Below, piece by piece: positions 1-64,000 of a DNA stretch of 64,000 nucleotides; the stretch's first letter is position 1; the number at the start of each line of letters is the position of its first letter. The notes under the pieces were generated by a model. The model saw nothing but the letters and a program-made list of their open reading frames with translations, did no database searches and was not told the DNA's origin. A program made the translations under genes and the position numbers. Origin of the DNA: a bacterium (lineage in GTDB: Bacteria; SZUA-79; Acidulodesulfobacterales; Acidulodesulfobacteraceae); the NCBI GenBank assembly GCA_021812245.1, contig JAKAOK010000003.1, positions 1-64,000 on the forward strand, read 5' to 3'.

Positions 1-548
1 TCGTCCGCCGGATTGATTCCGCCGCCCGCAAATGCGGCGTCTCTTTTATTTAAAACATATAAAGGGTTGCCGAAATAATAAGATTCGACGCCTTCTTTTT
101 TATAAATATCCTGCTCGAAAGGGAAAATGGTTATAACGAATTTTATATATTTTTTAATGAAATTTATTCTGCCGTACCTTGAAGCCCATACCTTGGGGGG
201 GATAAAATACACCGCCGGAATGTTTAACTTATAGGCAAATTTTGCTATTTTAAAATTAAAAGACGGAAAATCTACAAGAATAACCGCATCCGGTTTATTT
301 GATTTAATCCATCCCAAAACGCTATTTAATACTTTTTTTATAGTTTTTAATTTAAAAAAAACTTCGGTAAAACCCATAACGGATAATTCTTTAATATCCG
401 CTATTAACTCCGCCCCTGCATATGCGCAGTTTTTCCCTCCCATAGCATAAAAATATAAGTTTTTATCTATTTTTTTCAGCGACGATATTAAACCGCCGGC
501 AAATACGTCTCCTGAGGGTTCTCCCGAAACTACGAGTATTTTAGGCAT
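1..548 (-). CDS. lpxB: Lipid-A-disaccharide synthase LpxB, 3' part cut off by the window edge
   Basis: Reading leftwards from the ATG at 548 gives about 182 residues beginning MPKILVVSGEPSGDVFAGG, the conserved glycosyltransferase N-terminus of LpxB (SGExSGD). Further on are VMGFTEV and a segment VYFIPPKVWASR that matches the LpxB YVxPxxWAW region. LpxB condenses UDP-2,3-diacylglucosamine with lipid X to make the lipid A disaccharide on the inner face of the cytoplasmic membrane. The start lies 1 bp after the lpxI stop, so the two are translationally linked. The remaining half or so lies outside the window. Confidence 0.93.
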   Translation of the reverse strand, partial: MPKILVVSGEPSGDVFAGGLISSLKKIDKNLYFYAMGGKNCAYAGAELIADIKELSVMGFTEVFFKLKTIKKVLNSVLGWIKSNKPDAVILVDFPSFNFKIAKFAYKLNIPAVYFIPPKVWASRYGRINFIKKYIKFVITIFPFEQDIYKKEGVESYYFGNPLYVLNKRDAAFAGGGINPAD

Positions 549-549
549 A

Positions 550-1353
550 TTAAAAAACATATACGGCAATGGAAGCCGAGTCAGCTCTTTTTATAAATTC
601 TTCTTTGCGCAAAACTATAGTGTTGCGCTCAAAAGCCAAACACGTAGCATTTACCGAAATAATAGCTTCTAAAGTATCAAGCCCTACGGCCGGAACGTCG
701 AATCTTAAATCCTGTTTAGGCTTGTTTACTTTTACGATTACGGCTCCTCCGTTTGCTAGCTTTCCGCCCCTTATTATAGCTTCGTCTGTTCCTTCTATAG
801 CTTCGAGGGACATAACCGATTTATCTTTAACTACGGCCGTTTGTCCGATATCCGCTCCGGCGATTAGCAGTGCGGCGTTCCTTCCAAATTCTATATCTTC
901 AGTCTCTTTTTTAGTAGGAGTTCTTTTGGATACAATACCGGCAGGCAAAAAAACCGACGAGATATACTTAGTCTGAGGGACTATGGTTATTCCTTCTTTT
1001 TCTAAAAATTTACATATGGCATTTAAGATAGTGTCGTCTTTTTTATCTTTAAGGGATAAAAAAAGAGTAATGGCTTTTATATCGGGTTTGATTTTTTTAA
1101 ACATCAGGGTCTTGCGGACTTTGCCCGCCATTATAACTTCATTTACGCCTTCCGATTTAAAAAAATTTGCCAATTTGCCGAGCTGTCCTACGCTTATGTA
1201 AATAATCGAATCTGCGCGTTCGGAAAGCAGCTTATCCGCTTCTTCTTCTATTGCGCAGACTCTTACGGAATAACCGGCGGCTTTTAATTCGTCGATGTAT
1301 ATTAGCGGAAATTCTCCATAACCGGCAATTATGCCTATATTTTTATTTTCCAT
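550..1353 (-). CDS. lpxI: UDP-2,3-diacylglucosamine pyrophosphatase LpxI
   Basis: This 267-residue protein belongs to the LpxI (DUF1009) family, which hydrolyses UDP-2,3-diacylglucosamine to lipid X and UMP. It is the alternative to LpxH in many non-gamma proteobacteria. The N-terminal IGIIAGYGEFPLI and the C-terminal RFDVPAVGLDT (Asp about residue 219, the position of the family's catalytic aspartate) are visible. The gene lies between lpxA (20 bp gap upstream) and lpxB (1 bp downstream), so consecutive lipid A steps are co-transcribed. I saw no LpxH in the window. Start ATG at 1353. Confidence 0.95.
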   Translation of the reverse strand: MENKNIGIIAGYGEFPLIYIDELKAAGYSVRVCAIEEEADKLLSERADSIIYISVGQLGKLANFFKSEGVNEVIMAGKVRKTLMFKKIKPDIKAITLFLSLKDKKDDTILNAICKFLEKEGITIVPQTKYISSVFLPAGIVSKRTPTKKETEDIEFGRNAALLIAGADIGQTAVVKDKSVMSLEAIEGTDEAIIRGGKLANGGAVIVKVNKPKQDLRFDVPAVGLDTLEAIISVNATCLAFERNTIVLRKEEFIKRADSASIAVYVF

Positions 1354-1373
1354 ACCCGCCTATACACATATAT

Positions 1374-2144
1374 TTATCTGGTAATGCCTCTTTTTGAATT
1401 CGCGATAAACGATATAAATTTTTCGATTTTATCGTTTTTGCCTATTTCTTCTTCTATACGCTCTACGGCTATCTTAACGGTAACTTTAGACCTGTATAAA
1501 ATCTTGTAAGCATTTTTTATTTTCTCTATCTCGTCTTTTGAAAAACCCCTTCTTTCCAGGCCTATTCTGTTGATACCGTAAATTTTTGCCCTGTCTCCGG
1601 ATGCGACGAGATAAGGAGGAATATCCTGAACGACCATCGAACCGCCGGCAATTAGGGCGGATTCGCCTATACGCACAAACTGATGGATTGCGCAGAGACC
1701 TCCGAGTATAACGTAATCCTGAATCTCGATATGTCCGGCCAGGGTCGCATTATTGGCTAAAATATTTTTGTTTCCTATAATGCAGTCGTGAGCGATATGC
1801 ACGTGCATCATAAACAGGTTGGAATCGCCTACCGAGGTAACGCCGTTTCCGGTAACCGTGCCCGGATTCATAGTTACGTATTCCCTTATGATATTATTAT
1901 CGCCTATAATAAGCTTTGTATCTTCCCCTTTATATTTAAGGTCCTGCGGGGCCGAGCCTATAGAAGCAAATTGAAATATTTTGTTTCCGTCGCCTATCCT
2001 GGTGTTTCCTTCTATAACGACATGAGAGGCAATCTGATTATTCTTTCCTATTTTTACGCCGCTTTTTATAATGCTGTAAGGGCCGACGTCGGTCGAATCG
2101 TCGATTTCGGCTCCCTGATAAATTATAGCAGTTTTATCAATCAT
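1374..2144 (-). CDS. lpxA: UDP-N-acetylglucosamine O-acyltransferase LpxA
   Basis: This 256-residue left-handed beta-helix acyltransferase has hexapeptide repeats (I-G-D/N-N pattern) over its first 190 residues and a helical C-terminal tail. The MHVHIAHDC segment carries His at about 116 and 119, corresponding to the conserved pair around the E. coli catalytic His125. It transfers an acyl chain from ACP to the 3-OH of UDP-GlcNAc, the first step of lipid A synthesis. It sits between fabZ and lpxI. Its length matches the family (about 260). The Gfo/Idh gene found between lpxA and lpxI in some genomes is absent here. Confidence 0.96.
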   Translation of the reverse strand: MIDKTAIIYQGAEIDDSTDVGPYSIIKSGVKIGKNNQIASHVVIEGNTRIGDGNKIFQFASIGSAPQDLKYKGEDTKLIIGDNNIIREYVTMNPGTVTGNGVTSVGDSNLFMMHVHIAHDCIIGNKNILANNATLAGHIEIQDYVILGGLCAIHQFVRIGESALIAGGSMVVQDIPPYLVASGDRAKIYGINRIGLERRGFSKDEIEKIKNAYKILYRSKVTVKIAVERIEEEIGKNDKIEKFISFIANSKRGITR

Positions 2145-2217
2145 AAAATTTTTATTTACTATGTAAGGCGGTAATTTAAGGTATATATATTTTAAATAAA
2201 TTTATGGACGCGGGTAA

Positions 2218-2709
2218 TTATTTCTCCGAACCCTGCTTAGGAATAAAAGTCGCCATAAGTTCGGCTTCGGCGCAAAGTTTTCCTTCCACCTCCGCCCTAC
2301 CGGAGAAAACCCATACGAACTGTTTTCTTTTAATAAGCTCCACTTTGAGAAATACGGAATAGCCGGGAAATATCGGCTTCCTAAATCTGGCTTTGTCTAT
2401 ACCCATAAAATAAGTTAATTTATCTCTTAAATCGTCGTCTTCCTCGGTTTTATAAGCAAGAATACCTCCCGCCTGCGCAAGCGCCTCCAGAATAAGAACT
2501 CCCGGCATAACAGGATAACCGGGGAAATGTCCCTGAAAAAACGGTTCATTTATCGTAGTATTTTTAACGGCTGTAATAGATTTGCCCTTTTCTAAAGATA
2601 CGACTTTGTCTATCATAAGAAAAGGATACCTATGCGGAAGCAGATTTAAAATCTCTCCTATGCCTATTATTTCACCGTCTTTTAAATCTCCCATCTCTTC
2701 TTTGCCCAT
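2218..2709 (-). CDS. fabZ: 3-hydroxyacyl-ACP dehydratase FabZ
   Basis: This hot-dog fold dehydratase has LLPHRYPFLMID (catalytic His) and HFPGYPVMPGVLILEALAQ (catalytic Glu). It dehydrates 3-hydroxyacyl-ACP in fatty acid synthesis and competes with LpxA/LpxD for hydroxyacyl-ACP, hence the usual lpxD-fabZ-lpxA order seen here. I chose the ATG at 2709 because AAGGA precedes it by 9 nt. A TTG at 2718 overlapping the lpxD stop (TTGA) would add three residues. The N-terminus has about 20 residues ahead of the usual start of similarity. Confidence 0.95.
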   Translation of the reverse strand: MGKEEMGDLKDGEIIGIGEILNLLPHRYPFLMIDKVVSLEKGKSITAVKNTTINEPFFQGHFPGYPVMPGVLILEALAQAGGILAYKTEEDDDLRDKLTYFMGIDKARFRKPIFPGYSVFLKVELIKRKQFVWVFSGRAEVEGKLCAEAELMATFIPKQGSEK

Positions 2710-2714
2710 TTTCG

Positions 2715-3752
2715 TCAATCCTTTGTTTTTGAAATTTCCTTTATCTTTTTGAACAACTCGGGGAGTTTTTTAAAAAGCACTACTGAGTTTCGCCATTCTT
2801 TTATGGAAAAAGCCGGCGAACCCGATATTATCTCGCCGTCCCCTACATTGCCCGATACTCCTGACTGCGCCGCTATCATGACATTATTGCCTATAGAAAT
2901 ATGTCCCGCTATGCCTACCTGTCCGCCCATAGTAACGTTATCGCCTATCTCGGAACTGCCGGCTATTCCCGTTTGTGCGGCAATTACGCAGTTTCTGCCT
3001 ATTATTACGTTATGGGCAATCTGGACCAGATTGTCTATTTTAGTTCCGGCGCCTATTCTCGTAAAATCGACCGCCCCTCTGTCTATAGTCACGTTGGCGC
3101 CAATTTCGACGTTATCTTCAAGCTCCGCGTATCCGGTATGAATTATTTTAACGTAACCTGTTTTGCCTCTAGCATACCCGAAACCGTCGCTGCCTATAAC
3201 CGAACCGGCATGAATTATACAGCCGTTGCCTATTCTAGAATTATCGTAAACGGTAACGTTAGGATATATAGTAACGTTATTCCCTATAGTAACGTTTATT
3301 CCTATAACCGCATTAGACATAATCCTGCAGTTGCCGCCTACAGAGCAGCCTTCTCCGATAAAAACACCCGGAAAAATTACCGTATTTTTTCCTTTAACGG
3401 AAGTTTTTCCTATAAAATAACCGCCCTCAAAATCTTCATGTTCGCCAGTTCTATCGCCAAAGGCATCTTTAAAAATCTGGGTCGCCTCCGCAAACGACAG
3501 ATATGGATTTTTAGAATCGAGTATGACGAATTTAATATCAGGGGGAAGTTCCGATTTTAAAGATTCGTAATCCATTATGACGGCACAGGCTTTTGTTTCT
3601 AAAAGCTGTTTGGCATATTTATGACCGGCAACGAAAGAAACCTCGTCTTCTTTGGCCGACTGAAGCGAACCTATACCGGAAACGTTCAAACTTTCGGAAA
3701 ATACGCCTATAGTATTCAACGATAACTTTGAGATAAGATCTTTTAAGAGCAT
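2715..3752 (-). CDS. lpxD: UDP-3-O-acylglucosamine N-acyltransferase LpxD
   Basis: This 345-residue acyltransferase has an N-terminal uridine-binding domain (about 1-100, including [13 protein letters not shown]) followed by a long left-handed beta-helix of hexapeptide repeats. The segment [15 protein letters not shown] contains the conserved catalytic-type His. It adds the N-linked hydroxyacyl chain to UDP-3-O-acylglucosamine, making the substrate of LpxI. It follows skp by about 12 bp, and its stop codon overlaps the fabZ start region. Confidence 0.96.
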
Positions 3753-3764
3753 AACGGCATCATA

Positions 3765-4292
3765 CTATTTTAAATTCATTTGGTTTAATACTTCATTCGT
3801 TATATCTATCGAAGCCGACCTATAAACAACGCTCGGTCTGTCTATAACCAGAATATACCCGTCTTTTTTCGCGATAGCGTTAATAATAGACGTAGCTTTA
3901 TCTACTATTCCCTTTAATAATTCGAATCTTTTTTGCGACACAACGCCTTGAATGCGCTTTTCTTCCGCGGTAAAATTGGATATATCCGTCTCAAATTTTT
4001 TAGTTTTTTTGGCCTTTTCGCCTGCAGACATAATAGAACCGTTATTTTTCAAATCCGCCTGTACCGCGGCTATTTTTTTTCTCATCGCAAGGAGTCTTCC
4101 GTTATACTTGGAAACTAAAGCCTTTAATTGACTCTGCGCGGCTTTACCCTGATTAGACGTTGAAATTACTTTCTGCATATTGACTACGGCAATATTCGAA
4201 CCGGCGGCCGACGCATTTACGGAGCCGAATACTATAGACGCCGAAAGTATTAAAAAAGCTGCAAAGCTTAAACTTAAAATAGTCTTTTTCAT
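3765..4292 (-). CDS. skp: Periplasmic OmpH/Skp-family chaperone
   Basis: This 175-residue protein has a clear signal peptide (about 1-30, hydrophobic core then ending near NASAAG). It is followed by the OmpH motif NIAVVNMQKVI and a Lys/Gln-rich coiled-coil region (about 50-130). Skp-type trimers hold unfolded outer-membrane proteins in the periplasm and hand them to BamA. The gene is directly downstream of bamA and upstream of lpxD, the classical bamA-skp-lpxD order. Start ATG at 4292 with a purine-rich AAGGAG upstream. Confidence 0.92.
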   Translation of the reverse strand: MKKTILSLSFAAFLILSASIVFGSVNASAAGSNIAVVNMQKVISTSNQGKAAQSQLKALVSKYNGRLLAMRKKIAAVQADLKNNGSIMSAGEKAKKTKKFETDISNFTAEEKRIQGVVSQKRFELLKGIVDKATSIINAIAKKDGYILVIDRPSVVYRSASIDITNEVLNQMNLK

Positions 4293-4335
4293 GAATAAAT
4301 CTCCTTGTTTTTTTTATTTAATTAAATTTTTTAAA

Positions 4336-7083
4336 TTAAATCCCGGGCATGCCCGCACCGAGACTGAACTGTATTCTCGTAGGATTATTTCCGTTTATAG
4401 TCGTTCCTAGTATTTTGCCGTAAGTAATGGTAATCGGACCGAACGGCGAATACCAGTTAAAGCCTATTCCCGCCGCCTGAACAAGGCCGACCGGAAACAC
4501 CGAATCTCCCTGCAGCCATGCATTACCGGCATTCCACCATAAAAATCCGTAAAATTTCATTCTTTTAAGTATGGGTATAAAATATTTTGCCTGAACGGTA
4601 AACATTTTCGTTCCGCCGATTATATTTCCGTTTTCCGAAGGACCGACGGAATCGTACATAAATCCGAGAAGCGGATAGTTATTCATTATGCCGCCTACAA
4701 AAAACCTTTGATAAATAGGAAGCGGATAAGACGAGTTTGTTCCCGTTATATAGCCTAATTGCGCTCCCTGCATAAAAGAAGTTCCCCACCACAGCGGAAT
4801 ATAATGATTTGCCTGCGCTACGTACTTGACAAAATCGTCGTTGCCTCCTATAGGAGGACCTGCATAACTTATCCTGAAGCTGTCCATATCCCCTGCCGTA
4901 GGAACGATAAGATTGTTTAAAGTATTATAAACCGTCGTCAAAGAAACTTCGCTTGTCGTCACTTTACCCTGAGGTAAAATATTTGCAAGCCCCGGTATTA
5001 TTACCGAATTATCCTGCTCTATAAGGTACCTGAAATATTCGGTCAATATATTGCCGTATAAAGGATAGCCTAAAGTCGCCGAACCGCCCACTGAACGGTA
5101 AGCAAACTCATAATATAAAGAATTAAAAGTATCGTATAAAGATAAATTAAAAGACACCGGCCTCGCAAAAAGATAAGTAAGATACGGCTGTAGAACGTTA
5201 AAGCTGTATGATTGATAAGGACCGCCCGCCTGGACGTTGAAAGAAACGGAAATTCCGGTTCCGAAAAGGTTCGATTCGGAAATAGACGTTATAGCCATAA
5301 AAGACGTGGCCGAACTGTAACCGCCGCCTATGGTAAATTTACCGGTACCCTGCTCTTTTACATGCACTTTAACGTTTAATATACTCTTCCCGGGAACCTT
5401 TTCGGTAGTTATCGTAACATGCTTAAAATACATCAGATTTTTTAAGTTCTGCCTCGATATTTTTATGAGCTTAGGGTTATATTTCTCTCCGGGGTAAATA
5501 ACAAGCGCTCTTAATATAACATAGCTGTATGTAACATCGTTTCCGGTAATGGTAATTTTTCCGAACTTTGCAATTTTACCCTTATGGACGATTAGGGACA
5601 CTATAACGGAACTGGCCTTGGGTTTAATCTTAATAGACGGTTCGACGTTTGCAAACGCGTAACCTTTATCCGTAAAATATTTTGTTATGCTTAAAATTTC
5701 TTTTTCTATATTTTTTCTGTTAAAAACAGCGCCCACTTTGGTTATTATTAGCTTACGAGTTTCTTTATATTCTTTAGAGCCGGCTTTCGCTCCTTTTATA
5801 ATGAGATTTACTTTGGAGATTCTATATTGGGGCCCTTCGACGATTCTTATTATTACGGTAACGTATTTTTTATTTTTGGAAAATATATATTCCGGCTTCT
5901 TAACGCTTACGTTTATATAACCGTGATTATAATAAAAACTTAACAGCTTGATAATCTGAGAATTCAGTTTTGCTTTCTTGAATTTTCCGGCTCCGGTTAT
6001 CCATGTCAGAAGATTTACCGTTTTAATGCCCGTTACCGATTCGAGCTTGCCGGAGGAAAAGGATGTATTCCCTCTGAATTCTACTTTCCTTACCATTACC
6101 GGCGAATTTTCGCTTATAATAAAATGTATGCCTACATAGTTTCCCGGAAAAGACTTCTTTTTTACTTTTATCTTTGCGTTATAATAACCCTCTACGGAAT
6201 ATATAAATTTTAATATTTTAACCGCCTTATCTATTTCATAAGAGCTGTAAGGCTTGTTGATTTTAAGGTTGATAACTTTTTTAATTTTTTTAACGGCAAC
6301 TGAACCGTTTCCGGTATATTTAATAGATTTAATATAAGGTCTTTCGGAAACTATAAAAGTAACGAGCAACCGGCCGTCGACGGAAGCGACATCTACTAAG
6401 ATATTCTTAAAATACCCTGTCTTGTAAAGATTTTTAATACTTTCGTTAATTTTATCGATGGAATAAGAGCCGCCCTTTTTTATTTTAATGCGGTTCATTA
6501 TAAACCCGGCTCCGACTCTTATGTTTCCTTTTACCCTAACCGCGTAAATCTTTTTCTTGAATGACGAATTTTGCCTGCCTTCGGTTTTTCTTCCGATACG
6601 TCCGTATATAAAACCGGCTACTTTATATGCAAATTTGTTTAAGTTTTTTTTAAGAGAAGCATTGCCTGTGCCTGAATAGTTAAGCGTCTTGGATTTATAA
6701 ACATCTGCAACGTCTATAAGCATTGCATGAACGGTAAAATTTGAACCCAGCTTCGAAATGCTCCCCGTAATTATATAATTGGAATGATAAGCCAGTCCTA
6801 GCTTTTTTATTCGGACAAGATTTATTTTTTTATCAAAATTGAAATACGGTGGGGTTTGAAGCAGGGTATATGCAAAAACAAAATAAGGCTTCCCTGAATC
6901 CAGATAATTTTTAAAAGCCGCCGAAAAAGATTTTTTTATAGAAATGGAAGACGGGGAACCTTTCTGATGAAAAAAACCGGTCCATACGTTCCTGTTATTT
7001 AAAGAGGCATAAACGTTAACCGCATTTAAAATTAAAACGCCGGATATAACAATTCCTAAAAATATCGATTTTAAAAATTTCAT
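4336..7083 (-). CDS. bamA: Outer-membrane protein assembly factor BamA with an extra N-terminal domain
   Basis: This 915-residue protein is longer than E. coli BamA (about 810). After a signal peptide (1-26) comes a domain of about 130 residues containing YIITGSISKLGSNFTVHAML, which resembles the TolB N-terminal or LpoB-like fold. About five POTRA repeats (about 175-560) and a 16-strand Omp85 barrel (FTIGGGYSSATSFMAITSISE onward) follow. It folds and inserts outer-membrane beta-barrels. The C-terminus ends in MPGI, not the usual terminal aromatic. skp follows about 43 bp downstream. Confidence 0.95.
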   Translation of the reverse strand: MKFLKSIFLGIVISGVLILNAVNVYASLNNRNVWTGFFHQKGSPSSISIKKSFSAAFKNYLDSGKPYFVFAYTLLQTPPYFNFDKKINLVRIKKLGLAYHSNYIITGSISKLGSNFTVHAMLIDVADVYKSKTLNYSGTGNASLKKNLNKFAYKVAGFIYGRIGRKTEGRQNSSFKKKIYAVRVKGNIRVGAGFIMNRIKIKKGGSYSIDKINESIKNLYKTGYFKNILVDVASVDGRLLVTFIVSERPYIKSIKYTGNGSVAVKKIKKVINLKINKPYSSYEIDKAVKILKFIYSVEGYYNAKIKVKKKSFPGNYVGIHFIISENSPVMVRKVEFRGNTSFSSGKLESVTGIKTVNLLTWITGAGKFKKAKLNSQIIKLLSFYYNHGYINVSVKKPEYIFSKNKKYVTVIIRIVEGPQYRISKVNLIIKGAKAGSKEYKETRKLIITKVGAVFNRKNIEKEILSITKYFTDKGYAFANVEPSIKIKPKASSVIVSLIVHKGKIAKFGKITITGNDVTYSYVILRALVIYPGEKYNPKLIKISRQNLKNLMYFKHVTITTEKVPGKSILNVKVHVKEQGTGKFTIGGGYSSATSFMAITSISESNLFGTGISVSFNVQAGGPYQSYSFNVLQPYLTYLFARPVSFNLSLYDTFNSLYYEFAYRSVGGSATLGYPLYGNILTEYFRYLIEQDNSVIIPGLANILPQGKVTTSEVSLTTVYNTLNNLIVPTAGDMDSFRISYAGPPIGGNDDFVKYVAQANHYIPLWWGTSFMQGAQLGYITGTNSSYPLPIYQRFFVGGIMNNYPLLGFMYDSVGPSENGNIIGGTKMFTVQAKYFIPILKRMKFYGFLWWNAGNAWLQGDSVFPVGLVQAAGIGFNWYSPFGPITITYGKILGTTINGNNPTRIQFSLGAGMPGI

Positions 7084-7114
7084 TTTAATAAACTATCAAA
7101 TATTAGGCCTTATG

Positions 7115-7825
7115 TCAATTTATATGTTCGATTGTTCCGCCGGTGATTTTAATTTTATGTTCCATCATATTTGAAAATTCTTTATCGTGAGTGACCACCA
7201 CTAAAGTTTTACCGTATTTTTTATTAAGGTCTATAATTATGCTATGCAGCTTTTCCGCATGACGGGGGTCTAAATTCCCCGTAGGCTCATCCATCAATAT
7301 AACTTCCGGAGAACATACAAGCGCTCTCGCGACGGCCGCCCTTTGCTGTTCTCCGCCGGAAAGCATATAAGGTTTAAAATTAAGCCTGTTCTCCAATCCC
7401 ATTTCGCATAGATAATCTCTTGCCGTTTTAAGCGCCTTGTCTTTCGGGTCTTTTCTTATAAATAAAGGCATAGCCACGTTTTCCAAACAACTGAATTCGT
7501 TTAGAAGATAATGAAACTGAAAAACGAAGCCTATGTTTTTATTTCTGAAACGCGCAAGACCGGCATCAGAAAAACTATATATATTAGAATTTCCGAAATA
7601 CCCGACCTGTCCCGAATCCGGTTTAAGAAGCGTCCCTATTATGTGAAGAAGGGTGCTTTTGCCCGTACCCGACTCGCCTGTTACGGCGAAAGTATCTCCT
7701 TTTTTTATTTCCAGATCGGCTTCATTTAAAATATTAACCGTTTCATCTCCGGTTGTAAATATTTTACTGACCTTTTTTAAAGAAACTGCAAAATCGTAGT
7801 TATTGCCCGCCATATTCTTATTCAT
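7115..7825 (-). CDS. lolD: Lipoprotein-releasing system ATPase LolD
   Basis: This 236-residue ABC ATPase of the LolD/MacB type has Walker A GESGTGKSTLLH, Q-loop FVFQFHYLLNEF, signature LSGGEQQRAAVARAL, Walker B VILMDEPTGNLD and H-loop VVVTHD. With the membrane subunit encoded just upstream it extracts lipoproteins from the inner membrane for delivery to the outer membrane. Its start overlaps the end of lolC by 8 bp, which supports a LolCD-type pair. It is not a likely partner of the ABC-2 permease near 60 kb, which belongs to a different family. Confidence 0.93.
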   Translation of the reverse strand: MNKNMAGNNYDFAVSLKKVSKIFTTGDETVNILNEADLEIKKGDTFAVTGESGTGKSTLLHIIGTLLKPDSGQVGYFGNSNIYSFSDAGLARFRNKNIGFVFQFHYLLNEFSCLENVAMPLFIRKDPKDKALKTARDYLCEMGLENRLNFKPYMLSGGEQQRAAVARALVCSPEVILMDEPTGNLDPRHAEKLHSIIIDLNKKYGKTLVVVTHDKEFSNMMEHKIKITGGTIEHIN

Positions 7826-9053
7826 GCCTTACACCTTCCGCAGGGTCTATTTTACCGGCTTTATAAGACGGGTACAGCGTGGCTATAAAACTCAAAAAAA
7901 GAGCCGACGACCCTATTGCGATAAACTCGCCTGCGGTCATTCTTACCGGCAGAGTAGTTATGTAGTAAACCGAAGACGGAAGACTTATTATATGATATGT
8001 TTTTTCTAAATAACAGATTAAAAAACCGGATAAAAGTCCGAGAGAAGTACCTATTGCGCCGATTATAATGCCCTGCGCTATAAAAATAATCATTATATCT
8101 TTAGAACTTGCGCCTATAGATTTTAATATGGCTATGTCCTTCCTCTTTTCCATAACCACCATTATAAGAGTCGAAATGATATTAAACGCCGCCACCAGCA
8201 CGATAAGCGATAAAATTACGAACATCGTAAGTTTCTCCAATTTTATCGCGGAAAATAAATTTTTATTAAGCTCTTCCCAGCTTAAAGCGTAATAAGAAGA
8301 AGATGCCTTATTACCGTTCAGCTTATCGGCTATCTTCCTTGCAAAACTGTTTGCAAAGCTTAGATTGTCAAGTTTAATCTCGATACCGGTAACCGAATTC
8401 GCGGGTAAACCCAGAAACGTCTGCGCATTTTTAAGGGAAACAAAGGAAAGGGTCGAGTCGTAATTATACATTCCGCTGTTTATAATGCCGCAAACGATAA
8501 ATCTTTCCGTTTTAGGCATAACCCCAAATGGAGTAATTTCCCCATCCGGAGAAATTATAGTCACCCTGTCGCCTACCGAAACCCCGAGATTTTGTGCTAA
8601 AACCTTTCCCAAAACAATTTCGTTTTTCTTTTTATTATCTAACCCCGATAAATTTCCCTTAATAAGATATTTCTTAAGGTCGGTAACCTTTTCCTCCGTT
8701 TTTATATCTATTCCCCTTAAAACGCTTCCCGTCGAAGTGGATGCGGAAGATATCATTATATCGGTATATATAAAAGGCGCGATATTCTTTACGCCTTTGA
8801 CGGATGATATTTTTTTAGCGGCTTTTTTGTAATTATTCACGAAACCGTTATAATTTAAAACTATAATCTGCGACTCTATTCCTATAACCCTTTTTTCTAA
8901 AGTGCGGTCAAAGCCGCTCATAACCGATATAACGACGATAAGCGCCATTACGCCTATCATTATTCCCGTTACCGATATAAGACTCAATAATGATATAAAT
9001 GAATTATTTTTAGGCTTTAAATAATGAAGGGCGATTTTAGTATGAAAATTCAT
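7818..9053 (-). CDS. lolC: Lipoprotein-releasing system permease LolC/LolE
   Basis: This 411-residue FtsX-type permease has one N-terminal transmembrane helix (about 20-50), a large periplasmic MacB-like domain (about 50-265), and three C-terminal helices (about 275-400). The N-terminal FHTKIALHYLKPKNNSFIS and the SVTGIMIGVMALIVV segment are typical of LolC/E. Only one such permease is present, so the transporter probably uses a homodimer, as in bacteria with a single LolF-like subunit. It follows lysS in the same transcription unit. Confidence 0.92.
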   Translation of the reverse strand: MNFHTKIALHYLKPKNNSFISLLSLISVTGIMIGVMALIVVISVMSGFDRTLEKRVIGIESQIIVLNYNGFVNNYKKAAKKISSVKGVKNIAPFIYTDIMISSASTSTGSVLRGIDIKTEEKVTDLKKYLIKGNLSGLDNKKKNEIVLGKVLAQNLGVSVGDRVTIISPDGEITPFGVMPKTERFIVCGIINSGMYNYDSTLSFVSLKNAQTFLGLPANSVTGIEIKLDNLSFANSFARKIADKLNGNKASSSYYALSWEELNKNLFSAIKLEKLTMFVILSLIVLVAAFNIISTLIMVVMEKRKDIAILKSIGASSKDIMIIFIAQGIIIGAIGTSLGLLSGFLICYLEKTYHIISLPSSVYYITTLPVRMTAGEFIAIGSSALFLSFIATLYPSYKAGKIDPAEGVRHE

Positions 9054-9068
9054 ATCCCGATATTTTAT

Positions 9069-10580
9069 CTATTTCAAAGGTTTAAGCAAAGGAAATAATA
9101 TTACGTCCCTGATCGAATGGGAATTCGTCATAAGCATTACCACCCTATCTATGCCTATACCGCATCCTGCGGTAGGAGGAAGCCCCTGCTTAAGAGCTTC
9201 GATATAATCGTCGTCCATCTCTACAGGCAATCCTTCTTTTGCCTTTGTCTCAACCTGCAATTTAAAGCGCTCTTCCTGATCCAGCGGGTCGTTAAGTTCC
9301 GAAAATGCATTACCTATCTCTCTGCCGGCTATGAACAGTTCAAATCTGTCCGCAACCGATCCGTCGCGGTCGCTTCTTCTTGCAAGCGGAGAGCTTTCTA
9401 TGGGATAATCGGTCACGAAAGTCGGATTTATAAGTTTCGGCTCTACGGTTTCGTCGAATAACAAAGTTAATAATTCTCCAAGGCTGTCAGTCCTGCTTAT
9501 ACCGGTAGTGTTCCTCGCTCTCAGAATATCGTAAACCTTATCCGCGGAATCTATTTCATCCGGATTAAAACCGCCTAACGTGCATAAGCTTTCCTTTAAT
9601 TTTATCCTCTTAAAAGGCGGCTTGAAATTCAGTTTTTCGGAGCCGTATTCTATTTCGAAAGAACCGCAAATGCGGACTGCCAACTCCGAGAGCATTTTCT
9701 CGACAAAATCCATTAAATATTCGTATGTCGAATATGCCATATAAAATTCAAGCATGGTAAACTCAGGATTATGTTTGACGGATATGCCTTCGTTTCTAAA
9801 ATTTCTTCCGATTTCATAAACCCTGTCGAACCCGCCCACTACTAATCTTTTTAAATACAATTCCGGCGCAATCCTCATATAAAGTTCCAAATTAAGAGCG
9901 TTATGGTGGGTCTTAAATGGCCTTGCCGTTGCACCTCCGGGATTAGCCTGCATAACCGGGGTTTCGACCTCCAAGAAATCGTATGAATTTAAAAAAGACC
10001 GGATAAAATTTATGGCTTCGGCTCTTTTTCTAAAAATTTCCCTGACCTCTCCGCTTGCTATTAAATCTACGTATCTTTTTCGGAAACGAGCTTCTATATC
10101 TTTAAGCCCGTGCCATTTCTCCGGAAGAGGAAGGATCGATTTAGTCAGAATTTCTATATGTTCTATCTTTATAGTTAATTCGTCCGTCCTGGTTCTAAAA
10201 AGGTGGCCCCTTACCGCGCATATATCTCCTATATCTATATATTCGCCGAATAGTTCGAAATCTTTTTCTTTAACCGCATCTTTTTGAATATAGCACTGAA
10301 TCTCGCCGAAGCCGTCTCTGAGCCTGAAAAAAGATGCCTTGCCGAAGCTTCTTATAATAATAATTCTGCCTGCGGTTTCAACATCCGCCCTGTTATTTTC
10401 AAAAAAGTCTTTATCTTTGCCGCCGTATTTTTCGACGATATCTTTTATATTTTCTTTTTTTTCAAAATCGTTTGAAAACGGGTTGATTCCGCTTTCTTTT
10501 AATTTTTTTAATTTATCCAAACGGGCTTTTTCTGGGGACAGATTTAAAATCTGTCCCCTTATTTCCTGTTCCTGTTCCAA
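9069..10580 (-). CDS. lysS: Lysyl-tRNA synthetase, class II
   Basis: This 503-residue class II synthetase has an OB-fold anticodon domain (about 50-150) and a catalytic core with class II motif 2 (FRNEGISVKHNPEFTMLEFYMAY) and motif 3 (GCGIGIDRVVMLMTN). The start is TTG at 10580, preceded by a strong AGGAGG 7 nt away. Residues 8-16 (RGQILNLSP) are encoded by a perfect 25-bp palindrome described separately. It lies 12 bp after prfB, an order (prfB-lysS) common in proteobacteria. Confidence 0.96.
   Translation of the reverse strand: MEQEQEIRGQILNLSPEKARLDKLKKLKESGINPFSNDFEKKENIKDIVEKYGGKDKDFFENNRADVETAGRIIIIRSFGKASFFRLRDGFGEIQCYIQKDAVKEKDFELFGEYIDIGDICAVRGHLFRTRTDELTIKIEHIEILTKSILPLPEKWHGLKDIEARFRKRYVDLIASGEVREIFRKRAEAINFIRSFLNSYDFLEVETPVMQANPGGATARPFKTHHNALNLELYMRIAPELYLKRLVVGGFDRVYEIGRNFRNEGISVKHNPEFTMLEFYMAYSTYEYLMDFVEKMLSELAVRICGSFEIEYGSEKLNFKPPFKRIKLKESLCTLGGFNPDEIDSADKVYDILRARNTTGISRTDSLGELLTLLFDETVEPKLINPTFVTDYPIESSPLARRSDRDGSVADRFELFIAGREIGNAFSELNDPLDQEERFKLQVETKAKEGLPVEMDDDYIEALKQGLPPTAGCGIGIDRVVMLMTNSHSIRDVILFPLLKPLK
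10534..10558. repeat. Perfect 25-bp palindrome inside the lysS coding region
   Basis: Two 12-bp arms, GGGGACAGATTT and its exact complement, surround a single central base. The whole palindrome is translated in frame as part of the lysS N-terminus. The arm sequence resembles palindromes of the kind associated with REP/RAYT elements. That resemblance is from memory and was not searched. Confidence 0.7.
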
Positions 10581-10592
10581 GATTTTCCCTCC

Positions 10593-11727
10593 TTATTCTT
10601 TATTTTTAACGCCCAGCAGGTACGCGCTGATAAACTCGTCAATGTCGCCGTCGAAAACGCTTCTGTCGTCGTAAATAGTAACGCCGGTTCTATGGTCCTT
10701 TATAACGCGGTTGGGATTAAGCGTATAAGACCTTATCTGCGAACCCCATGATATTTCTTTTTTAGTCTTATTTATTTTATCCTCTTCTTCTTCTCTTTTC
10801 TTTTTATAATAATCGTATAATCTTGCTCTTAAAAGTTTATACGCGGTTTCCTTATTTTTATGCTGAGACCTTTCGTTCTGGCAGGCGACGACGATTCCTG
10901 TCGGAATGTGGGTTAGCCGAACCGCGGAATCGGTCGTGTTTACATGCTGTCCGCCGGCTCCGCTTGAACGGTAGGTGTCTGTTTTTACATCCTTTTCGTC
11001 TATAACTACGTCGATAGAATCGTCGATTTCGGGATAAACAAAAACCGAGGCGAAAGAAGTATGCCTCCTTTTATTTGCATCGAAAGGCGAAATTCTTACG
11101 AGCCTGTGCACCCCGCTTTCCGCTTTAAGATAACCGTATGCATATTTTCCATACGCTACAAATGTGACGCTTTTGACGCCCGCTTCTTCACCGGCGTTAA
11201 ATTCCATTATTGCGGTTTTAAACTTCCTTCTCTCCGCCCATCTTAAATACATCCTTAAGAGCATATTCGCAAAATCCATAGACTCGGTTCCGCCGGAACC
11301 CGCATGGATTTCCAAGATAGCATTGAGCTTATCGTCTTTTCCAGAAAGCGTCATATCCATTTCTAAACTAAGAACCGCCTTCTCTAAAGACTTGACGCTT
11401 TCCGAAATATCCGAAAGCATCTTTTCGTCGTTTTCCTCTAAAGAAATATCGTATAAATCTTTAATGTTTTTAAATTCTTCATATACGCCGTAAAACGGTT
11501 TCAAACGGTTTTCTAATCCTGACTTTTCTATTAATATCTCCTTCGAAAAAGAGATATCTTTATAAAAATCTTCTTTTGAAGAAATTTCGTCTATTTCTTT
11601 AAGCCTTGCCTCCAATTTAGAAACTTCAAAGCATCCTCCGTATTTTTTCCAGTTTATCGTCAAGCTCTTTTAAGCTTCTATCTAAAAGACTGACGTTTAA
11701 AACCGAATCCGCCGGCGAAATGGACAT
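10593..11727 (-). CDS. prfB: Peptide chain release factor 2 with programmed +1 frameshift
   Basis: RF2 (about 377 residues after frameshift) recognises UGA and UAA. The zero-frame start ATG at 11727 follows AGGGGG and encodes 33 codons ending in CTT at 11631-11629, then an in-frame TGA at 11628-11626. Skipping one base continues at 11627 as EVSKLEARLKEID, the normal RF2 helical domain. AGGAGG lies 3 bp before CTT as the internal Shine-Dalgarno stimulator. The body contains the GGQ loop (RSSGAGGQHVNTTDSAVRLTHIPT). A conventional ORF from 11663 would give an artificial N-terminus of 12 residues. The gene lies between lnt (19 bp gap) and lysS. Confidence 0.95.
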
Positions 11728-11746
11728 TGAAAACCCCCTGTATTTA

Positions 11747-13309
11747 TTAGACCTTTTTTCTAAAAATATCGGATAGCGGAAGATATGCTATCGACAGTAT
11801 AAAAACTGCATCGATTATATAACCAAATATATTACCATATAATGCAAAAAATGTCTTTCTATTAATTAATTTTATATAACCTATCAGATAAGTTCTTCTG
11901 AAAATATCTGTTTCTCCTAAAATTTTCCCCGCCGGCGATATTATCCCGCTTATGCCGGAGTTTCCAGCCCTTGCGACAAACCGCTCGTTTTCTACTGCCG
12001 GAAACACCGTCATAGACATATCCTGATATGGCGCGGAGGTCCTTCCGTACCATGCATCGTCCGTGATGCCTATTAGAAGATTTGCGCCTTTTTTTGAAAA
12101 ATCCCTCACCAACGAATTAAAATATGCTTCATAGCAAATCATCGAGCCTGCCTTTAAATTTCCGCTTTTTAGAATCCTGAATCTTTTGCCGGCCGTGAAA
12201 TCTCCAATTCCAGCGCCTTTTAAAATATGGGACAGAAAAGGAAACTGCCGTTTTAAGGGAATATATTCGCCGAAAGGCACAAGGTGATGCTTGTCGTAAT
12301 AAGAATATCCGCCGGATTTATCGAACATATAGTCCCTGTTATAAAAATGATATTTTCCGTTTAATAATTTTAAGCCTATGGCTCCGAAAATTAAATCGAT
12401 TTTATTTTTTTTCGAAAAATTCATAACTTTATTCCAGTAAAAAGGATAAATCGAGATAATATAAGGAAGCGCCGTTTCCGGCCATATTACCAGCTTTGGC
12501 CGGTATTTTAAAGATTTCTTCGTTAAGTTAAGATAAATCCTCGTCGTCCTTTTTTTAGTAATTTTCCATTTTTGAAACATCCCGACGTTTCCCTGAATCA
12601 ATGCAACACTTACCGGTTTCTTTCCCTTAAGCAATTTATCTATCGAATAAATATTGTAATAACCGTATGATATTACAAGAATAAAAACCGATAAAACAAA
12701 AATCAGTTCGAATAACGCCTGTTTTCTTGAAATTTTATTTTTATAAAAAATAAAATGGAACACTAAATAATTTATAAGCGCTATAACGAAAGACAGTCCG
12801 GGAGTTCCCACGATATTAGAAACCTGTATGAACGGAAGATTTAAATACTGCGAAGAACCAAGGTTTTCCCATGGAAACCCCGTTAAAAGGTTGGACTTTA
12901 AAAACTCAAAAAAAACCCAGCATGAAGGAATTAAAATTATATTAGATATTTTATAATTATTTAATAAAATTCTGCTGAAACCTGCGAATAAAGCAAAATA
13001 TACGGCTAAATAAGAAGCGAGCAGCAAAAGGGCAAAAACGGCTATATAATAAGGAAGACCGCCGAACGTATGAACGGTGTAAGCTATCCAGTATAGTATG
13101 ATTATATATGAAATAATACCGGCTAAAAAACCGTATAAAAAGGATTCTTTAAAACTTTTAGAATTATTTACAGCGTATAAAAGAGGAACTAATGAAAACC
13201 ATGCAAGAAATTCAAAATTGAAATTCGGAAATAAAAAAGCGGTGAGTATGCCGGACAAACATGCGGAAGCGGAATTAATTAGAACTGAGCGCGGTATTTT
13301 GGGCATCAT
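11747..13309 (-). CDS. lnt: Apolipoprotein N-acyltransferase Lnt
   Basis: This 520-residue inner-membrane enzyme adds the third acyl chain to lipoproteins. Hydrophobic segments fill about 1-220, a nitrilase-like domain about 230-480, and one C-terminal helix follows. The catalytic triad is visible as Glu in VIWPETALPYI, Lys in GEYIPLKRQFPFL and Cys in MICYEAYF. ITDDAWYGRTSAP is the conserved region after the cysteine. It overlaps mazG by 4 bp and precedes prfB. Together with the downstream lolCD it links lipoprotein maturation and export in one run. Confidence 0.94.
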   Translation of the reverse strand: MMPKIPRSVLINSASACLSGILTAFLFPNFNFEFLAWFSLVPLLYAVNNSKSFKESFLYGFLAGIISYIIILYWIAYTVHTFGGLPYYIAVFALLLLASYLAVYFALFAGFSRILLNNYKISNIILIPSCWVFFEFLKSNLLTGFPWENLGSSQYLNLPFIQVSNIVGTPGLSFVIALINYLVFHFIFYKNKISRKQALFELIFVLSVFILVISYGYYNIYSIDKLLKGKKPVSVALIQGNVGMFQKWKITKKRTTRIYLNLTKKSLKYRPKLVIWPETALPYIISIYPFYWNKVMNFSKKNKIDLIFGAIGLKLLNGKYHFYNRDYMFDKSGGYSYYDKHHLVPFGEYIPLKRQFPFLSHILKGAGIGDFTAGKRFRILKSGNLKAGSMICYEAYFNSLVRDFSKKGANLLIGITDDAWYGRTSAPYQDMSMTVFPAVENERFVARAGNSGISGIISPAGKILGETDIFRRTYLIGYIKLINRKTFFALYGNIFGYIIDAVFILSIAYLPLSDIFRKKV

Positions 13310-14127
13310 AGCACTTTTTTAGCTTCTTCCCATAATATATCGAGACTTTCGGCGTCAAGTTTAGAAACGGGGACGGATGCATTTTTTTCCATGTACCCAA
13401 ATCTCTCGATAAATTTATCGGAGGATTTATTCAAAGCGCCGCACGGATGTATATCCAAAAGCCTTCCGAGATTTACGACGGAAAATAAAATATCTCCGTA
13501 TTCTTCGATAATTTTATCTTTATCGGTTTTATCATTTAATTCTTTTTTAAGTTCAGAAATTTCTTCATAAACTTTATCTAAAGCGCCGCCTTCGCTTTTA
13601 AAATCGAAGCCCATTCTTTTAGCCTTTTCCTGCACCATATATGCCCTGTGAAGGGAAGGCATAGATTCAGATACGTAAACGGAAGGATTTTTCGGCAAAT
13701 CGGGCATATTTTTTAATTTTTCTTTTTTTTCCTCCCCTTTAATCTTTTCCCAATTTCTAAGAATAACTTCTTCAAGACATTCGCCTTCTTTTAAAGCAAA
13801 ATCTTTATCGAAAACATGCGGATGCCTTCTGATCAGTTTTTGATTTATAGCATTAATAACGTCTTCTATGGAAAACTCTTTCCTTTCCTCATAAATATCC
13901 GATAAAAACACGACTTGAAGAAGGAGGTCTCCGAGTTCTTCCATAATTTCCGCTTTATTATTTGAACTTATCGCATCTACAACCTCATAAGCTTCTTCTA
14001 TCACGTAAGGCTTCAGCGTCTCTTCGGTCTGCTTCCTGTCCCATGGGCATCCTTCTTCGGAGCGCAGTTTCTTTACGATTTCAATCAGGTTTTTAAGTTC
14101 CGTATATTTTTGTTTTTCGTTTTTCAT
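13306..14127 (-). CDS. mazG: Nucleoside triphosphate pyrophosphohydrolase MazG
   Basis: This 273-residue protein has two MazG helical domains. The first has CPWDRKQTEETLKPYVIEEAYEV and EELGDLLLQVVFLSDI with the EExxD-type metal-binding acidic residues. The second has EEYGDILFSVVNLGR at about 220. MazG hydrolyses NTPs, including aberrant ones and in some species ppGpp, to NMP and pyrophosphate. Its length fits the family (about 263 in E. coli). It is the first gene of the mazG-lnt-prfB-lysS run after a repeat-containing gap. Confidence 0.93.
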   Translation of the reverse strand: MKNEKQKYTELKNLIEIVKKLRSEEGCPWDRKQTEETLKPYVIEEAYEVVDAISSNNKAEIMEELGDLLLQVVFLSDIYEERKEFSIEDVINAINQKLIRRHPHVFDKDFALKEGECLEEVILRNWEKIKGEEKKEKLKNMPDLPKNPSVYVSESMPSLHRAYMVQEKAKRMGFDFKSEGGALDKVYEEISELKKELNDKTDKDKIIEEYGDILFSVVNLGRLLDIHPCGALNKSSDKFIERFGYMEKNASVPVSKLDAESLDILWEEAKKVL

Positions 14128-14139
14128 AAAATTATTCCT

Positions 14140-14295
14140 TTACTTCATTGCGAGCGCATGAGATTGCTTCGCTACGCTCGCAATGACGTAACGGTGTCAT
14201 TGCGAGCATATCTTTGACTGCGTTTATAAAACCAACGGTTTTATGTAGGCAAAGATGGGACGAAGTCCAGCGCAGCTAACTTCGGCGCAGCGAAG
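14140..14295. repeat. REP-like palindromic repeats in the mazG-dgkA gap
   Basis: The 178-bp gap holds TCATTGCGAGCG-type sequence, its complement CGCTCGCAATGA, a second TCATTGCGAGCA and a terminal AGATTGCTTCG/CGAAGCAATCT pair. These form nested hairpins. The same TCATTGCGAGCG palindrome forms the core of the repeat between leuC and leuD. No gene is visible in the gap. Confidence 0.75.
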
Positions 14296-14305
14296 CAATC
14301 TGCAT

Positions 14306-15016
14306 TTAACTAAAATAAAACAGTTTAAATATCAGCGCGGTTATTAAAATACCTATAATGCTTCCGGTTAAAACCTCTATCTTAGTATGAATACCGCTGC
14401 TTATTCTGGATAATGCAATAAGAAAAGCAAGTATAAACGTAAGAAGCGAAACGACTGGATTTAAAGTTAAAAAGGAAACCGTCAGCCATATTGAAAATGC
14501 GACGGCGGCATGTCCGCTTGGAAACCCTCCTCTCAGAGGGGTTCCTTTATTAAACATAGCCTTTATAATTATTATGCCGACAAAAACAATGGAGATTACT
14601 ACTATTGAGATATCGGAACCCGCAGTTTTTAACATGTCTAAAACATAGTATATCACATAATACAGATATTTTGAAAAAATTATATAACCTACGACAAACG
14701 AGCCGAATGAGGACAAAAGAACGGCGCCTGCCGCTAAATTTTTAACCGCTTCTATTCCGGGAGAGTATTCTTTAGATACGTAATCGGCCAGATATTCTAT
14801 GGATGTATTCAAAGTTTCGGCAAATAGAACGAAGAAAGTGGAAATAAATATAAGAAGAACGTCTATTTTAGACACCCTTAAAAAAAGCGCAAGGAAAATA
14901 GCAAGGAGCGCCACGGTAAAATGGATCCTCATATTTTTTTCGGTCTTTGTAGCTAATATTATGCCTTCTATAGCCGCGTTAAAAGATTCCAATAGATTTT
15001 GCGGAACAGGTTTCAT
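14306..15016 (-). CDS. Fusion of diacylglycerol/undecaprenol kinase (DgkA) and PAP2 phosphatase
   Basis: This 236-residue membrane protein has two parts. Residues about 5-115 match the prokaryotic DgkA family (LLESFNAAIEGI, EKNMRIH, then FAETLNTSIEYLADY with the conserved NTxxE motif). Residues about 120-236 match the PAP2 phosphatase fold with FPSGHAA and SRISSGIHTKIEV (motifs 2 and 3). Motif 1 is reduced to K followed by TPLRGG. A kinase fused to a phosphatase suggests undecaprenol or diacylglycerol recycling at the inner membrane. The exact lipid is not predictable from sequence. Confidence 0.88.
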   Translation of the reverse strand: MKPVPQNLLESFNAAIEGIILATKTEKNMRIHFTVALLAIFLALFLRVSKIDVLLIFISTFFVLFAETLNTSIEYLADYVSKEYSPGIEAVKNLAAGAVLLSSFGSFVVGYIIFSKYLYYVIYYVLDMLKTAGSDISIVVISIVFVGIIIIKAMFNKGTPLRGGFPSGHAAVAFSIWLTVSFLTLNPVVSLLTFILAFLIALSRISSGIHTKIEVLTGSIIGILITALIFKLFYFS

Positions 15017-15032
15017 AATATCCTATCGTATT

Positions 15033-15575
15033 TCATAATTCTTTATATAAAAAATTCTGCATATATTTCATGTCTTTATCGTAGCCGGAGTCGTCTAAAT
15101 CCAGCTTATGCTCCTCGTCATGAATATATCCGAAAAGATGAAGAATTCCGTGGATTATTAATAATGCAAGTTCTTTGCCGAACCCGTTCTTGTAATTCTT
15201 TTCTCTATTTTTTGGATTTTCGTCTTGTTCCCGCCCGTCCGAAGCGACCCAATCGGCTTTTTCCCAAAAATGCCGGTATCTTTTGAAATTTTTTTCTGCG
15301 ACGGAAGGTGCGATATAAATCTCTCCTATATAAAAAATATCTCCAACCCACTCTTTTATTTCAAAAGATAAAACGTCCGTCGCCTTATTTTGATTTCTGT
15401 ATGTCTTGTTTAATTTTTTAATATAGTTTTCCGAGCAAAAAATTATATCGACTTCGTAAGAACCGCAATAAAGCTTTTCTACCGATTTTTTAACGATATA
15501 GCGGACTGACTTTCGATTTATTTTCAGCTTTCTTTGGGTATTCGCTATATTTATTAAGGCCTTCATTTGCTTCAT
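15033..15575 (-). CDS. ybeY: Endoribonuclease YbeY
   Basis: This metal-dependent ribonuclease acts in rRNA maturation and ribosome quality control. The family motif is present as HGILHLFGYIHDEEHKLD (consensus HGxLHLxGYDH, with Asp replaced by Ile before the third His). Upstream is KATDVLSFEI. I chose ATG at 15575, about 11 nt after GAGGA. Other ATGs lie at 15608, 15584 and 15566, and all overlap the end of pgpH. The order phoH-pgpH-ybeY-dgkA is a well-known conserved cluster. Confidence 0.9.
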   Translation of the reverse strand: MKQMKALINIANTQRKLKINRKSVRYIVKKSVEKLYCGSYEVDIIFCSENYIKKLNKTYRNQNKATDVLSFEIKEWVGDIFYIGEIYIAPSVAEKNFKRYRHFWEKADWVASDGREQDENPKNREKNYKNGFGKELALLIIHGILHLFGYIHDEEHKLDLDDSGYDKDMKYMQNFLYKEL

Positions 15576-17808
15576 TCTTATCATATTCCTCGACGGGCTT
15601 GCCGGCATACGGTATCCTCTGGTGAAAAACGGAATTTAAAACTTTTACAAAAGCATCGCCTATGGAATGGAGGTCTTTAAGGGTCAGTTCGCATTCATCC
15701 AACTGTCCATCGCTGTAAATTCTATTTATAGTCTTTCTGACCATAAGTTCCAGTCTTGACGGGGAAATGTTGGTCATCGTTCTTGATATCGCCTCGACCG
15801 AATCCGCCAGCATAATTATACCAGCCTCCTTAGTTTGAGGTTTTTTGCCGCTGTATCTGAACGCATCTTTTGAAAGATGTCCGTCCTTATTATCATTGAA
15901 AGCTTTTTCATAAAATGCCCCTATCATAGAAGTTCCGTGATGCTCTCCGATTATGTTTTCTATTTTATCACCCAATTTATATTTTTTTGCAAGTTCCTGT
16001 CCGTCTTTCACATGGGATGAAATAATTAAACTACTCATGGTCGGAGCAAGTTTGTCGTGCGGATTTTCCGAGTTCGATATATTTTCGATAAAATAATTAG
16101 GCTTGGTTATCTTTCCTATATCGTGATAGAGGCTTGCGACTCTGGCTAAAAGCGGATTAGCTCCGACCGACGAAGCGGCTGATTCCGCGAGGGCAGCCGC
16201 CATTATCGAATGCTGATACGTTCCCGGCGCAACAATAGAAAATTGCCTTAATAGCGGGTTATTGGAACTGGAAAGTTCGAGGAGTTTGAAATCAGTGGTA
16301 AAATCAAATAATTTTTCAAATAAAGGTATAAGCCCTATTACCATGATAGAAGATATAATGCCCGATAAAAATGCAAGAACAATGCTGTAAATATTTTGGA
16401 TATTTATAAGATTCAGCCCTATAAGCGCAAATACCAGCGCCATAAAACTGTTTAAAAACCCCGTGATAACGCCCGCTTTAACGACGCGGCTCCATGAAGA
16501 AAAGTCGAAGACCTCGTATGACGCTATAAAACTTCCTGCAAATGTATATATCATAAAAAAAATAGAGTTTTTAAAAATTATCGAGGTCAGAATAGAAAAA
16601 AGAGCTATATAAACTACCGAAACCTCGGAATTCAATATTATCCTTATAAGCATAGGCCCAAACGCAAAGGGGATTAAATAGTAAATATCGTTCCTATTTA
16701 TGAAAGGAAAATACAAAGAAAGGGCTTTCGAAAAAATAATTCCGGCTTTAATTACCAAAATAGAAGACAATAAAATGGTTATAATAAAAACAATATTTTT
16801 GAAATCTATGGAATTTCTGAATTTCTTTATATATCGGTAAGGAAATACATAAGACAGCGATAAAAGCATCACTATGACGAAAAACAATCCTATAAGAGAC
16901 GGAATATTATTTTTTAGCTTAAATTCCGCGTCGTACGTATTTAATTCAAGCGCCTTCGACTTCGTTATAAGTTCGCCGGCGCTTACTAAAAGCATTCCTT
17001 CGTTAATATGTATATAAATCGGTGCGTTTTCTTTTTTGATATCTTCTATTTTTTTAAGAGTTAGATATTTTGAATATACGATATCCGGTTTTATCATTCG
17101 GTAAACTAATCCGTAAATATCGTTCTGCATATAAGACGGCAGGAAACCAAGATATTTTTTAGTATAATAATAAGTGAAACCTTTCTCTTTTTTTAAGGTA
17201 AAAAATATTTGCGGATAATTTATAGTTTTCAGCCTGTTTGTTATTACATTTTTAATTTCTATATTTTTATTATCGGCGGGCATTCGGGACAATACCCCTT
17301 TTTTATAAATACTCGAAACTATTTTTAAAATATAAGCTTCGATATTTTTATTGTAATTTAAATAATAAAACTCGTTAAGGACAATCTTGTCTAATTTAAT
17401 TCCTAATTTAGCGGCAAATATATTTTCGGATATATCCATATTTTGTTTGTTCTGCGCATGGCCATCCTTATAAGACCTTGCAAGAGTAAAAGCCTTCATT
17501 ATCTTTCTTGAAAGGGTTGCCTTAATTTCGGGATAATATAAATAAACATCGGGACTCTTATTAATTTTCTTTTTCAAGATAGCGTTAGTCGCTTTTACGT
17601 TTACGTATCTGAAACTCTTTTCGGCTATTATGGTTTTTGTTGCTATCTCCCCTGCTTTATACTTATTTTTTATAAACTCCACCCCGTTGTAAAGCAAAAA
17701 AGTTAAAAATATAGCGGATATTAAAAGCAGGACTAAGAGAGAAGAATAGCGGTTTTTAATTTCTAAAGTATTATTTTTTAGAAATTCGAGAAATTTCGTT
17801 CGTTTCAT
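15490..17808 (-). CDS. 7TM-HD membrane phosphohydrolase, PgpH/YqfF type
   Basis: This 772-residue protein has one N-terminal transmembrane helix, an extracytoplasmic 7TM-HDED region (about 50-300), seven hydrophobic helices (about 305-510) and a cytosolic HD domain with SLYHDIGKITKP as the HD pair. In Listeria, PgpH of this family degrades cyclic di-AMP. The substrate here is inferred. Its position between phoH and ybeY is the conserved order. The start overlaps the phoH end by 38 bp and the end overlaps ybeY. Confidence 0.9.
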   Translation of the reverse strand: MKRTKFLEFLKNNTLEIKNRYSSLLVLLLISAIFLTFLLYNGVEFIKNKYKAGEIATKTIIAEKSFRYVNVKATNAILKKKINKSPDVYLYYPEIKATLSRKIMKAFTLARSYKDGHAQNKQNMDISENIFAAKLGIKLDKIVLNEFYYLNYNKNIEAYILKIVSSIYKKGVLSRMPADNKNIEIKNVITNRLKTINYPQIFFTLKKEKGFTYYYTKKYLGFLPSYMQNDIYGLVYRMIKPDIVYSKYLTLKKIEDIKKENAPIYIHINEGMLLVSAGELITKSKALELNTYDAEFKLKNNIPSLIGLFFVIVMLLSLSYVFPYRYIKKFRNSIDFKNIVFIITILLSSILVIKAGIIFSKALSLYFPFINRNDIYYLIPFAFGPMLIRIILNSEVSVVYIALFSILTSIIFKNSIFFMIYTFAGSFIASYEVFDFSSWSRVVKAGVITGFLNSFMALVFALIGLNLINIQNIYSIVLAFLSGIISSIMVIGLIPLFEKLFDFTTDFKLLELSSSNNPLLRQFSIVAPGTYQHSIMAAALAESAASSVGANPLLARVASLYHDIGKITKPNYFIENISNSENPHDKLAPTMSSLIISSHVKDGQELAKKYKLGDKIENIIGEHHGTSMIGAFYEKAFNDNKDGHLSKDAFRYSGKKPQTKEAGIIMLADSVEAISRTMTNISPSRLELMVRKTINRIYSDGQLDECELTLKDLHSIGDAFVKVLNSVFHQRIPYAGKPVEEYDKNEANEGLNKYSEYPKKAENKSKVSPLYR

Positions 17809-18874
17809 ATGCTTTTATTATATTTTGAACAAGTTTATGCCTTAATACGTCGGTTCTGTTAAAATTAACTACTTCTATGCCGAATATGTTCATAAGAATT
17901 TTACTTGCGGTTATAAGTCCCGATTCCCTATCGTAAGGCAGATCGGTTTGGGTGATATCGCCGTTCACGACAATCTTGGAACCTGAACCTATTCTGGTAA
18001 GCATCATTTTCATCTGTTCATTTGTAGCATTTTGCGCTTCATCCAGTATTATGAAAGAATTATTCAGAGTTCTCCCTCTCATAAATGCGATAGGGGCTAC
18101 TTCTATTACATCTGATTCTATAAGTTTTATGGCTTTTTCAAACTCTAACATCTCGTAAAGAGCGTCATAAAGCGGCCTTAAATAAGGATTTATTTTCTGC
18201 GAAATATCTCCGGGAAGAAAACCAAGTTTCTCGCCCGCCTCAACCGCGGGACGGGTTAATACTATTCTGTCGAACAGCTTCTTTTGAAATAAAGATATAG
18301 CGCATGCCATAGCAAGATAAGTTTTGCCGGTTCCGGCCGGCCCCACGCCGATAACTATATCGTTTTTATAAATAGCGTCGGTATATTTTTTTTGATTTGC
18401 TGTTCTTGGAGATATAACCTTTTTTCTTGGAGTTATCAGTATGGAAGGGTAAATCTGCGTGCCTACGTCAACTCCCGGATTCTCAATCTTCAGCTTAGCT
18501 AGTCTTATTAAATCATTATCGTTTATAGCCTTGCCGGTTTTATATAGATTTAGGAGGTCGTATATGAATCCGGTACAAATTCTTACATTATTTCCATTGC
18601 CCTTAACCAGTAACACGTTACCCCTAACGGATATATCAACTTCGAATTCGGTTGCGATAATATCTTTTATATTAGCGGACGGACTGGAAAATTTATTAAA
18701 AAGTTCTATGTTTTCCAGTTCTATTTTTTCTATGCGGACGGCTTCTTTTTCGCTGCCGCCGGATATTAACCGGGATTCAGGCGCTTTCGGGATTGTTTTA
18801 ACCGCACCCGAAATATCCCGCATTTTGACTGCCGCGGCAGACCCCTGATTCCTTGCTTTGTTAGTTATTCCCAA
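17771..18874 (-). CDS. phoH: PhoH-family ATPase
   Basis: This 367-residue protein has a KH-like N-terminal region (about 60-150) and a PhoH ATPase domain with Walker A GPAGTGKTYLAMA and Walker B FIILDEAQNAT. FLPGDISQKINPYLRPLYDAL is typical of the PhoH/YbeZ group that works with YbeY on ribosomal RNA. The longest frame starts at TTG 18874 without a good Shine-Dalgarno sequence. An ATG 17 codons later is possible, so the N-terminus is unsure. A strong promoter lies just upstream. Confidence 0.92.
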   Translation of the reverse strand: MGITNKARNQGSAAAVKMRDISGAVKTIPKAPESRLISGGSEKEAVRIEKIELENIELFNKFSSPSANIKDIIATEFEVDISVRGNVLLVKGNGNNVRICTGFIYDLLNLYKTGKAINDNDLIRLAKLKIENPGVDVGTQIYPSILITPRKKVISPRTANQKKYTDAIYKNDIVIGVGPAGTGKTYLAMACAISLFQKKLFDRIVLTRPAVEAGEKLGFLPGDISQKINPYLRPLYDALYEMLEFEKAIKLIESDVIEVAPIAFMRGRTLNNSFIILDEAQNATNEQMKMMLTRIGSGSKIVVNGDITQTDLPYDRESGLITASKILMNIFGIEVVNFNRTDVLRHKLVQNIIKAYETNEISRISKK

Positions 18875-18926
18875 ATTTTGTTTTTAATAACCCCTTTATT
18901 AAATATATTGTTAATCGACTTTTTTG

Positions 18927-18954
18927 ATTATAACATTATTGACGGAAAAGTCAA
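18927..18954 (-). promoter_or_regulatory. Sigma70-type promoter for phoH-pgpH-ybeY
   Basis: On the minus strand TTGACT (18954-18949) and TATAAT (18932-18927) are separated by 16 nt. Predicted transcription starts near 18920, about 45 nt before the phoH start. Confidence 0.55.
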
Positions 18955-18976
18955 AAACGACGGATTTATTTTATGC

Positions 18977-19498
18977 CTACCTTTTCCAGTAAACTCTCAA
19001 CAATAAATCTCTTTCGGAAAACGAATAATTTACTTCGCCTTTATAAGCTCTTTCCATGTTTCTTCCGATTCTTTGAGCAAGGTCTTCGCTTGTAGTGTAT
19101 ATTTTAACAATCTTTTCTTTTTCATTTTCTTCCATATTTTCTATTTTTTCCAAAGGGTCTATATAATCCGCTTTTTCCACGGTATTGTTTATAAGATTTA
19201 AAATATCGCTTTTATGTTCAAATAAAAACTCACCGCTTAACTCGACAACCCCGTTATAAAATTTTGTTTTTATCTTTAAACATGCGGGGCAAATCGTATA
19301 ATTTACATCTTCTTTTTTCTTTAAGATGGATTTATAAAGCTCGCCGTCATTTACCCATCTTTTGTTATGGTAAATATTATGGCAATTTTTGCATACGGAC
19401 ATATCTTTATAGGACAGGCTGTTTTTATAGGCGTCAGATTCATCACTTGCCGAATGTTTTTTTATATTCGCGGGGTTCCATCTCTTTCCGTCTATCAT
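18977..19498 (-). CDS. Zinc-ribbon protein of the BCAM0308 / NMD3-like type
   Basis: This 173-residue protein has two CxxC pairs, CKNCHNIYHNKRW (about 36-48) and CPACLKIKTKFYNGVVELSG (about 72-91), expected to bind one zinc. The rest is a mixed region with KIVKIYTTSEDLAQRIGRNMERAYKGEVNYSFS. This pattern matches small bacterial proteins named after BCAM0308 that resemble the Zn ribbon of archaeal NMD3. No function is established to my knowledge. RNA or ribosome association would be a guess. ATG 19498 follows AAGGAGG. It is apparently monocistronic. Confidence 0.6.
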   Translation of the reverse strand: MIDGKRWNPANIKKHSASDESDAYKNSLSYKDMSVCKNCHNIYHNKRWVNDGELYKSILKKKEDVNYTICPACLKIKTKFYNGVVELSGEFLFEHKSDILNLINNTVEKADYIDPLEKIENMEENEKEKIVKIYTTSEDLAQRIGRNMERAYKGEVNYSFSERDLLLRVYWKR

Positions 19499-19545
19499 TT
19501 TATTTGCCTCCTTAACCTTAATCTTAATATAGTTGCGTTGATATT

Positions 19546-19570
19546 TTGCGCCTATTGCGCCTATTGCGCC
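19546..19570. repeat. Three tandem 9-bp repeats downstream of a -10 box
   Basis: On the minus strand GGCGCAATA is repeated as GGCGCAATA-GGCGCAATA-GGCGCAA. It begins 8 bp after a TATAAT (19583-19578), so it would sit at or just after the transcription start of the zinc-ribbon gene. It could be an operator or a 5' UTR element. Confidence 0.5.
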
Positions 19571-19613
19571 TCTTTCGATTATACCATACTAAACTATTTT
19601 TTGCCCGTATAAG

Positions 19614-19788
19614 GCATAACCCAAATCCCGATTTAGAAAAATATTTTCTGGATTCCTGCTTTCGCAGGAATGACTTTGAGGGGATTTATCGTTTCATCCG
19701 TTGGGTGTCATTCCTGCTAAAGCAGGAATCCAGATTTACTTAGCATTGGAATATATAAATAAATTTCTAAATCGGTATTTGGGCATAA
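19614..19788. mobile_element. MITE-like element A with terminal inverted repeats and 6-bp direct repeats
   Basis: The left end (19620-19639) is CCCAAATCCCGATTTAGAAA. The right end (19764-19783) is its complement with one mismatch. Both ends are flanked by the direct repeat GCATAA (19614-19619 and 19783-19788), consistent with target duplication. Inside are two inverted copies of a hairpin of the GGATTCCTGC...GCAGGAATGAC type. It encodes no transposase. It occupies most of the 363-bp gap between the zinc-ribbon gene and the L,D-transpeptidase. Confidence 0.72.
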
Positions 19789-19796
19789 AACCATAA

Positions 19797-19825
19797 TTGA
19801 AAATATCAGCTTTAAATGGCATAAT
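19797..19825 (+). promoter_or_regulatory. Candidate sigma70 promoter for the L,D-transpeptidase
   Basis: TTGAAA (19797-19802) and CATAAT (19820-19825) are separated by 17 nt. It starts 9 bp after the right direct repeat of element A. The ATG is at 19862 with GGAGG about 12 nt upstream. Confidence 0.45.
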
Positions 19826-19861
19826 ATTATTGAAAAACATTTTCGGAGGGTCGTATATTTA

Positions 19862-20866
19862 ATGAAATTAAAATCAAAATATCTTTATATTTTAACCGCA
19901 TTTATTTCCGTGCTTATCTTGCTTGCCGCCGCTTTTTTAAAATATCCGCCGCCTGCCGGAAAAACATCCTCCGTATCTAAAAAATCAAAGCCGGTATTGT
20001 CAGGATTGTCGAGATATGTTACACCAAAGCCTTTAAAGCCCCCTGTATGCAAGGACGAAACCGTATTTGCCTGCACCGTTAAATACCTCGAATACCTGCG
20101 CTATCTGCCGATTTCATCCGCCGGTCCGGACAAATACGAATTCTCATTCCACGCTCCGGATATTTTACATCGAGTTGCGGATTCATATGCATGGAATCCC
20201 CAAAATCCATTTGTATTGGGAGCGGCGGCACAATATCTGGAGGCATCGGGTAAACTTCGTGACGGAGAATATGCAAGACCTCAAATAGACGGGACGCTTT
20301 TGTCGGAACTTAAAAAAAGTGCAGCGGAAAAGGAATTTAATACGCACCCTTGGAAATGGGTTCTGGTCAGGCAGGCTGAGAAAAGTGAAAGGGTCGAATT
20401 ATATGAAAACGGCAGGGAAATTTTTTCTTCTCCGGTAAATACCGGCGAATTTGCAACGACTCCAGACGGAACATGGTATGTCTTCCTGCGTTTTCACGAT
20501 ACTACGATGAGCGGCCTGTCGCCGAAACGTATTTCCAAAAAAGCTTACATGTCCTTGAAGCTCAAGCATCCTAGTATGGCAGGATGTTTGGACGGACACC
20601 CGATACAATGGGTTGCCTACGACGATTCGGGCATTAAATACGTGGATTATTTTAACAAAGGAATAGCTCTGCATTATATTCCCCGCGCGCGTTACGGATT
20701 TCCGCAATCGGCCGGGTGCATAGAGATACCGAAACACAATGCCAGATTTTTACACAAAAATATAGACTACGGAACTATAGTTACCGTTATAGGTTCTGCC
20801 GGAAACGCTGTGGCAAAAAAACGCCGCGCCGGAAAGACATACGCCGGTCAATCCTGCACTGAATAA
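19862..20866 (+). CDS. L,D-transpeptidase (YkuD family), membrane-anchored
   Basis: This 334-residue protein has an N-terminal transmembrane or signal segment (about 8-28), a spacer of about 130 residues, and a YkuD domain (about 165-310) with FATTPDGTWYVFLRFHD. The catalytic region reads ALHYIPRARYGFPQSAGCIEIP, containing the conserved His and the S-x-G-C nucleophile. Such enzymes make 3-3 peptidoglycan crosslinks or attach proteins to peptidoglycan in the periplasm. It is the only plus-strand gene in this part of the window and has its own promoter. Confidence 0.87.
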   Translation: MKLKSKYLYILTAFISVLILLAAAFLKYPPPAGKTSSVSKKSKPVLSGLSRYVTPKPLKPPVCKDETVFACTVKYLEYLRYLPISSAGPDKYEFSFHAPDILHRVADSYAWNPQNPFVLGAAAQYLEASGKLRDGEYARPQIDGTLLSELKKSAAEKEFNTHPWKWVLVRQAEKSERVELYENGREIFSSPVNTGEFATTPDGTWYVFLRFHDTTMSGLSPKRISKKAYMSLKLKHPSMAGCLDGHPIQWVAYDDSGIKYVDYFNKGIALHYIPRARYGFPQSAGCIEIPKHNARFLHKNIDYGTIVTVIGSAGNAVAKKRRAGKTYAGQSCTE

Positions 20867-20904
20867 AAAAATTGATATTTAATATCCGGTATATAATTTA
20901 TAAT

Positions 20905-22449
20905 TTAATGTTTCCTCAAGATTACGCTTTTTACCATATCTGCGGAATCGTTTTTCAATGCAAACGAAGCAAAGAGATATATTATTACGCCCGTTGCGAG
21001 AGAAGCTAAAACAACCGTCAGCGAAGCGTAATTGAACCTCTCTAATGCAACTATTAGAAATTCTACTATTAACCCCATAATAAAACTTGCGGCCAATGTT
21101 TTAACGAACGATTTAAAAAAGTTTGCGCCCAAACCGATGCCTTTTTTTAGATAAAGTTTTCTTAAAAGAAACAGGTAATTAAAAATCAGCGAAATGCTCG
21201 ACGCCAGCGCCAGTCCGTAAACGCCCATAACCCGCATAAGCAGGACGGCAAATATAATATTTATAATCAGAGAAATTATAGCCGCATTTACCGGGGTTTT
21301 AGTATCTTTCATTGAATAAAAAACCGGAACGACCGTCTTTAAAAGCGCCGACGCCCACAAGCCGACGATAAAAAACAGAAGAACTCCAGCCGTTTTTTGC
21401 GCATCCGCCGTATTGAATACTCCGTGCATATATATCAATTTTACGAGACTGCTTCTTAAAAGTATTAAACCTATGCTTGAAGGAATTATTATAAAAAACA
21501 TCAGGGACGAAGAAAAATTAAAAGCTCCGGCAACTTCCTTAACGTCGTTTTTTGCAAACGAAGCGGAAAGAGTCGGAAAAATAGCCGTCTGCATCGCTAT
21601 AGCGAAAACGCCGAGGGGAAACTGGTAAAGCCTGTCCCCGTAATAAAGATAAGAGATACTGCCGGAAGGCAGAAAAGATGCGAGAAGAGTATCAAAAACC
21701 AGATTGAGTTGAATTACCGCCATTCCCATAAGGGAGGGCGTCAGCAGTTTAAAAACAGATTTTACGTCGCTGTTTCTAAAGTTAAATTTGAAACCGAGGC
21801 TGATTTTCTTTTTCTTAATATAATAAATCTGCGATAAAAGCTGTAAACCTCCACCGAGCATAACGCCGACCGCAAGAGCAAAAATACCCGGATGAAAAAA
21901 GGGTCTTAAAAAAATAGCGGAGATTATTAATAAAACATTTAATATTATAGGGTACATCGCTCCCGGGGCATAAGAACCGTGGACGTTTAAAACTCCCGAT
22001 AAAAATGCCGCGAGCCCTATCATAAATATATACGGAAACATAATCTTGGTAAGCAGAACCGCAAGCCGTAATTCAAGCGGTTTATTTAAAAAACCGGGCG
22101 CCGTAACCGCTACGAAAAAGAACGAAAATAAAAATCCTATTAAGGAAAGAAATAAGAGGATAAAAAATAATGCGGTAAAAACGGTCTTAAACAGGTCTTC
22201 CGAATCGGCATTGCTCTTTTTAGCCAAATTATCCGAGTAAACCGGAATAAACGATGCAGATATTCCTCCCTCGCCGAATAGCCTTCTGAATAAATTTGGT
22301 ATCCTGAAAGCTACGAAGAACGCATCGGTAGCCATTCCCGCGCCGAAAAAGTACGCGATGCAGACATCCCTCAATAAGCCTAAAATCCTGCTTATCAAAG
22401 TAAAAAACGAAACAACCGATAAATTTCTGACTATTTCATGGTTTTTCAA
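20905..22449 (-). CDS. murJ: Lipid II flippase MurJ
   Basis: This 514-residue MVF/MurJ family protein has about 14 transmembrane helices. The N-terminus reads VSFFTLISRILGLLRDVCIAYFFGAG and is followed by RIPNLFRRLFGEGGISASFIPVYS, the MurJ signature including the conserved arginines of the central cavity. It exports lipid II for peptidoglycan synthesis. The start overlaps the asd stop by 4 bp, so it is translated with the amino-acid genes. asd makes a precursor of diaminopimelate, also used for peptidoglycan. Confidence 0.95.
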   Translation of the reverse strand: MKNHEIVRNLSVVSFFTLISRILGLLRDVCIAYFFGAGMATDAFFVAFRIPNLFRRLFGEGGISASFIPVYSDNLAKKSNADSEDLFKTVFTALFFILLFLSLIGFLFSFFFVAVTAPGFLNKPLELRLAVLLTKIMFPYIFMIGLAAFLSGVLNVHGSYAPGAMYPIILNVLLIISAIFLRPFFHPGIFALAVGVMLGGGLQLLSQIYYIKKKKISLGFKFNFRNSDVKSVFKLLTPSLMGMAVIQLNLVFDTLLASFLPSGSISYLYYGDRLYQFPLGVFAIAMQTAIFPTLSASFAKNDVKEVAGAFNFSSSLMFFIIIPSSIGLILLRSSLVKLIYMHGVFNTADAQKTAGVLLFFIVGLWASALLKTVVPVFYSMKDTKTPVNAAIISLIINIIFAVLLMRVMGVYGLALASSISLIFNYLFLLRKLYLKKGIGLGANFFKSFVKTLAASFIMGLIVEFLIVALERFNYASLTVVLASLATGVIIYLFASFALKNDSADMVKSVILRKH

Positions 22450-23489
22450 AGATATTTTTGAATCAGGATTTCCGCTATCTGCACAGCATTAAGCGCCGCC
22501 CCTTTTCTTACGTTATCCGCTACAATCCATAAGTTTAGACCGTTCGGCACGGAAAAATCCTTTCTTATCCTGCCTACAAAAACCTCGTCTTTTCCGGCGG
22601 TCTGAGTCTGATAAGGATATTTTTCATCGGGATTGCCGCTTAATATGTCGTCTACAAGCTTTATTCCCGCCGTTTTCGATAATATTTTCTTAATATCTTT
22701 GATATCGAAACTTTTTTCGGTTTCTATATTAACGGATTCTCCGTGGGAAAAAAATACAGGGACGCGCACCGTAGTGGCAGATACGCCTATATTCTTATCG
22801 TGCATTATTTTCTGCGTTTCCTTTATCATCTTAATTTCTTCTTTCGTGTATCCGTCTTCGCCGAAAACATCGATTTGAGGAATACAGTTAAAGGCTATCT
22901 GCACCGGAAATTTTTCCGGATAAATATCTCCTTTTGCGTTAATAATGCCGGCCGTCTGATAAAACAATTCGTCCATAGCCTTTTTGCCCGCTCCGGAAGT
23001 GGACTGGTATGTGGATACGACTATCCTTTTTATTTTATACCTGTCGTGAATAGGCTTAAGCGGCACGACCATTTGAATAGTGGAGCAATTAGGATTGGCT
23101 ATTATGTTTTTCTTTGAATAATATTTTATATCGTCGGGGTTAACCTCGGGAACTACTAACGGAACGTCTTCGTCCATCCTGAAATAAGACGTATTATCGA
23201 TAACTACCGCTCCTTCCTTTGCGGCAATGGGCGAAAACCTTGCGCTTATCGAACCTCCCGGACTGGATAGTACTATATCGATATTCTTTTTCTTAAAAGA
23301 ATCTTCTTTCAAGACATCCACAATATAATCTTTGCCTTTAAATTTTATGGTTTCGCCGAGAGAGTTTTCGGAAGCAAAAAGATAAAGTTCTCCGACCGGA
23401 AAATTTCTCTGTTCCAATATTTCTATAAATTCCCTGCCGACAAGACCGGTAGCTCCTGTTATGCCGATATTATATTTTTCTTTTTTCAT
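22446..23489 (-). CDS. asd: Aspartate-semialdehyde dehydrogenase
   Basis: This enzyme reduces beta-aspartyl phosphate in the aspartate pathway (Lys/DAP, Thr, Met). Rossmann motif GITGATGLVGREF is at the N-terminus, the catalytic Cys is in ANPNCSTIQMV, and STYQSTSGAGKKAMDEL is conserved. I chose ATG 23489 (MKKEKYNIGITG), although AAAGGA lies very close. A TTG at 23525 would add 12 residues with no evident Shine-Dalgarno sequence. The gene lies 7 bp (longer frame) to 43 bp after leuB and overlaps murJ. Confidence 0.93.
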   Translation of the reverse strand: MKKEKYNIGITGATGLVGREFIEILEQRNFPVGELYLFASENSLGETIKFKGKDYIVDVLKEDSFKKKNIDIVLSSPGGSISARFSPIAAKEGAVVIDNTSYFRMDEDVPLVVPEVNPDDIKYYSKKNIIANPNCSTIQMVVPLKPIHDRYKIKRIVVSTYQSTSGAGKKAMDELFYQTAGIINAKGDIYPEKFPVQIAFNCIPQIDVFGEDGYTKEEIKMIKETQKIMHDKNIGVSATTVRVPVFFSHGESVNIETEKSFDIKDIKKILSKTAGIKLVDDILSGNPDEKYPYQTQTAGKDEVFVGRIRKDFSVPNGLNLWIVADNVRKGAALNAVQIAEILIQKYL

Positions 23490-23532
23490 ATCCTTTATGT
23501 TTTCTTTATATTTGCCTATCCGCAATTAATTT

Positions 23533-24612
23533 TTATTTTTTTAATTCTTCTATGACTGCCCTGCCCATTTCTTTAGTACCCACGAGTTTCGTTCCAGCGG
23601 CGTTTGAATAAATATCGGCTGTCCTATATCCGTTTTTAATAACTTTTCCTACGGCAATTTCTATTTTTTCGGCAAGATTATCCATATCAAAACTGTATCT
23701 GAGCATCATCGCAACGGATAAAATAGCCGCAATGGGATTGGCTTTATTTTGGCCGGCGATATCGGGAGCGCTTCCATGTATCGGCTCATACATTCCTTTT
23801 TTGCCGTTGAGGCTTGCGGACGGAAGCATTCCTATGGAACCTGCGACCATAGAGGATTCGTCGCTTAATATATCTCCGAACATATTCGTCGTTACGATAA
23901 CGTCGAAAGATTTAGGCTGCCTTATTAACTGCATGGAACAGTTATCGACATACATATTGGTTAACTCGACGTCGGGATATTCTTTGGCTACTTCGGCAAC
24001 CACATTCCGCCATAGCTCGGTGCATTCCAGAACATTGGCTTTATCTACCGATAAAACTTTCTTTCTTCTTTTTCTTGAAATTTCAAAGGCTATTTTAGCT
24101 ATTCTTTCTATCTCTTTTGTGGTATAAACTAAGGTATTTATGCCCTTTTTTTGTCCGTCCTCCAAATCAAAAACGCCCCTCGGCTGACCGAAGTATATAC
24201 CGCCGGTCAGTTCCCTTACTATCATCATATCGGTTCCCTGTACGACGTCTTTCTTTAACGGAGAAGCGTCGATAAGTTCATCGTAAATCTTCGCCGGTCT
24301 TAAATTTGCATATAATTCAAGGTCGTATCTTAACGTTAAAAGCGCTTTTTCGGGTCTTAGCTCTATTGGAAGAGATTCCCATTTAGGTCCGCCTACGGCT
24401 CCAAAAATAACCGCATCCGCCTCTTTTGCCAGTTTAAGGGCTTTTTCCGTTATAGGTTTTTTATATTCGTCGTAAGAAGCCCCGCCTACAAGGTCTTCTT
24501 CTATTTCGTATCTGACGGCATTAGAATCGAATAAAAACTTTAATACGTTTACTGCTTCGCCCGCAACTTCGGTTCCGATTCCGTCGCCGGCAAAAAGAGC
24601 TAATTTTATCAT
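23533..24612 (-). CDS. leuB: 3-isopropylmalate dehydrogenase
   Basis: This 359-residue beta-decarboxylating dehydrogenase performs the third leucine step. [16 protein letters not shown] is the N-terminus. The substrate region has [24 protein letters not shown], and [21 protein letters not shown] is the cofactor and substrate motif of [17 protein letters not shown] holds metal-binding Asp residues. It follows leuD by 3 bp. Confidence 0.96.
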
Positions 24613-24615
24613 AAT

Positions 24616-25113
24616 TTATTTCTTACCCTCCCTAATCTTTTTTTTGGCATATGCAATCAAACCGCCGGCATTAACAAGTTCGGACATAAATTTTGGGATA
24701 GGTTTGGCTTTTACGACGGTATTTTTTGTTTTGTTTTTAATTTCTCCGGTATCGGTATCTACTTCCAGTATATCGCCGTTATCCATTCCGTCGGTATCGG
24801 CTTCGAGTATAAACAATCCTATGTTAAAGGCGTTTCGGTAAAAAATTCTCGCAAAACTCTTGGCTATTACTACAGGCACTCCGCTGACTTTAATGGCTCT
24901 CGGAGCATGCTCTCTCGAAGAACCGCAGCCGAAATTATTTCCGGCGGCAATAAAATCTCCTTTGGAAACTTTTGACGGAAACGATTCATCGGCATCTTCC
25001 ATGCAGTGTTTTCTTAAATTTTCGTCGCTTGAATCGTTTAAGTATCTTGCGGGTATAATCGCGTCGGTATCTATATTGTCCCCAAATTTAAAAACTTTTC
25101 CGCTGAATATCAT
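24616..25113 (-). CDS. leuD: 3-isopropylmalate dehydratase small subunit
   Basis: This 165-residue swivel domain begins MIFSGKVFKFGDNIDTDAIIPARYLN, the typical LeuD start, with the conserved GNNFGCGSSREHAPRAIK. With LeuC it isomerises 2- to 3-isopropylmalate. I chose ATG 25113, preceded by AGGAGAT. A longer frame from TTG 25128 begins within the terminal repeat of mobile element B and is not credible. Its Shine-Dalgarno sequence is one copy of that element's target duplication. Confidence 0.95.
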   Translation of the reverse strand: MIFSGKVFKFGDNIDTDAIIPARYLNDSSDENLRKHCMEDADESFPSKVSKGDFIAAGNNFGCGSSREHAPRAIKVSGVPVVIAKSFARIFYRNAFNIGLFILEADTDGMDNGDILEVDTDTGEIKNKTKNTVVKAKPIPKFMSELVNAGGLIAYAKKKIREGKK

Positions 25114-25116
25114 GAC

Positions 25117-25227
25117 ATCTCCTCCCAAATCCCGATTTAGAAACTATTTAATAAATTCCAATATCCCGTCATTGCGAGCGCAGCGAACGCTGCGCTCGCA
25201 ATGACATTATCGGGATTTGGATCTCCT
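25117..25227. mobile_element. MITE-like element B between leuC and leuD, with 7-bp direct repeats
   Basis: The left end (25124-25143) is CCCAAATCCCGATTTAGAAA, identical to element A. The right end is ATCGGGATTTGG (25209-25220). Direct repeats ATCTCCT at 25117-25123 and 25221-25227 flank it exactly. The core is a GTCATTGCGAGCG palindrome. Removing the element and one repeat leaves a leuC-leuD gap of 29 bp, normal for an operon. The duplicated target is the leuD Shine-Dalgarno sequence (AGGAGAT on the minus strand). Confidence 0.75.
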
Positions 25228-25246
25228 TTATATTACTTATTTAATA

Positions 25247-26521
25247 CTAAACCACTTCGTCGGGGCCGGCAATCTTTCCTAGTATAGCCGATGCCGCGCA
25301 GACTGCCGGATTAGCAAGATAAACCTCGCTCTTGACGTCCCCCATTCTTCCCTTAAAATTTCTGTTGGTGGAAGATATCGCCCTTTCGCCGTCGGCCAAT
25401 ATTCCCATATATCCGCCGAGACATGGTCCGCATGTCGGAGTGCTGACCACCGCTCCGGCATCCATAAATATATCTATAAGCCCTTCTTTCGCAGCCGCCC
25501 TATAAATATCCGGGGTGGCGGGTATAACGATAAGCCTTGAATATTTCGCTATTTTTTTCCCTTTTAAAATTTCTGCAGCAATTCTTAAATCTTCTATCCT
25601 TCCGTTTGTGCATGAACCTATAACCGACTGGTCTATCTTTATGTTTTTTGCCGAAGCCTCGTTAATATCTACGCTGTTTTCCGGAAGATGCGGAAAAGCA
25701 ACTTGAGGATTAATCGATTCTGTATTAAATTTTAATACTTTTGCATATTCGGCATCTTCGTCGCTCTTATAAAATATATAATCCTTTTTCGCCCTGCTTT
25801 TAACATAATCTTCGGTGATTTCGTCCGGTTCGAATATTCCGCTTTTTGCTCCGGCTTCTATCGCCATATTGGATATGGTAAATCTGTCCGACATTCCGAG
25901 ATGCTTAAACGTGCTTCCGGCAAACTCTAATGCCATATAGTTCGCTCCTTCGACGCCTATTTTCCCGATAAGATACAAGACAAGGTCTTTGCCGGATACC
26001 CATTTTTTAGGTTTGCCTTCAAAAACTACTTTTATGGATTCGGGAACTTTGAGCCATAACTCGCCGAAGGCAAATGCGTAAGCGAGATCCGTAGAGCCTA
26101 CCCCCGTAGCGAAAGCCCCTAAAGCGCCGTATGTACAGGTATGGGAATCGGCGCCTATCACAAGGTCTCCGGGCAGAACTATGCCCTTTTCAGGCAGAAG
26201 CGCATGCTCGACTCCGGCTTCTCCGCATTCGAAATAATTCTCTATATCGAATTTCTTTGCAAACTCCCTGAGCATCTTAGCTTGTTTAGCACTCAAAATG
26301 TCTTTATTGGGAACAAAGTGGTCGGGAACTAAAGCGATTTTTTTTCTGTCGAAAACCTCATTTATTCCTATAGCTTCAAACTCTTTTATAGCTATAGGGG
26401 CAGTAATATCGTTACCGAGAGCGATATCTACTCTGGCACTTACGATATCGCCGGGAGCGACGGCTTCGTTATCGGTATGATTTTGAATTATTTTTTCCGT
26501 AATAGTTAAAGGCCTTGACAT
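25247..26521 (-). CDS. leuC: 3-isopropylmalate dehydratase large subunit
   Basis: This aconitase-type iron-sulfur enzyme has 424 residues from the ATG at 26521 ([15 protein letters not shown]), which is preceded by AAGGAG. Conserved parts are [23 protein letters not shown] and the 4Fe-4S cysteines in SCTNGR and PTCGPCLGG. The open frame runs on upstream to 26644, but those 41 codons lie in repeat element C and lack LeuC similarity. It works with LeuD. It is of the aconitase-like longer-lineage LeuC found in Archaea and many anaerobes. Confidence 0.95.
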
Positions 26522-26542
26522 TTTATTCTCCTTTTTATTTTT

Positions 26543-26777
26543 GCCAAAATCCCTATTTAGAAAATATTTATAAGTTTTAATGCTATATAACACTGGATGA
26601 GCTTCGCTGTACTTCGTTTCCCGCTTTCGCGGGAATGACAACACAGAGATTGAAGTTTACACCAAAAGAGTGTCATTCCCGTCTGCATCAAAGGCATGCT
26701 TTGATAAACGCAGACGGGAATATCCGCGAAAGCGGGAATCCAGAAAATAAATTTCTAAATATCGATTAGGGTTTTGC
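26543..26777. mobile_element. Degenerate MITE-like element C between leuA and leuC
   Basis: The ends are diverged relatives of elements A and B: GCCAAAATCCCTATTTAGAAA on the left and the complement of GATATTTAGAAA near 26752-26763 on the right. The inside has the GTTTCCCGC...GCGGGAATGAC hairpin, an inverted partner GCGAAAGCGGGAATCCAG, and a nested hairpin CCCGTCTGC/GCAGACGGG. No clear direct repeat flanks it. It fills most of the 297-bp gap, and I see no other gene there. Confidence 0.6.
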
Positions 26778-26818
26778 TTAATGATTGCGAACATCAACTA
26801 TGTGTAATATAATTTGAT

Positions 26819-28384
26819 TCAAGCATTTATTTCCATTTCGCAGGCCGATTTACCGGCGGTATTTTTATTATGAACGTACAGTTTGTTTAAAGCATTGACA
26901 TAAGCCTTTGCGCTTGCGACTACGATATCGGTATGGGCGCTTCTTCCCGTAATGCCGATTCTCTTATCCGCATCTTCTATAGTAACCGAAACATCTCCCT
27001 GCGCCTCCGTCGTTCCCCTTATTGATTTAACTTCATAAGCCACGACCTTTGCCCTTGAATTAACAATTTTTTCTATAGCGTTTATTGCCGCATCTACCGG
27101 ACCGTTTCCGCATGAAGAATTATGCTTTAATTCACCGTCAACCATTAATTTGACCATTGAAAGAGGCGAAACGGTATCGCCGCAAACTACGTTTACGTAT
27201 TTTAACTCATACTTTTCAAGAGGATGCGATTTTGCGACAAGGGAATCTATATCTTCGTCGTAAATATCCTTTTTTCTATCGGCCAAAGCTTTAAATTTAA
27301 CAAAAGCGGCTTCTACTTCTTCGTCCTTTAATAAATATCCTAAAGATACCAACTTCTCTTTAAACGCATGTTTTCCCGAATGTTTGCCTAATACTAATTC
27401 GTTAGGCTGTCTTCCTACGCGTTCTGGAGTCATAATTTCATATGTGGTTTTTTCTTTTAATACGCCGTCCTGATGAATGCCCGCTTCGTGCGCAAAAGCA
27501 TTTTTGCCTACTATCGCCTTATTGGGCTGAACGGATATTCCGGTTATATGGGTTAAAAGCTGGGAAGACCTGTATATTTCGGTAGTATTTATGCCTGTAA
27601 CCGCATTATATATATCTTTTCTGACGTCTAAAGCCATTACTATTTCTTCGAGCGCCGCATTTCCGGCTCTCTCCCCTATGCCGTTAATGGTGCATTCGAC
27701 TTGATTCGCTCCGGCTAAAATCGCCGACAAAGAGTTTGCCGTACCTAATCCCAAATCGTTATGGCAGTGAACGCTAAGTATGATATTATCTATACCTTCA
27801 ACTCTTTCTCTTATATTTTTTATAAAATTAAAAAACTCGAACGGGGTAGCAAAACCGACGGTATCGGGAATATTCACAGTCGTGGCGCCGGCGGCTATAA
27901 CCCCTTCTACTACTTCATATAAGAAATTCATATCGGTTCTTGTAGCGTCTTCGGCGGAAAACTCGATATTTTCCGTAAACGATTTGGCATATTTTACCAT
28001 ATTGACGGCTCTTTCGTATAATTCGTTCCTGGTCATTTTAAGTTTATACTTAAGATGTACGTCCGACGTAGCGATAAAAGTATGTATGACCGGCCTTGCC
28101 GCATATTTAACCGCGGAATACGCCCTGTATATATCTTTTTCGTTTGCCCTTGCAAGCCCTGCTATCTCCGCTCCTTTTATCTCCATAGCTATCGTCTTTA
28201 CGGCTTCAAAGTCGCCTTCGGAAGCGATGGGAAAACCGGCTTCTATGACATCAACTCCGAGCCGGGAAAGCTGACGCGCAAGATTTAATTTTTCTTCTAT
28301 ATTCATACTCGCTCCCGGAGACTGTTCGCCGTCTCTCAGGGTAGTATCGAATATTTTAATTTTTTTAAATTGATTATCGCCCAT
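26819..28384 (-). CDS. leuA: 2-isopropylmalate synthase
   Basis: This 521-residue enzyme from ATG 28384 (MGDNQFKKIKIFDTTLRDGEQSPG) is preceded by GGAGG 5-6 nt away. A longer frame to 28411 overlaps pssA and is less likely. It has the catalytic TIM barrel with FDTTLRDGEQ and SVHCHNDLGLGTANSL (metal His pair), and a C-terminal regulatory domain (about 390-510) of the type that binds leucine, so feedback inhibition is expected. It commits 2-oxoisovalerate to leucine. Confidence 0.96.
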   Translation of the reverse strand: MGDNQFKKIKIFDTTLRDGEQSPGASMNIEEKLNLARQLSRLGVDVIEAGFPIASEGDFEAVKTIAMEIKGAEIAGLARANEKDIYRAYSAVKYAARPVIHTFIATSDVHLKYKLKMTRNELYERAVNMVKYAKSFTENIEFSAEDATRTDMNFLYEVVEGVIAAGATTVNIPDTVGFATPFEFFNFIKNIRERVEGIDNIILSVHCHNDLGLGTANSLSAILAGANQVECTINGIGERAGNAALEEIVMALDVRKDIYNAVTGINTTEIYRSSQLLTHITGISVQPNKAIVGKNAFAHEAGIHQDGVLKEKTTYEIMTPERVGRQPNELVLGKHSGKHAFKEKLVSLGYLLKDEEVEAAFVKFKALADRKKDIYDEDIDSLVAKSHPLEKYELKYVNVVCGDTVSPLSMVKLMVDGELKHNSSCGNGPVDAAINAIEKIVNSRAKVVAYEVKSIRGTTEAQGDVSVTIEDADKRIGITGRSAHTDIVVASAKAYVNALNKLYVHNKNTAGKSACEMEINA

Positions 28385-28403
28385 AAGCCCTCCGGAATAC
28401 CGC

Positions 28404-29189
28404 TTATCCAATTTCTTTGTTCTTTTTTATCTTAGCACTAACAAGATAAAAATACAATAGAGGCGAGATAAAAGAATACAGAATAAAAATCGCAAAAAGT
28501 GATTCCACGGGTTTAATTATAATTATAATCAGAATCAATAAAAGTAGAACGAGCGATTCAAACGCCCTGCGCTTAAAAACGGAAAAATCCTTCATTGCAA
28601 AATAGCCTATGTTGCTTATCATTAAAAAACCGGCGGCAACGCTCAAAACAAGCATTATTTCGCTTATCAATACGGTTTTTAAGGAAAATTCGGTCATAAA
28701 GAAAAGAAACGAAACAATGGTTCCAGCGGCGGCCGGAGAAGGAAGCCCCATAAATTTATTATATTCTACCGAATTCCGCTGAACATTAAATCTAGCAAGC
28801 CTGAGCGCCGCTCCAAGGAGATAAACAAAAGCAGCCGCCCATCCCGCCCTGCCGTAACCTATAAGAAACCATTTAAATAACAATACGGACGGAGCGACTC
28901 CGAATGCGATAAGGTCGGACAATGAATCGTATTCTATGCCGAATTTGGAGCTTGTATTCGTAAGCCGTGCTACTTTTCCGTCTATCCCGTCAAAAAAAAT
29001 CGAAGCTATTATAAGCCAGCCGGCAATACGGTATTTTCCTTCTATGGAGTTAATAATAGAATAAAACCCCGATAGAAGCGAAAGACTGGTTATTAAATTC
29101 GGCAAAAGGAAGACGCCCTTCGTCATGCTGTTTTTATAAATATTATTCGAGGCTAAGGCATCTTTTAAGGGCTGATGCGGTTTTTTCAT
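28404..29189 (-). CDS. pssA: CDP-diacylglycerol-serine O-phosphatidyltransferase
   Basis: This 261-residue membrane protein has the CDP-alcohol phosphotransferase motif DGx2ARx8Gx3Dx3D, seen as DGKVARLTNTSSKFGIEYDS and the following LSD. About eight hydrophobic helices are present. It makes phosphatidylserine from CDP-DAG and serine at the inner membrane. It follows psd by 7 bp. Its position between ilvC and leuA is a conserved order in several deltaproteobacterial genomes (from memory). Confidence 0.95.
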   Translation of the reverse strand: MKKPHQPLKDALASNNIYKNSMTKGVFLLPNLITSLSLLSGFYSIINSIEGKYRIAGWLIIASIFFDGIDGKVARLTNTSSKFGIEYDSLSDLIAFGVAPSVLLFKWFLIGYGRAGWAAAFVYLLGAALRLARFNVQRNSVEYNKFMGLPSPAAAGTIVSFLFFMTEFSLKTVLISEIMLVLSVAAGFLMISNIGYFAMKDFSVFKRRAFESLVLLLLILIIIIIKPVESLFAIFILYSFISPLLYFYLVSAKIKKNKEIG

Positions 29190-29196
29190 AATTTTT

Positions 29197-29883
29197 TTAC
29201 GATATTTTACCTATAATCGTTTTTCCCGAAAACACTATGTCTCCAACTTTAATATTCTGTTTAAAACTTAAAGGCAGGTATAGATCCAACCTGGAGCCGA
29301 ATTTAATTAAACCGAACCTGTTTCCCGATCGTACTCTGTCTCCTTCTTTGATATTGCAGACTATTCTTCTCGCGATAAGCCCCGCTATCTGAACAAAAGC
29401 TATTCTTTTATTTTTGTCGCCCGCATTATCTTCTATATTTAATATTACTCCGTTAAACTCGTTTTCTATCGATGCCTTGTCTAAATTAGCGGAAAAAAAC
29501 TTTCCTTTGTTGTAGATTATCTTTTCCACTCTCCCGCCGATAGGAATTCTGTTTATATGAACGTTAAACAAAGACATAAAAATGCTTACCTTAACGGTTT
29601 CGCCTTTTAAAAATCTATCGTCGAAAACTTCCTGTAGGAATATGACTCTGCCGTCGGCTGGAGAAACTATTTCGCCGCCGCCCAAAATACAATCAGGTTT
29701 GCGTTCGGGATCCCTAAAAAAATAAATACTGAAGATAAAAAACAGAAAAAACAGAAAAAACAACGATAAAAAAAGATATTTTATATATATATATTTTGCG
29801 TAAAAATACAAAAATAAAAAAAGGACGGAAAGCAATAATATTACTGTTATAATTTTAATTCCTTCTTTCGCAATATATTTCAT
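29197..29883 (-). CDS. psd: Phosphatidylserine decarboxylase
   Basis: This 228-residue short-form (archaeal-type, Psd-A) decarboxylase has two N-terminal transmembrane segments (about 10-55), then IVSPADGRVIFLQE and MSLFNVHINRIPIGGRVE. Near the C-terminus, IKFGSRLDLYLP contains the Gly-Ser site where the proenzyme cleaves itself to make the pyruvoyl group. It converts phosphatidylserine to phosphatidylethanolamine. It is translated with pssA, giving the complete PE branch. Confidence 0.94.
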   Translation of the reverse strand: MKYIAKEGIKIITVILLLSVLFLFLYFYAKYIYIKYLFLSLFFLFFLFFIFSIYFFRDPERKPDCILGGGEIVSPADGRVIFLQEVFDDRFLKGETVKVSIFMSLFNVHINRIPIGGRVEKIIYNKGKFFSANLDKASIENEFNGVILNIEDNAGDKNKRIAFVQIAGLIARRIVCNIKEGDRVRSGNRFGLIKFGSRLDLYLPLSFKQNIKVGDIVFSGKTIIGKIS

Positions 29884-29940
29884 TTTCGTATTTTTTAGGC
29901 ATTTTTACATTTTTATGCTATACAACGGATTGCGGCATTA

Positions 29941-30987
<1,047 letters not shown>

Positions 30988-31000
30988 TTATTTTTATTTA

Positions 31001-31492
31001 TCAGCTTGATTTTCTTGTCCTCTGCAAAGCTATTATACCGGTCTTAACGATATCTTTTATGCCTAACGGCCTTAAAATATCGATAAGCGATTCTATTTTT
31101 CTTTCGGAACCGGTCGCCTCCAGCGTATAAGAATTCCTTGAAACATCTATAACACGGCCTCCGAATATATCTTTTATTCTGAATATATCGCTTTTTGTGG
31201 TTTCATCGGCATTCACCTTAATTAAAACCGTCTGCCTTACCACGGAATCTTCGTCCGTTAACTCCTGCACTTTTATAACATTGACAAGCCTATTAAGCTG
31301 TTTTGTAATCTGCTCTAAAATCTGCGTATCTCCCGACGTGGCGATTATCATCTTAGATTCGTTTTTCTCGAGCGTTTTTGCAACACAGATACTGTCTATA
31401 TTAAATCCTCTTGCCGAAAAAAGTCCTGCGACTCTGGTGAGCACGCCGGATTCATTTTCGACATGAATGGAAAGAATATGGGTTTTTTCCAT
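31001..31492 (-). CDS. ilvN: Acetolactate synthase small (regulatory) subunit
   Basis: This 163-residue IlvN/IlvH protein has an N-terminal ACT domain (HILSIHVENESGVLTRVAGLFS, then GFNIDSICVAKT) and a C-terminal domain with DIFGGRVIDVSRNSYTLEATG. It confers activity and valine feedback inhibition on IlvB. Its place directly downstream of ilvB (42 bp) is standard. Confidence 0.95.
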   Translation of the reverse strand: MEKTHILSIHVENESGVLTRVAGLFSARGFNIDSICVAKTLEKNESKMIIATSGDTQILEQITKQLNRLVNVIKVQELTDEDSVVRQTVLIKVNADETTKSDIFRIKDIFGGRVIDVSRNSYTLEATGSERKIESLIDILRPLGIKDIVKTGIIALQRTRKSS

Positions 31493-31534
31493 AATAATTT
31501 TAATGTATCGTTAATTTATTATAAAATAACTTAC

Positions 31535-33253
31535 TTATACCAATAACATTCCGGTAATAGGAGCACCGGTTGGAACCATAGGATAAACACCTTCTTCTTT
31601 ATCTACGACAAAATCCATCATGACCGGTTTTTTTATCGACAGCGCTTTTTCTATCACGGGAACAACTTCTTCGGGAGTTTTTGCCCTCAAACCGACCGCG
31701 CCGTAAGCTTCGGCAAGTTTAACGAAATCAGGGTTAACGTTCATTTCCGAAAACGAATATCTTTTATGGTAGAATAATTCCTGCCACTGCCTTATCATAC
31801 CGAGAAAATTATTATTAATTATCGCTATTTTAACGGGTAAATTATACTGTACGGCGGTTGCCAGCTCTTGAATATTCATCTGAATGCTTCCGTCTCCGGC
31901 AATGTCGAAAACGGTTTTATCGGGACATGCAATCTGGGCGCCGATTGCCGCAGGAAATCCGTAACCCATAGTACCGAGTCCGCCTGAAGTCAACAAAGTT
32001 CTAGGATTTTTAAATTTATAAAACTGCGCCGTCCACATCTGGCTTTGACCCACTTCGGTAGCTATTATTGCGTCTCCTTCCGTAAGCTCATAAATTTTTT
32101 CTATTACATATTGAGGTTTTATTATATCGTTCATTCGGTATAAAAGAGGGTGCTCATACTTCCATGCGTTTATTTCTTCAAGCCAGTCCAGCCTTTCATA
32201 TTTCGCAGATGAAATTTCTTCCGTTTTATTGTTTAAAATTTCAATAAGGCTGCTTAAAACAGACTTAACATCGCCTACCACCGGTATTTCTATCTTTACG
32301 TTCTTGCCTATCGAAGACGGGTCGATATCTATATGGGCAAATTTTGCATTTTTGCCGAATTCTTCAACCTTTCCGGTAACCCTGTCGTCAAATCTTGCTC
32401 CGATAGCTACGATAAAATCCGCATTAGATGTTGCCATATTTGCGGCATAAGTACCGTGCATTCCGAGCATGCCGAAAAAAAGCGGATGGCTGGAAGGAAA
32501 GCTGCCGAGCCCCATAAGCGTAGATGTAACCGGTAAATCGAGCAGTTCTGCCAACTCTTTCAGTTCGTTAGCCGCGTTTGAGTTGATAACCCCTCCGCCT
32601 ACATAAAGCAAAGGTTTTTTTGCTTTTAAAATTTCTGCCGCAAGTTTTGAAATCTGAATATGATGCCCGAAATACGTCGGGCTGTAACCTCTTAATTCAA
32701 CGGTCTCCGGATAGTCGAACTCGCATACGCTTGAAGTAATATCTTTTGGTATGTCTATTAATACGGGTCCGGGTCTGCCGGTGGAAGCGATATAAAACGC
32801 TTCTTTAATAGTCTTTGCAAGGTCTTTTATGTCTTTTACCAGATAATTATGTTTTGTGCACGGCCTCGTTATGCCGACCGTATCGGCTTCCTGAAACGCA
32901 TCGTTGCCGATTAAATTAGTCGAAACCTGTCCGGTTAATATAACCATAGGTATCGAATCCATATTTGCCGTGGCAATGCCTGTTATCGTATTAGTAGCCC
33001 CTGGACCCGATGTTACGAGGACAACGCCCACCTTTCCGGATGCTCTCGCATAGCCGTCGGCGGCGTGAGCCGCTCCCTGTTCATGCCTGACAAGAATATG
33101 CTTTATTTTATCTTTATAATTAAAAAGTTCGTCGTAAATATTTAAAACCGCTCCGCCCGGATATCCGAATATAGTATCTACGCCTTCTCTTATGAGGCTT
33201 TCCATAATTATTTTTGAGCCGGTCATTAAATTTTTTTTCGAATTATGATTCAT
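31535..33253 (-). CDS. ilvB: Acetolactate synthase large (catalytic) subunit
   Basis: This 572-residue thiamine diphosphate enzyme has an N-terminal domain with [15 protein letters not shown] and [17 protein letters not shown] (catalytic Glu), a central FAD-binding domain, and the C-terminal ThDP motif [15 protein letters not shown](x)[14 protein letters not shown]. It forms acetolactate and acetohydroxybutyrate. It begins 3 bp after ilvD and forms the holoenzyme with IlvN. Confidence 0.96.
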
Positions 33254-33256
33254 ATT

Positions 33257-34927
33257 TCATTTCCTTATATTTCTATTGATTATAGCTCCCTCATCGGCGG
33301 ATGAAACCATATCCGCGTATCTTGACAAATAACCGTAATCGATTTTTTTGGGTTTTTTAGAAATTTTCAGCTTTCTTTTATTTAGTTCCTCGTCGGGAAC
33401 AAGCACGTTTAGTTTCCTGCCTGCAACATCTATTTCTATCTTATCGCCGTTGTTTAAAAGGGCAATAGGTCCTCCTTCCTGAGCTTCGGGTGATATGTGT
33501 CCGATACACGGACCTCTTGTTCCTCCGGAAAACCGTCCGTCCGTAATAAGGGCAACTTTTTCTCCCAGCCCCATTCCGACTATCTGCGAGGTCGGCGCAA
33601 GCATTTCTCTCATTCCCGGTCCTCCTTTGGGTCCTTCATATCTTATGACTACGACGTCGCCTTCTTTAATGGCGCCTTTAGAAATATTTTCCATTGCCGA
33701 TTCTTCGCTGTCAAAAACCACCGTATTTCCGGTGAATTTCATCATCGACGGACTTACCCCGCTGGATTTTATTATAGCGCCGTTTGGAGCTAAATTACCG
33801 TAAAGAACCGCTATTCCGCCTTCTTTGCGGTAAGGATTGTCTATCTTCCTTATAACTTCATTATTAACGTAATCAACGCCGGATATTATTTCGCTTATAG
33901 ATTTACCGGAGACTGTAACAGGATTAACATTTATAACCGTTTTTAACTCGTAGAGCAGGGAAGGTATCCCGCCTGCAAAATCAAGGTCTTCCAGAAAATA
34001 TTCTCCCGCAGGCCTTAAACTGGTAATCTGCGGGGTATTCTTCGAAATCTCGTCGAATAGTTTTAAATCCAATTTTATTCCGGCTTCATTTGCAATGGCA
34101 AGCAGGTGTAAAACCGAATTGGACGAACCTCCGAGAGCCATATCTACCGCTATAGCATTTTTAAAAGAATCCAGCGTTGCAATATCCCTAGGACGTATGC
34201 CGTCCCTTACAAGGTCAACAACCCTTGCGCCGCTTTCAAAAGCCATCCTTTTCTTTATCGCCGAACCGGCAAGGGCCGTACCCGCCCCCGGTAAAGACAT
34301 GCCCAGAACTTCAGTCAAACATGCCATAGTATTTGCGGTATAAAGTCCCTGACACGACCCCTGCCCGGGACATGCGCACATTTCCAAGTCGTTAAGCTCT
34401 TTTTCGGTTATCTCGTTTATTCTGAATTTTGCCACGGCTTCAAATGTATCCCGAACAAAAGAAAGTCTGTTTCCGTGATAATGCCCTGAAAGCATAGGCC
34501 CTGCGGTAACAACAACAGACGGGATATTAAGGCGCAGGGAAGCCATAAGCATACCTGGAGTAATTTTATCGCAATTAGTTAAAAGAATAAGACCGTCGAG
34601 ACAGTGTGCCTCCGCTACGGTTTCTACCATATCGGCGATAAGTTCTCTGGAAGGAAGCGAATAGTGCATGCCAAGGTGTCCCATGGCGACTCCGTCGCAA
34701 ATTCCGGGAATCCCGAAAACGAAAGGATGTCCTCCATTGCTGTAAACACCGTTTTCGGCGGCTCTTTCCAGGTCTCTTATGCCGACATGCCCCGGTATTA
34801 AATCGGTAAAGCTCGAAGCAATGCCTATAAAAGGTTTTTTCATTTCGCTTTTGGCTATTCCCGTTGCATACAAGAGCGACCTGTGGGGGGTTCTGTCTAT
34901 TCCTTCTTTGATATTATTGCTTTTCAT
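33257..34927 (-). CDS. ilvD: Dihydroxy-acid dehydratase
   Basis: This 556-residue iron-sulfur dehydratase has cluster cysteines in [10 protein letters not shown] and [19 protein letters not shown], and later [24 protein letters not shown]. It converts dihydroxy acids to 2-oxo acids in valine and isoleucine synthesis. It is the first gene of the branched-chain run, with AAGGAT ahead of ATG 34927. I saw no T-box or leader peptide in the 38-bp gap upstream, so regulation is probably from a promoter further up. Confidence 0.96.
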
Positions 34928-34965
34928 AAAATTTATCCTTGTTTATGATGGGGCTGGCTTTAAAT

Positions 34966-35199
34966 TTATCCTGCTATTTTTTCTTTAATAATTTTTTTCA
35001 TTATATCGTTGCCGTTAAGCTTTTTTAGCTTAAGTTCTTTTATGGCTTTCTGCTCATCGGGGGTCAAAAAGGGCTTAGTGCTGTATTTATTTAACATTTT
35101 TTCTATTTCCATATGTTCGTTGTATATCTTTTTAAAATGTTCGTCGCCGGCGGCAAGAGATTCCGCCATTTTTTTCTCGGCTTCATCTAAAAATTGCAT
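34966..35199 (-). CDS. Small coiled-coil protein, DUF465 (YdcH-like)
   Basis: This 77-residue, highly charged and helical protein has KIYNEHMEIEKMLNK and FLTPDEQKAIKELKLKKLNGNDIMKKII, the DUF465 pattern (helix, then LKKxKLxLKDxI). These small proteins have no settled function. ATG 35199 follows AGGAGG. It lies between tsaB and ilvD. Confidence 0.72.
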   Translation of the reverse strand: MQFLDEAEKKMAESLAAGDEHFKKIYNEHMEIEKMLNKYSTKPFLTPDEQKAIKELKLKKLNGNDIMKKIIKEKIAG

Positions 35200-35264
35200 A
35201 AATAATCCTCCTATAAATAAAATAAAACAAAAATTTTTAGCTATATTTATAAAATTAATAATTC

Positions 35265-35957
35265 TTAAAAAGGCCCGTTGCCGTAAACATAATAAGGGGA
35301 TAACTCTTCCGCATATTTTAAATCGCTTATAAAATTACTTTCCAACGTATATACGGACGCAAAATAAGCGCTCTGCCTTAAATCGAAAGGCGCGGTTTTA
35401 GCGCTAATACTTTCCAATTCAATTTTAAATTTTTCGTAATCGTCTTCTTTATTGAAGCCGTAAACAAGAGAAGGTTTATTTTTCATATCTTCGATAAACG
35501 ACTTAAGTTCGGCTATATTTAAAAGATTTATTTTAAACCTCCGCGTAAAATTTGCTTTATCCGCAAAATATTCAGATACATAATAATGACCTTTTGCCGC
35601 ATCTTTTACGGCTACGATATTCTCGGAACCAACGCTGTTTTTTGCCAGCGAATATGCGCAGACTAATAAACTTTCCACTCCCATAATGTTTATTCCTAAA
35701 ACATACGATAATGTTTTTGCGATGGTTAGGGAAACCCTTATGCCGGTATAAGAACCCGGACCTAAAATAACTGCTATTCCGGTTAAATCGCTTAATTTTA
35801 TACCGGCTTTCCGCATTATTTCGTTCAATTGTTTAAATATCAGGATAGAATGTTTCTCATGAAAGTCCGAAATAGATTCGGAAACCTTATTGAAATTTTC
35901 ATCCGCTATTAATACATTAGAATATCCGTTTGAACTGTCTATCGACAACAAAAGCAT
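35265..35957 (-). CDS. tsaB: tRNA threonylcarbamoyladenosine biosynthesis protein TsaB
   Basis: This 230-residue ASKHA-fold protein has LLLSIDSSNGYSNVLIAD at the N-terminus and GIAVILGPGSYTGIRVSLTIAKTLSY, the TsaB hallmark region. It is the partner of TsaD/TsaE in t6A37 tRNA modification. The gene starts 1 bp after the rseP stop, so the two are co-translated. The C-terminal half is weakly conserved, as usual for TsaB. Confidence 0.93.
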   Translation of the reverse strand: MLLLSIDSSNGYSNVLIADENFNKVSESISDFHEKHSILIFKQLNEIMRKAGIKLSDLTGIAVILGPGSYTGIRVSLTIAKTLSYVLGINIMGVESLLVCAYSLAKNSVGSENIVAVKDAAKGHYYVSEYFADKANFTRRFKINLLNIAELKSFIEDMKNKPSLVYGFNKEDDYEKFKIELESISAKTAPFDLRQSAYFASVYTLESNFISDLKYAEELSPYYVYGNGPF

Positions 35958-35958
35958 C

Positions 35959-37038
35959 TTATGTTTTTATAGCTCTTATTATGTCGTTATAAGAAACAAA
36001 TAATAGGAGCATTATTAAAAGCGCGAATCCGACTTTTGCCGCCGTTTCCTGAAATTTGATACTTAAGGGTCCTCTCTTAATCATTTCTATTATGGAAAAT
36101 AGTAAATGGCCTCCGTCTAAGGCGGGTATAGGAAATAGATTTACAAGTCCTATATTAACGCTTATAAATGCTATGAAATAAAAAAAACCGGAAACCCCGA
36201 GGCTCGCCGCTCTTCCAGAAAGCTGGGCTATCATTATAGGTCCGCCGAGATCGCTCGCCGGAAGTTTTCCCGCTATCAGATAAAAAAGACTTACGACGGT
36301 AATATATATGACAAACCATATTTCTTTTACTGCGGAGTAAAAAGAATTCAATAAACCGGTATATTTGTAAAAAACAGCTTTATTGGAAGGCGTTATTCCG
36401 ATTATATATCTTTTTATCTTCTGCCGGTAAATATTTAAGCCCGAGGTTAATTCCGGTTTTAACTTCACTTTTTTAAATATATTATTTTCTTTGACTCCTA
36501 AAGTTATCGTGCTATTGCCGAATTTTTCGATATATTTTGACAAACCAGCCCATGAATTAACCTTTATTCCGTTAACTCTGGTAATTATATCGCCTTTTTT
36601 AAGTCCCGCTTTTACCGCGGGCCTGCCTTTCATAACTCCGCCTATAACAGGCTTTAGAACCGGTCTTCCCGCCATAAAAATAATGGTAAATATTACGGCG
36701 GCTAAAACGAAATTAAAAAAAGGGCCGAAAAAAATAATTAAAAATTTTTTATACGGGGGGAGGTTGCTGTATGAACGCTTCATGTCCTCCGGCGGCAATT
36801 CCTCCGAAGGGTCTTCGCCGAGAAGCTTGACGTATCCGCCTAAAGGAAGCGCGGAAATGACGTATTCCGTTTCTCCGATTTGCCTGCCGAAAACCTTAGG
36901 TCCGAAACCCAGCGAAAACTTTTCGACTTTAACGCCCATTTTTTTTGCGACTATGAAATGTCCGAACTCGTGAATAAGAACGATGACGCTTATTACAATG
37001 ATAAAAGCAACGATGTCGTAGATAATTCCATTAATCAT
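35959..37038 (-). CDS. rseP: Site-2 protease RseP
   Basis: This 359-residue membrane zinc protease has HEFGHF (His 23, Glu 24, His 27) in the first helix, a single PDZ domain (about 125-200, GRPAVKAGLKKGDIITRVNG), and NLFPIPALDGGHLLF as the third zinc-ligand region. It cleaves transmembrane anti-sigma factors and remnant signal peptides. E. coli RseP has two PDZ domains, whereas this shorter form has one. A strong promoter lies 50-80 bp upstream. Confidence 0.93.
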   Translation of the reverse strand: MINGIIYDIVAFIIVISVIVLIHEFGHFIVAKKMGVKVEKFSLGFGPKVFGRQIGETEYVISALPLGGYVKLLGEDPSEELPPEDMKRSYSNLPPYKKFLIIFFGPFFNFVLAAVIFTIIFMAGRPVLKPVIGGVMKGRPAVKAGLKKGDIITRVNGIKVNSWAGLSKYIEKFGNSTITLGVKENNIFKKVKLKPELTSGLNIYRQKIKRYIIGITPSNKAVFYKYTGLLNSFYSAVKEIWFVIYITVVSLFYLIAGKLPASDLGGPIMIAQLSGRAASLGVSGFFYFIAFISVNIGLVNLFPIPALDGGHLLFSIIEMIKRGPLSIKFQETAAKVGFALLIMLLLFVSYNDIIRAIKT

Positions 37039-37090
37039 AATTTTTTTTATATATTAAAATTTTTATATGTTTTAAATATTAATATATCTT

Positions 37091-37119
37091 ATTATATTTT
37101 TTTTTTGTTAAAAATGCAA
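37091..37119 (-). promoter_or_regulatory. Sigma70-type promoter upstream of rseP-tsaB
   Basis: On the minus strand TTGCAT (37119-37114) and TATAAT (37096-37091) are separated by 17 nt of A-rich sequence. It begins just after the pheT stop and would give a leader of about 45 nt before rseP. It may drive the whole rseP-to-ilv run. Confidence 0.5.
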
Positions 37120-37125
37120 TTTTTT

Positions 37126-39567
37126 TTAACTTCTCAGGGTGATTCCAAAACGGACGTTCAACTCTTTTACGAGGCCGTCTCTTAATAAATTGACTTCTTC
37201 CATAGTCGGCGTTCTGTCGTCCGCCATTGCATCGTATCTTATAAGAAAGGATATTTTACCCTCCTCTATCTGTTTTCCGCTGTAAACATCAGCCAATCTC
37301 ACGTTTTTAATTAACCCCGAAAAACCCTTTATGAATTTTTCCACGGCCGCGTATTCTATGCTCCCGTCGGCAACAATAGAAATATCCTGCTCTATTTCCG
37401 GATATTTATTGGGCTGGATAAAAGACTTTTTACCGGAAATAAAATCTTTGATAAAATCGATATCGAACTCGAATGCAAAAACCTTATACTCTATCTTAAA
37501 CTCATCAAGTATTTCTTTTTTTATTTCTCCAAAAATACCGGCTCTTTTTTTGCCTATTAAAACTTCTAAAGCCTCATTTTCATTATAAAACCTGCCGGCA
37601 TCCGCTTTATTAAATACGAATTTTTTAATACCGGATTCTTTGAGCAAAAACTCGACTACGCCTTTTCCGTCGTAAAATTCCGGCTCACGGCTCATATGCT
37701 TAATTCCCGTACAAATACTTCCGCATAAAATATTTTTTTCCGTAACCGGATATCCGTCAGACTCTTCTCCGATATAAATCTTTCCGATTTCAAATATTTT
37801 AATGTTTTTATGTTTTTTAGAATTTTGCGACGCCGCCTTTAATATATCCGGTATTATGCTGATTCTGAAAAATGCGTAATCTTTAGAAATAGGATTCTTA
37901 AGCTCTAGAACGCCGGTTTTATCGCCTACGCCTCCAAGCGAAATATTTATCTCTTTTTCTCCGGTAAGCGAAGGGGAAATAACCTCGGTAAATCCGCCGT
38001 ATCTTAATAAATTCCTGAAGAGCCTCGATGTTTCGAAGTTTTGATTCTTTTGCGGCGGTCTTAAAATACCTGATGGAACCGAAGATTTAATATTATCGTA
38101 ACCGTAAATTCTAAATACGTCCTCGTAAATATTAACGTTTTCGGTTATATCGCTCCTGAAATAAGGCGGCGCAACCGAGATAATTTCGCCTGCCGCCGCT
38201 TCTTCGGATTTATTTTCTATAATTTTATATCCAAGACGGGATAAAAAACGGGGCGCTTTATTTTTTACCGCGGTATCCCCAAGAAAATCGGACAAATCAT
38301 TTAATTTGATTTCATAAATTTTCGGGTTATCGCATTCCTTTATATCATAGGCTTGGCAGGAGATATTAAAGCCGTCCGCGTATTTATTAAAAAGATATAA
38401 AAAACGTCTTATTGCAAATATGCTTAGAAACGGGTGAAGACCCTTTTCGAAGCGGGTCGAAGCATCCGTTCTTAGGGCAAGCGTCCTCGATGTTTTTCTT
38501 ACGTTCGACATATTAAAATTTGCGGCTTCGACTATAATATCTACCGTATTTTCATCGATTTCGCTGTTCGACGCTCCCATAACTCCGGCAATCGCGATAA
38601 TCTTATTTTTATCGGCTATAACGATATCTTCGCCCGACAATTTCCTCTCCTTGCCGTCCAAAGAAATAACCGATTCCCCTTCTTTAGCATGCCTGGCGCT
38701 GATTTTATTGCCGTCTAATTTTCCGGCATCAAATGCATGTAGCGGCTGGGCTGTTTCGAGCATAACGATATTTGTTAAATCCACTATATTATTGACGGGT
38801 CTTATGCCGCCCTTAAGCAGTTTGTTTTTTATATCCATCGCCGATTCTTTTATTTTTATGCCGGAAATTTTAACCGCTATATAAGCAGGGATTAAGTCCC
38901 TATTTTCGACATTTACGACTAACTCGCTTTTCTTAGATGAATAATTTCCTTGAGGCTTAAACTCTATGCCGCCGTAAAGTTCCGGTAAAATCAAATCTTT
39001 ATCCAATATAGCCGACAATTCGTAAGCAAACCCAAGCACGCCGAATAAATCAGGTCTGTTAGGCTCAAGGTCGAATTCTAAAACTGCATCGTTTAATTCA
39101 AAAATATCGTAAGCCGTCCTGCCTGTTTTCTCAAAAGGGAACTTTACTATCGAAGATATGTTTAACTGCAGTCCTAAATCTTTTTCGGAACAGAAAGCCG
39201 CTTCCGAAACCACGCCGAATATAGCTTTATCTCTTATTTTCAAGCCGTGTTCAAACACCGTTCCTTTTGTAGCAATCAAAGGTTTCTCTCCTACTTTTAT
39301 ATCGAGTCCTTCTTTTGTGAAAACTATTCTTTTGATTCCGACTGATTCCCCGCCGTAAACTTCCGCAATGCCGAATTTGTCGCTCGACGGATGCTCCGCT
39401 ATGCTTTTAATTTCTCCCACTACTATATTTTCAAAAGATTTTTTTTGTGAAGAATAAGGAAAAAATTTTTCCACTTCCATTGTTCTGCCGTTTAAAAGAT
39501 TTGCTATTTTTTCGGCATCGGTATTAAAATTTACAAATTCCTTAAGCCACTTTAAGCTAACCCTCAA
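37126..39567 (-). CDS. pheT: Phenylalanyl-tRNA synthetase beta subunit
   Basis: This 813-residue protein begins with the PheT N-terminus RVSLKWLKEFVNF. It has an EMAP-like tRNA-binding domain (about 45-150), B3/B4 editing domain (about 210-390), B5 domain, and C-terminal anticodon-binding FDX-ACB domain (about 720-813). The start is TTG at 39567, preceded by GGAGG 9 nt upstream. Normally it directly follows pheS. Here pheS lies 3.7 kb away, separated by three genes, one on the other strand. Confidence 0.96.
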   Translation of the reverse strand: MRVSLKWLKEFVNFNTDAEKIANLLNGRTMEVEKFFPYSSQKKSFENIVVGEIKSIAEHPSSDKFGIAEVYGGESVGIKRIVFTKEGLDIKVGEKPLIATKGTVFEHGLKIRDKAIFGVVSEAAFCSEKDLGLQLNISSIVKFPFEKTGRTAYDIFELNDAVLEFDLEPNRPDLFGVLGFAYELSAILDKDLILPELYGGIEFKPQGNYSSKKSELVVNVENRDLIPAYIAVKISGIKIKESAMDIKNKLLKGGIRPVNNIVDLTNIVMLETAQPLHAFDAGKLDGNKISARHAKEGESVISLDGKERKLSGEDIVIADKNKIIAIAGVMGASNSEIDENTVDIIVEAANFNMSNVRKTSRTLALRTDASTRFEKGLHPFLSIFAIRRFLYLFNKYADGFNISCQAYDIKECDNPKIYEIKLNDLSDFLGDTAVKNKAPRFLSRLGYKIIENKSEEAAAGEIISVAPPYFRSDITENVNIYEDVFRIYGYDNIKSSVPSGILRPPQKNQNFETSRLFRNLLRYGGFTEVISPSLTGEKEINISLGGVGDKTGVLELKNPISKDYAFFRISIIPDILKAASQNSKKHKNIKIFEIGKIYIGEESDGYPVTEKNILCGSICTGIKHMSREPEFYDGKGVVEFLLKESGIKKFVFNKADAGRFYNENEALEVLIGKKRAGIFGEIKKEILDEFKIEYKVFAFEFDIDFIKDFISGKKSFIQPNKYPEIEQDISIVADGSIEYAAVEKFIKGFSGLIKNVRLADVYSGKQIEEGKISFLIRYDAMADDRTPTMEEVNLLRDGLVKELNVRFGITLRS

Positions 39568-39599
39568 TTTAAAATTCCTCCTTTTTTATAAAAAACCGA

Positions 39600-40592
39600 T
39601 TAAACAAAATCGAATAACGACAGTTGCGCCGACAAATCATCTTCCTCAAACTTTCCGGCATATATTTTATTATAAGCCGACGTCATCTCGTCTAAGGCTT
39701 CAGTTGTATCGAAAGAAAAATCTTTATTCAGCTTTAAACCGGAAACTCCTACGGCTCCAAAAATAGATTTTAAGCCCAGATTATCTTTGGAATTCATAAG
39801 CTCAAAATTATATTCAGGGACAAAAACCGGTCTTTTTTGCTTTATAGAAAAGTTGCACGTTTTCATCGTTCCGCTCTTTACCGGAGAAGACACCGCAAAC
39901 GTTCCAAGTCCCGAACCACTCTGCAATCTGTCTCTCGCGACTAAGTTTCTAGAAGATATTTTTTCATGCAGAGACAGTTCGGAAACTATAGCTCCGTCGT
40001 TTAATATAATTTCGTTATAAAGGTCTCTGTTTTCCGTAGGATACGCCGGCGACAGCAAGCCGGAACCGATATAAGCAACGGTATAGCCGTTATTTTTTAA
40101 CGCGGTCCTGTGTGCCGCGGCATCTATCCCCAAAGCCAGTCCGCTTATTATGGAATAGCCGTAAGAACACAGCCTTGCCGTAATATTTTTTGCAAGCTCT
40201 AACGCATAATCAGGCGGCTTCCTCTGACCCACGACCGCCGCCGCAAATCTTAAATTTTCCTTTAATACCCCTTTATAATATAAAATAGGAGGAGCGGCCT
40301 TTATAAGCCTTAGATTGGATGGATACAAAGCCGAATTAAAGGTTATAATTTTAATTCCGTTTTTGGAAGCCTCTTCGATTTCTTTAATAGCGTCAAAGAA
40401 TGCTGTCTTTATGATTCTTGAATTAGTTAAAATCTTTATATATTCGGTTTTTAAACCTGCTCTTATAAAATCGGACTTATCTGCGCTAAAAATTTCGCAT
40501 GGATTCTCAAACGCCTTTAATAAGAAAAATATATGCCGGTTCTGAAGCCCTTTTATCTTTTTCAGCGCAAGAGTGCATATTAAATCATCCAT
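39600..40592 (-). CDS. dprA: DNA processing protein DprA
   Basis: This 330-residue protein has a SAM-like N-terminus (LALKKIKGLQNRHIFFLLKAF), the Rossmann-like DprA domain with AAVVGQRKPPDYALELAKNI, SGLALGIDAAAHRTAL, and AYIGSGLLSPAYPTENRDLY. A C-terminal tail ends in SLFDFV. DprA loads RecA on incoming single strands in transformation. I chose ATG 40592, preceded by AGAGG, overlapping the upstream gene by 8 bp. A longer frame to 40652 is less likely. Confidence 0.92.
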   Translation of the reverse strand: MDDLICTLALKKIKGLQNRHIFFLLKAFENPCEIFSADKSDFIRAGLKTEYIKILTNSRIIKTAFFDAIKEIEEASKNGIKIITFNSALYPSNLRLIKAAPPILYYKGVLKENLRFAAAVVGQRKPPDYALELAKNITARLCSYGYSIISGLALGIDAAAHRTALKNNGYTVAYIGSGLLSPAYPTENRDLYNEIILNDGAIVSELSLHEKISSRNLVARDRLQSGSGLGTFAVSSPVKSGTMKTCNFSIKQKRPVFVPEYNFELMNSKDNLGLKSIFGAVGVSGLKLNKDFSFDTTEALDEMTSAYNKIYAGKFEEDDLSAQLSLFDFV

Positions 40593-41172
40593 TAATATCC
40601 TCTTTCCCGAAACCGCCCGCCGAATATGTTTTCCCGAGAAATAATCCCGCAACCGAATTTGCGCCTCTTTTTAACAAAGCTTTCTTTATGTGCGAGAACG
40701 TCGTTCCCGTGGTTATAATATCGTCCAGAATTATTATGTTTTTATATTCAAAATCGTATTTATTTATCACTGAAATATGTATTAAGTCATTTTTTTTAGA
40801 TTTGATATCCTCGATATGCCCGGGTTTATGCCCCTTATTGCAAACTATAGCTCCGTCAAGAGCGCTTATCGTTCCTAACGCCGAAAGATACGAGCAGACA
40901 ACCGCATTGGGATAAACATCTAAGAAGGAATTGCTCGGAGGAACCGGAAGAATAAAATCGTAAAAATAAAAATAATTATATATAATATTATTTAAAATTT
41001 TAACGAAAAAAGCTATCGTCCGCGGGTCGCTTTTTTTGTATTTTAATATGCGCTCCGAATGTTTAACGGCGTCTTCATCCAACGGCATTTTTTTATTTTT
41101 CGGGATATAGTCGTTAAGATAAAAATATTCCCCGTTTCTATAGGCATGAATATTATAGTATTTTCTGAACAT
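40585..41172 (-). CDS. ComF-like phosphoribosyltransferase
   Basis: This 195-residue protein has a type I phosphoribosyltransferase PRPP-binding motif, IIILDDIITTGTT (about 147-159), and LPVPPSN earlier, as in ComF. It lacks the N-terminal Zn ribbon of full ComF: only two cysteines (VCSYL, VCNKG) lie in the middle. The direct link to dprA supports a role in DNA uptake or recombination, but ComF's reaction is not established. It is slightly shorter than ComF (about 230). Confidence 0.75.
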   Translation of the reverse strand: MFRKYYNIHAYRNGEYFYLNDYIPKNKKMPLDEDAVKHSERILKYKKSDPRTIAFFVKILNNIIYNYFYFYDFILPVPPSNSFLDVYPNAVVCSYLSALGTISALDGAIVCNKGHKPGHIEDIKSKKNDLIHISVINKYDFEYKNIIILDDIITTGTTFSHIKKALLKRGANSVAGLFLGKTYSAGGFGKEDING

Positions 41173-41220
41173 CGTTTGAATATCCGGTTTTAAAAAAATT
41201 AAAACAATTTAACCTATAAT

Positions 41221-43281
41221 ATGATAAATCTTTATTTTAAAAATTTCAATTTTAATCTATCCGGCTCAATAGGAATTATGCTTTATTCCGAATTAGAAAA
41301 AGAAGATTTTATAAAAAGGATTAAAGAATTAAAAATCGATTATAGATTCTATACTTTTGAAGCCTTGAAAACTCATTTCAATTTTAACGGCAAGATAGTT
41401 TCTCCACTGAACTTCCCCTTTAAAAATATCGATAAACTTTTATCCGCAAGGCTCGTCGTCCTCGACGACATAAAAGTAAAGTGCCTATGGGACGCCGTAT
41501 TGCTTAACGCTGTTTGCGATTTTGTTTTAAATAACCGGATTATTTTCTGCATAAAAGCCGAAGACGGTTTTAACATCGACGACATTTTTTTTTCATATTT
41601 GAATTACGATAAAAATTCCCGGGAATATTTGATTTTAGACGTTTATAAAACGCGTTTAACTCTTTTAGCGGAAACAAGGATAGTAAGGGATAGTAAATTC
41701 GGCGGATATACCTCTTCTATGGCGGGAATTATTCATAAAATTAATGCTTTAGGGTTTTATATAAAAGAAACGCGTTCGAAAAATCACGATGAATCCCGTT
41801 TGATTTTTTTTAACGATAAAAAATTTGAAATTAAATTAGCGGTTACTCCGCTTAAAAGAACGACGGATTCAAACGGCGAATTTATTTCAAAAAAAGGCAT
41901 AGCTATAAATACTACGCTAACGGATATTTATTTTTATCCGGATGAATTAATCGATAAAATTAAAATATTTCTTAGAACTGCCGAAAACACGGGCAAGCCG
42001 ATTCATTGCCGTTATAAAAGGGCGCAAATAAATAAAACAATAAATAAAACAAGTGCGGACGGAATGAGCGTAATTCAAGATATGTCTATAAAAGAAATAT
42101 TCTCCCCTCATCTCGTTATTGCGGGAGCAGGGTCGGGGAAAACTAGAATTATCGTGAATAAATTTTTATACCTTTTGAATTTTATTCCTGCAGATTCCAT
42201 AATAATTTTAACATTTACGAATAATGCGGCGGCAGAGATAAAAAATAGAATTGCATCATCCCTGACGATGAAAGGGATCGGCCGCAATTCGATAGCGGAT
42301 AAAGTTTTAAATATTTCAACGTTCCATAGTTTTTTCTATTCCGTTATAAAAGAATTTCATAAAGAATTAGGATTTGAATCCGCTCCTTTAATTAAGGGAA
42401 ATAACGGCGATTCCCTTAAAAACGCGAATACCGCTTTTATATCTTACGATGAAATTATTTTATATGCTATAGAACTTTTTAAAAATTTCGATATCGCTTT
42501 CGATATCGCTTCCAGATTTAAATATATCCTCGTAGACGAATACCAAGATTTGGATTTTTTCAGCGATTATATTATAAAAAAATTAGACTTTGCCAGAGGC
42601 GCGGTTATGTATGCCGGAGACGACGATCAGGCAATATACGGATTTAACGGCGGCGATTCTTTTAATATATTATTCTTCGACCTATTTTTCCCGTCTGGAA
42701 AAATCTTCATCCTGCAAAATAATTACAGGTCTCATTATAAAATTATAGATTTCTGCAATTTAATAATAAATAAAATTGCCTTTAGATATCCTAAAAAATT
42801 AACCGCTAAAAATAGCGGGGACGAGAAAAACGGCAATAATATCGTTAATATTATGCAATTTAAAAATAAAAATATTGAAGAAAAATTTATTATAGAAACG
42901 GCGGGCAGGCTTAATGAGCATGGAAAATTTACCGCTATCTTAGTCAGAACCCAAAAAGAGGAAAGCCGTTTCAAAGCCGTCGCCGGTTTTAACGAAAAAA
43001 ATTATATAGGAACGATACACAAGAGCAAGGGACTGGAATTCGATATTATATTCATAACAAACGTATCGCAGGGTAATATTCCGCATTTAAAAAGCATTCA
43101 GCCGACTATTCCGCAACGAAAAATATCAAGGCATTCTTTTATTCAATTTTTAGACGACGGGATTAAATTGAAAACCGACCGTGACGATGAAATTAAGCTT
43201 TTTTATGTCGCGGTTTCCAGAGCAAGGGAAAAAGTTTTTATTACTTATTCGGGAGAAATATCTGAATTTTTAATAGATTAA
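41221..43281 (+). CDS. UvrD/Rep-type superfamily I helicase with an unrecognised N-terminal half
   Basis: This 686-residue protein has about 290 N-terminal residues I cannot assign, including KIKIFLRTAENTG near 240. SF1A motifs follow: Walker A AGAGSGKT (301-308), ILTFTNNAAAEIKNRI, Walker B VDEYQDLD (438-445), YAGDDDQAIYGFNGGD, NYRS (501-504), GTIHKSKGLEFD (from 597) and FYVAVSRAREKV (from 661). Motifs IV and V are only about 93 residues apart, so the 2B insertion of UvrD/Rep is nearly absent. A single plus-strand gene among minus-strand genes, it sits between pheS and the comF/dprA pair. Confidence 0.85.
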   Translation: MINLYFKNFNFNLSGSIGIMLYSELEKEDFIKRIKELKIDYRFYTFEALKTHFNFNGKIVSPLNFPFKNIDKLLSARLVVLDDIKVKCLWDAVLLNAVCDFVLNNRIIFCIKAEDGFNIDDIFFSYLNYDKNSREYLILDVYKTRLTLLAETRIVRDSKFGGYTSSMAGIIHKINALGFYIKETRSKNHDESRLIFFNDKKFEIKLAVTPLKRTTDSNGEFISKKGIAINTTLTDIYFYPDELIDKIKIFLRTAENTGKPIHCRYKRAQINKTINKTSADGMSVIQDMSIKEIFSPHLVIAGAGSGKTRIIVNKFLYLLNFIPADSIIILTFTNNAAAEIKNRIASSLTMKGIGRNSIADKVLNISTFHSFFYSVIKEFHKELGFESAPLIKGNNGDSLKNANTAFISYDEIILYAIELFKNFDIAFDIASRFKYILVDEYQDLDFFSDYIIKKLDFARGAVMYAGDDDQAIYGFNGGDSFNILFFDLFFPSGKIFILQNNYRSHYKIIDFCNLIINKIAFRYPKKLTAKNSGDEKNGNNIVNIMQFKNKNIEEKFIIETAGRLNEHGKFTAILVRTQKEESRFKAVAGFNEKNYIGTIHKSKGLEFDIIFITNVSQGNIPHLKSIQPTIPQRKISRHSFIQFLDDGIKLKTDRDDEIKLFYVAVSRAREKVFITYSGEISEFLID

Positions 43282-43286
43282 AACCA

Positions 43287-44321
43287 TTAAAACTGCTTCA
43301 GGATATCAATGTTTCCCTGATAAAGAAGCCTTAAGTCGTTAATATTATATTTCAACATAACGATTCTGTCGAATCCCATTCCGAAAGCAAATCCTCTATA
43401 TTCCTGCGGATCTATTCCCGCATACTTAAAAACATTTGGATGAACCATTCCGCAGGGAATAACTTCTATCCATCCGGTGTTTTTACAAATACCGCAGCCC
43501 CTGCCTCCGCAAAAAACACACTCGATATCAAGATCTAACCCCGGTTCGACGAATGGATAAAAAGCCGGCCTAAAACGCGTCTTTCTGGCACCGAGAAGAT
43601 TTTTTACGGTTTCTTCCAGAATACCTTTTAAATCCGTTAATCTGACGTTTTTATCGACAAAAAGCCCTTCCATCTGATTAAACATAAAAAGATGCGTCGC
43701 ATCGACGGCTTCATATCTGTAACATCTTCCCGGAGCTATTACTCTCAACGGAAGCTGTTTTTTTTCAAGGGTTCTTGCTTGGACGCTTGAAGTATGGGTT
43801 CTGGGAACAAGCCCGTTGAGCAGATAAAAGGTATCCCACACGTCTCTTGCAGGATGGTCGGCGGGTATATTGAGAGCATCAAAATTATAATAGGTAGTCT
43901 CAATTTCAGGACCTTCGACTATTTCGAAGCCCATAGAGGAAAAAAAATCCGCAGCCTCTTCTAAGACCGCAGTTATAGGATGTTTATGCGGCCCTTCCAT
44001 ATAACTGCCGGGAATAGTTAAATCTATCCCGCGTCCGGTTGAAGACTTTTCGTACTCTATATTTGAAAGTTCTTTTTTTTTGCCGTTATAAATGTTCTCT
44101 ATCCGGTTTTTGGCTTCATTGGATTTTGAGCCGATAATTTTCTTTTCTTCCGCGGAGTATAGATGAATATTGTGCAATATCTCGGTAATCTTACCCTTTT
44201 TGCCGGTAAAATTACGGAACCTGTCGTCTAATTCATTTACATTTTCCGAAGAATTTAGAAGTCTTTCTGCATCTTCTAAAATTTTATCGATTTCGCTTAT
44301 AATTACCGGTTCGTTATTCAT
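43287..44321 (-). CDS. pheS: Phenylalanyl-tRNA synthetase alpha subunit
   Basis: This is a class II catalytic subunit of 344 residues from ATG 44321 (MNNEPVIISEIDKILEDAE). It has an N-terminal coiled coil (about 1-90), motif 1 HPITAVLEEAADFFSSMGFE, motif 2 PGRCYRYEAVDATHLFMFNQ, and motif 3 GFAFGMGFDRIVMLKY. EPGLDLDIECVFCGGRGCGICKNTGW carries extra cysteines of a knuckle found in some PheS. A frame from 44375 would begin just below a terminator and lacks a Shine-Dalgarno sequence. The 3' end converges on the helicase with a 5-bp gap. Confidence 0.94.
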   Translation of the reverse strand: MNNEPVIISEIDKILEDAERLLNSSENVNELDDRFRNFTGKKGKITEILHNIHLYSAEEKKIIGSKSNEAKNRIENIYNGKKKELSNIEYEKSSTGRGIDLTIPGSYMEGPHKHPITAVLEEAADFFSSMGFEIVEGPEIETTYYNFDALNIPADHPARDVWDTFYLLNGLVPRTHTSSVQARTLEKKQLPLRVIAPGRCYRYEAVDATHLFMFNQMEGLFVDKNVRLTDLKGILEETVKNLLGARKTRFRPAFYPFVEPGLDLDIECVFCGGRGCGICKNTGWIEVIPCGMVHPNVFKYAGIDPQEYRGFAFGMGFDRIVMLKYNINDLRLLYQGNIDILKQF

Positions 44322-44383
44322 ATCGTTATATATTATTAATCTTTTTGCATTAATTTTCAAGCAGGAATTTAGCATATTAACAA

Positions 44384-44420
44384 AAACCCGTAATTTAAAA
44401 TATCTTTAAATTACGGGTTT
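44384..44420 (-). terminator. Intrinsic terminator downstream of the secreted DsrE-like gene
   Basis: A perfect 16-bp stem (AAACCCGTAATTTAAA with its complement) and a 5-nt loop are followed on the minus strand by TTTTTG. It insulates the sulfur module from pheS. Confidence 0.75.
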
Positions 44421-44468
44421 AAAAAAATATCAATAAGCAAACCGCTTCATAGCTTTTAAGGGCAATAA

Positions 44469-45041
44469 TCATGGTTTTAAATAAGCATATCCTTCGGATT
44501 CCCTTAAAATAATTTCGCCCTGTGCGGACGGAACTATTTTTATAAACGGATACAGTTTGGAAACGGGAATATGCAGTTCATATAAACTGTTTGCGCACTG
44601 AACAAGCTCTACTCCCATCTTTTTTAACCTTAGTAATGCCTTTTCGCGTCCGTTTCCTTTAAAATAAAGATGCGTTCCAGCGCTGAATGCCTGAAGTTCT
44701 ATTTTAATATGTCCTTTAAGACGAGGATCGTTTAACGCATTAGAAATATTATCTATAATCTTATTCATTTTAACTTTATCGTTTGCGCTTATTACATAAA
44801 TTGCATGATAAACCTTTCCTGGAACATAAGGCGCTCCCATGGTATATTTAGGCGCAATCGATAAATTGGGATAATATTTTCTGACGCCTTTAACATTGTG
44901 CCAACCGTACCAACCTGCCGGATGAACTGCAGGCGCAGTTCCTCTCCAACCTGCAAAAGCATTGGATGCCAACGAAAATACTATTGCTGAAAACACTAAA
45001 ACAGAAATGCTGAAAAGCGATTTAATACTTTTGTTTTTCAT
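44469..45041 (-). CDS. Secreted DsrE/DsrF-like protein with a single cysteine
   Basis: This 190-residue protein has a signal peptide (1-30, cleaved near SNAFA-GW) and a DsrE-like domain (about 75-190): KVYHAIYVISANDKVKMNKI, IELQAFSAGTHLY, then LKKMGVELVQCANSL. Cys149 is the only cysteine and aligns with the CxNT-type position of COG1416 proteins. DsrE domains carry sulfane sulfur in the cytoplasm, so export to the periplasm is notable. It follows doxDA by 59 bp, and AAGGAG precedes ATG 45041. A sulfur-carrier or binding role is inferred from fold and context. Confidence 0.8.
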   Translation of the reverse strand: MKNKSIKSLFSISVLVFSAIVFSLASNAFAGWRGTAPAVHPAGWYGWHNVKGVRKYYPNLSIAPKYTMGAPYVPGKVYHAIYVISANDKVKMNKIIDNISNALNDPRLKGHIKIELQAFSAGTHLYFKGNGREKALLRLKKMGVELVQCANSLYELHIPVSKLYPFIKIVPSAQGEIILRESEGYAYLKP

Positions 45042-45100
45042 TTCTCTTTTCTCCTTTTAAATTAAATTTTTACTATATAATATTGCCTTTATCTTAAAAT

Positions 45101-46153
45101 TTAACCTTTATATCTAAAATTTTCGGAAAATTTCTGTCCGCTTACGTCGGTAAGTATAAGTTTATAATTTCCGGGTTTTAAAGTTTTTATAACTTTTTCA
45201 GCTATAGACAGGCCTATATCGGCTTTAGCTCCAAGCTGCATTACCATGCTGTATTGATTTATGAAAGCCCTGTTGACATACCTGTTATGTATAGCCGTCT
45301 GCGGCAGTTTTTCGATAGCTTTTTGGTTCCAGATATAAACAGGTTTTCCGGCAGAGTCGTCAATCTGAGCTTTAATGATATATGCGAATGCGGCTCCGCT
45401 TCCGCCTGTTCTATAAACCACAAAATTCAAATTGTTATTTGTAATTTTAGCTTCCGAAACCGACACTGCCAATTTTTTTCCAAAATTATGCAGTTTCCCC
45501 CAGACTCCGCCCTGGAACATCTGGTTGGTGCCCATAGTTACCAGAATCGCGAATACCGCAAAGACTGCATTCCATGCTTTAAATCCTTTTCCCCATAACG
45601 GACCGTTTCCTATTAGTCTATAAATAAATGAGTTTGCGGTTTTCGGCCACATATTTCTTACTATGTCGTCGAAAGACCATGCACTGCCGGCAAAAAGAAT
45701 TAACAAACCGATAGTCATTTCGACGGAACCGACCTGCCACTCGTCAAGGCAAGTAGCGCCGAGCCATCCGGAACCGAACAATATTCCGAAAGCTAACGCA
45801 ACAGACCCTAAGCCGCCAAGTCTTGAGAACAAGCCGAATATTAAGGATAAACCGACAAGGAATTCTATTACTGTAAACATATTGAGGAATACTGCCAATG
45901 CCTGCGGATGCAGGATTAAAAGATGGATTAAGTTTCCTACTCCCATAAAATTGCTCGCATGAGGCAGGAAGGTATTAAATTTGTGGCCTACCCATAAAGG
46001 CGAATTCGGCTGAAGTTTTCCGCTTGCAAGAACGACCCTTCTCCAAGCCGCCGAAAAAAACATCCAACCCAAAACTAATCTTAACGGTATTGCGGCATAG
46101 CCGATATAGCGGTATATAACGCTGTCTTCGATTTCATTTGGATTTTTAGACAT
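45101..46153 (-). CDS. doxDA: Thiosulfate:quinone oxidoreductase, DoxD-DoxA fusion
   Basis: This 350-residue membrane protein has a DoxD part (about 15-185, four or five helices) with LRLVLGWMFFSAAWRR and FGILFGSGWLGATCLDEWQVG, typical of the DoxD subunit. One further helix (about 195-215) precedes a periplasmic DoxA-like domain (about 225-350). In Acidianus these are two proteins, while in Acidithiobacillus-type genomes they are fused. The enzyme oxidises thiosulfate to tetrathionate and reduces quinone. ATG 46153 follows GGGAGGG. It lies between an 18-bp hairpin and the secreted DsrE gene. Confidence 0.88.
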   Translation of the reverse strand: MSKNPNEIEDSVIYRYIGYAAIPLRLVLGWMFFSAAWRRVVLASGKLQPNSPLWVGHKFNTFLPHASNFMGVGNLIHLLILHPQALAVFLNMFTVIEFLVGLSLIFGLFSRLGGLGSVALAFGILFGSGWLGATCLDEWQVGSVEMTIGLLILFAGSAWSFDDIVRNMWPKTANSFIYRLIGNGPLWGKGFKAWNAVFAVFAILVTMGTNQMFQGGVWGKLHNFGKKLAVSVSEAKITNNNLNFVVYRTGGSGAAFAYIIKAQIDDSAGKPVYIWNQKAIEKLPQTAIHNRYVNRAFINQYSMVMQLGAKADIGLSIAEKVIKTLKPGNYKLILTDVSGQKFSENFRYKG

Positions 46154-46197
46154 AATCTATTACCCTCCCATTATAAATATAAATTATGATTAAATTA

Positions 46198-46236
46198 AGG
46201 TATTCGGCCGTAATTCATAATTATGGCCGAATACCT
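46198..46236. promoter_or_regulatory. Long perfect hairpin between the binding-protein gene and doxDA
   Basis: A 12-bp perfect outer stem AGGTATTCGGCC/GGCCGAATACCT, a G-T pair and 5 more base pairs enclose the loop CAT. No T-run follows on the minus strand, so it is less likely a simple terminator than an mRNA-stabilising or processing hairpin, or a partial terminator. Confidence 0.65.
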
Positions 46237-46258
46237 GTTTATTATAAATTATTTATAA

Positions 46259-47245
46259 TTAAGGAGCTGTAAATCCGAAACGCTCGAATATTTTTAAACA
46301 TTCTTTCGATTTCAAGAAATTCAGCCATTCCTGTGCGGCCTTAGGATTCGGAGCGCCTTTAACCATGGCGCCGCCGTATAAAGCTACAGTGTTTTCATTG
46401 GCAGGAATATTAATTCCGGTAATAGGATTTCCTATCATTTCCTGAAATTTAGCCTCAGACTGCCATGTAACGCCGGCATCCGATTTTTTCTGCATAATCC
46501 TCATAGGGGTCTGACGGTGATGTATGTGGGTCAAATAAACTCTCCCCGATTTTACTCCATAGTTATAAACGGACTGTTCTAATTTTTTCCCGCCGGCCTT
46601 AACAAGCGAAGCCTTAATCTGGTGTGCTATACCTTCAAATGCGGGGTTAGGCATAGACAGTTTTAATTTTGGATTACCGAGGCTTTTTAATCCGGTAATA
46701 TGATATGGATTCCCTTTATAAGTCATTATAGTAAGGTCATTTTTCCCATAGGTAACTATCTTTCCGGTCGTCATTCCTATTTTATTGGTAAAACGAAGTT
46801 TTTTTGCGCCAGCCATATAGATATCCGGCGAAAAATACATCGTCAGATTTCCCAGCGTAACGGTATTATTGTGCTTCCATACTCTTACCAGCATACCCGG
46901 AGGAATAGTTATATAAAATACATGCTTGACGTTAGGATATTTTTTCATAAATGCTTTTACGACATGGGGCAGTACAAAAAATATATTACCTCCGATAAAT
47001 ACCACTAAACTTGACTTGGGATGCAAGGTAACGGCGGTAATGTTTCCGTGAAAATCAGGATTATTATCTACGGTCATAGGACTGAAATGGTAACCCTGCT
47101 CTATCGACGGGTCCCCATTTTTGCACCATGGCGGATATACGCCTTTAATACCCAGAGCAAAAGAAGCTTCGGACATAGAAGCGGTTAAAACAAACACTAA
47201 TGCCAGACCTAATGCCAGCATTCTAAACAAACGAAGTGAACGCAT
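46259..47245 (-). CDS. Periplasmic substrate-binding protein, ModA-like, without a transporter
   Basis: This 328-residue protein has a signal peptide (about 1-30) and a type 2 periplasmic binding fold. LVVFIGGNIFFVLPHVVKAF resembles the first strand and helix of molybdate/sulfate-type proteins, and NTVALYGGAMVKGAPNPKAA followed by EWLNFLKSKECLKIF is the typical C-terminal part. Two cysteines are present after the signal peptide (PPWCKNG and KECLKIF). No permease or ATPase is adjacent. The first gene before doxDA, it may present a sulfur oxyanion to DoxDA or act as a sensor. The ligand is unknown. ATG 47245 follows GGAGG. Confidence 0.75.
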   Translation of the reverse strand: MRSLRLFRMLALGLALVFVLTASMSEASFALGIKGVYPPWCKNGDPSIEQGYHFSPMTVDNNPDFHGNITAVTLHPKSSLVVFIGGNIFFVLPHVVKAFMKKYPNVKHVFYITIPPGMLVRVWKHNNTVTLGNLTMYFSPDIYMAGAKKLRFTNKIGMTTGKIVTYGKNDLTIMTYKGNPYHITGLKSLGNPKLKLSMPNPAFEGIAHQIKASLVKAGGKKLEQSVYNYGVKSGRVYLTHIHHRQTPMRIMQKKSDAGVTWQSEAKFQEMIGNPITGINIPANENTVALYGGAMVKGAPNPKAAQEWLNFLKSKECLKIFERFGFTAP

Positions 47246-47334
47246 AATTCTTTAACCTCCAAAGTTAATTTTTTTGATTAATTTTAATTTAGCAATAACT
47301 AGTAAAATGCCGAAGATTTACTTATAACTTTTAA

Positions 47335-47362
47335 AATATACTACTTTAAAAAAATAAGTCAA
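47335..47362 (-). promoter_or_regulatory. Candidate promoter for the binding protein-doxDA-dsrE operon
   Basis: On the minus strand TTGACT (47362-47357) and TATATT (47340-47335) are spaced by 16 nt, within the 242-bp divergent gap. The leader would be about 80 nt. Confidence 0.5.
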
Positions 47363-47385
47363 TAAAAAATGTTTAAAAGATACTA

Positions 47386-47415
47386 TTGATATTAAAACCA
47401 TACAAAGTATATAAT
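47386..47415 (+). promoter_or_regulatory. Candidate promoter for the divergent DsrE-like gene
   Basis: TTGATA (47386-47391) and TATAAT (47410-47415) are separated by 18 nt. It lies back to back with the sulfur operon promoter, so a shared regulator could act on both. Confidence 0.5.
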
Positions 47416-47487
47416 TGTATAATATAGCATGATTATTTGGATAATTTTATTTTAATTATAAGTACTATACGGCGAGGATAAGGCACT

Positions 47488-47835
47488 ATGAAAACAAAAG
47501 TTTTAATCGTTATAACAACAGGAGAAAATGACCCGATTAAAGTTGTTTCCGGACTTAATCTTGCATGGAAGACAAAAAAGAACGGAAGCTTTGAAGATGT
47601 CAGGGTGTTTTTTTACGGTTCATCGGAAGATTATATCGCAAAGACCGATAATGCAGAGGTATTGGAAGCCTATGAAGAGGTTTTAAAAAACGGCATTATT
47701 ATTCAGGGTTGCATCGGATTTGCTAAAAAATTTAACGTTACTACAAAATTAAGCGATAAAAAAATAACGCTTATGAGTTCGTCTGCCGTTATCCCTGATC
47801 TTATGGCGGACGGATACAAGGTGATAACTTTTTAA
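47488..47835 (+). CDS. Cytosolic DsrE-like protein
   Basis: This 115-residue protein without a signal peptide shows a DsrE-family pattern: VLIVITTGENDPIKVVSGLNLAWK, VRVFFYGSSEDYI, then NGIIIQGCIGFAKKF with the sole Cys at 75 in the usual sulfur-carrier loop. It ends in a beta strand (GYKVITF). It is divergent from the DoxDA operon. DsrE relatives relay or bind sulfane sulfur. A role linked to thiosulfate or tetrathionate metabolism is inferred from position only. ATG 47488 is preceded by GGCGAGG. Confidence 0.75.
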   Translation: MKTKVLIVITTGENDPIKVVSGLNLAWKTKKNGSFEDVRVFFYGSSEDYIAKTDNAEVLEAYEEVLKNGIIIQGCIGFAKKFNVTTKLSDKKITLMSSSAVIPDLMADGYKVITF

Positions 47836-48077
47836 ACGCTGGTAGAATTTTACTTATCTAAGCGGCTCAAAGCATTTAGCAATGATTATGACCGGCGATT
47901 TGTGCATATGTTCGTGATTTGGCCTTCCTTTTTTGAAATACCCCTTCGCCCTATAGCGGCTATTTATATTTCAAAGACGAATGTAAGTATTCCATAGACA
48001 TCTATACCCGCTTCTGCCTTTTTTATACCGGCGTAAAAATTTAGGGCTTTAAAAACAGGAAAACCATATATTTTTTA
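47836..48077. other. Gap with possible decayed coding traces
   Basis: No intact gene is visible. On the minus strand two overlapping open stretches without start codons (about 47964-48074 and 47854-47972) translate to coding-like residues (GFPVFKALNFYAG; YFKKGRPNHEHMHKSP) in different frames. This could be a frameshifted remnant next to the 3' end of tRNA-Leu, or chance. Confidence 0.25.
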
Positions 48078-48165
48078 TGGTGCCGAGGGCCGGAATCGAA
48101 CCGGCACGGAACTAAGTTCCGAGGGATTTTAAGTCCCTTGCGTCTACCACTTCCGCCACCCCGGC
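48078..48165 (-). tRNA. tRNA-Leu (anticodon UAA)
   Basis: This is an 88-nt tRNA with CCA encoded. Acceptor GCCGGGG pairs with CCTCGGC, the anticodon stem GGGAC/TCCCT encloses TTAAAA giving UAA, a variable stem GGAAC/GTTCC marks a class II tRNA, and the TPsiC loop is GGTTCGATTCC. Confidence 0.95.
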
Positions 48166-48206
48166 AATTAGACTGCGTAAATGTGACAATTAAAATCGAG
48201 TAATGA

Positions 48207-48236
48207 ATTTTATCTAATAAATATAAGATTTGCCAA
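48207..48236 (-). promoter_or_regulatory. Candidate promoter for tRNA-Leu
   Basis: On the minus strand TTGGCA (48236-48231) and TAAAAT (48212-48207) are spaced by 18 nt, about 40 nt before the tRNA. Confidence 0.35.
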
Positions 48237-48253
48237 ATTTATTTAAAAAGGGG

Positions 48254-49717
<1,464 letters not shown>

Positions 49718-49752
49718 TTAGTTTTCTTATCTGGATTATATAAATTTTAGGG

Positions 49753-50592
49753 TTATCCGTTATGATGCTGCTTCATATGGCATTCGTAGGAAGCTTTTTC
49801 TTCTTCTTTATAAAATTTGAGCCTGTTCATAAGATTATCGAAATCGACGAGATGCCCGTCAAAATCAGGACCGTCCACGCAGGCGAATTTCGTTTTCTTA
49901 TCTACAAGAACTCTGCATGCGCCGCACATTCCCGTTCCGTCTATCATAATAGGATTTAAACTTACCGTCGTTTTAATAGATTTTTCTCTTGTAAGGTCGC
50001 TGACGGCTTTCATCATAATCACCGGTCCTATTGCGATAACCCTGTCTATTTGCATTTTCTTATCGTAAATAAGCTCTCTCAAAACATCGGTAACTATTCC
50101 TTTTGTGCCGTAACTTCCATCGTTTGTGGCAATAAGAACTTCACTGCTCGCCGACCTCATCTCGTCTTCCATTAAAAGAAGTTCTTTGCTTCTCGCTCCG
50201 ATTATCGAAATAACATTATTTCCGGCTGATTTCAGGGCTTTGGCTATAGGATAGATTGCGGCGATTCCAAAACCGCCGCCGATACAAACTACAGTTCCAA
50301 ATCTTTCTATTTCCGTAGGAACGCCTAGCGGACCCACCACGTCGGTTAAACTGTCGCCCACGTTCAATTCGCTGAGCAAATGCGTTGTTTTTCCGAGCGT
50401 CTGAACTAATATGGTAACGGTTTTATCGTTTTTGTCGGAATCTGCTATAGTAATGGGCACCCTTTCTCCGTTTTTATTCACTCTCAGAATTATAAACTGC
50501 CCGGGCAGGGCTTTTAATGCAACATCCGGAGCGGATATATTATATAAATTTATCCCTTCCCCCAGATTTTTCTTACCGACAATTTCATACAT
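49753..50592 (-). CDS. nfnA: NfnA / SudB-type ferredoxin-NADP reductase subunit
   Basis: This 279-residue protein from ATG 50592 (MYEIVGKKNLGEGIN) is a dihydroorotate dehydrogenase electron transfer subunit-like FNR. It has the FAD region RVPITIADSD, VCIGGGFGIAAIYPIAKAL for NAD, and a 2Fe-2S cysteine cluster GTGMCGACRVLVDKKTKFAC. It sits 47 bp upstream of nfnB. An 11-residue upstream extension to 50625 is less likely. Together they could regenerate NADPH or reduced ferredoxin. Confidence 0.87.
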   Translation of the reverse strand: MYEIVGKKNLGEGINLYNISAPDVALKALPGQFIILRVNKNGERVPITIADSDKNDKTVTILVQTLGKTTHLLSELNVGDSLTDVVGPLGVPTEIERFGTVVCIGGGFGIAAIYPIAKALKSAGNNVISIIGARSKELLLMEDEMRSASSEVLIATNDGSYGTKGIVTDVLRELIYDKKMQIDRVIAIGPVIMMKAVSDLTREKSIKTTVSLNPIMIDGTGMCGACRVLVDKKTKFACVDGPDFDGHLVDFDNLMNRLKFYKEEEKASYECHMKQHHNG

Positions 50593-50638
50593 ATTATTCA
50601 ATACCTCACAAAATATAAAAATCAATTAAATATATTGA

Positions 50639-50713
50639 TGGAGGCGGCACTCGGAATTGAACCGAGGTATAGAGGTTTTGCAGACCTCTGCCTTACCGCT
50701 TGGCTATGCCGCC
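50639..50713 (-). tRNA. tRNA-Cys (anticodon GCA)
   Basis: This is a 75-nt tRNA with encoded CCA. Acceptor GGCGGC pairs with GCCGCC, the anticodon stem GAGGT/ACCTC encloses CTGCAAA with GCA, the discriminator is U, and the TPsiC loop is GGTTCAATTCC. Confidence 0.95.
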
Positions 50714-50737
50714 TTAAATATCACGGATTAATTATTT

Positions 50738-50766
50738 ATTATAATACTTTTTTATTTTTTTTTCAA
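50738..50766 (-). promoter_or_regulatory. Promoter for tRNA-Cys and probably nfnAB
   Basis: On the minus strand TTGAAA (50766-50761) and TATAAT (50743-50738) are separated by 17 nt. The start would be near 50731, 18 nt before the tRNA. Confidence 0.55.
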
Positions 50767-50793
50767 ATAGAAAAAAGTAACTACGAGTTTTTA

Positions 50794-51891
50794 TTACTTG
50801 TATAGTAGAAGGCTTTTAGCTCTTATTTTCCCGTTAACTCCGGGCAAGCGCGCTTTAAGTTTCTTGAAATTTATTCCTTCGGGCTTAGCATAAATAGAAA
50901 ATGTACCGACTCTGTTAAATACAGTTTTTACTAAAGCGATGCCTTTATTAAAAGATTTAAAGCTGAACAGGCTGCTTCTCTCTATTCCATTTTCTGAAAT
51001 TAAAACCAATTTAACTTTCCCCTTAATTTTATTTACGTTATTTATTACATTTCCGTATTTATCTAAGGAAACAATTTTAATTACAAAAGGCTTCCCCGCC
51101 GGAACTTTTGCGATATTTGTAGATATAAGGAATTTATTAAAATAGGAAGGATGGATATCGATATTTTTACTGATAAAAACATGGGTTCTTCCGTCGTAAT
51201 CCACTTCGAAATTAAGCCGGCTCGAACCTGCCCTGTCTGAAATAAAGCTAAAATTACCCGAGCCGTTTTTAATGTAATTTGCCGGTATGATTCTCGGGCG
51301 AACTTTAAAATTATCTCCGGTAAGATAAACTTTTATGTCTCCGTTTTGTTTAGGCATAAAACGTATAGGATTGCCGTACTGATCCACCGCATAAACTTTA
51401 ACGCCGAAAGGTTCGCCCGCCGTTGCTTTTCGAGGAGCCGCTATTTTTAAATTATGAAAAGGGCCTGCAGCGACATATACAGGCGAACTGATATTTTGAA
51501 CGCCTTCAAATGAAGCGGAGACGGCAATATTTCCCGCCTTTTTATAGGATAAATCAAAATTGACCGCTCCGTTTTTAAATTCCGATGCAGGAATATCCAA
51601 CTGTTCCGTAGCGCTATTATTTCCGATACTTACGCCTATATTAAGCCCTTCGTATTTATTTGCAAAATCGGCAATAACATTTCCGTAATCGTCCAACGCA
51701 ACTAACTTAACCGTAAATTTGCTCCCGGCAGGTACCGTACCGGGAACGTTTATTCTAAAATTATTCAGCTTCCCGGGCAGAATAGTTATCGTGGTAAATG
51801 CATACGCCCCCACAGAAACTAATAAAATTGAAATAGAAAGTAAAAACAGAACGATATGGTAAGTTACTGCTTTTCTTGCATTTAAATTCAT
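50794..51891 (-). CDS. Secreted protein with three Ig-like repeats
   Basis: This 365-residue protein has an N-terminal signal or anchor (about 12-32) and three tandem domains of about 105 residues. Each begins with a shared pattern: KFTVKLVALDDYGNVI, PFGVKVYAVDQYGNPI, PFVIKIVSLDKYGNVI (a bacterial Ig-like, Big-type signature). No enzymatic motif is visible. It could be a periplasmic or surface structural protein. The adjacent TPR gene (50 bp upstream) may be related. Function unknown. Confidence 0.75.
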   Translation of the reverse strand: MNLNARKAVTYHIVLFLLSISILLVSVGAYAFTTITILPGKLNNFRINVPGTVPAGSKFTVKLVALDDYGNVIADFANKYEGLNIGVSIGNNSATEQLDIPASEFKNGAVNFDLSYKKAGNIAVSASFEGVQNISSPVYVAAGPFHNLKIAAPRKATAGEPFGVKVYAVDQYGNPIRFMPKQNGDIKVYLTGDNFKVRPRIIPANYIKNGSGNFSFISDRAGSSRLNFEVDYDGRTHVFISKNIDIHPSYFNKFLISTNIAKVPAGKPFVIKIVSLDKYGNVINNVNKIKGKVKLVLISENGIERSSLFSFKSFNKGIALVKTVFNRVGTFSIYAKPEGINFKKLKARLPGVNGKIRAKSLLLYK

Positions 51892-51941
51892 AATTGGATT
51901 CCCTCTAAATGATAATTATGTAGTATATTTTTATTACATAT

Positions 51942-52985
51942 CTATCGTCTATTTTTTGAAATATTTAAATAATATTTAATTCGTCCGCTTGAAGGATTTA
52001 ACTTCAACGCTTCTTTAAAATTATGCTCGGCTTCGGAAAAATTTTCGCTGTGCAGATACGCAAGTCCTAAAATAAAATTAACCTGCCATAATTTTTTTTG
52101 GTTTAGCGCCTTTCTTGCATAGAATATAGATTCGTTATAATTTTTAGTCTCGTAACTGTCAAGGGCGGCGTTCGATAATGCCATATAGTTATCAGGATTC
52201 AGCATAACGGCCTTTTTAAACATTGCCAATGCTTTGTCCAGATTATTTTTCTCAAAGAACGAAACTCCTTTTTTATTGTAAAAATCGGATTTTTTTATGT
52301 TGGATTCATTTGATAACTTTCTATAAACATTTTCTGCTATTTTTTTTGCCGGTTTCCTTTTGATTTTTTCGACTGCCTCTTTTGTCTTCGGAACATTAAG
52401 AAACGGATTTATCGTTCCAAAGTTATATGGCCGTGAAAGCTTGGCCTTTAGTTTTACGATATCCGATAACATCTCGGGTTTGCTTATTGCATATGCCGCT
52501 AAAATGGAAGAAAAAGAAACATTCTTTTCTTTATTAAAATTTTTGCTTATATAAAACTTTTTTAATTCTATTTTGTAATTGTATTCCAGCGTCTTAATAA
52601 GCGAATAAATATCTGCGGGCTTTCCTGAGCCGGATACTTTAAACGAATAAACTGCCGTATTTTTATTTTTATTTATATGAATTAATTTGACATAGCCTAA
52701 TTTTACGCCATATTCTTTAGAAGCGCTTATGATTTCGGAAATAAAATAACCGTCATTTTCATTAAAAGAATACCCGTATCTAAGAACCGGCAACTCAATA
52801 TTTTTAATGCTCTTTATGTTTTCGGCTATACGCTTCTGAATGTTTTCAAGATTATTAAGCCTTACGCTTATTGCCGAGCCTATTTTTTTTTCTTTTGCGG
52901 TAAGAGTTCTGTAAATCAAAAAAACCCCTAACACGGAAGCTATAAAAACTAAGATAGCGATATAATAGATATTTTTTTTATCCAC
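51942..52985 (-). CDS. Membrane-anchored TPR protein
   Basis: This 347-residue protein has one transmembrane helix (about 8-28), a coiled coil, a region of about 100 residues with no recognised domain, and three or more TPR units at about 230-340 (NKKGVSFFEKNNLDKALAMFKKA and FSEAEHNFKEALKLNPSS). The start codon is GTG at 52985. TPRs mediate protein-protein contacts. The central part carries FKVSGSGKPADIYSLIKTLEY, which resembles pilus/secretion ferredoxin-like domains (PilO/GspM type), only weakly. Confidence 0.65.
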   Translation of the reverse strand: MDKKNIYYIAILVFIASVLGVFLIYRTLTAKEKKIGSAISVRLNNLENIQKRIAENIKSIKNIELPVLRYGYSFNENDGYFISEIISASKEYGVKLGYVKLIHINKNKNTAVYSFKVSGSGKPADIYSLIKTLEYNYKIELKKFYISKNFNKEKNVSFSSILAAYAISKPEMLSDIVKLKAKLSRPYNFGTINPFLNVPKTKEAVEKIKRKPAKKIAENVYRKLSNESNIKKSDFYNKKGVSFFEKNNLDKALAMFKKAVMLNPDNYMALSNAALDSYETKNYNESIFYARKALNQKKLWQVNFILGLAYLHSENFSEAEHNFKEALKLNPSSGRIKYYLNISKNRR

Positions 52986-53063
52986 AAAAATAATATTCGC
53001 CGGAATTTAATAAGTTAATTTAAAACGCTTTAATATATTTAATACATTATTAATGAACTTTAG

Positions 53064-53447
53064 TCAATAAATTTTATAATAAGAAGCCATTGAAGAGTCC
53101 GTCTCATAAACATCAACTCTTTTAATAGTTATATTAAAGATTTTATTTACTTTCATTTTTTTTTCGAATTCTTCATATATATATCTGGCGATATTTTCGG
53201 CTGAAGGATTTATTTCTTTGAAAAATCCGGTTTCATTAATAAATTTATGGTCAAGCGTTTCCATAACTTCGTTAAGATATTTTTTAAGCAGTTTAAAATC
53301 TATAACAAGACCGATTTCATTCAATACGTCGGACGATACCACGAGCTCGACATGCCAGTTATGGCCGTGGATATTTTCACATTTTCCATTATAGCCTCTA
53401 AGGGCATGAGCCGATGAGAAACCGGATAAGACCTTTAAATCATACAT
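53064..53447 (-). CDS. queD: 6-carboxy-5,6,7,8-tetrahydropterin synthase QueD
   Basis: This 127-residue protein has the zinc ligands of the PTPS/QueD fold: His in SSAHALRGY and the pair in CENIHGHNWHVEL, with the catalytic Cys in the same segment. The segment MVETLDHKFIN-like (METLDHKFINE) and PSAENIARYIYEEF are conserved. It makes the queuosine precursor CPH4. The other queuosine genes are not in the window. It lies 10 bp downstream of the SurA-N-like gene. Confidence 0.93.
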   Translation of the reverse strand: MYDLKVLSGFSSAHALRGYNGKCENIHGHNWHVELVVSSDVLNEIGLVIDFKLLKKYLNEVMETLDHKFINETGFFKEINPSAENIARYIYEEFEKKMKVNKIFNITIKRVDVYETDSSMASYYKIY

Positions 53448-53457
53448 GTTTATTCCG

Positions 53458-54087
53458 TTAATTAAAATTGTCGTTTATCTCGATTTCGGAATGCTTCTTA
53501 ATGCCCGATAACATGTTTTTTAATTTAAGCGACAATTCTTTATTATATTTTTGTTTTACGTTCTGCGTAATTTTTCCGCTGTTTTCTAAAGTGAACAAAA
53601 AGAAACGGAGCCGTTCATCAATAAAAATTTTTTCAATAAGAATGTTTTTTACAAAAACATTAAAATCGGTTTTATTTAACCCGAATTTTGCCAGAAATAA
53701 ATTAAAGCCGGTTTTTTTATGAATCATCTTAAATTTTTTTTCAAAATCTGACGTTAATGCGTTAACCCTGCTTTCGGATACCTTTAGCCCCCCGACTTTT
53801 TCCTCCTGCTTTAAAATCAACATCCTGTTTATATAAAAATTTAAGGTAGGCTTTAATTTAACGTTCGACACGATTTTATTAAGGTCGCGGTATTTTAAAT
53901 TATTTATCGCGTTGAAATTATACAAAAAATATAATTCGTTTAAAGTTATAGGCGTATTGTCCACGGAAGCGGCAATCTCATCGGTCAAAAATCCATAAGA
54001 ATTTGCGGCAAACAGCGATATAACTATAAAATATAGAAAGGAAATCCCAAAAATATTAATTTTTTTATTTATTATTTCTCTTCCCAT
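53458..54087 (-). CDS. SurA N-terminal-domain-like periplasmic protein lacking a PPIase domain
   Basis: This 209-residue protein has a signal or membrane segment (about 12-32) and then a SurA-N-like helical domain: DEIAASVDNTPITLNELYFLYNF, LNFYINRMLILKQEEKVGG and RVNALTSDFEKKF. It ends without a parvulin domain, so it would be a chaperone-only relative. Outer-membrane protein handling is inferred from the domain. It diverges from the histidine kinase gene, sharing a 37-bp gap. Confidence 0.7.
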   Translation of the reverse strand: MGREIINKKINIFGISFLYFIVISLFAANSYGFLTDEIAASVDNTPITLNELYFLYNFNAINNLKYRDLNKIVSNVKLKPTLNFYINRMLILKQEEKVGGLKVSESRVNALTSDFEKKFKMIHKKTGFNLFLAKFGLNKTDFNVFVKNILIEKIFIDERLRFFLFTLENSGKITQNVKQKYNKELSLKLKNMLSGIKKHSEIEINDNFN

Positions 54088-54124
54088 TTTTTAATAGAAA
54101 TTATTCGTAATATATTATAAAATT

Positions 54125-55387
54125 TTGACTATGAACTATCCTTTTTCGGCCATATTTTATATTTTAATATTATCATTATTTTTATTCTTTTTGTATATTT
54201 TTTTATATAAAAATATACAAATACTATTTACTAAAAATAAATTCAAAGAATACCGGGATAAAATAAAAAATTATTTATATATACTAAATAATATAATGGA
54301 CGGACTGGCAATTATTGACGGCGAAAAAAATATTTTATTCGTCAACGCCGCTTTTAATAAAAACATAAGGGCCGTAAAAATCCAGCCAAATATTAAAGAA
54401 TTCGATATTCTAACAAGAAATTTAGAGCTTAATTCCTTAATCGACGATGCCGTTTCGGATACAAATTTTAAATTTATCGAAAAGAAGATTTCATACTATG
54501 ACAGGGCCGAAGAAAAAATAATTAACTGTATTATATTAAAAATAGAATCTTCTAACGAATACGCCGTTATTATCAGAGATATAACATATCTCCAAAAAAT
54601 AGAAAATGTGCGGACGGCATTTATCCAAAACATATCCCATGAATTAAAAACCCCTATAACGGCGATAACGGGTTTTACGGAAACATTAAAAAACGGGGCT
54701 ATCGATAATCCTGAAGTTAGAATTAAGTTTATCGATATAATATACCATCACGCAAAACGGCTTAATTATCTAATTGACGATTTAATAACCCTGACTAATA
54801 TAGAAACCGAAAAATCTCGCGTAAAATATGAAAAAACCTTTATTAAATCGGATATAGAGGACTCATTAGTTCTATTCGAAAAAGAAATAAAAGAAAAAAA
54901 TCTAACGGTAATCAATAATATATCCGATATCTCCTTCATTTCCGATCCGGTAAAAGTTAATCAAATTATAATAAATTTGATTCAAAATGCTGTTAAATAT
55001 ACGGATAACGGCGGAACAATTAAGCTTGAAGGATACATTGCAGACTCTAAAACCGCCGATGATTTTATTTCAAATACGGAAGGCGCTTCGGTTTTATGGG
55101 ATAATCTTCCGCTCAAAAAAAACTTGGGAAAATTCTTTTTCTTTTCGATAGAAGATAACGGCAAAGGCGTAACCTACACTAATCTTTTAAGGCTCGGCGA
55201 GAGATTTTTCAGGGTTGACAGCTCCCATAACGATGACCGCCATAAAGGAACCGGATTGGGTCTTGCAATTGCAAAACATACGCTAAAACTTCTTCAAGGC
55301 AGTGCGATAATTAAAAGCGGATTGGGCAACGGTTTTATATTTTCTTTTATAATACCGGAAGCCGAAAATAATTTTAAACAAAATTAA
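54125..55387 (+). CDS. Sensor histidine kinase (PhoR/WalK type)
   Basis: This 420-residue protein has an N-terminal membrane helix (about 8-30), a PAS-like domain (about 48-155), HisKA with ISHELKTPITAITGF (His about 172), and HATPase with NLIQNAVKYTDNGG (N box), EDNGKGV (G1) and GTGLGLAIA (G2). It is probably autokinase-competent. The frame starts with TTG 54125. An ATG at 54131 is equally plausible. No response regulator is adjacent, so its target is unknown. The 3' end converges on mqnA with 14 bp overlap. Confidence 0.88.
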   Translation: MTMNYPFSAIFYILILSLFLFFLYIFLYKNIQILFTKNKFKEYRDKIKNYLYILNNIMDGLAIIDGEKNILFVNAAFNKNIRAVKIQPNIKEFDILTRNLELNSLIDDAVSDTNFKFIEKKISYYDRAEEKIINCIILKIESSNEYAVIIRDITYLQKIENVRTAFIQNISHELKTPITAITGFTETLKNGAIDNPEVRIKFIDIIYHHAKRLNYLIDDLITLTNIETEKSRVKYEKTFIKSDIEDSLVLFEKEIKEKNLTVINNISDISFISDPVKVNQIIINLIQNAVKYTDNGGTIKLEGYIADSKTADDFISNTEGASVLWDNLPLKKNLGKFFFFSIEDNGKGVTYTNLLRLGERFFRVDSSHNDDRHKGTGLGLAIAKHTLKLLQGSAIIKSGLGNGFIFSFIIPEAENNFKQN

Positions 55388-56258
55388 GTTTCGGGATAGA
55401 AGATATTAACTTGTTTTTATATAATAATTCCGAGTAAAGGTTAAATCCTCCAATCTCGTTTTTTCCGAAATCGAAACTCAAACATTCCGTCCAGTAGTCT
55501 ATGAGTTCTTCGTAAGATATAAATTTATATTCATCTAATTCCGATATGGACAAGGCGGCCTCTCTGAGCCCTGAAACAGCCGTTTTTTTTGATTCGATAA
55601 GAAATTTGTATAGGGTATCGAATTCATTCTTATTGTTATCGTAAGCCTCTTTGTTTATAATAAAAAGTGCGAAAACAAAAGGGTAACCCGTATATCTGTA
55701 CCATAAATCCGCCAAATCATAAGCAAAACAACTTTCCGGAATATGTTTTATCAGCTTTAAGGCGTTATTTCCTATATGTAAAAAAATCCCTCCTTTTATT
55801 GCTTCGCCGCCGGAAACCTGCCCAAGTTTCAGTTCTAATTTATCATTAGGCTTTAAAGCCGTAAATTTTATTTTATTCAAATCCATTTTATATATTTCGG
55901 CGAGTAAAACTTTCAGAAGATTTATAGATGTAAGCGTTTCGGGAGTAACATGTATCGTCTCGTTTTCGTTAAAATCTTCTATCGGCTTTGAAGAAAAAAG
56001 ATAAATGCTTTTTACTTTTTTTTTGGAGCTTATGGAGAGGTTTGGAAATATATACGAATATTTATAATTTAAAATATAATAAAAAGAAGATGAAGGGCTG
56101 ATATCTATATTTCCCGTTTCCAGCTCCCTGTTTAAAAAAGCGGGACTGCCGGAAACAAAATTCATAAAATTTATTTTGTTATCGTTTTTAAACGCCTTTT
56201 TTAAATAATAATATATAGGATATACGTTAAGATAATTTATTTCTCCGATTCGAATCAT
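55374..56258 (-). CDS. mqnA: Chorismate dehydratase MqnA (futalosine menaquinone pathway)
   Basis: This 294-residue type 2 binding-protein-fold enzyme has MIRIGEINYLNVYPIYYYL, then NIDISPSSSFYYI (SPSSS is typical of MqnA) and HVTPETLTSINLLKVLL. It dehydrates chorismate to 3-enolpyruvylbenzoate, the first step of futalosine-type menaquinone synthesis. The remaining mqn genes are not in the window. The start overlaps the HAD phosphatase stop by 4 bp. Confidence 0.9.
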   Translation of the reverse strand: MIRIGEINYLNVYPIYYYLKKAFKNDNKINFMNFVSGSPAFLNRELETGNIDISPSSSFYYILNYKYSYIFPNLSISSKKKVKSIYLFSSKPIEDFNENETIHVTPETLTSINLLKVLLAEIYKMDLNKIKFTALKPNDKLELKLGQVSGGEAIKGGIFLHIGNNALKLIKHIPESCFAYDLADLWYRYTGYPFVFALFIINKEAYDNNKNEFDTLYKFLIESKKTAVSGLREAALSISELDEYKFISYEELIDYWTECLSFDFGKNEIGGFNLYSELLYKNKLISSIPKLNFV

Positions 56259-56914
56259 TTACCTGCTCCGATATTATCGATACGGCTTAATTCGGATATT
56301 GCGGCATACAGATAATCGGGATTATATGTTTTTAGTTCTTTAAAAGTATGGTTGCCGGAAGCTACGCTGCAAATATGGATGCCCGCATTTTTTGCAGCCA
56401 TTATATCTATCGGAGAATCGCCTATCAATATCGTAGAAGTTTTAGGGATAGCGGTTTTTTCGACAATTTTATTTATCATTTCGGGCGAAGGCTTCCCTTC
56501 GAGTCCGTCAAATACTCCATACACATAATCAAAAAGTTCGCTGATTCCCAAATGTTCCAATAGTTTTCTGGATATAGAGCCTGTTTTATTCGTCGCAACA
56601 CTTAAAGATTTCTTTTCTTTTTTTAGATATAAAAGAAGTTCCCCCGCCCCTTTAATTAAAGATGTTTTTTCAAAACACACCTCTTTATACCTATTTCTAA
56701 AAACAGCTATCGCTTCTTCTTCATTTTCTTTTCCGAAAAGTTGTCCCAGAAGGCCCTCTAACGGGACGCCCACGTAAGAGTTAGACTCCTCAAACGTTAT
56801 CTTTCTGCTTTGAAATTTGGAAAACACCGCATCAAAAGCATCGTTAATGGCCTCGAAAGAATCTATCAGCGTTCCGTCTAAATCAAAAATTATCGAATTA
56901 TATTGTTTTAAAAT
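56255..56914 (-). CDS. HAD phosphatase (Gph/PpaX-like) with an apparent AUU start
   Basis: The catalytic motif IIFDLDGTLIDSF (Asp 11 and 13 from the AUU start) lies upstream of the first ATG (56827), so a start there would remove the nucleophile. In frame there is no ATG, GTG or TTG for at least about 25 codons upstream. An ATT at 56914 sits 9 nt after GAGAGG, inside the galT end (7 bp overlap). From it the protein is 219 residues, the usual size, with SVATNKTGS and LIGDSPIDIMAAKNAG as motifs 2 to 4. Phosphoglycolate or pyrophosphate could be the substrate. Confidence 0.82.
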   Translation of the reverse strand: MLKQYNSIIFDLDGTLIDSFEAINDAFDAVFSKFQSRKITFEESNSYVGVPLEGLLGQLFGKENEEEAIAVFRNRYKEVCFEKTSLIKGAGELLLYLKKEKKSLSVATNKTGSISRKLLEHLGISELFDYVYGVFDGLEGKPSPEMINKIVEKTAIPKTSTILIGDSPIDIMAAKNAGIHICSVASGNHTFKELKTYNPDYLYAAISELSRIDNIGAGK

Positions 56915-57993
56915 TTTAAAAAACCTCTCATAAATTCCGCAGTCTCTTCTGGAACAGCGGTATTTATCGACATACCTGTTCCTATCTCGAAGCCTGCTTT
57001 CATCGTTAATCTGGGGATAATCCTCAAGCTCCAGTGATAATAATCTTCTTTTTCATCAGCTATGGGCGGATTGTTAAATACGAAATTATAGTCAGGGTCG
57101 TTCAAGGCATCATACATACCCTTAAGAACTTTTTTGACGATAATGGCCAGGGCTTTGATTTTATCGACAGATATATTCGAAAAACACGGTTCGTGCGATA
57201 AAGGCATTATCCATGTTTCGAAGGGGCTCGTAGAAGCAAACGGATGAAAAACTATAAAATCGGCAGTTTGCAGTATGATTCTTCTTCCATCCACGATTTC
57301 AGCCTGTATCATATCGCAGAATATGCATCTGCCGACCTCGTCGTAGTAAAACCTTGCTTGAGATATATTATTTCTTAAAGTAAGGGGGATTATCGGGGTA
57401 GCAATAATTTGCGAATGGGAATGAACTATCGAAGTTCCCGCATTGGCGCCGCTGTTCTTAAATATTATAATATATTTAAACTTAGGATTTACGCGTAAAT
57501 TCAAGTATCTTTCCCTGTACATTAAAAAAAGCTCCTGTATCTGCTTATCGGAAAAAAACGGCAGTTGTTCATTGTGCTTAGTCGTATCTATAACAACTTC
57601 ATGCGCGCCGATTCCCGGTTTTGTTCTGAAAACTTCCGTAGCTCTCGGGAAAAAGTATCCGGAAAAATCGGGGTTAACGGCTCTCACTCCCTCATATACT
57701 TGGGCATTTTCTTCAAAATTAAGGGAGAGAGCGGCAAATTTATTAGGAATGACCCTGACCCACCATCCCTTAGAGTTGGGATTTGTTCCGAGGGTTCTGT
57801 ATGAAGCCGTCTCGTGAGGCGAAAGATATTCGTTTCCGTAACAAAACGGACAGTCCTTGGAATATTCCTGAAGATTCGCGGCATTATCTTTTTTGGATGA
57901 AAAATCACTGCCGAACTCATGAGGCCTTCTTCTTCTTTCGGTAGCAATTATAACCCATTCCCTAGTGGTAGGGTCCTGTCTTAATTCCGACAT
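56908..57993 (-). CDS. galT: Galactose-1-phosphate uridylyltransferase
   Basis: This 361-residue HIT-superfamily enzyme begins MSELRQDPTTREWVIIATERR. The active site VHSHSQIIATPIIPL contains the HxHxQ motif (catalytic His). The two zinc-ligand-type segments are CPFCYGNEYLSPHE and CIFCDMIQAE. The UDP-glucose/galactose exchange can serve LPS or exopolysaccharide sugar supply, so the sugar substrate is not certain. It overlaps the HAD gene by 7 bp. Confidence 0.88.
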   Translation of the reverse strand: MSELRQDPTTREWVIIATERRRRPHEFGSDFSSKKDNAANLQEYSKDCPFCYGNEYLSPHETASYRTLGTNPNSKGWWVRVIPNKFAALSLNFEENAQVYEGVRAVNPDFSGYFFPRATEVFRTKPGIGAHEVVIDTTKHNEQLPFFSDKQIQELFLMYRERYLNLRVNPKFKYIIIFKNSGANAGTSIVHSHSQIIATPIIPLTLRNNISQARFYYDEVGRCIFCDMIQAEIVDGRRIILQTADFIVFHPFASTSPFETWIMPLSHEPCFSNISVDKIKALAIIVKKVLKGMYDALNDPDYNFVFNNPPIADEKEDYYHWSLRIIPRLTMKAGFEIGTGMSINTAVPEETAEFMRGFLKF

Positions 57994-58033
57994 AGGTTAT
58001 GAACTTATACTGTTTTTTATTTTAAATAAAAAA

Positions 58034-59716
58034 TCACTCTACATAACTATTATACAAAAATTCATAAATTTTACAAGAATTATTAACTGCTCCGAAATCG
58101 AAAGGGATGTCTTTATTCCAAACGGCGAAAGGCTCGTTTTGTTCTCCGCCTATACCGCCGTGAGCGCCCATTTGGTTTTCGAAATTAATTATACTTTTGC
58201 CGTCATATTCTCCGAATAATATTAAATCGCCGGCATTTTTAAATTTAGAAAATCTTTCTAAAGACAAAAATGCAGTATTCATTTCCTTTATGTCTTTATA
58301 ATTACCCATAATATGTTTTATAGCAGGACATATATTTTTATGATTATTCAAATAATAAGAATATTCATAAAATTTTTTATCTACATTATCATAAATAACG
58401 GCTTCTCCGCTGTTATTTACGCCTGCAATAAATCCTATGCCCTTTATATCGGCAAGCATTGCCGTCAATCCTTCGATTTTTTTTTCTACACTCTCGACGG
58501 ACATTCTATGTGAATTGCCTGAAAAGTATATATTTGCCATCGGTCCGGAATCCATAATATAAATTATTTTGTCGGTTGTTCTCCAGTCTAATTTTTCATC
58601 GTACTCATATTCTTCTTGCAATCCAATCCTGCCCGTAAATTTATTAAAAATTTTATTGCAGGTCCCTTTCTTAAAAAAATCGCCTATATATAGAAACAAT
58701 CTTTTAAAAACGGCGTTATAACCCGTATCGAATTCATAAATTTTTAAATCCCCGCCGCCGATATAATCCTGAACTATGGTATTTAACATTTTACCGTCGT
58801 TTAATCTTGAAAAAGGTACGGACGGGGTATGCCCGTGGTCGGATATAATAAAAAAGTCGTATTTTCTTTCCGTTTTTAGTATGGCTTTATAAATATGGAA
58901 TATTTTTCTGTCTATAGCCTTTAACGTTCTCAAAGCGCTAAATGAATAAGGCCCCCTATGATGTGAAAGCTCGTCGTAGCCTATATAATCAAGATATATA
59001 GAAGGAACCCCCCTTGATATATCCATTATGGCTCCGAATGTTTCTATCTCCTTAAATATGACATTAGACATTGCTCTCGCAAAGGGGAAAAAACCTTCGG
59101 GACGCACATGCCTGTTCTTAAGTATATCCGTTATTCTTTCGCCTATTTCAAATACCGCCTCGAAAAAAACATAAAAAAAGGTTTTTAGGAAAGTAAAAAT
59201 ATGAAAAACGAAAACTATAAAAATATCGAAATTCCTTACCTTTTTTTTGAACAAATATCTTATAGAGAAAGTCGAAAGCGTAAATGTGGAACGGGACGCT
59301 CCTCCCGAAAACAAATTAACGTAACTTGAACCGCCTCTTAAAAGACCGCGGCTGTTCTTTGCAAGAAGTTCCTCAATGCGCCCCGCGCTTTCAGGCTTTT
59401 TGAATATAATCTCTTCGCCCGTTTCTCTTTCTATCCATCTAAACCCCGGAATGTTATCGTTATCTCCGTATAAAAGCCCAGCCTGAAAAAAAGGGGTGTC
59501 GCTCGGAACCCCTGTAAAATATTTGCTAAAAATATATTTATCAGACTTTATAATTTTCTTTAAGTGCGGCATTAAATTAAGCGATAACGCCTTCCTTAAA
59601 GCCTCATAGGAAAGACCGTCTATCTGGAATATCACAAAACCTTTTTTTTCCAAAGGCTTCTTTACTTTTATTTTCCTTATAGATTTTTTAAATATATTTA
59701 AAAAACTTGTTTTCAT
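58034..59716 (-). CDS. Alkaline phosphatase-superfamily phosphodiesterase-like protein with a membrane hairpin
   Basis: This 560-residue protein carries the metallo-phosphatase pattern FQIDGLSYEAL, PSDTPFFQAGLLYG (Thr nucleophile region), YLDYIGYDELSHHRGPYSF and FIISDHGHTPSVPFS (metal His/Asp ligands). Near 155-200 a hydrophobic stretch (IFIVFVFHIFTFLKTFFYVFF) could enter the membrane. No signal peptide precedes it. A nucleotide pyrophosphatase-like or lipid-headgroup hydrolase is possible. It is 4 bp from the ABC-2 permease, suggesting joint function. Confidence 0.72.
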   Translation of the reverse strand: MKTSFLNIFKKSIRKIKVKKPLEKKGFVIFQIDGLSYEALRKALSLNLMPHLKKIIKSDKYIFSKYFTGVPSDTPFFQAGLLYGDNDNIPGFRWIERETGEEIIFKKPESAGRIEELLAKNSRGLLRGGSSYVNLFSGGASRSTFTLSTFSIRYLFKKKVRNFDIFIVFVFHIFTFLKTFFYVFFEAVFEIGERITDILKNRHVRPEGFFPFARAMSNVIFKEIETFGAIMDISRGVPSIYLDYIGYDELSHHRGPYSFSALRTLKAIDRKIFHIYKAILKTERKYDFFIISDHGHTPSVPFSRLNDGKMLNTIVQDYIGGGDLKIYEFDTGYNAVFKRLFLYIGDFFKKGTCNKIFNKFTGRIGLQEEYEYDEKLDWRTTDKIIYIMDSGPMANIYFSGNSHRMSVESVEKKIEGLTAMLADIKGIGFIAGVNNSGEAVIYDNVDKKFYEYSYYLNNHKNICPAIKHIMGNYKDIKEMNTAFLSLERFSKFKNAGDLILFGEYDGKSIINFENQMGAHGGIGGEQNEPFAVWNKDIPFDFGAVNNSCKIYEFLYNSYVE

Positions 59717-59720
59717 AATC

Positions 59721-60494
59721 TTAATTATCTTCCCTTTCGAAAAAGTAGTTAGAAAGAAAAATCATTAAAACCAAAAATAATAAAATGAAAATAAAGTCCC
59801 AGATAAATGGGGTTTCCGGTATAAATAAAGTTACCTTTTTATTGTAAAAAAAGATATATTTAAGTAAATCTACCGAATAAGTAACCGGATTAATATATGC
59901 AAGTATTTTTAAAAAATCAGGAAACCTCTTTATAGGATAAAGAGCTCCGCTCACAAAAAACATAGGCTGGACTATCAGGTTTATAATTGAATTGAATCCC
60001 TCAAAAGAGGTCATTTTTGAAGCTATAACTATGCCGAATGCCGTGATTGCGGACGAAATTAAAAAAAGAGAGGCGACCGTCAATACGAAAACCGCTAAGC
60101 TCAGTTTAATCCCGATAAACGGTGCAAATACCAGCATTATAACGGCCTGAGCGGTGCTGACTATGGCGCCTGAGGTAATTTTAGCAAGCACAAACGTCTT
60201 TCTTGAAACGGGGGAAACAAGTATTTCTTTCAGAACGCCGAATTCCCTGTCCCAAATTATAGATATCGAAGAAAAAATAGACCTGAAAAGAACCGTCATT
60301 ACGAGTATGCCCGGGAAAATAAACTGCATATACGAACCGCTTTTAATTTTAACCATAGTAGAAATTCCGTAACCGACAAATAAAAGCCATATTACCGGTC
60401 TGGAAAGGTCTGTAATAAGCCTCGACTTCTGCCTTATAAATTTCAAAATTTCTCTATTGTTTATTGCAATAAAAGCTCGGAATTCGGTTTTCAT
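59721..60494 (-). CDS. ABC-2 type membrane permease without an adjacent ATPase
   Basis: This 257-residue protein has six hydrophobic helices and the ABC-2 family signature PMFFVSGALYPIKRFP with LAYINPVTYSVDLLKYI, typical of DrrB/NodJ exporters. IWDREFGVLKEILVSPVSRKTFV is the coupling region. No cognate ATPase gene is in this run, so it must lie elsewhere. It sits between a methyltransferase and a phosphatase-fold protein. The cargo is unknown and may be a lipid or saccharide. Confidence 0.8.
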   Translation of the reverse strand: MKTEFRAFIAINNREILKFIRQKSRLITDLSRPVIWLLFVGYGISTMVKIKSGSYMQFIFPGILVMTVLFRSIFSSISIIWDREFGVLKEILVSPVSRKTFVLAKITSGAIVSTAQAVIMLVFAPFIGIKLSLAVFVLTVASLFLISSAITAFGIVIASKMTSFEGFNSIINLIVQPMFFVSGALYPIKRFPDFLKILAYINPVTYSVDLLKYIFFYNKKVTLFIPETPFIWDFIFILLFLVLMIFLSNYFFEREDN

Positions 60495-60498
60495 ATTA

Positions 60499-61338
60499 TT
60501 ATTTTTTACATGTAATTAAAAATTCGGTTTTGGAAATCAGCAAATCGTCTTTTAAATTTAAAAATTTAAAATAATCGTTTAAGCCTTTATGGAATTTTAC
60601 GGAACCGATTAATTTTCTGTGTAAAAGATCGTATTTTACAAGTTCCAATTCGTTTTGGACTAATAAGAAAGCCTTTTTTAATGTCTCATGGTTCGGACTT
60701 CCGTCACCGCCCTTAAAAAATACGAGCGGGTAAGGTTTTATTTCTATGTCCTTAAGCCCATGCGATAATAAAAAAGCGGGTAATTTTTTCGAAATCAACC
60801 TGTCCCCGCCCTTTAACTTTTGATATTCGGAATAAGCCTCGAATAATTTTTTGGAACTTTCGGGCAAATCCGGATAGAATATATTCATATCGTCTTCAAT
60901 ATCGGCTATAACTAATAATCCGCCGTCCTTAACTATTCTTTTAATTTCGGAAAGAAAAATGCCGGACAGGTTGACATGCTGGAAAACATATCTTACAAAA
61001 ACTGCGTCAAAAGCGGAATCTTTAACGGGTATGTTACGGCCGTCGGCATTTATATATGCCGTATTTTCCGCATCTGTTAAATAACGCGCGGCTTTTAAAA
61101 AATCTTTATCTAAATCTATACCTATAATCTTTGAAGGATTTCTATCTTTTAATAAATAAGGCAATATCCCTACGCCTGTACCGACATCCGCGACGGTCTT
61201 GCCGTCAAACGAATAGCCTAAACTGTTTAGCTGATATAAAAGGTGAGGGGCGGTTAAATATGACTGATATGCCATATAACGAACATCCGGAGAATAATCT
61301 TGCGACAAAGCCGTGTTAAAAAATTGTCTGCAATACAA
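60499..61338 (-). CDS. Class I SAM-dependent methyltransferase
   Basis: This 279-residue protein has motif I VADVGTGVGILPYLL, a GIDLDKDFLKAAR acidic strand, INADGRNIPVKDSAFDAVFVRYVFQHV and FLSEIKRIVKDGGLLVIAD, the UbiE/COQ5-like fold (Methyltransf_11 type). The start TTG 61338 is preceded by GGAAGG 9 nt upstream. The acceptor is not predictable. It is 10 bp after purA and 4 bp before the permease. Confidence 0.82.
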   Translation of the reverse strand: MYCRQFFNTALSQDYSPDVRYMAYQSYLTAPHLLYQLNSLGYSFDGKTVADVGTGVGILPYLLKDRNPSKIIGIDLDKDFLKAARYLTDAENTAYINADGRNIPVKDSAFDAVFVRYVFQHVNLSGIFLSEIKRIVKDGGLLVIADIEDDMNIFYPDLPESSKKLFEAYSEYQKLKGGDRLISKKLPAFLLSHGLKDIEIKPYPLVFFKGGDGSPNHETLKKAFLLVQNELELVKYDLLHRKLIGSVKFHKGLNDYFKFLNLKDDLLISKTEFLITCKK

Positions 61339-61347
61339 GCAACCTTC

Positions 61348-62640
61348 CTAAAAAATATTTTTTAAATTTATAGTCTGCATTCTTTCTTTGCCGACGGACA
61401 GCATATTAATCCGCAAACCCGTAAGGTCTTCTATCCTAAGAATATATTTCTGGGAATTAACAGGGAGGTCTTTAAATGATTTTATGCTTGATATATCGCC
61501 GCTCCATCCTTCCATCTCTTCATAAACGGGGATTGCCTTATCGTAGTCTGCGGAAGAAAAAGGCAGATGGTTTATAACAGAACCGTTTAGCATATAACCG
61601 GTGCATATATTGATTTTTCCCAGTCCCGATAAAACATCGAGTTTTGTCACCGCCATTCCGGTAGCACCGTTTAACCGCCCCGCTTCTTTAATTAAGTTAA
61701 CGTCAAACCAGCCGCATCTTCTCGGTCTTCCGGTAACTGAGCCGAACTCCTCTCCCTTATCCCTTATTACCCTGCCTTCCTCTCCTTTGAGTTCCGTCGG
61801 GAAATAACCTTCTCCTACTCTTGTAGTGTAAGCCTTTGTAATGCCTATTACCTCGTCTATTTTCGTAGGTCCCAGACCGATGCCTGAAAGAGCGGAGCCG
61901 CCGACGGTGTTAGACGAAGTAACATAAGGATATGTGCCGTGGTCGACGTCGAGAAATGTTCCCTGTGCCCCTTCAAGCATAACGTTAAATCCTTTATCAA
62001 GCCGTTCATTGATAAATATTGAAGAATCTATTAAAAATTCCTGGATTTTCCCACCGTAATTTAAATATTCTTCTATCAAATCATCTGGATTAAATACGTC
62101 CTCGCCGAGAACGTTTTTAAACAAATGGTTCTTTTCTTTAAGGCTTAAAACAATTTTTTTATACAGCAGATCCCTATTAATCAAATCTACGGCGCGGATA
62201 CCGAGCCTTGCAACCTTATCTTCATACGCAGGCCCTATTCCTCTTCCGGTAGTCCCTATCATGCCTGCGCCTCTCAACCTTTCTCTCGCTATATCTAATC
62301 TTTTATGATACGGCATTATAATATGGGACTTATATGAAATAAAAAACCTGCCTTTGATATTTATTCCTATAGCCTTTAAATCTTCAAGCTCTTGAAACAG
62401 CACTACCGGGTCTATAACGACCCCGTTCCCCAAAATACAAATTTTTTCCTCATTTAATATTCCTGAAGGAACAAGTCTGAACACAAGGCTTAAATCTCCG
62501 CTTACGACGGTATGCCCCGCATTATTCCCTCCCTGATAGCGGGCTACTATGTCGGCATCTTTGGCCAACAAATCTACTATTTTCCCTTTTCCTTCGTCCC
62601 CCCATTGAAGACCGACCACAATAATATTTTTTTTTCTCAT
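61348..62640 (-). CDS. purA: Adenylosuccinate synthetase
   Basis: This 430-residue enzyme has the GTP P-loop-like WGDEGKGKIVDLLA, IMP-binding GGNNAGHTVV, TTGRGIGPAYEDKVAR, DHGTYPYVTSSNTVGG and TSVTGRPRRCGWFDVNLI-like (GSVTGRPRRCGWFDV). It makes adenylosuccinate from IMP, aspartate and GTP, the first AMP-specific step. It follows hisZ by 22 bp. Confidence 0.97.
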   Translation of the reverse strand: MRKKNIIVVGLQWGDEGKGKIVDLLAKDADIVARYQGGNNAGHTVVSGDLSLVFRLVPSGILNEEKICILGNGVVIDPVVLFQELEDLKAIGINIKGRFFISYKSHIIMPYHKRLDIARERLRGAGMIGTTGRGIGPAYEDKVARLGIRAVDLINRDLLYKKIVLSLKEKNHLFKNVLGEDVFNPDDLIEEYLNYGGKIQEFLIDSSIFINERLDKGFNVMLEGAQGTFLDVDHGTYPYVTSSNTVGGSALSGIGLGPTKIDEVIGITKAYTTRVGEGYFPTELKGEEGRVIRDKGEEFGSVTGRPRRCGWFDVNLIKEAGRLNGATGMAVTKLDVLSGLGKINICTGYMLNGSVINHLPFSSADYDKAIPVYEEMEGWSGDISSIKSFKDLPVNSQKYILRIEDLTGLRINMLSVGKERMQTINLKNIF

Positions 62641-62662
62641 AAATATTTTATTTAAATTTAAA

Positions 62663-63925
62663 TTAGTTGTTTTCTAAGTATTTTTTAATATCGGAAACGG
62701 TTTTAAAATTTTTTTCTTTATCGGTATAAATATTTTTTAATAAAATTTTATTTTCTTTCATATAAATAATATTTTTAATTTTATTTTCTTTCATATATTT
62801 TACGGCGTCGGGATATCCGTAATTCATAAAATTAGATTCGGCGGCACAGCCTTTTTTCCGTAAAAATACAATGAGCTCGGCTTCCGATTTTTTATCCATA
62901 GACTTATTGAAAACAAGATAATCTTTCCCTTTATAACCGCAAGAGGAAGAACCGGCATATTGGCATAAAATATCCAAATTTACGGCAAATCCGGCTCCTG
63001 CACAATTCTCCCCGAACCTACCTATTAAATTATTATATCTGCCTCCGCCGAAAATTTCATAACCCACATATGGCGCAAAACATTCGAAAATAGTTCCGGT
63101 ATAATAGTTTAGTCCCCTTATCTCACCTAAATCGATAGTAATGTATTTTTCAAGCTTATACGACTTTATATAAGAAACAACGCGCTCTAAATTCTCCAGA
63201 GCATTCTGCGACGCTTCATTGCAAGCCATTTTCCACGCTTTTTTAATAACTGATTTTTCTCCGAATATAAAAGGAAGCTCGCTTATAGCTTCTTTTTTAT
63301 CCGAATGCAAAGATATGCCGGCAAGAAAATCATGCAAGCCGGAAGAATCTTTCCTTAATATAAATTCTTCTATTCTTTTTTTGTAGGGCGCTTCTATGTC
63401 TGAAACTATCCCTCTAAAAAATTCGACATTCCCTATGTCCACGCTAAAATCTTTTATATTAAGGCGCTTAAGCGACTCGATGCCCATAATTATAAGCTCG
63501 GCATCGCTTTCAGGACTTTCCGGACCGACTAATTCCGCTCCGACTTGCCATATTTCCCGGGGCTTGCCGAGAACCGGGTCGAAATTTCTCAGAACGGGCC
63601 CGCTATAAGAAAATTTATACGGCAGGATGATAGAATTTTTTAATGCGGAACTGAGCCTGCCTATCTGAGGAGTAAAATCGCTCCTGAAAGATAACATTTC
63701 TCCGGTGCTTATATCGGCTACCTTAAACAGTTCGGCAACTTCCGAGCTCATTAAAAACACGTCTAAAAAATCTATGCTTGGGGTTATAACCTTGCTGTAT
63801 CCCCATTTTGAAAATTCTTCCAGCAATATATCTGCGATTTTGTCTATTAATTCCGTTTCTCCCGGAAGAAAATCCCTTATTCCCTGGGGCGGCTGGGAAG
63901 AAATTATCGAATTTTTTCTATTCAC
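62663..63925 (-). CDS. hisZ: ATP phosphoribosyltransferase regulatory subunit HisZ
   Basis: This 420-residue HisRS-like protein lacks catalytic histidyl-tRNA synthetase activity. It begins QPPQGIRDFLPGETELIDKIAD, then LGEIRGLNYYTGTIFECFAPY (RGLxYYTG is typical of HisZ, not the HisRS RGLDYY) and EIFGGGRYNNLIGRFG. With short-form HisG it forms the first enzyme of histidine synthesis. The start is GTG 63925, overlapping the upstream stop codon by 1 bp (TAGTG). purA follows, as is common for hisZ. Confidence 0.88.
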   Translation of the reverse strand: MNRKNSIISSQPPQGIRDFLPGETELIDKIADILLEEFSKWGYSKVITPSIDFLDVFLMSSEVAELFKVADISTGEMLSFRSDFTPQIGRLSSALKNSIILPYKFSYSGPVLRNFDPVLGKPREIWQVGAELVGPESPESDAELIIMGIESLKRLNIKDFSVDIGNVEFFRGIVSDIEAPYKKRIEEFILRKDSSGLHDFLAGISLHSDKKEAISELPFIFGEKSVIKKAWKMACNEASQNALENLERVVSYIKSYKLEKYITIDLGEIRGLNYYTGTIFECFAPYVGYEIFGGGRYNNLIGRFGENCAGAGFAVNLDILCQYAGSSSCGYKGKDYLVFNKSMDKKSEAELIVFLRKKGCAAESNFMNYGYPDAVKYMKENKIKNIIYMKENKILLKNIYTDKEKNFKTVSDIKKYLENN

Positions 63926-64000
63926 TATAATTCTAAATATTTAGCTTCGGTTATGTTTGGCTCGGCTTTTAATTCATTAATAACGGCATTGTCAACCGCC
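63925..64000 (-). CDS. serA: C-terminal end of a D-3-phosphoglycerate dehydrogenase-like protein, cut off by the window edge
   Basis: The minus-strand frame read from 63999 ends AVDNAVINELKAEPNITEAK followed by YLEL and TAG at 63927-63925. It matches the end of an ACT regulatory domain of the SerA type (VDxxVxxEVLxEIKxLPxIxxAKLVKL-like). Only 24 residues are visible. The order serA-hisZ-purA is plausible. SerA makes 3-phosphohydroxypyruvate for serine, which also feeds pssA. Confidence 0.55.
   Translation of the reverse strand, partial: AVDNAVINELKAEPNITEAKYLEL

Follow-up and report, generated by a model that had tools for sequence, protein, structure and literature searches.

A conserved operon of a transporter-less binding protein, DoxDA and an exported DsrE-type protein: a putative module for periplasmic thiosulfate oxidation

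The window analysed here is the whole stretch of 64,000 nucleotides, and its source is an uncultured acid-mine bacterium. All four open reading frames that the initial annotation had combined into one sulfur locus are present: a binding protein (SBP), a DoxDA fusion, an exported DsrE-like protein and a divergent cytosolic DsrE-like protein (Table 1). SBP, DoxDA and the exported DsrE constitute a single minus-strand operon. A search for this neighbourhood in 30 genomes of the family (Ca. Acidulodesulfobacterales) showed an identical distribution of the three genes, which occur in 13 genomes, always adjacent and in constant order, whereas the block is absent from the remaining 17. Every DoxDA-bearing genome of the family has the trio (13/13), and it is kept in all 12 of the other SBP-bearing genomes. 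The SBP-DoxDA pair also recurs in other families. The cytosolic DsrE scores above the Pfam DsrE cut-off (29.2 bits), as its annotation implied, but it lies beside the trio in the window genome only and in 0 of the 12 other trio genomes. It was rejected as a fourth member of the module and is a passenger gene. Of the proposed four-gene locus with back-to-back promoters, two promoter-like sites are indeed arranged back to back, as consensus matches only, but the trio alone is conserved as a unit. The gap between SBP and DoxDA holds a long RNA hairpin. The whole gap has a folding z of -3.8 in the window and of -3.1 to -5.6 in four relatives, and 8 of the 17 hairpin pairs are preserved via two-sided changes (5 sequences). 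This hairpin perhaps sets the SBP:DoxDA expression ratio.

Table 1. Coordinates of the genes and sequence features at the locus
Feature	Positions	Strand	Remarks
SBP	46259-47245	minus	1st gene of trio
DoxDA fusion	45101-46153	minus	2nd gene of trio
Exported DsrE	44469-45041	minus	3rd gene of trio
Cytosolic DsrE	47488-47835	plus	divergent to trio
Promoter-like site upstream of SBP (TTGACT-16-TATATT)	47335-47362	minus	consensus match 10/12 only
Promoter-like site, opposite direction	47386-47415	plus	consensus match only
Terminator-like hairpin at operon 3′ end	44384-44420	minus	17-pair stem, followed by T-rich tail
Long RNA hairpin in SBP/DoxDA gap	46198-46236	minus	folding z and paired changes

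The SBP has 328 amino acids, a Sec-type signal peptide as judged by eye, and a match to Pfam SBP_bac_11 (4.1e-35; 122 bits, above the gathering cut-off of 25). The best matches of its family profile were the sulfate-binding SubI (7.5e-12), PEB3 (5e-8) and the sulfate-binding protein 1sbp (4.8e-7). We describe it as a putative oxyanion-type periplasmic binding protein with a profile nearest to sulfate-binding proteins. It carries the conserved motifs DNxPDxHG and HHRQTP; its structure prediction, made from 13 similar rows, has a mean pLDDT of 34, too low for use. The annotation as a binding protein without a transporter was borne out, as no open reading frame with ABC ATPase motifs was found within 10 kb of the SBP in the window. 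In the related loci no ABC genes adjoin the SBP, and the few that are present lie about 4 kb or more away. We rejected the SBP as an ordinary ABC transporter component since neither ATPase nor permease genes adjoin it. It was found to co-occur with doxDA and not to be paired with ordinary ABC genes.

The exported DsrE (190 amino acids) has a signal peptide by eye (...SNAFA|GWRG) and, in agreement with the annotation, a single cysteine, Cys149 (QCANS), which is invariant in 16/16 closest relatives. By phmmer it matches MTH1491 (1l1s) at 9e-8, with Cys149 aligned to an MTH1491 cysteine, and its family profile matches 1l1s at 8.4e-26. The protein itself is under the Pfam DsrE (PF02635) cut-off (13.9 versus 22.7 bits), and the homologue in the operon of genome G541 passes it with 40.9 bits. 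No NCBIfam model matched the window protein, including the thiosulfate dehydrogenase model NF052225. Judged by these comparisons, it belongs to the DsrE superfamily, COG1416 type. The structure prediction has a mean pLDDT of 39, from 13 similar rows, likewise too low for use.

DoxDA (350 amino acids) joins DoxD and DoxA domains in one chain, with Pfam scores above the gathering cut-offs for both (DoxD, PF04173: 1.6e-41, 142.5 versus 22.7 bits; DoxA, PF07680: 4.8e-28, 98.1 versus 27 bits). It is under the equivalog cut-offs for thiosulfate:quinone oxidoreductase (TQO), with 106.2 versus 300 bits for NF041179 and 16.9 versus 300 bits for NF041178. Therefore, of the annotation as a fused TQO the fusion holds, but the protein is filed under the DoxDA family and is a putative TQO. 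Its Cys135 (GATCLDEW) is invariant across 12 DoxDA proteins from 4 families, and the cysteine is also found in G541 and G619. A weak topology estimate puts the DoxA domain outside. In G141, G262 and G278, DoxDA has no adjacent SBP or DsrE, which indicates that these two proteins are not obligatory for DoxDA.

The initial annotation knew of no earlier description of this exact four-gene arrangement. For A. ferrooxidans, however, the order Tat protein-SBP-doxDA was published in 2008, with the Tat protein named ‘thiosulfate dehydrogenase’ (TSD) (PMC2621215, PMC2754497, PMC6335251), and the cluster is sulfur-induced (PMC2754497). The trio with an exported DsrE-type protein is a new variant: its third gene is not a TSD (NF052225), which puts the window locus outside the definition of the Acidithiobacillus-type cluster, where TSD takes the place of the exported DsrE. 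We linked our loci to AFE_0042 through NF052225 and the published gene order. Exported DsrE-SBP-DoxDA was found in two unrelated families, in G541 with cytochrome bd genes after it (Pfam) and in G619 with a downstream gene that resembles CydB as judged by eye. In a third family, all 5 TSD-bearing genomes carry TSD-SBP-DoxDA, and the TSD of G174 is above the NF052225 cut-off (356.9 versus 300 bits). The redox partner varies as well. In G773 and G774, SBP-DsrE adjoins a divergent SoxA/TsdA-type diheme cytochrome, and a search of the G773 genome detected no DoxDA although SBP-DsrE is kept. Another 14 loci pair the SBP with an adjacent TSD-like gene, and 6 of them have a two-haem cytochrome next; those scanned were of the SoxA/TsdA type. 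Two SBP loci have sulfite-dehydrogenase-like genes as neighbours instead.

TSD gave no direct Pfam match, and TSD profiles gave no DsrE match against the PDB. When aligned by hhalign with diverse DsrE rows, TSD reached 95.1%, with its invariant cysteine falling on the DsrE cysteine; the score was 58.2, compared to 21.6 for the best of 60 column shuffles, and controls gave at most 2.7%. Another diverse set of DsrE rows gave 89.6%. The signal appears with diverse DsrE rows in the profile: a profile limited to the 16 closest DsrE rows reached 3.5%, and the seven operon DsrE alone a profile probability of 2.4%. The Acidithiobacillus-type TSD thus appears to be a member of the DsrE superfamily, an assignment that is new here, and TSD and the operon DsrE would share this superfamily without being close relatives. 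No TSD relatives were found in viral contigs.

We lean slightly towards the trio being an operon for thiosulfate oxidation on the outer side of the inner membrane. In the periplasm, the SBP would capture thiosulfate or a different oxyanion of sulfur. The exported DsrE would bind it through its only cysteine, a Cys-S-thiosulfonate being the likeliest form of the adduct. The loaded DsrE would then present it to DoxDA, which may act on the periplasmic side and pass the electrons on to quinone, and tetrathionate would be set free when a second thiosulfate attacks. The redox enzyme would be exchangeable, with DoxDA in the window and TsdA/SoxA-like cytochromes at other loci. The perfect co-occurrence of the trio, the DsrE-SBP-DoxDA and TSD-SBP-DoxDA loci of three other families, the same periplasmic parts beside other redox enzymes, the TSD-DsrE match and the proximity of the SBP to sulfate-binding proteins argue for this mechanism. 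So do three precedents: DsrE3A of Metallosphaera cuprina forms a Cys-S-thiosulfonate (PMC4175335), the A. ferrooxidans TSD should need a partner, and its cluster is sulfur-induced. Against it count the distance between TSD and the operon DsrE, the DoxDA scores below the TQO cut-offs, the cytoplasm-facing orientation that has been suggested for the A. ambivalens TQO, the loci with DoxDA but neither SBP nor DsrE, and the two SBP loci with sulfite-dehydrogenase-like genes. Additionally, the DsrE3A of M. cuprina reacted with tetrathionate, not with thiosulfate (PMC4175335).

This reactivity would suit an exported DsrE on the product side, which would take a thiosulfonate or sulfane group off periplasmic tetrathionate and hand it to further carriers (rhodanese, TusA/YeeE import), with the SBP as a buffer or supplier of thiosulfate. 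The nearest relatives of the exported DsrE outside the trio fit such a role, as they lie in sox loci of the same family with exported rhodanese, TusA and YeeE. On the other hand, TSD, assigned here to the same superfamily, makes tetrathionate instead of consuming it, and SBP-DsrE stands beside a TsdA/SoxA-type cytochrome where DoxDA is absent; we consider the product-side role unlikely, though far from negligible. SBPs without a transporter can act as sensors, and divergent LysR genes adjoin several of the related operons, both in line with an SBP that signals the presence of thiosulfate to a regulator, or gates DoxDA, and does not deliver substrate. However, LysR proteins are cytosolic, the window operon has no LysR gene next to it, and reading of the loci revealed no sensor kinase or membrane receptor adjacent to the SBP, so that a sensor subunit seems quite improbable. 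That DoxDA and its partners use another sulfur oxyanion or a thiol (e.g. sulfite) would agree with the scores below the TQO cut-offs and with SBPs from the same part of the tree that adjoin SorA-like sulfite dehydrogenase genes, but partners of the TSD and TsdA/SoxA types suggest thiosulfate as the substrate and leave this very doubtful.

The gene context supports a role of the SBP and the exported DsrE in thiosulfate oxidation; delivery or sensing by the SBP and capping of the product by the DsrE, as suggested in the initial annotation, are hypothetical forms of this role. Beyond this operon, the two might represent a general periplasmic thiosulfate-capture system, in which an SBP and an exported DsrE-fold cysteine protein serve a redox enzyme that can be exchanged (DoxDA, a TsdA/SoxA-type cytochrome, perhaps a sulfite dehydrogenase) and the Acidithiobacillus TSD is the DsrE-fold cysteine component; we put this forward tentatively, as a plausible extension that we would not yet assert. 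Ubiquinone and cytochrome c are not electron acceptors of the A. ferrooxidans TSD (PMC6335251), which should therefore need a partner; its place as a cysteine component, if true, would explain why TSD alone reduces neither. While the SBP-doxDA pairing was known already, the exported-DsrE variant of a modular system and the placement of TSD are new. They touch on questions of acid-mine sulfur chemistry, namely the supply of thiosulfate to DoxDA in an acidic periplasm, the role of the SBP beside doxDA and the mechanism of the A. ferrooxidans TSD; given the observed gene linkage and the DsrE fold proposed for TSD, binding and single-residue tests can address them. One paper on Ca. Acidulodesulfobacterales describes sulfate reduction, sulfide oxidation and a partial Sox system in these bacteria and does not mention dox (PMC6776010); the trio adds a second likely route of thiosulfate oxidation.

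Each component has known counterparts. PEB3 and the sulfate- and molybdate-binding proteins SubI, Sbp and ModA are sequence relatives of the SBP (SBP_bac_11 type), but the window SBP lacks ABC transporter genes and has the two motifs given above. The exported DsrE shares a sequence family with the COG1416-type proteins MTH1491 and ST0148, which are small (108-113 amino acids), whereas the window protein is extended at its N-terminus and also has a signal peptide. DsrE3A of M. cuprina is likewise of DsrE type, with a reactive cysteine that handles thiosulfate groups, but is cytosolic, has TusA as partner and contains two conserved cysteines; the window DsrE is exported and has one. DoxD and DoxA domains are common to DoxDA and the Acidianus ambivalens TQO, yet in the window they are fused, accompanied by the SBP and the exported DsrE, and below the NCBIfam equivalog cut-offs. 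The tsd-sbp-doxDA cluster of A. ferrooxidans (AFE_0042-0044, AFE_0050-0047) likewise combines a transporter-less SBP and a fused DoxDA with an exported protein as third member, which in both systems is placed in the DsrE superfamily. There it is the Tat-exported TSD of about 25 kDa, the gene order is unlike that of the window, and a rhodanese and other genes are included, whereas the window has a Sec-exported COG1416-type DsrE.

All four open reading frames that the initial annotation combined into one sulfur module are present in the window where it placed them, and they are listed in the table together with the signals around them. Three of them (SBP, DoxDA and the exported DsrE) make up a minus-strand operon. 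The solute-binding protein (SBP) is an SBP_bac_11 protein, and its family profile matches the sulfate-binding SubI (7.5e-12), PEB3, molybdate-binding proteins and the sulfate-binding protein 1sbp. DoxDA, a putative thiosulfate:quinone oxidoreductase, carries both the DoxD and the DoxA domain. The exported DsrE has one cysteine and, judged by eye, a signal peptide. It scores under the Pfam DsrE cut-off and is clearly related to the COG1416 structures MTH1491 and ST0148 (9e-8 with the single sequence, 8.4e-26 with the family profile).

Features of the SBP-DoxDA-DsrE locus in the window
Feature	Position	Strand	Remark
Cytosolic DsrE-like gene	47488-47835	+	
Promoter-like site	47335-47362	-	upstream of SBP
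SBP	46259-47245	-	first of trio; gap of 105 to DoxDA
Long intergenic RNA hairpin	46198-46236		counterparts in SBP-DoxDA gaps of loci L018-L021
DoxDA fusion	45101-46153	-	second of trio; gap of 59 to exported DsrE
Exported DsrE (Cys149)	44469-45041	-	third of trio
Terminator-like hairpin	44384-44420	-	17 pairs, after exported DsrE

Within the Acidulodesulfobacteraceae, SBP, DoxDA and this type of DsrE were found in an identical set of 13 of 30 genomes, for which the chance is about 1 in 1.2e8 if the genes were independent and relatedness is ignored. Order and strand of the trio are unchanged in all 12 other carriers, PheS lies on the DsrE side in 10 of these, and in most loci read a tRNA-Leu separates GltD from SBP. 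The cytosolic DsrE, proposed initially as the fourth member, is a passenger: it lies between tRNA-Leu and SBP in the window genome and in no other trio locus, and its copies in G008, G009 and G026 (90-93% identical) have unrelated surroundings. Two of these three copies have a TauE/SafE-like gene nearby (by eye).

The SBP-DoxDA gap was tested in five genomes of the genus, and in each of them it folds with unusual stability (z -3.1 to -5.6). The sequence of the stem varies while its pairing is kept by compensatory changes, with both sides altered in 8 of 17 pairs. Such a hairpin could allow a higher output of SBP than of DoxDA.

Outside the family, a profile search for SBP and DoxDA in a sample of 386 genomes from several hundred families found the pair again in G174, with a third exported protein upstream of SBP. 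This protein is a thiosulfate dehydrogenase (TSD) by NCBIfam NF052225 (356.9 bits, cut-off 300), which we regard as being of the AFE_0042 type of A. ferrooxidans. TSD-SBP-DoxDA, often with overlapping genes, was present in 5/5 genomes of the bacterial family of G174 found with this TSD; the order was already published for A. ferrooxidans in 2008 and 2009 (PMC2621215, PMC2754497, PMC6335251). A class-wide SBP search of 274 genomes yielded exported single-cysteine DsrE-SBP-DoxDA in G541 and G619, which belong to two further families; the trio is therefore not confined to one lineage. Both loci have a divergent LysR gene. The trio is followed by cytochrome bd oxidase genes in G541 (Pfam), and a CydB-like gene is located further downstream in G619 (by eye). 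The co-occurrence of SBP and doxDA anticipated in the initial annotation is borne out, in the family as well as in other families.

The SBP was also observed beside other redox enzymes. G773 (locus L131) carries SBP-DsrE with 72-74% identity to the window proteins, adjoined by a divergent SoxA/TsdA-type diheme cytochrome, and a search of its genome found no DoxDA. The grouping of SBP-DsrE with such a cytochrome is also present in G774 (L264). In 14 further loci, SBP adjoins a TSD-like protein that matches NF052225 under the cut-off (103-107 bits). A two-haem cytochrome is next in six of these, and was of the SoxA/TsdA type in all three scanned. In L266 and L268, SBP is followed by a SorA-like (sulfite dehydrogenase-like) molybdoprotein and a one-haem cytochrome. 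When 45 SBPs were placed in a tree, all the DoxDA-, TSD-, TsdA- and SorA-linked proteins fell into one well supported part, separate from a group of orphan SBPs (support 97/98 and 99/98). In L229, L234 and L235, which have no DoxDA, exported DsrE-like genes were seen at a distance of a few kb from orphan SBPs of the outgroup clade. The possibility that this SBP belongs to a family paired with ordinary ABC genes found no support, as no SBP adjoined ABC genes in the loci examined.

In the same bacterial family as the window, relatives of the exported DsrE (62-66%) occur together with additional exported DsrE-like proteins in a sox locus that encodes SoxB and a cytochrome of the SoxA/TsdA type, followed by TusA, YeeE and an exported rhodanese (several names by eye); one copy includes SoxY and SoxZ. 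Proteins of this DsrE type are therefore found with two different systems of thiosulfate oxidation. One of these relatives stands alone (L106). Between SoxB and the TusA/YeeE genes, the sox loci L103, L104, L105 and L109 encode three to four DsrE-like proteins that are exported or lipoproteins, and some of these loci have an exported rhodanese nearby. A 40% identical exported DsrE (L177:9358-9825) was seen in a distant 3.9 Mb genome, with the module not nearby.

Alignment of 18 TSD with 23 DsrE/COG1416 sequences by hhalign gave 95.1% (score 58.2 over the domain), and the invariant TSD Cys210-His211 motif fell onto the DsrE cysteine. Unrelated families and reversed alignments reached at most 0.2%, and 60 column shuffles at most 2.7% (score ≤21.6). 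Each TSD subset alone still matched the DsrE set (95.5% and 92.5%). When the DsrE side was restricted to the seven operon proteins, which are of low diversity, the match was weak (2.4%). From these profile comparisons we conclude that TSD and DsrE belong to the same superfamily without being close orthologues. Recruitment to the third position of the cluster may have occurred repeatedly. No statement of this kinship was found in the literature searched, which covers subscription journals thinly.

In the mechanism we propose, SBP would concentrate thiosulfate, the exported cysteine protein would bind it oxidatively, and electrons would pass to DoxDA or, in other versions, to a cytochrome. A simple hydropathy and charge count of DoxDA hints at five helices with the DoxA domain and the invariant Cys135 loop outside; for the archaeal enzyme, a cytoplasm-facing orientation has been suggested in the literature. 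Among characterised proteins, DsrE3A carries thiosulfate as Cys-S-thiosulfonate (PMC4175335), and the 25 kDa TSD, which has its activity optimum at pH 2.5, does not reduce ubiquinone or cytochrome c (PMC6335251).
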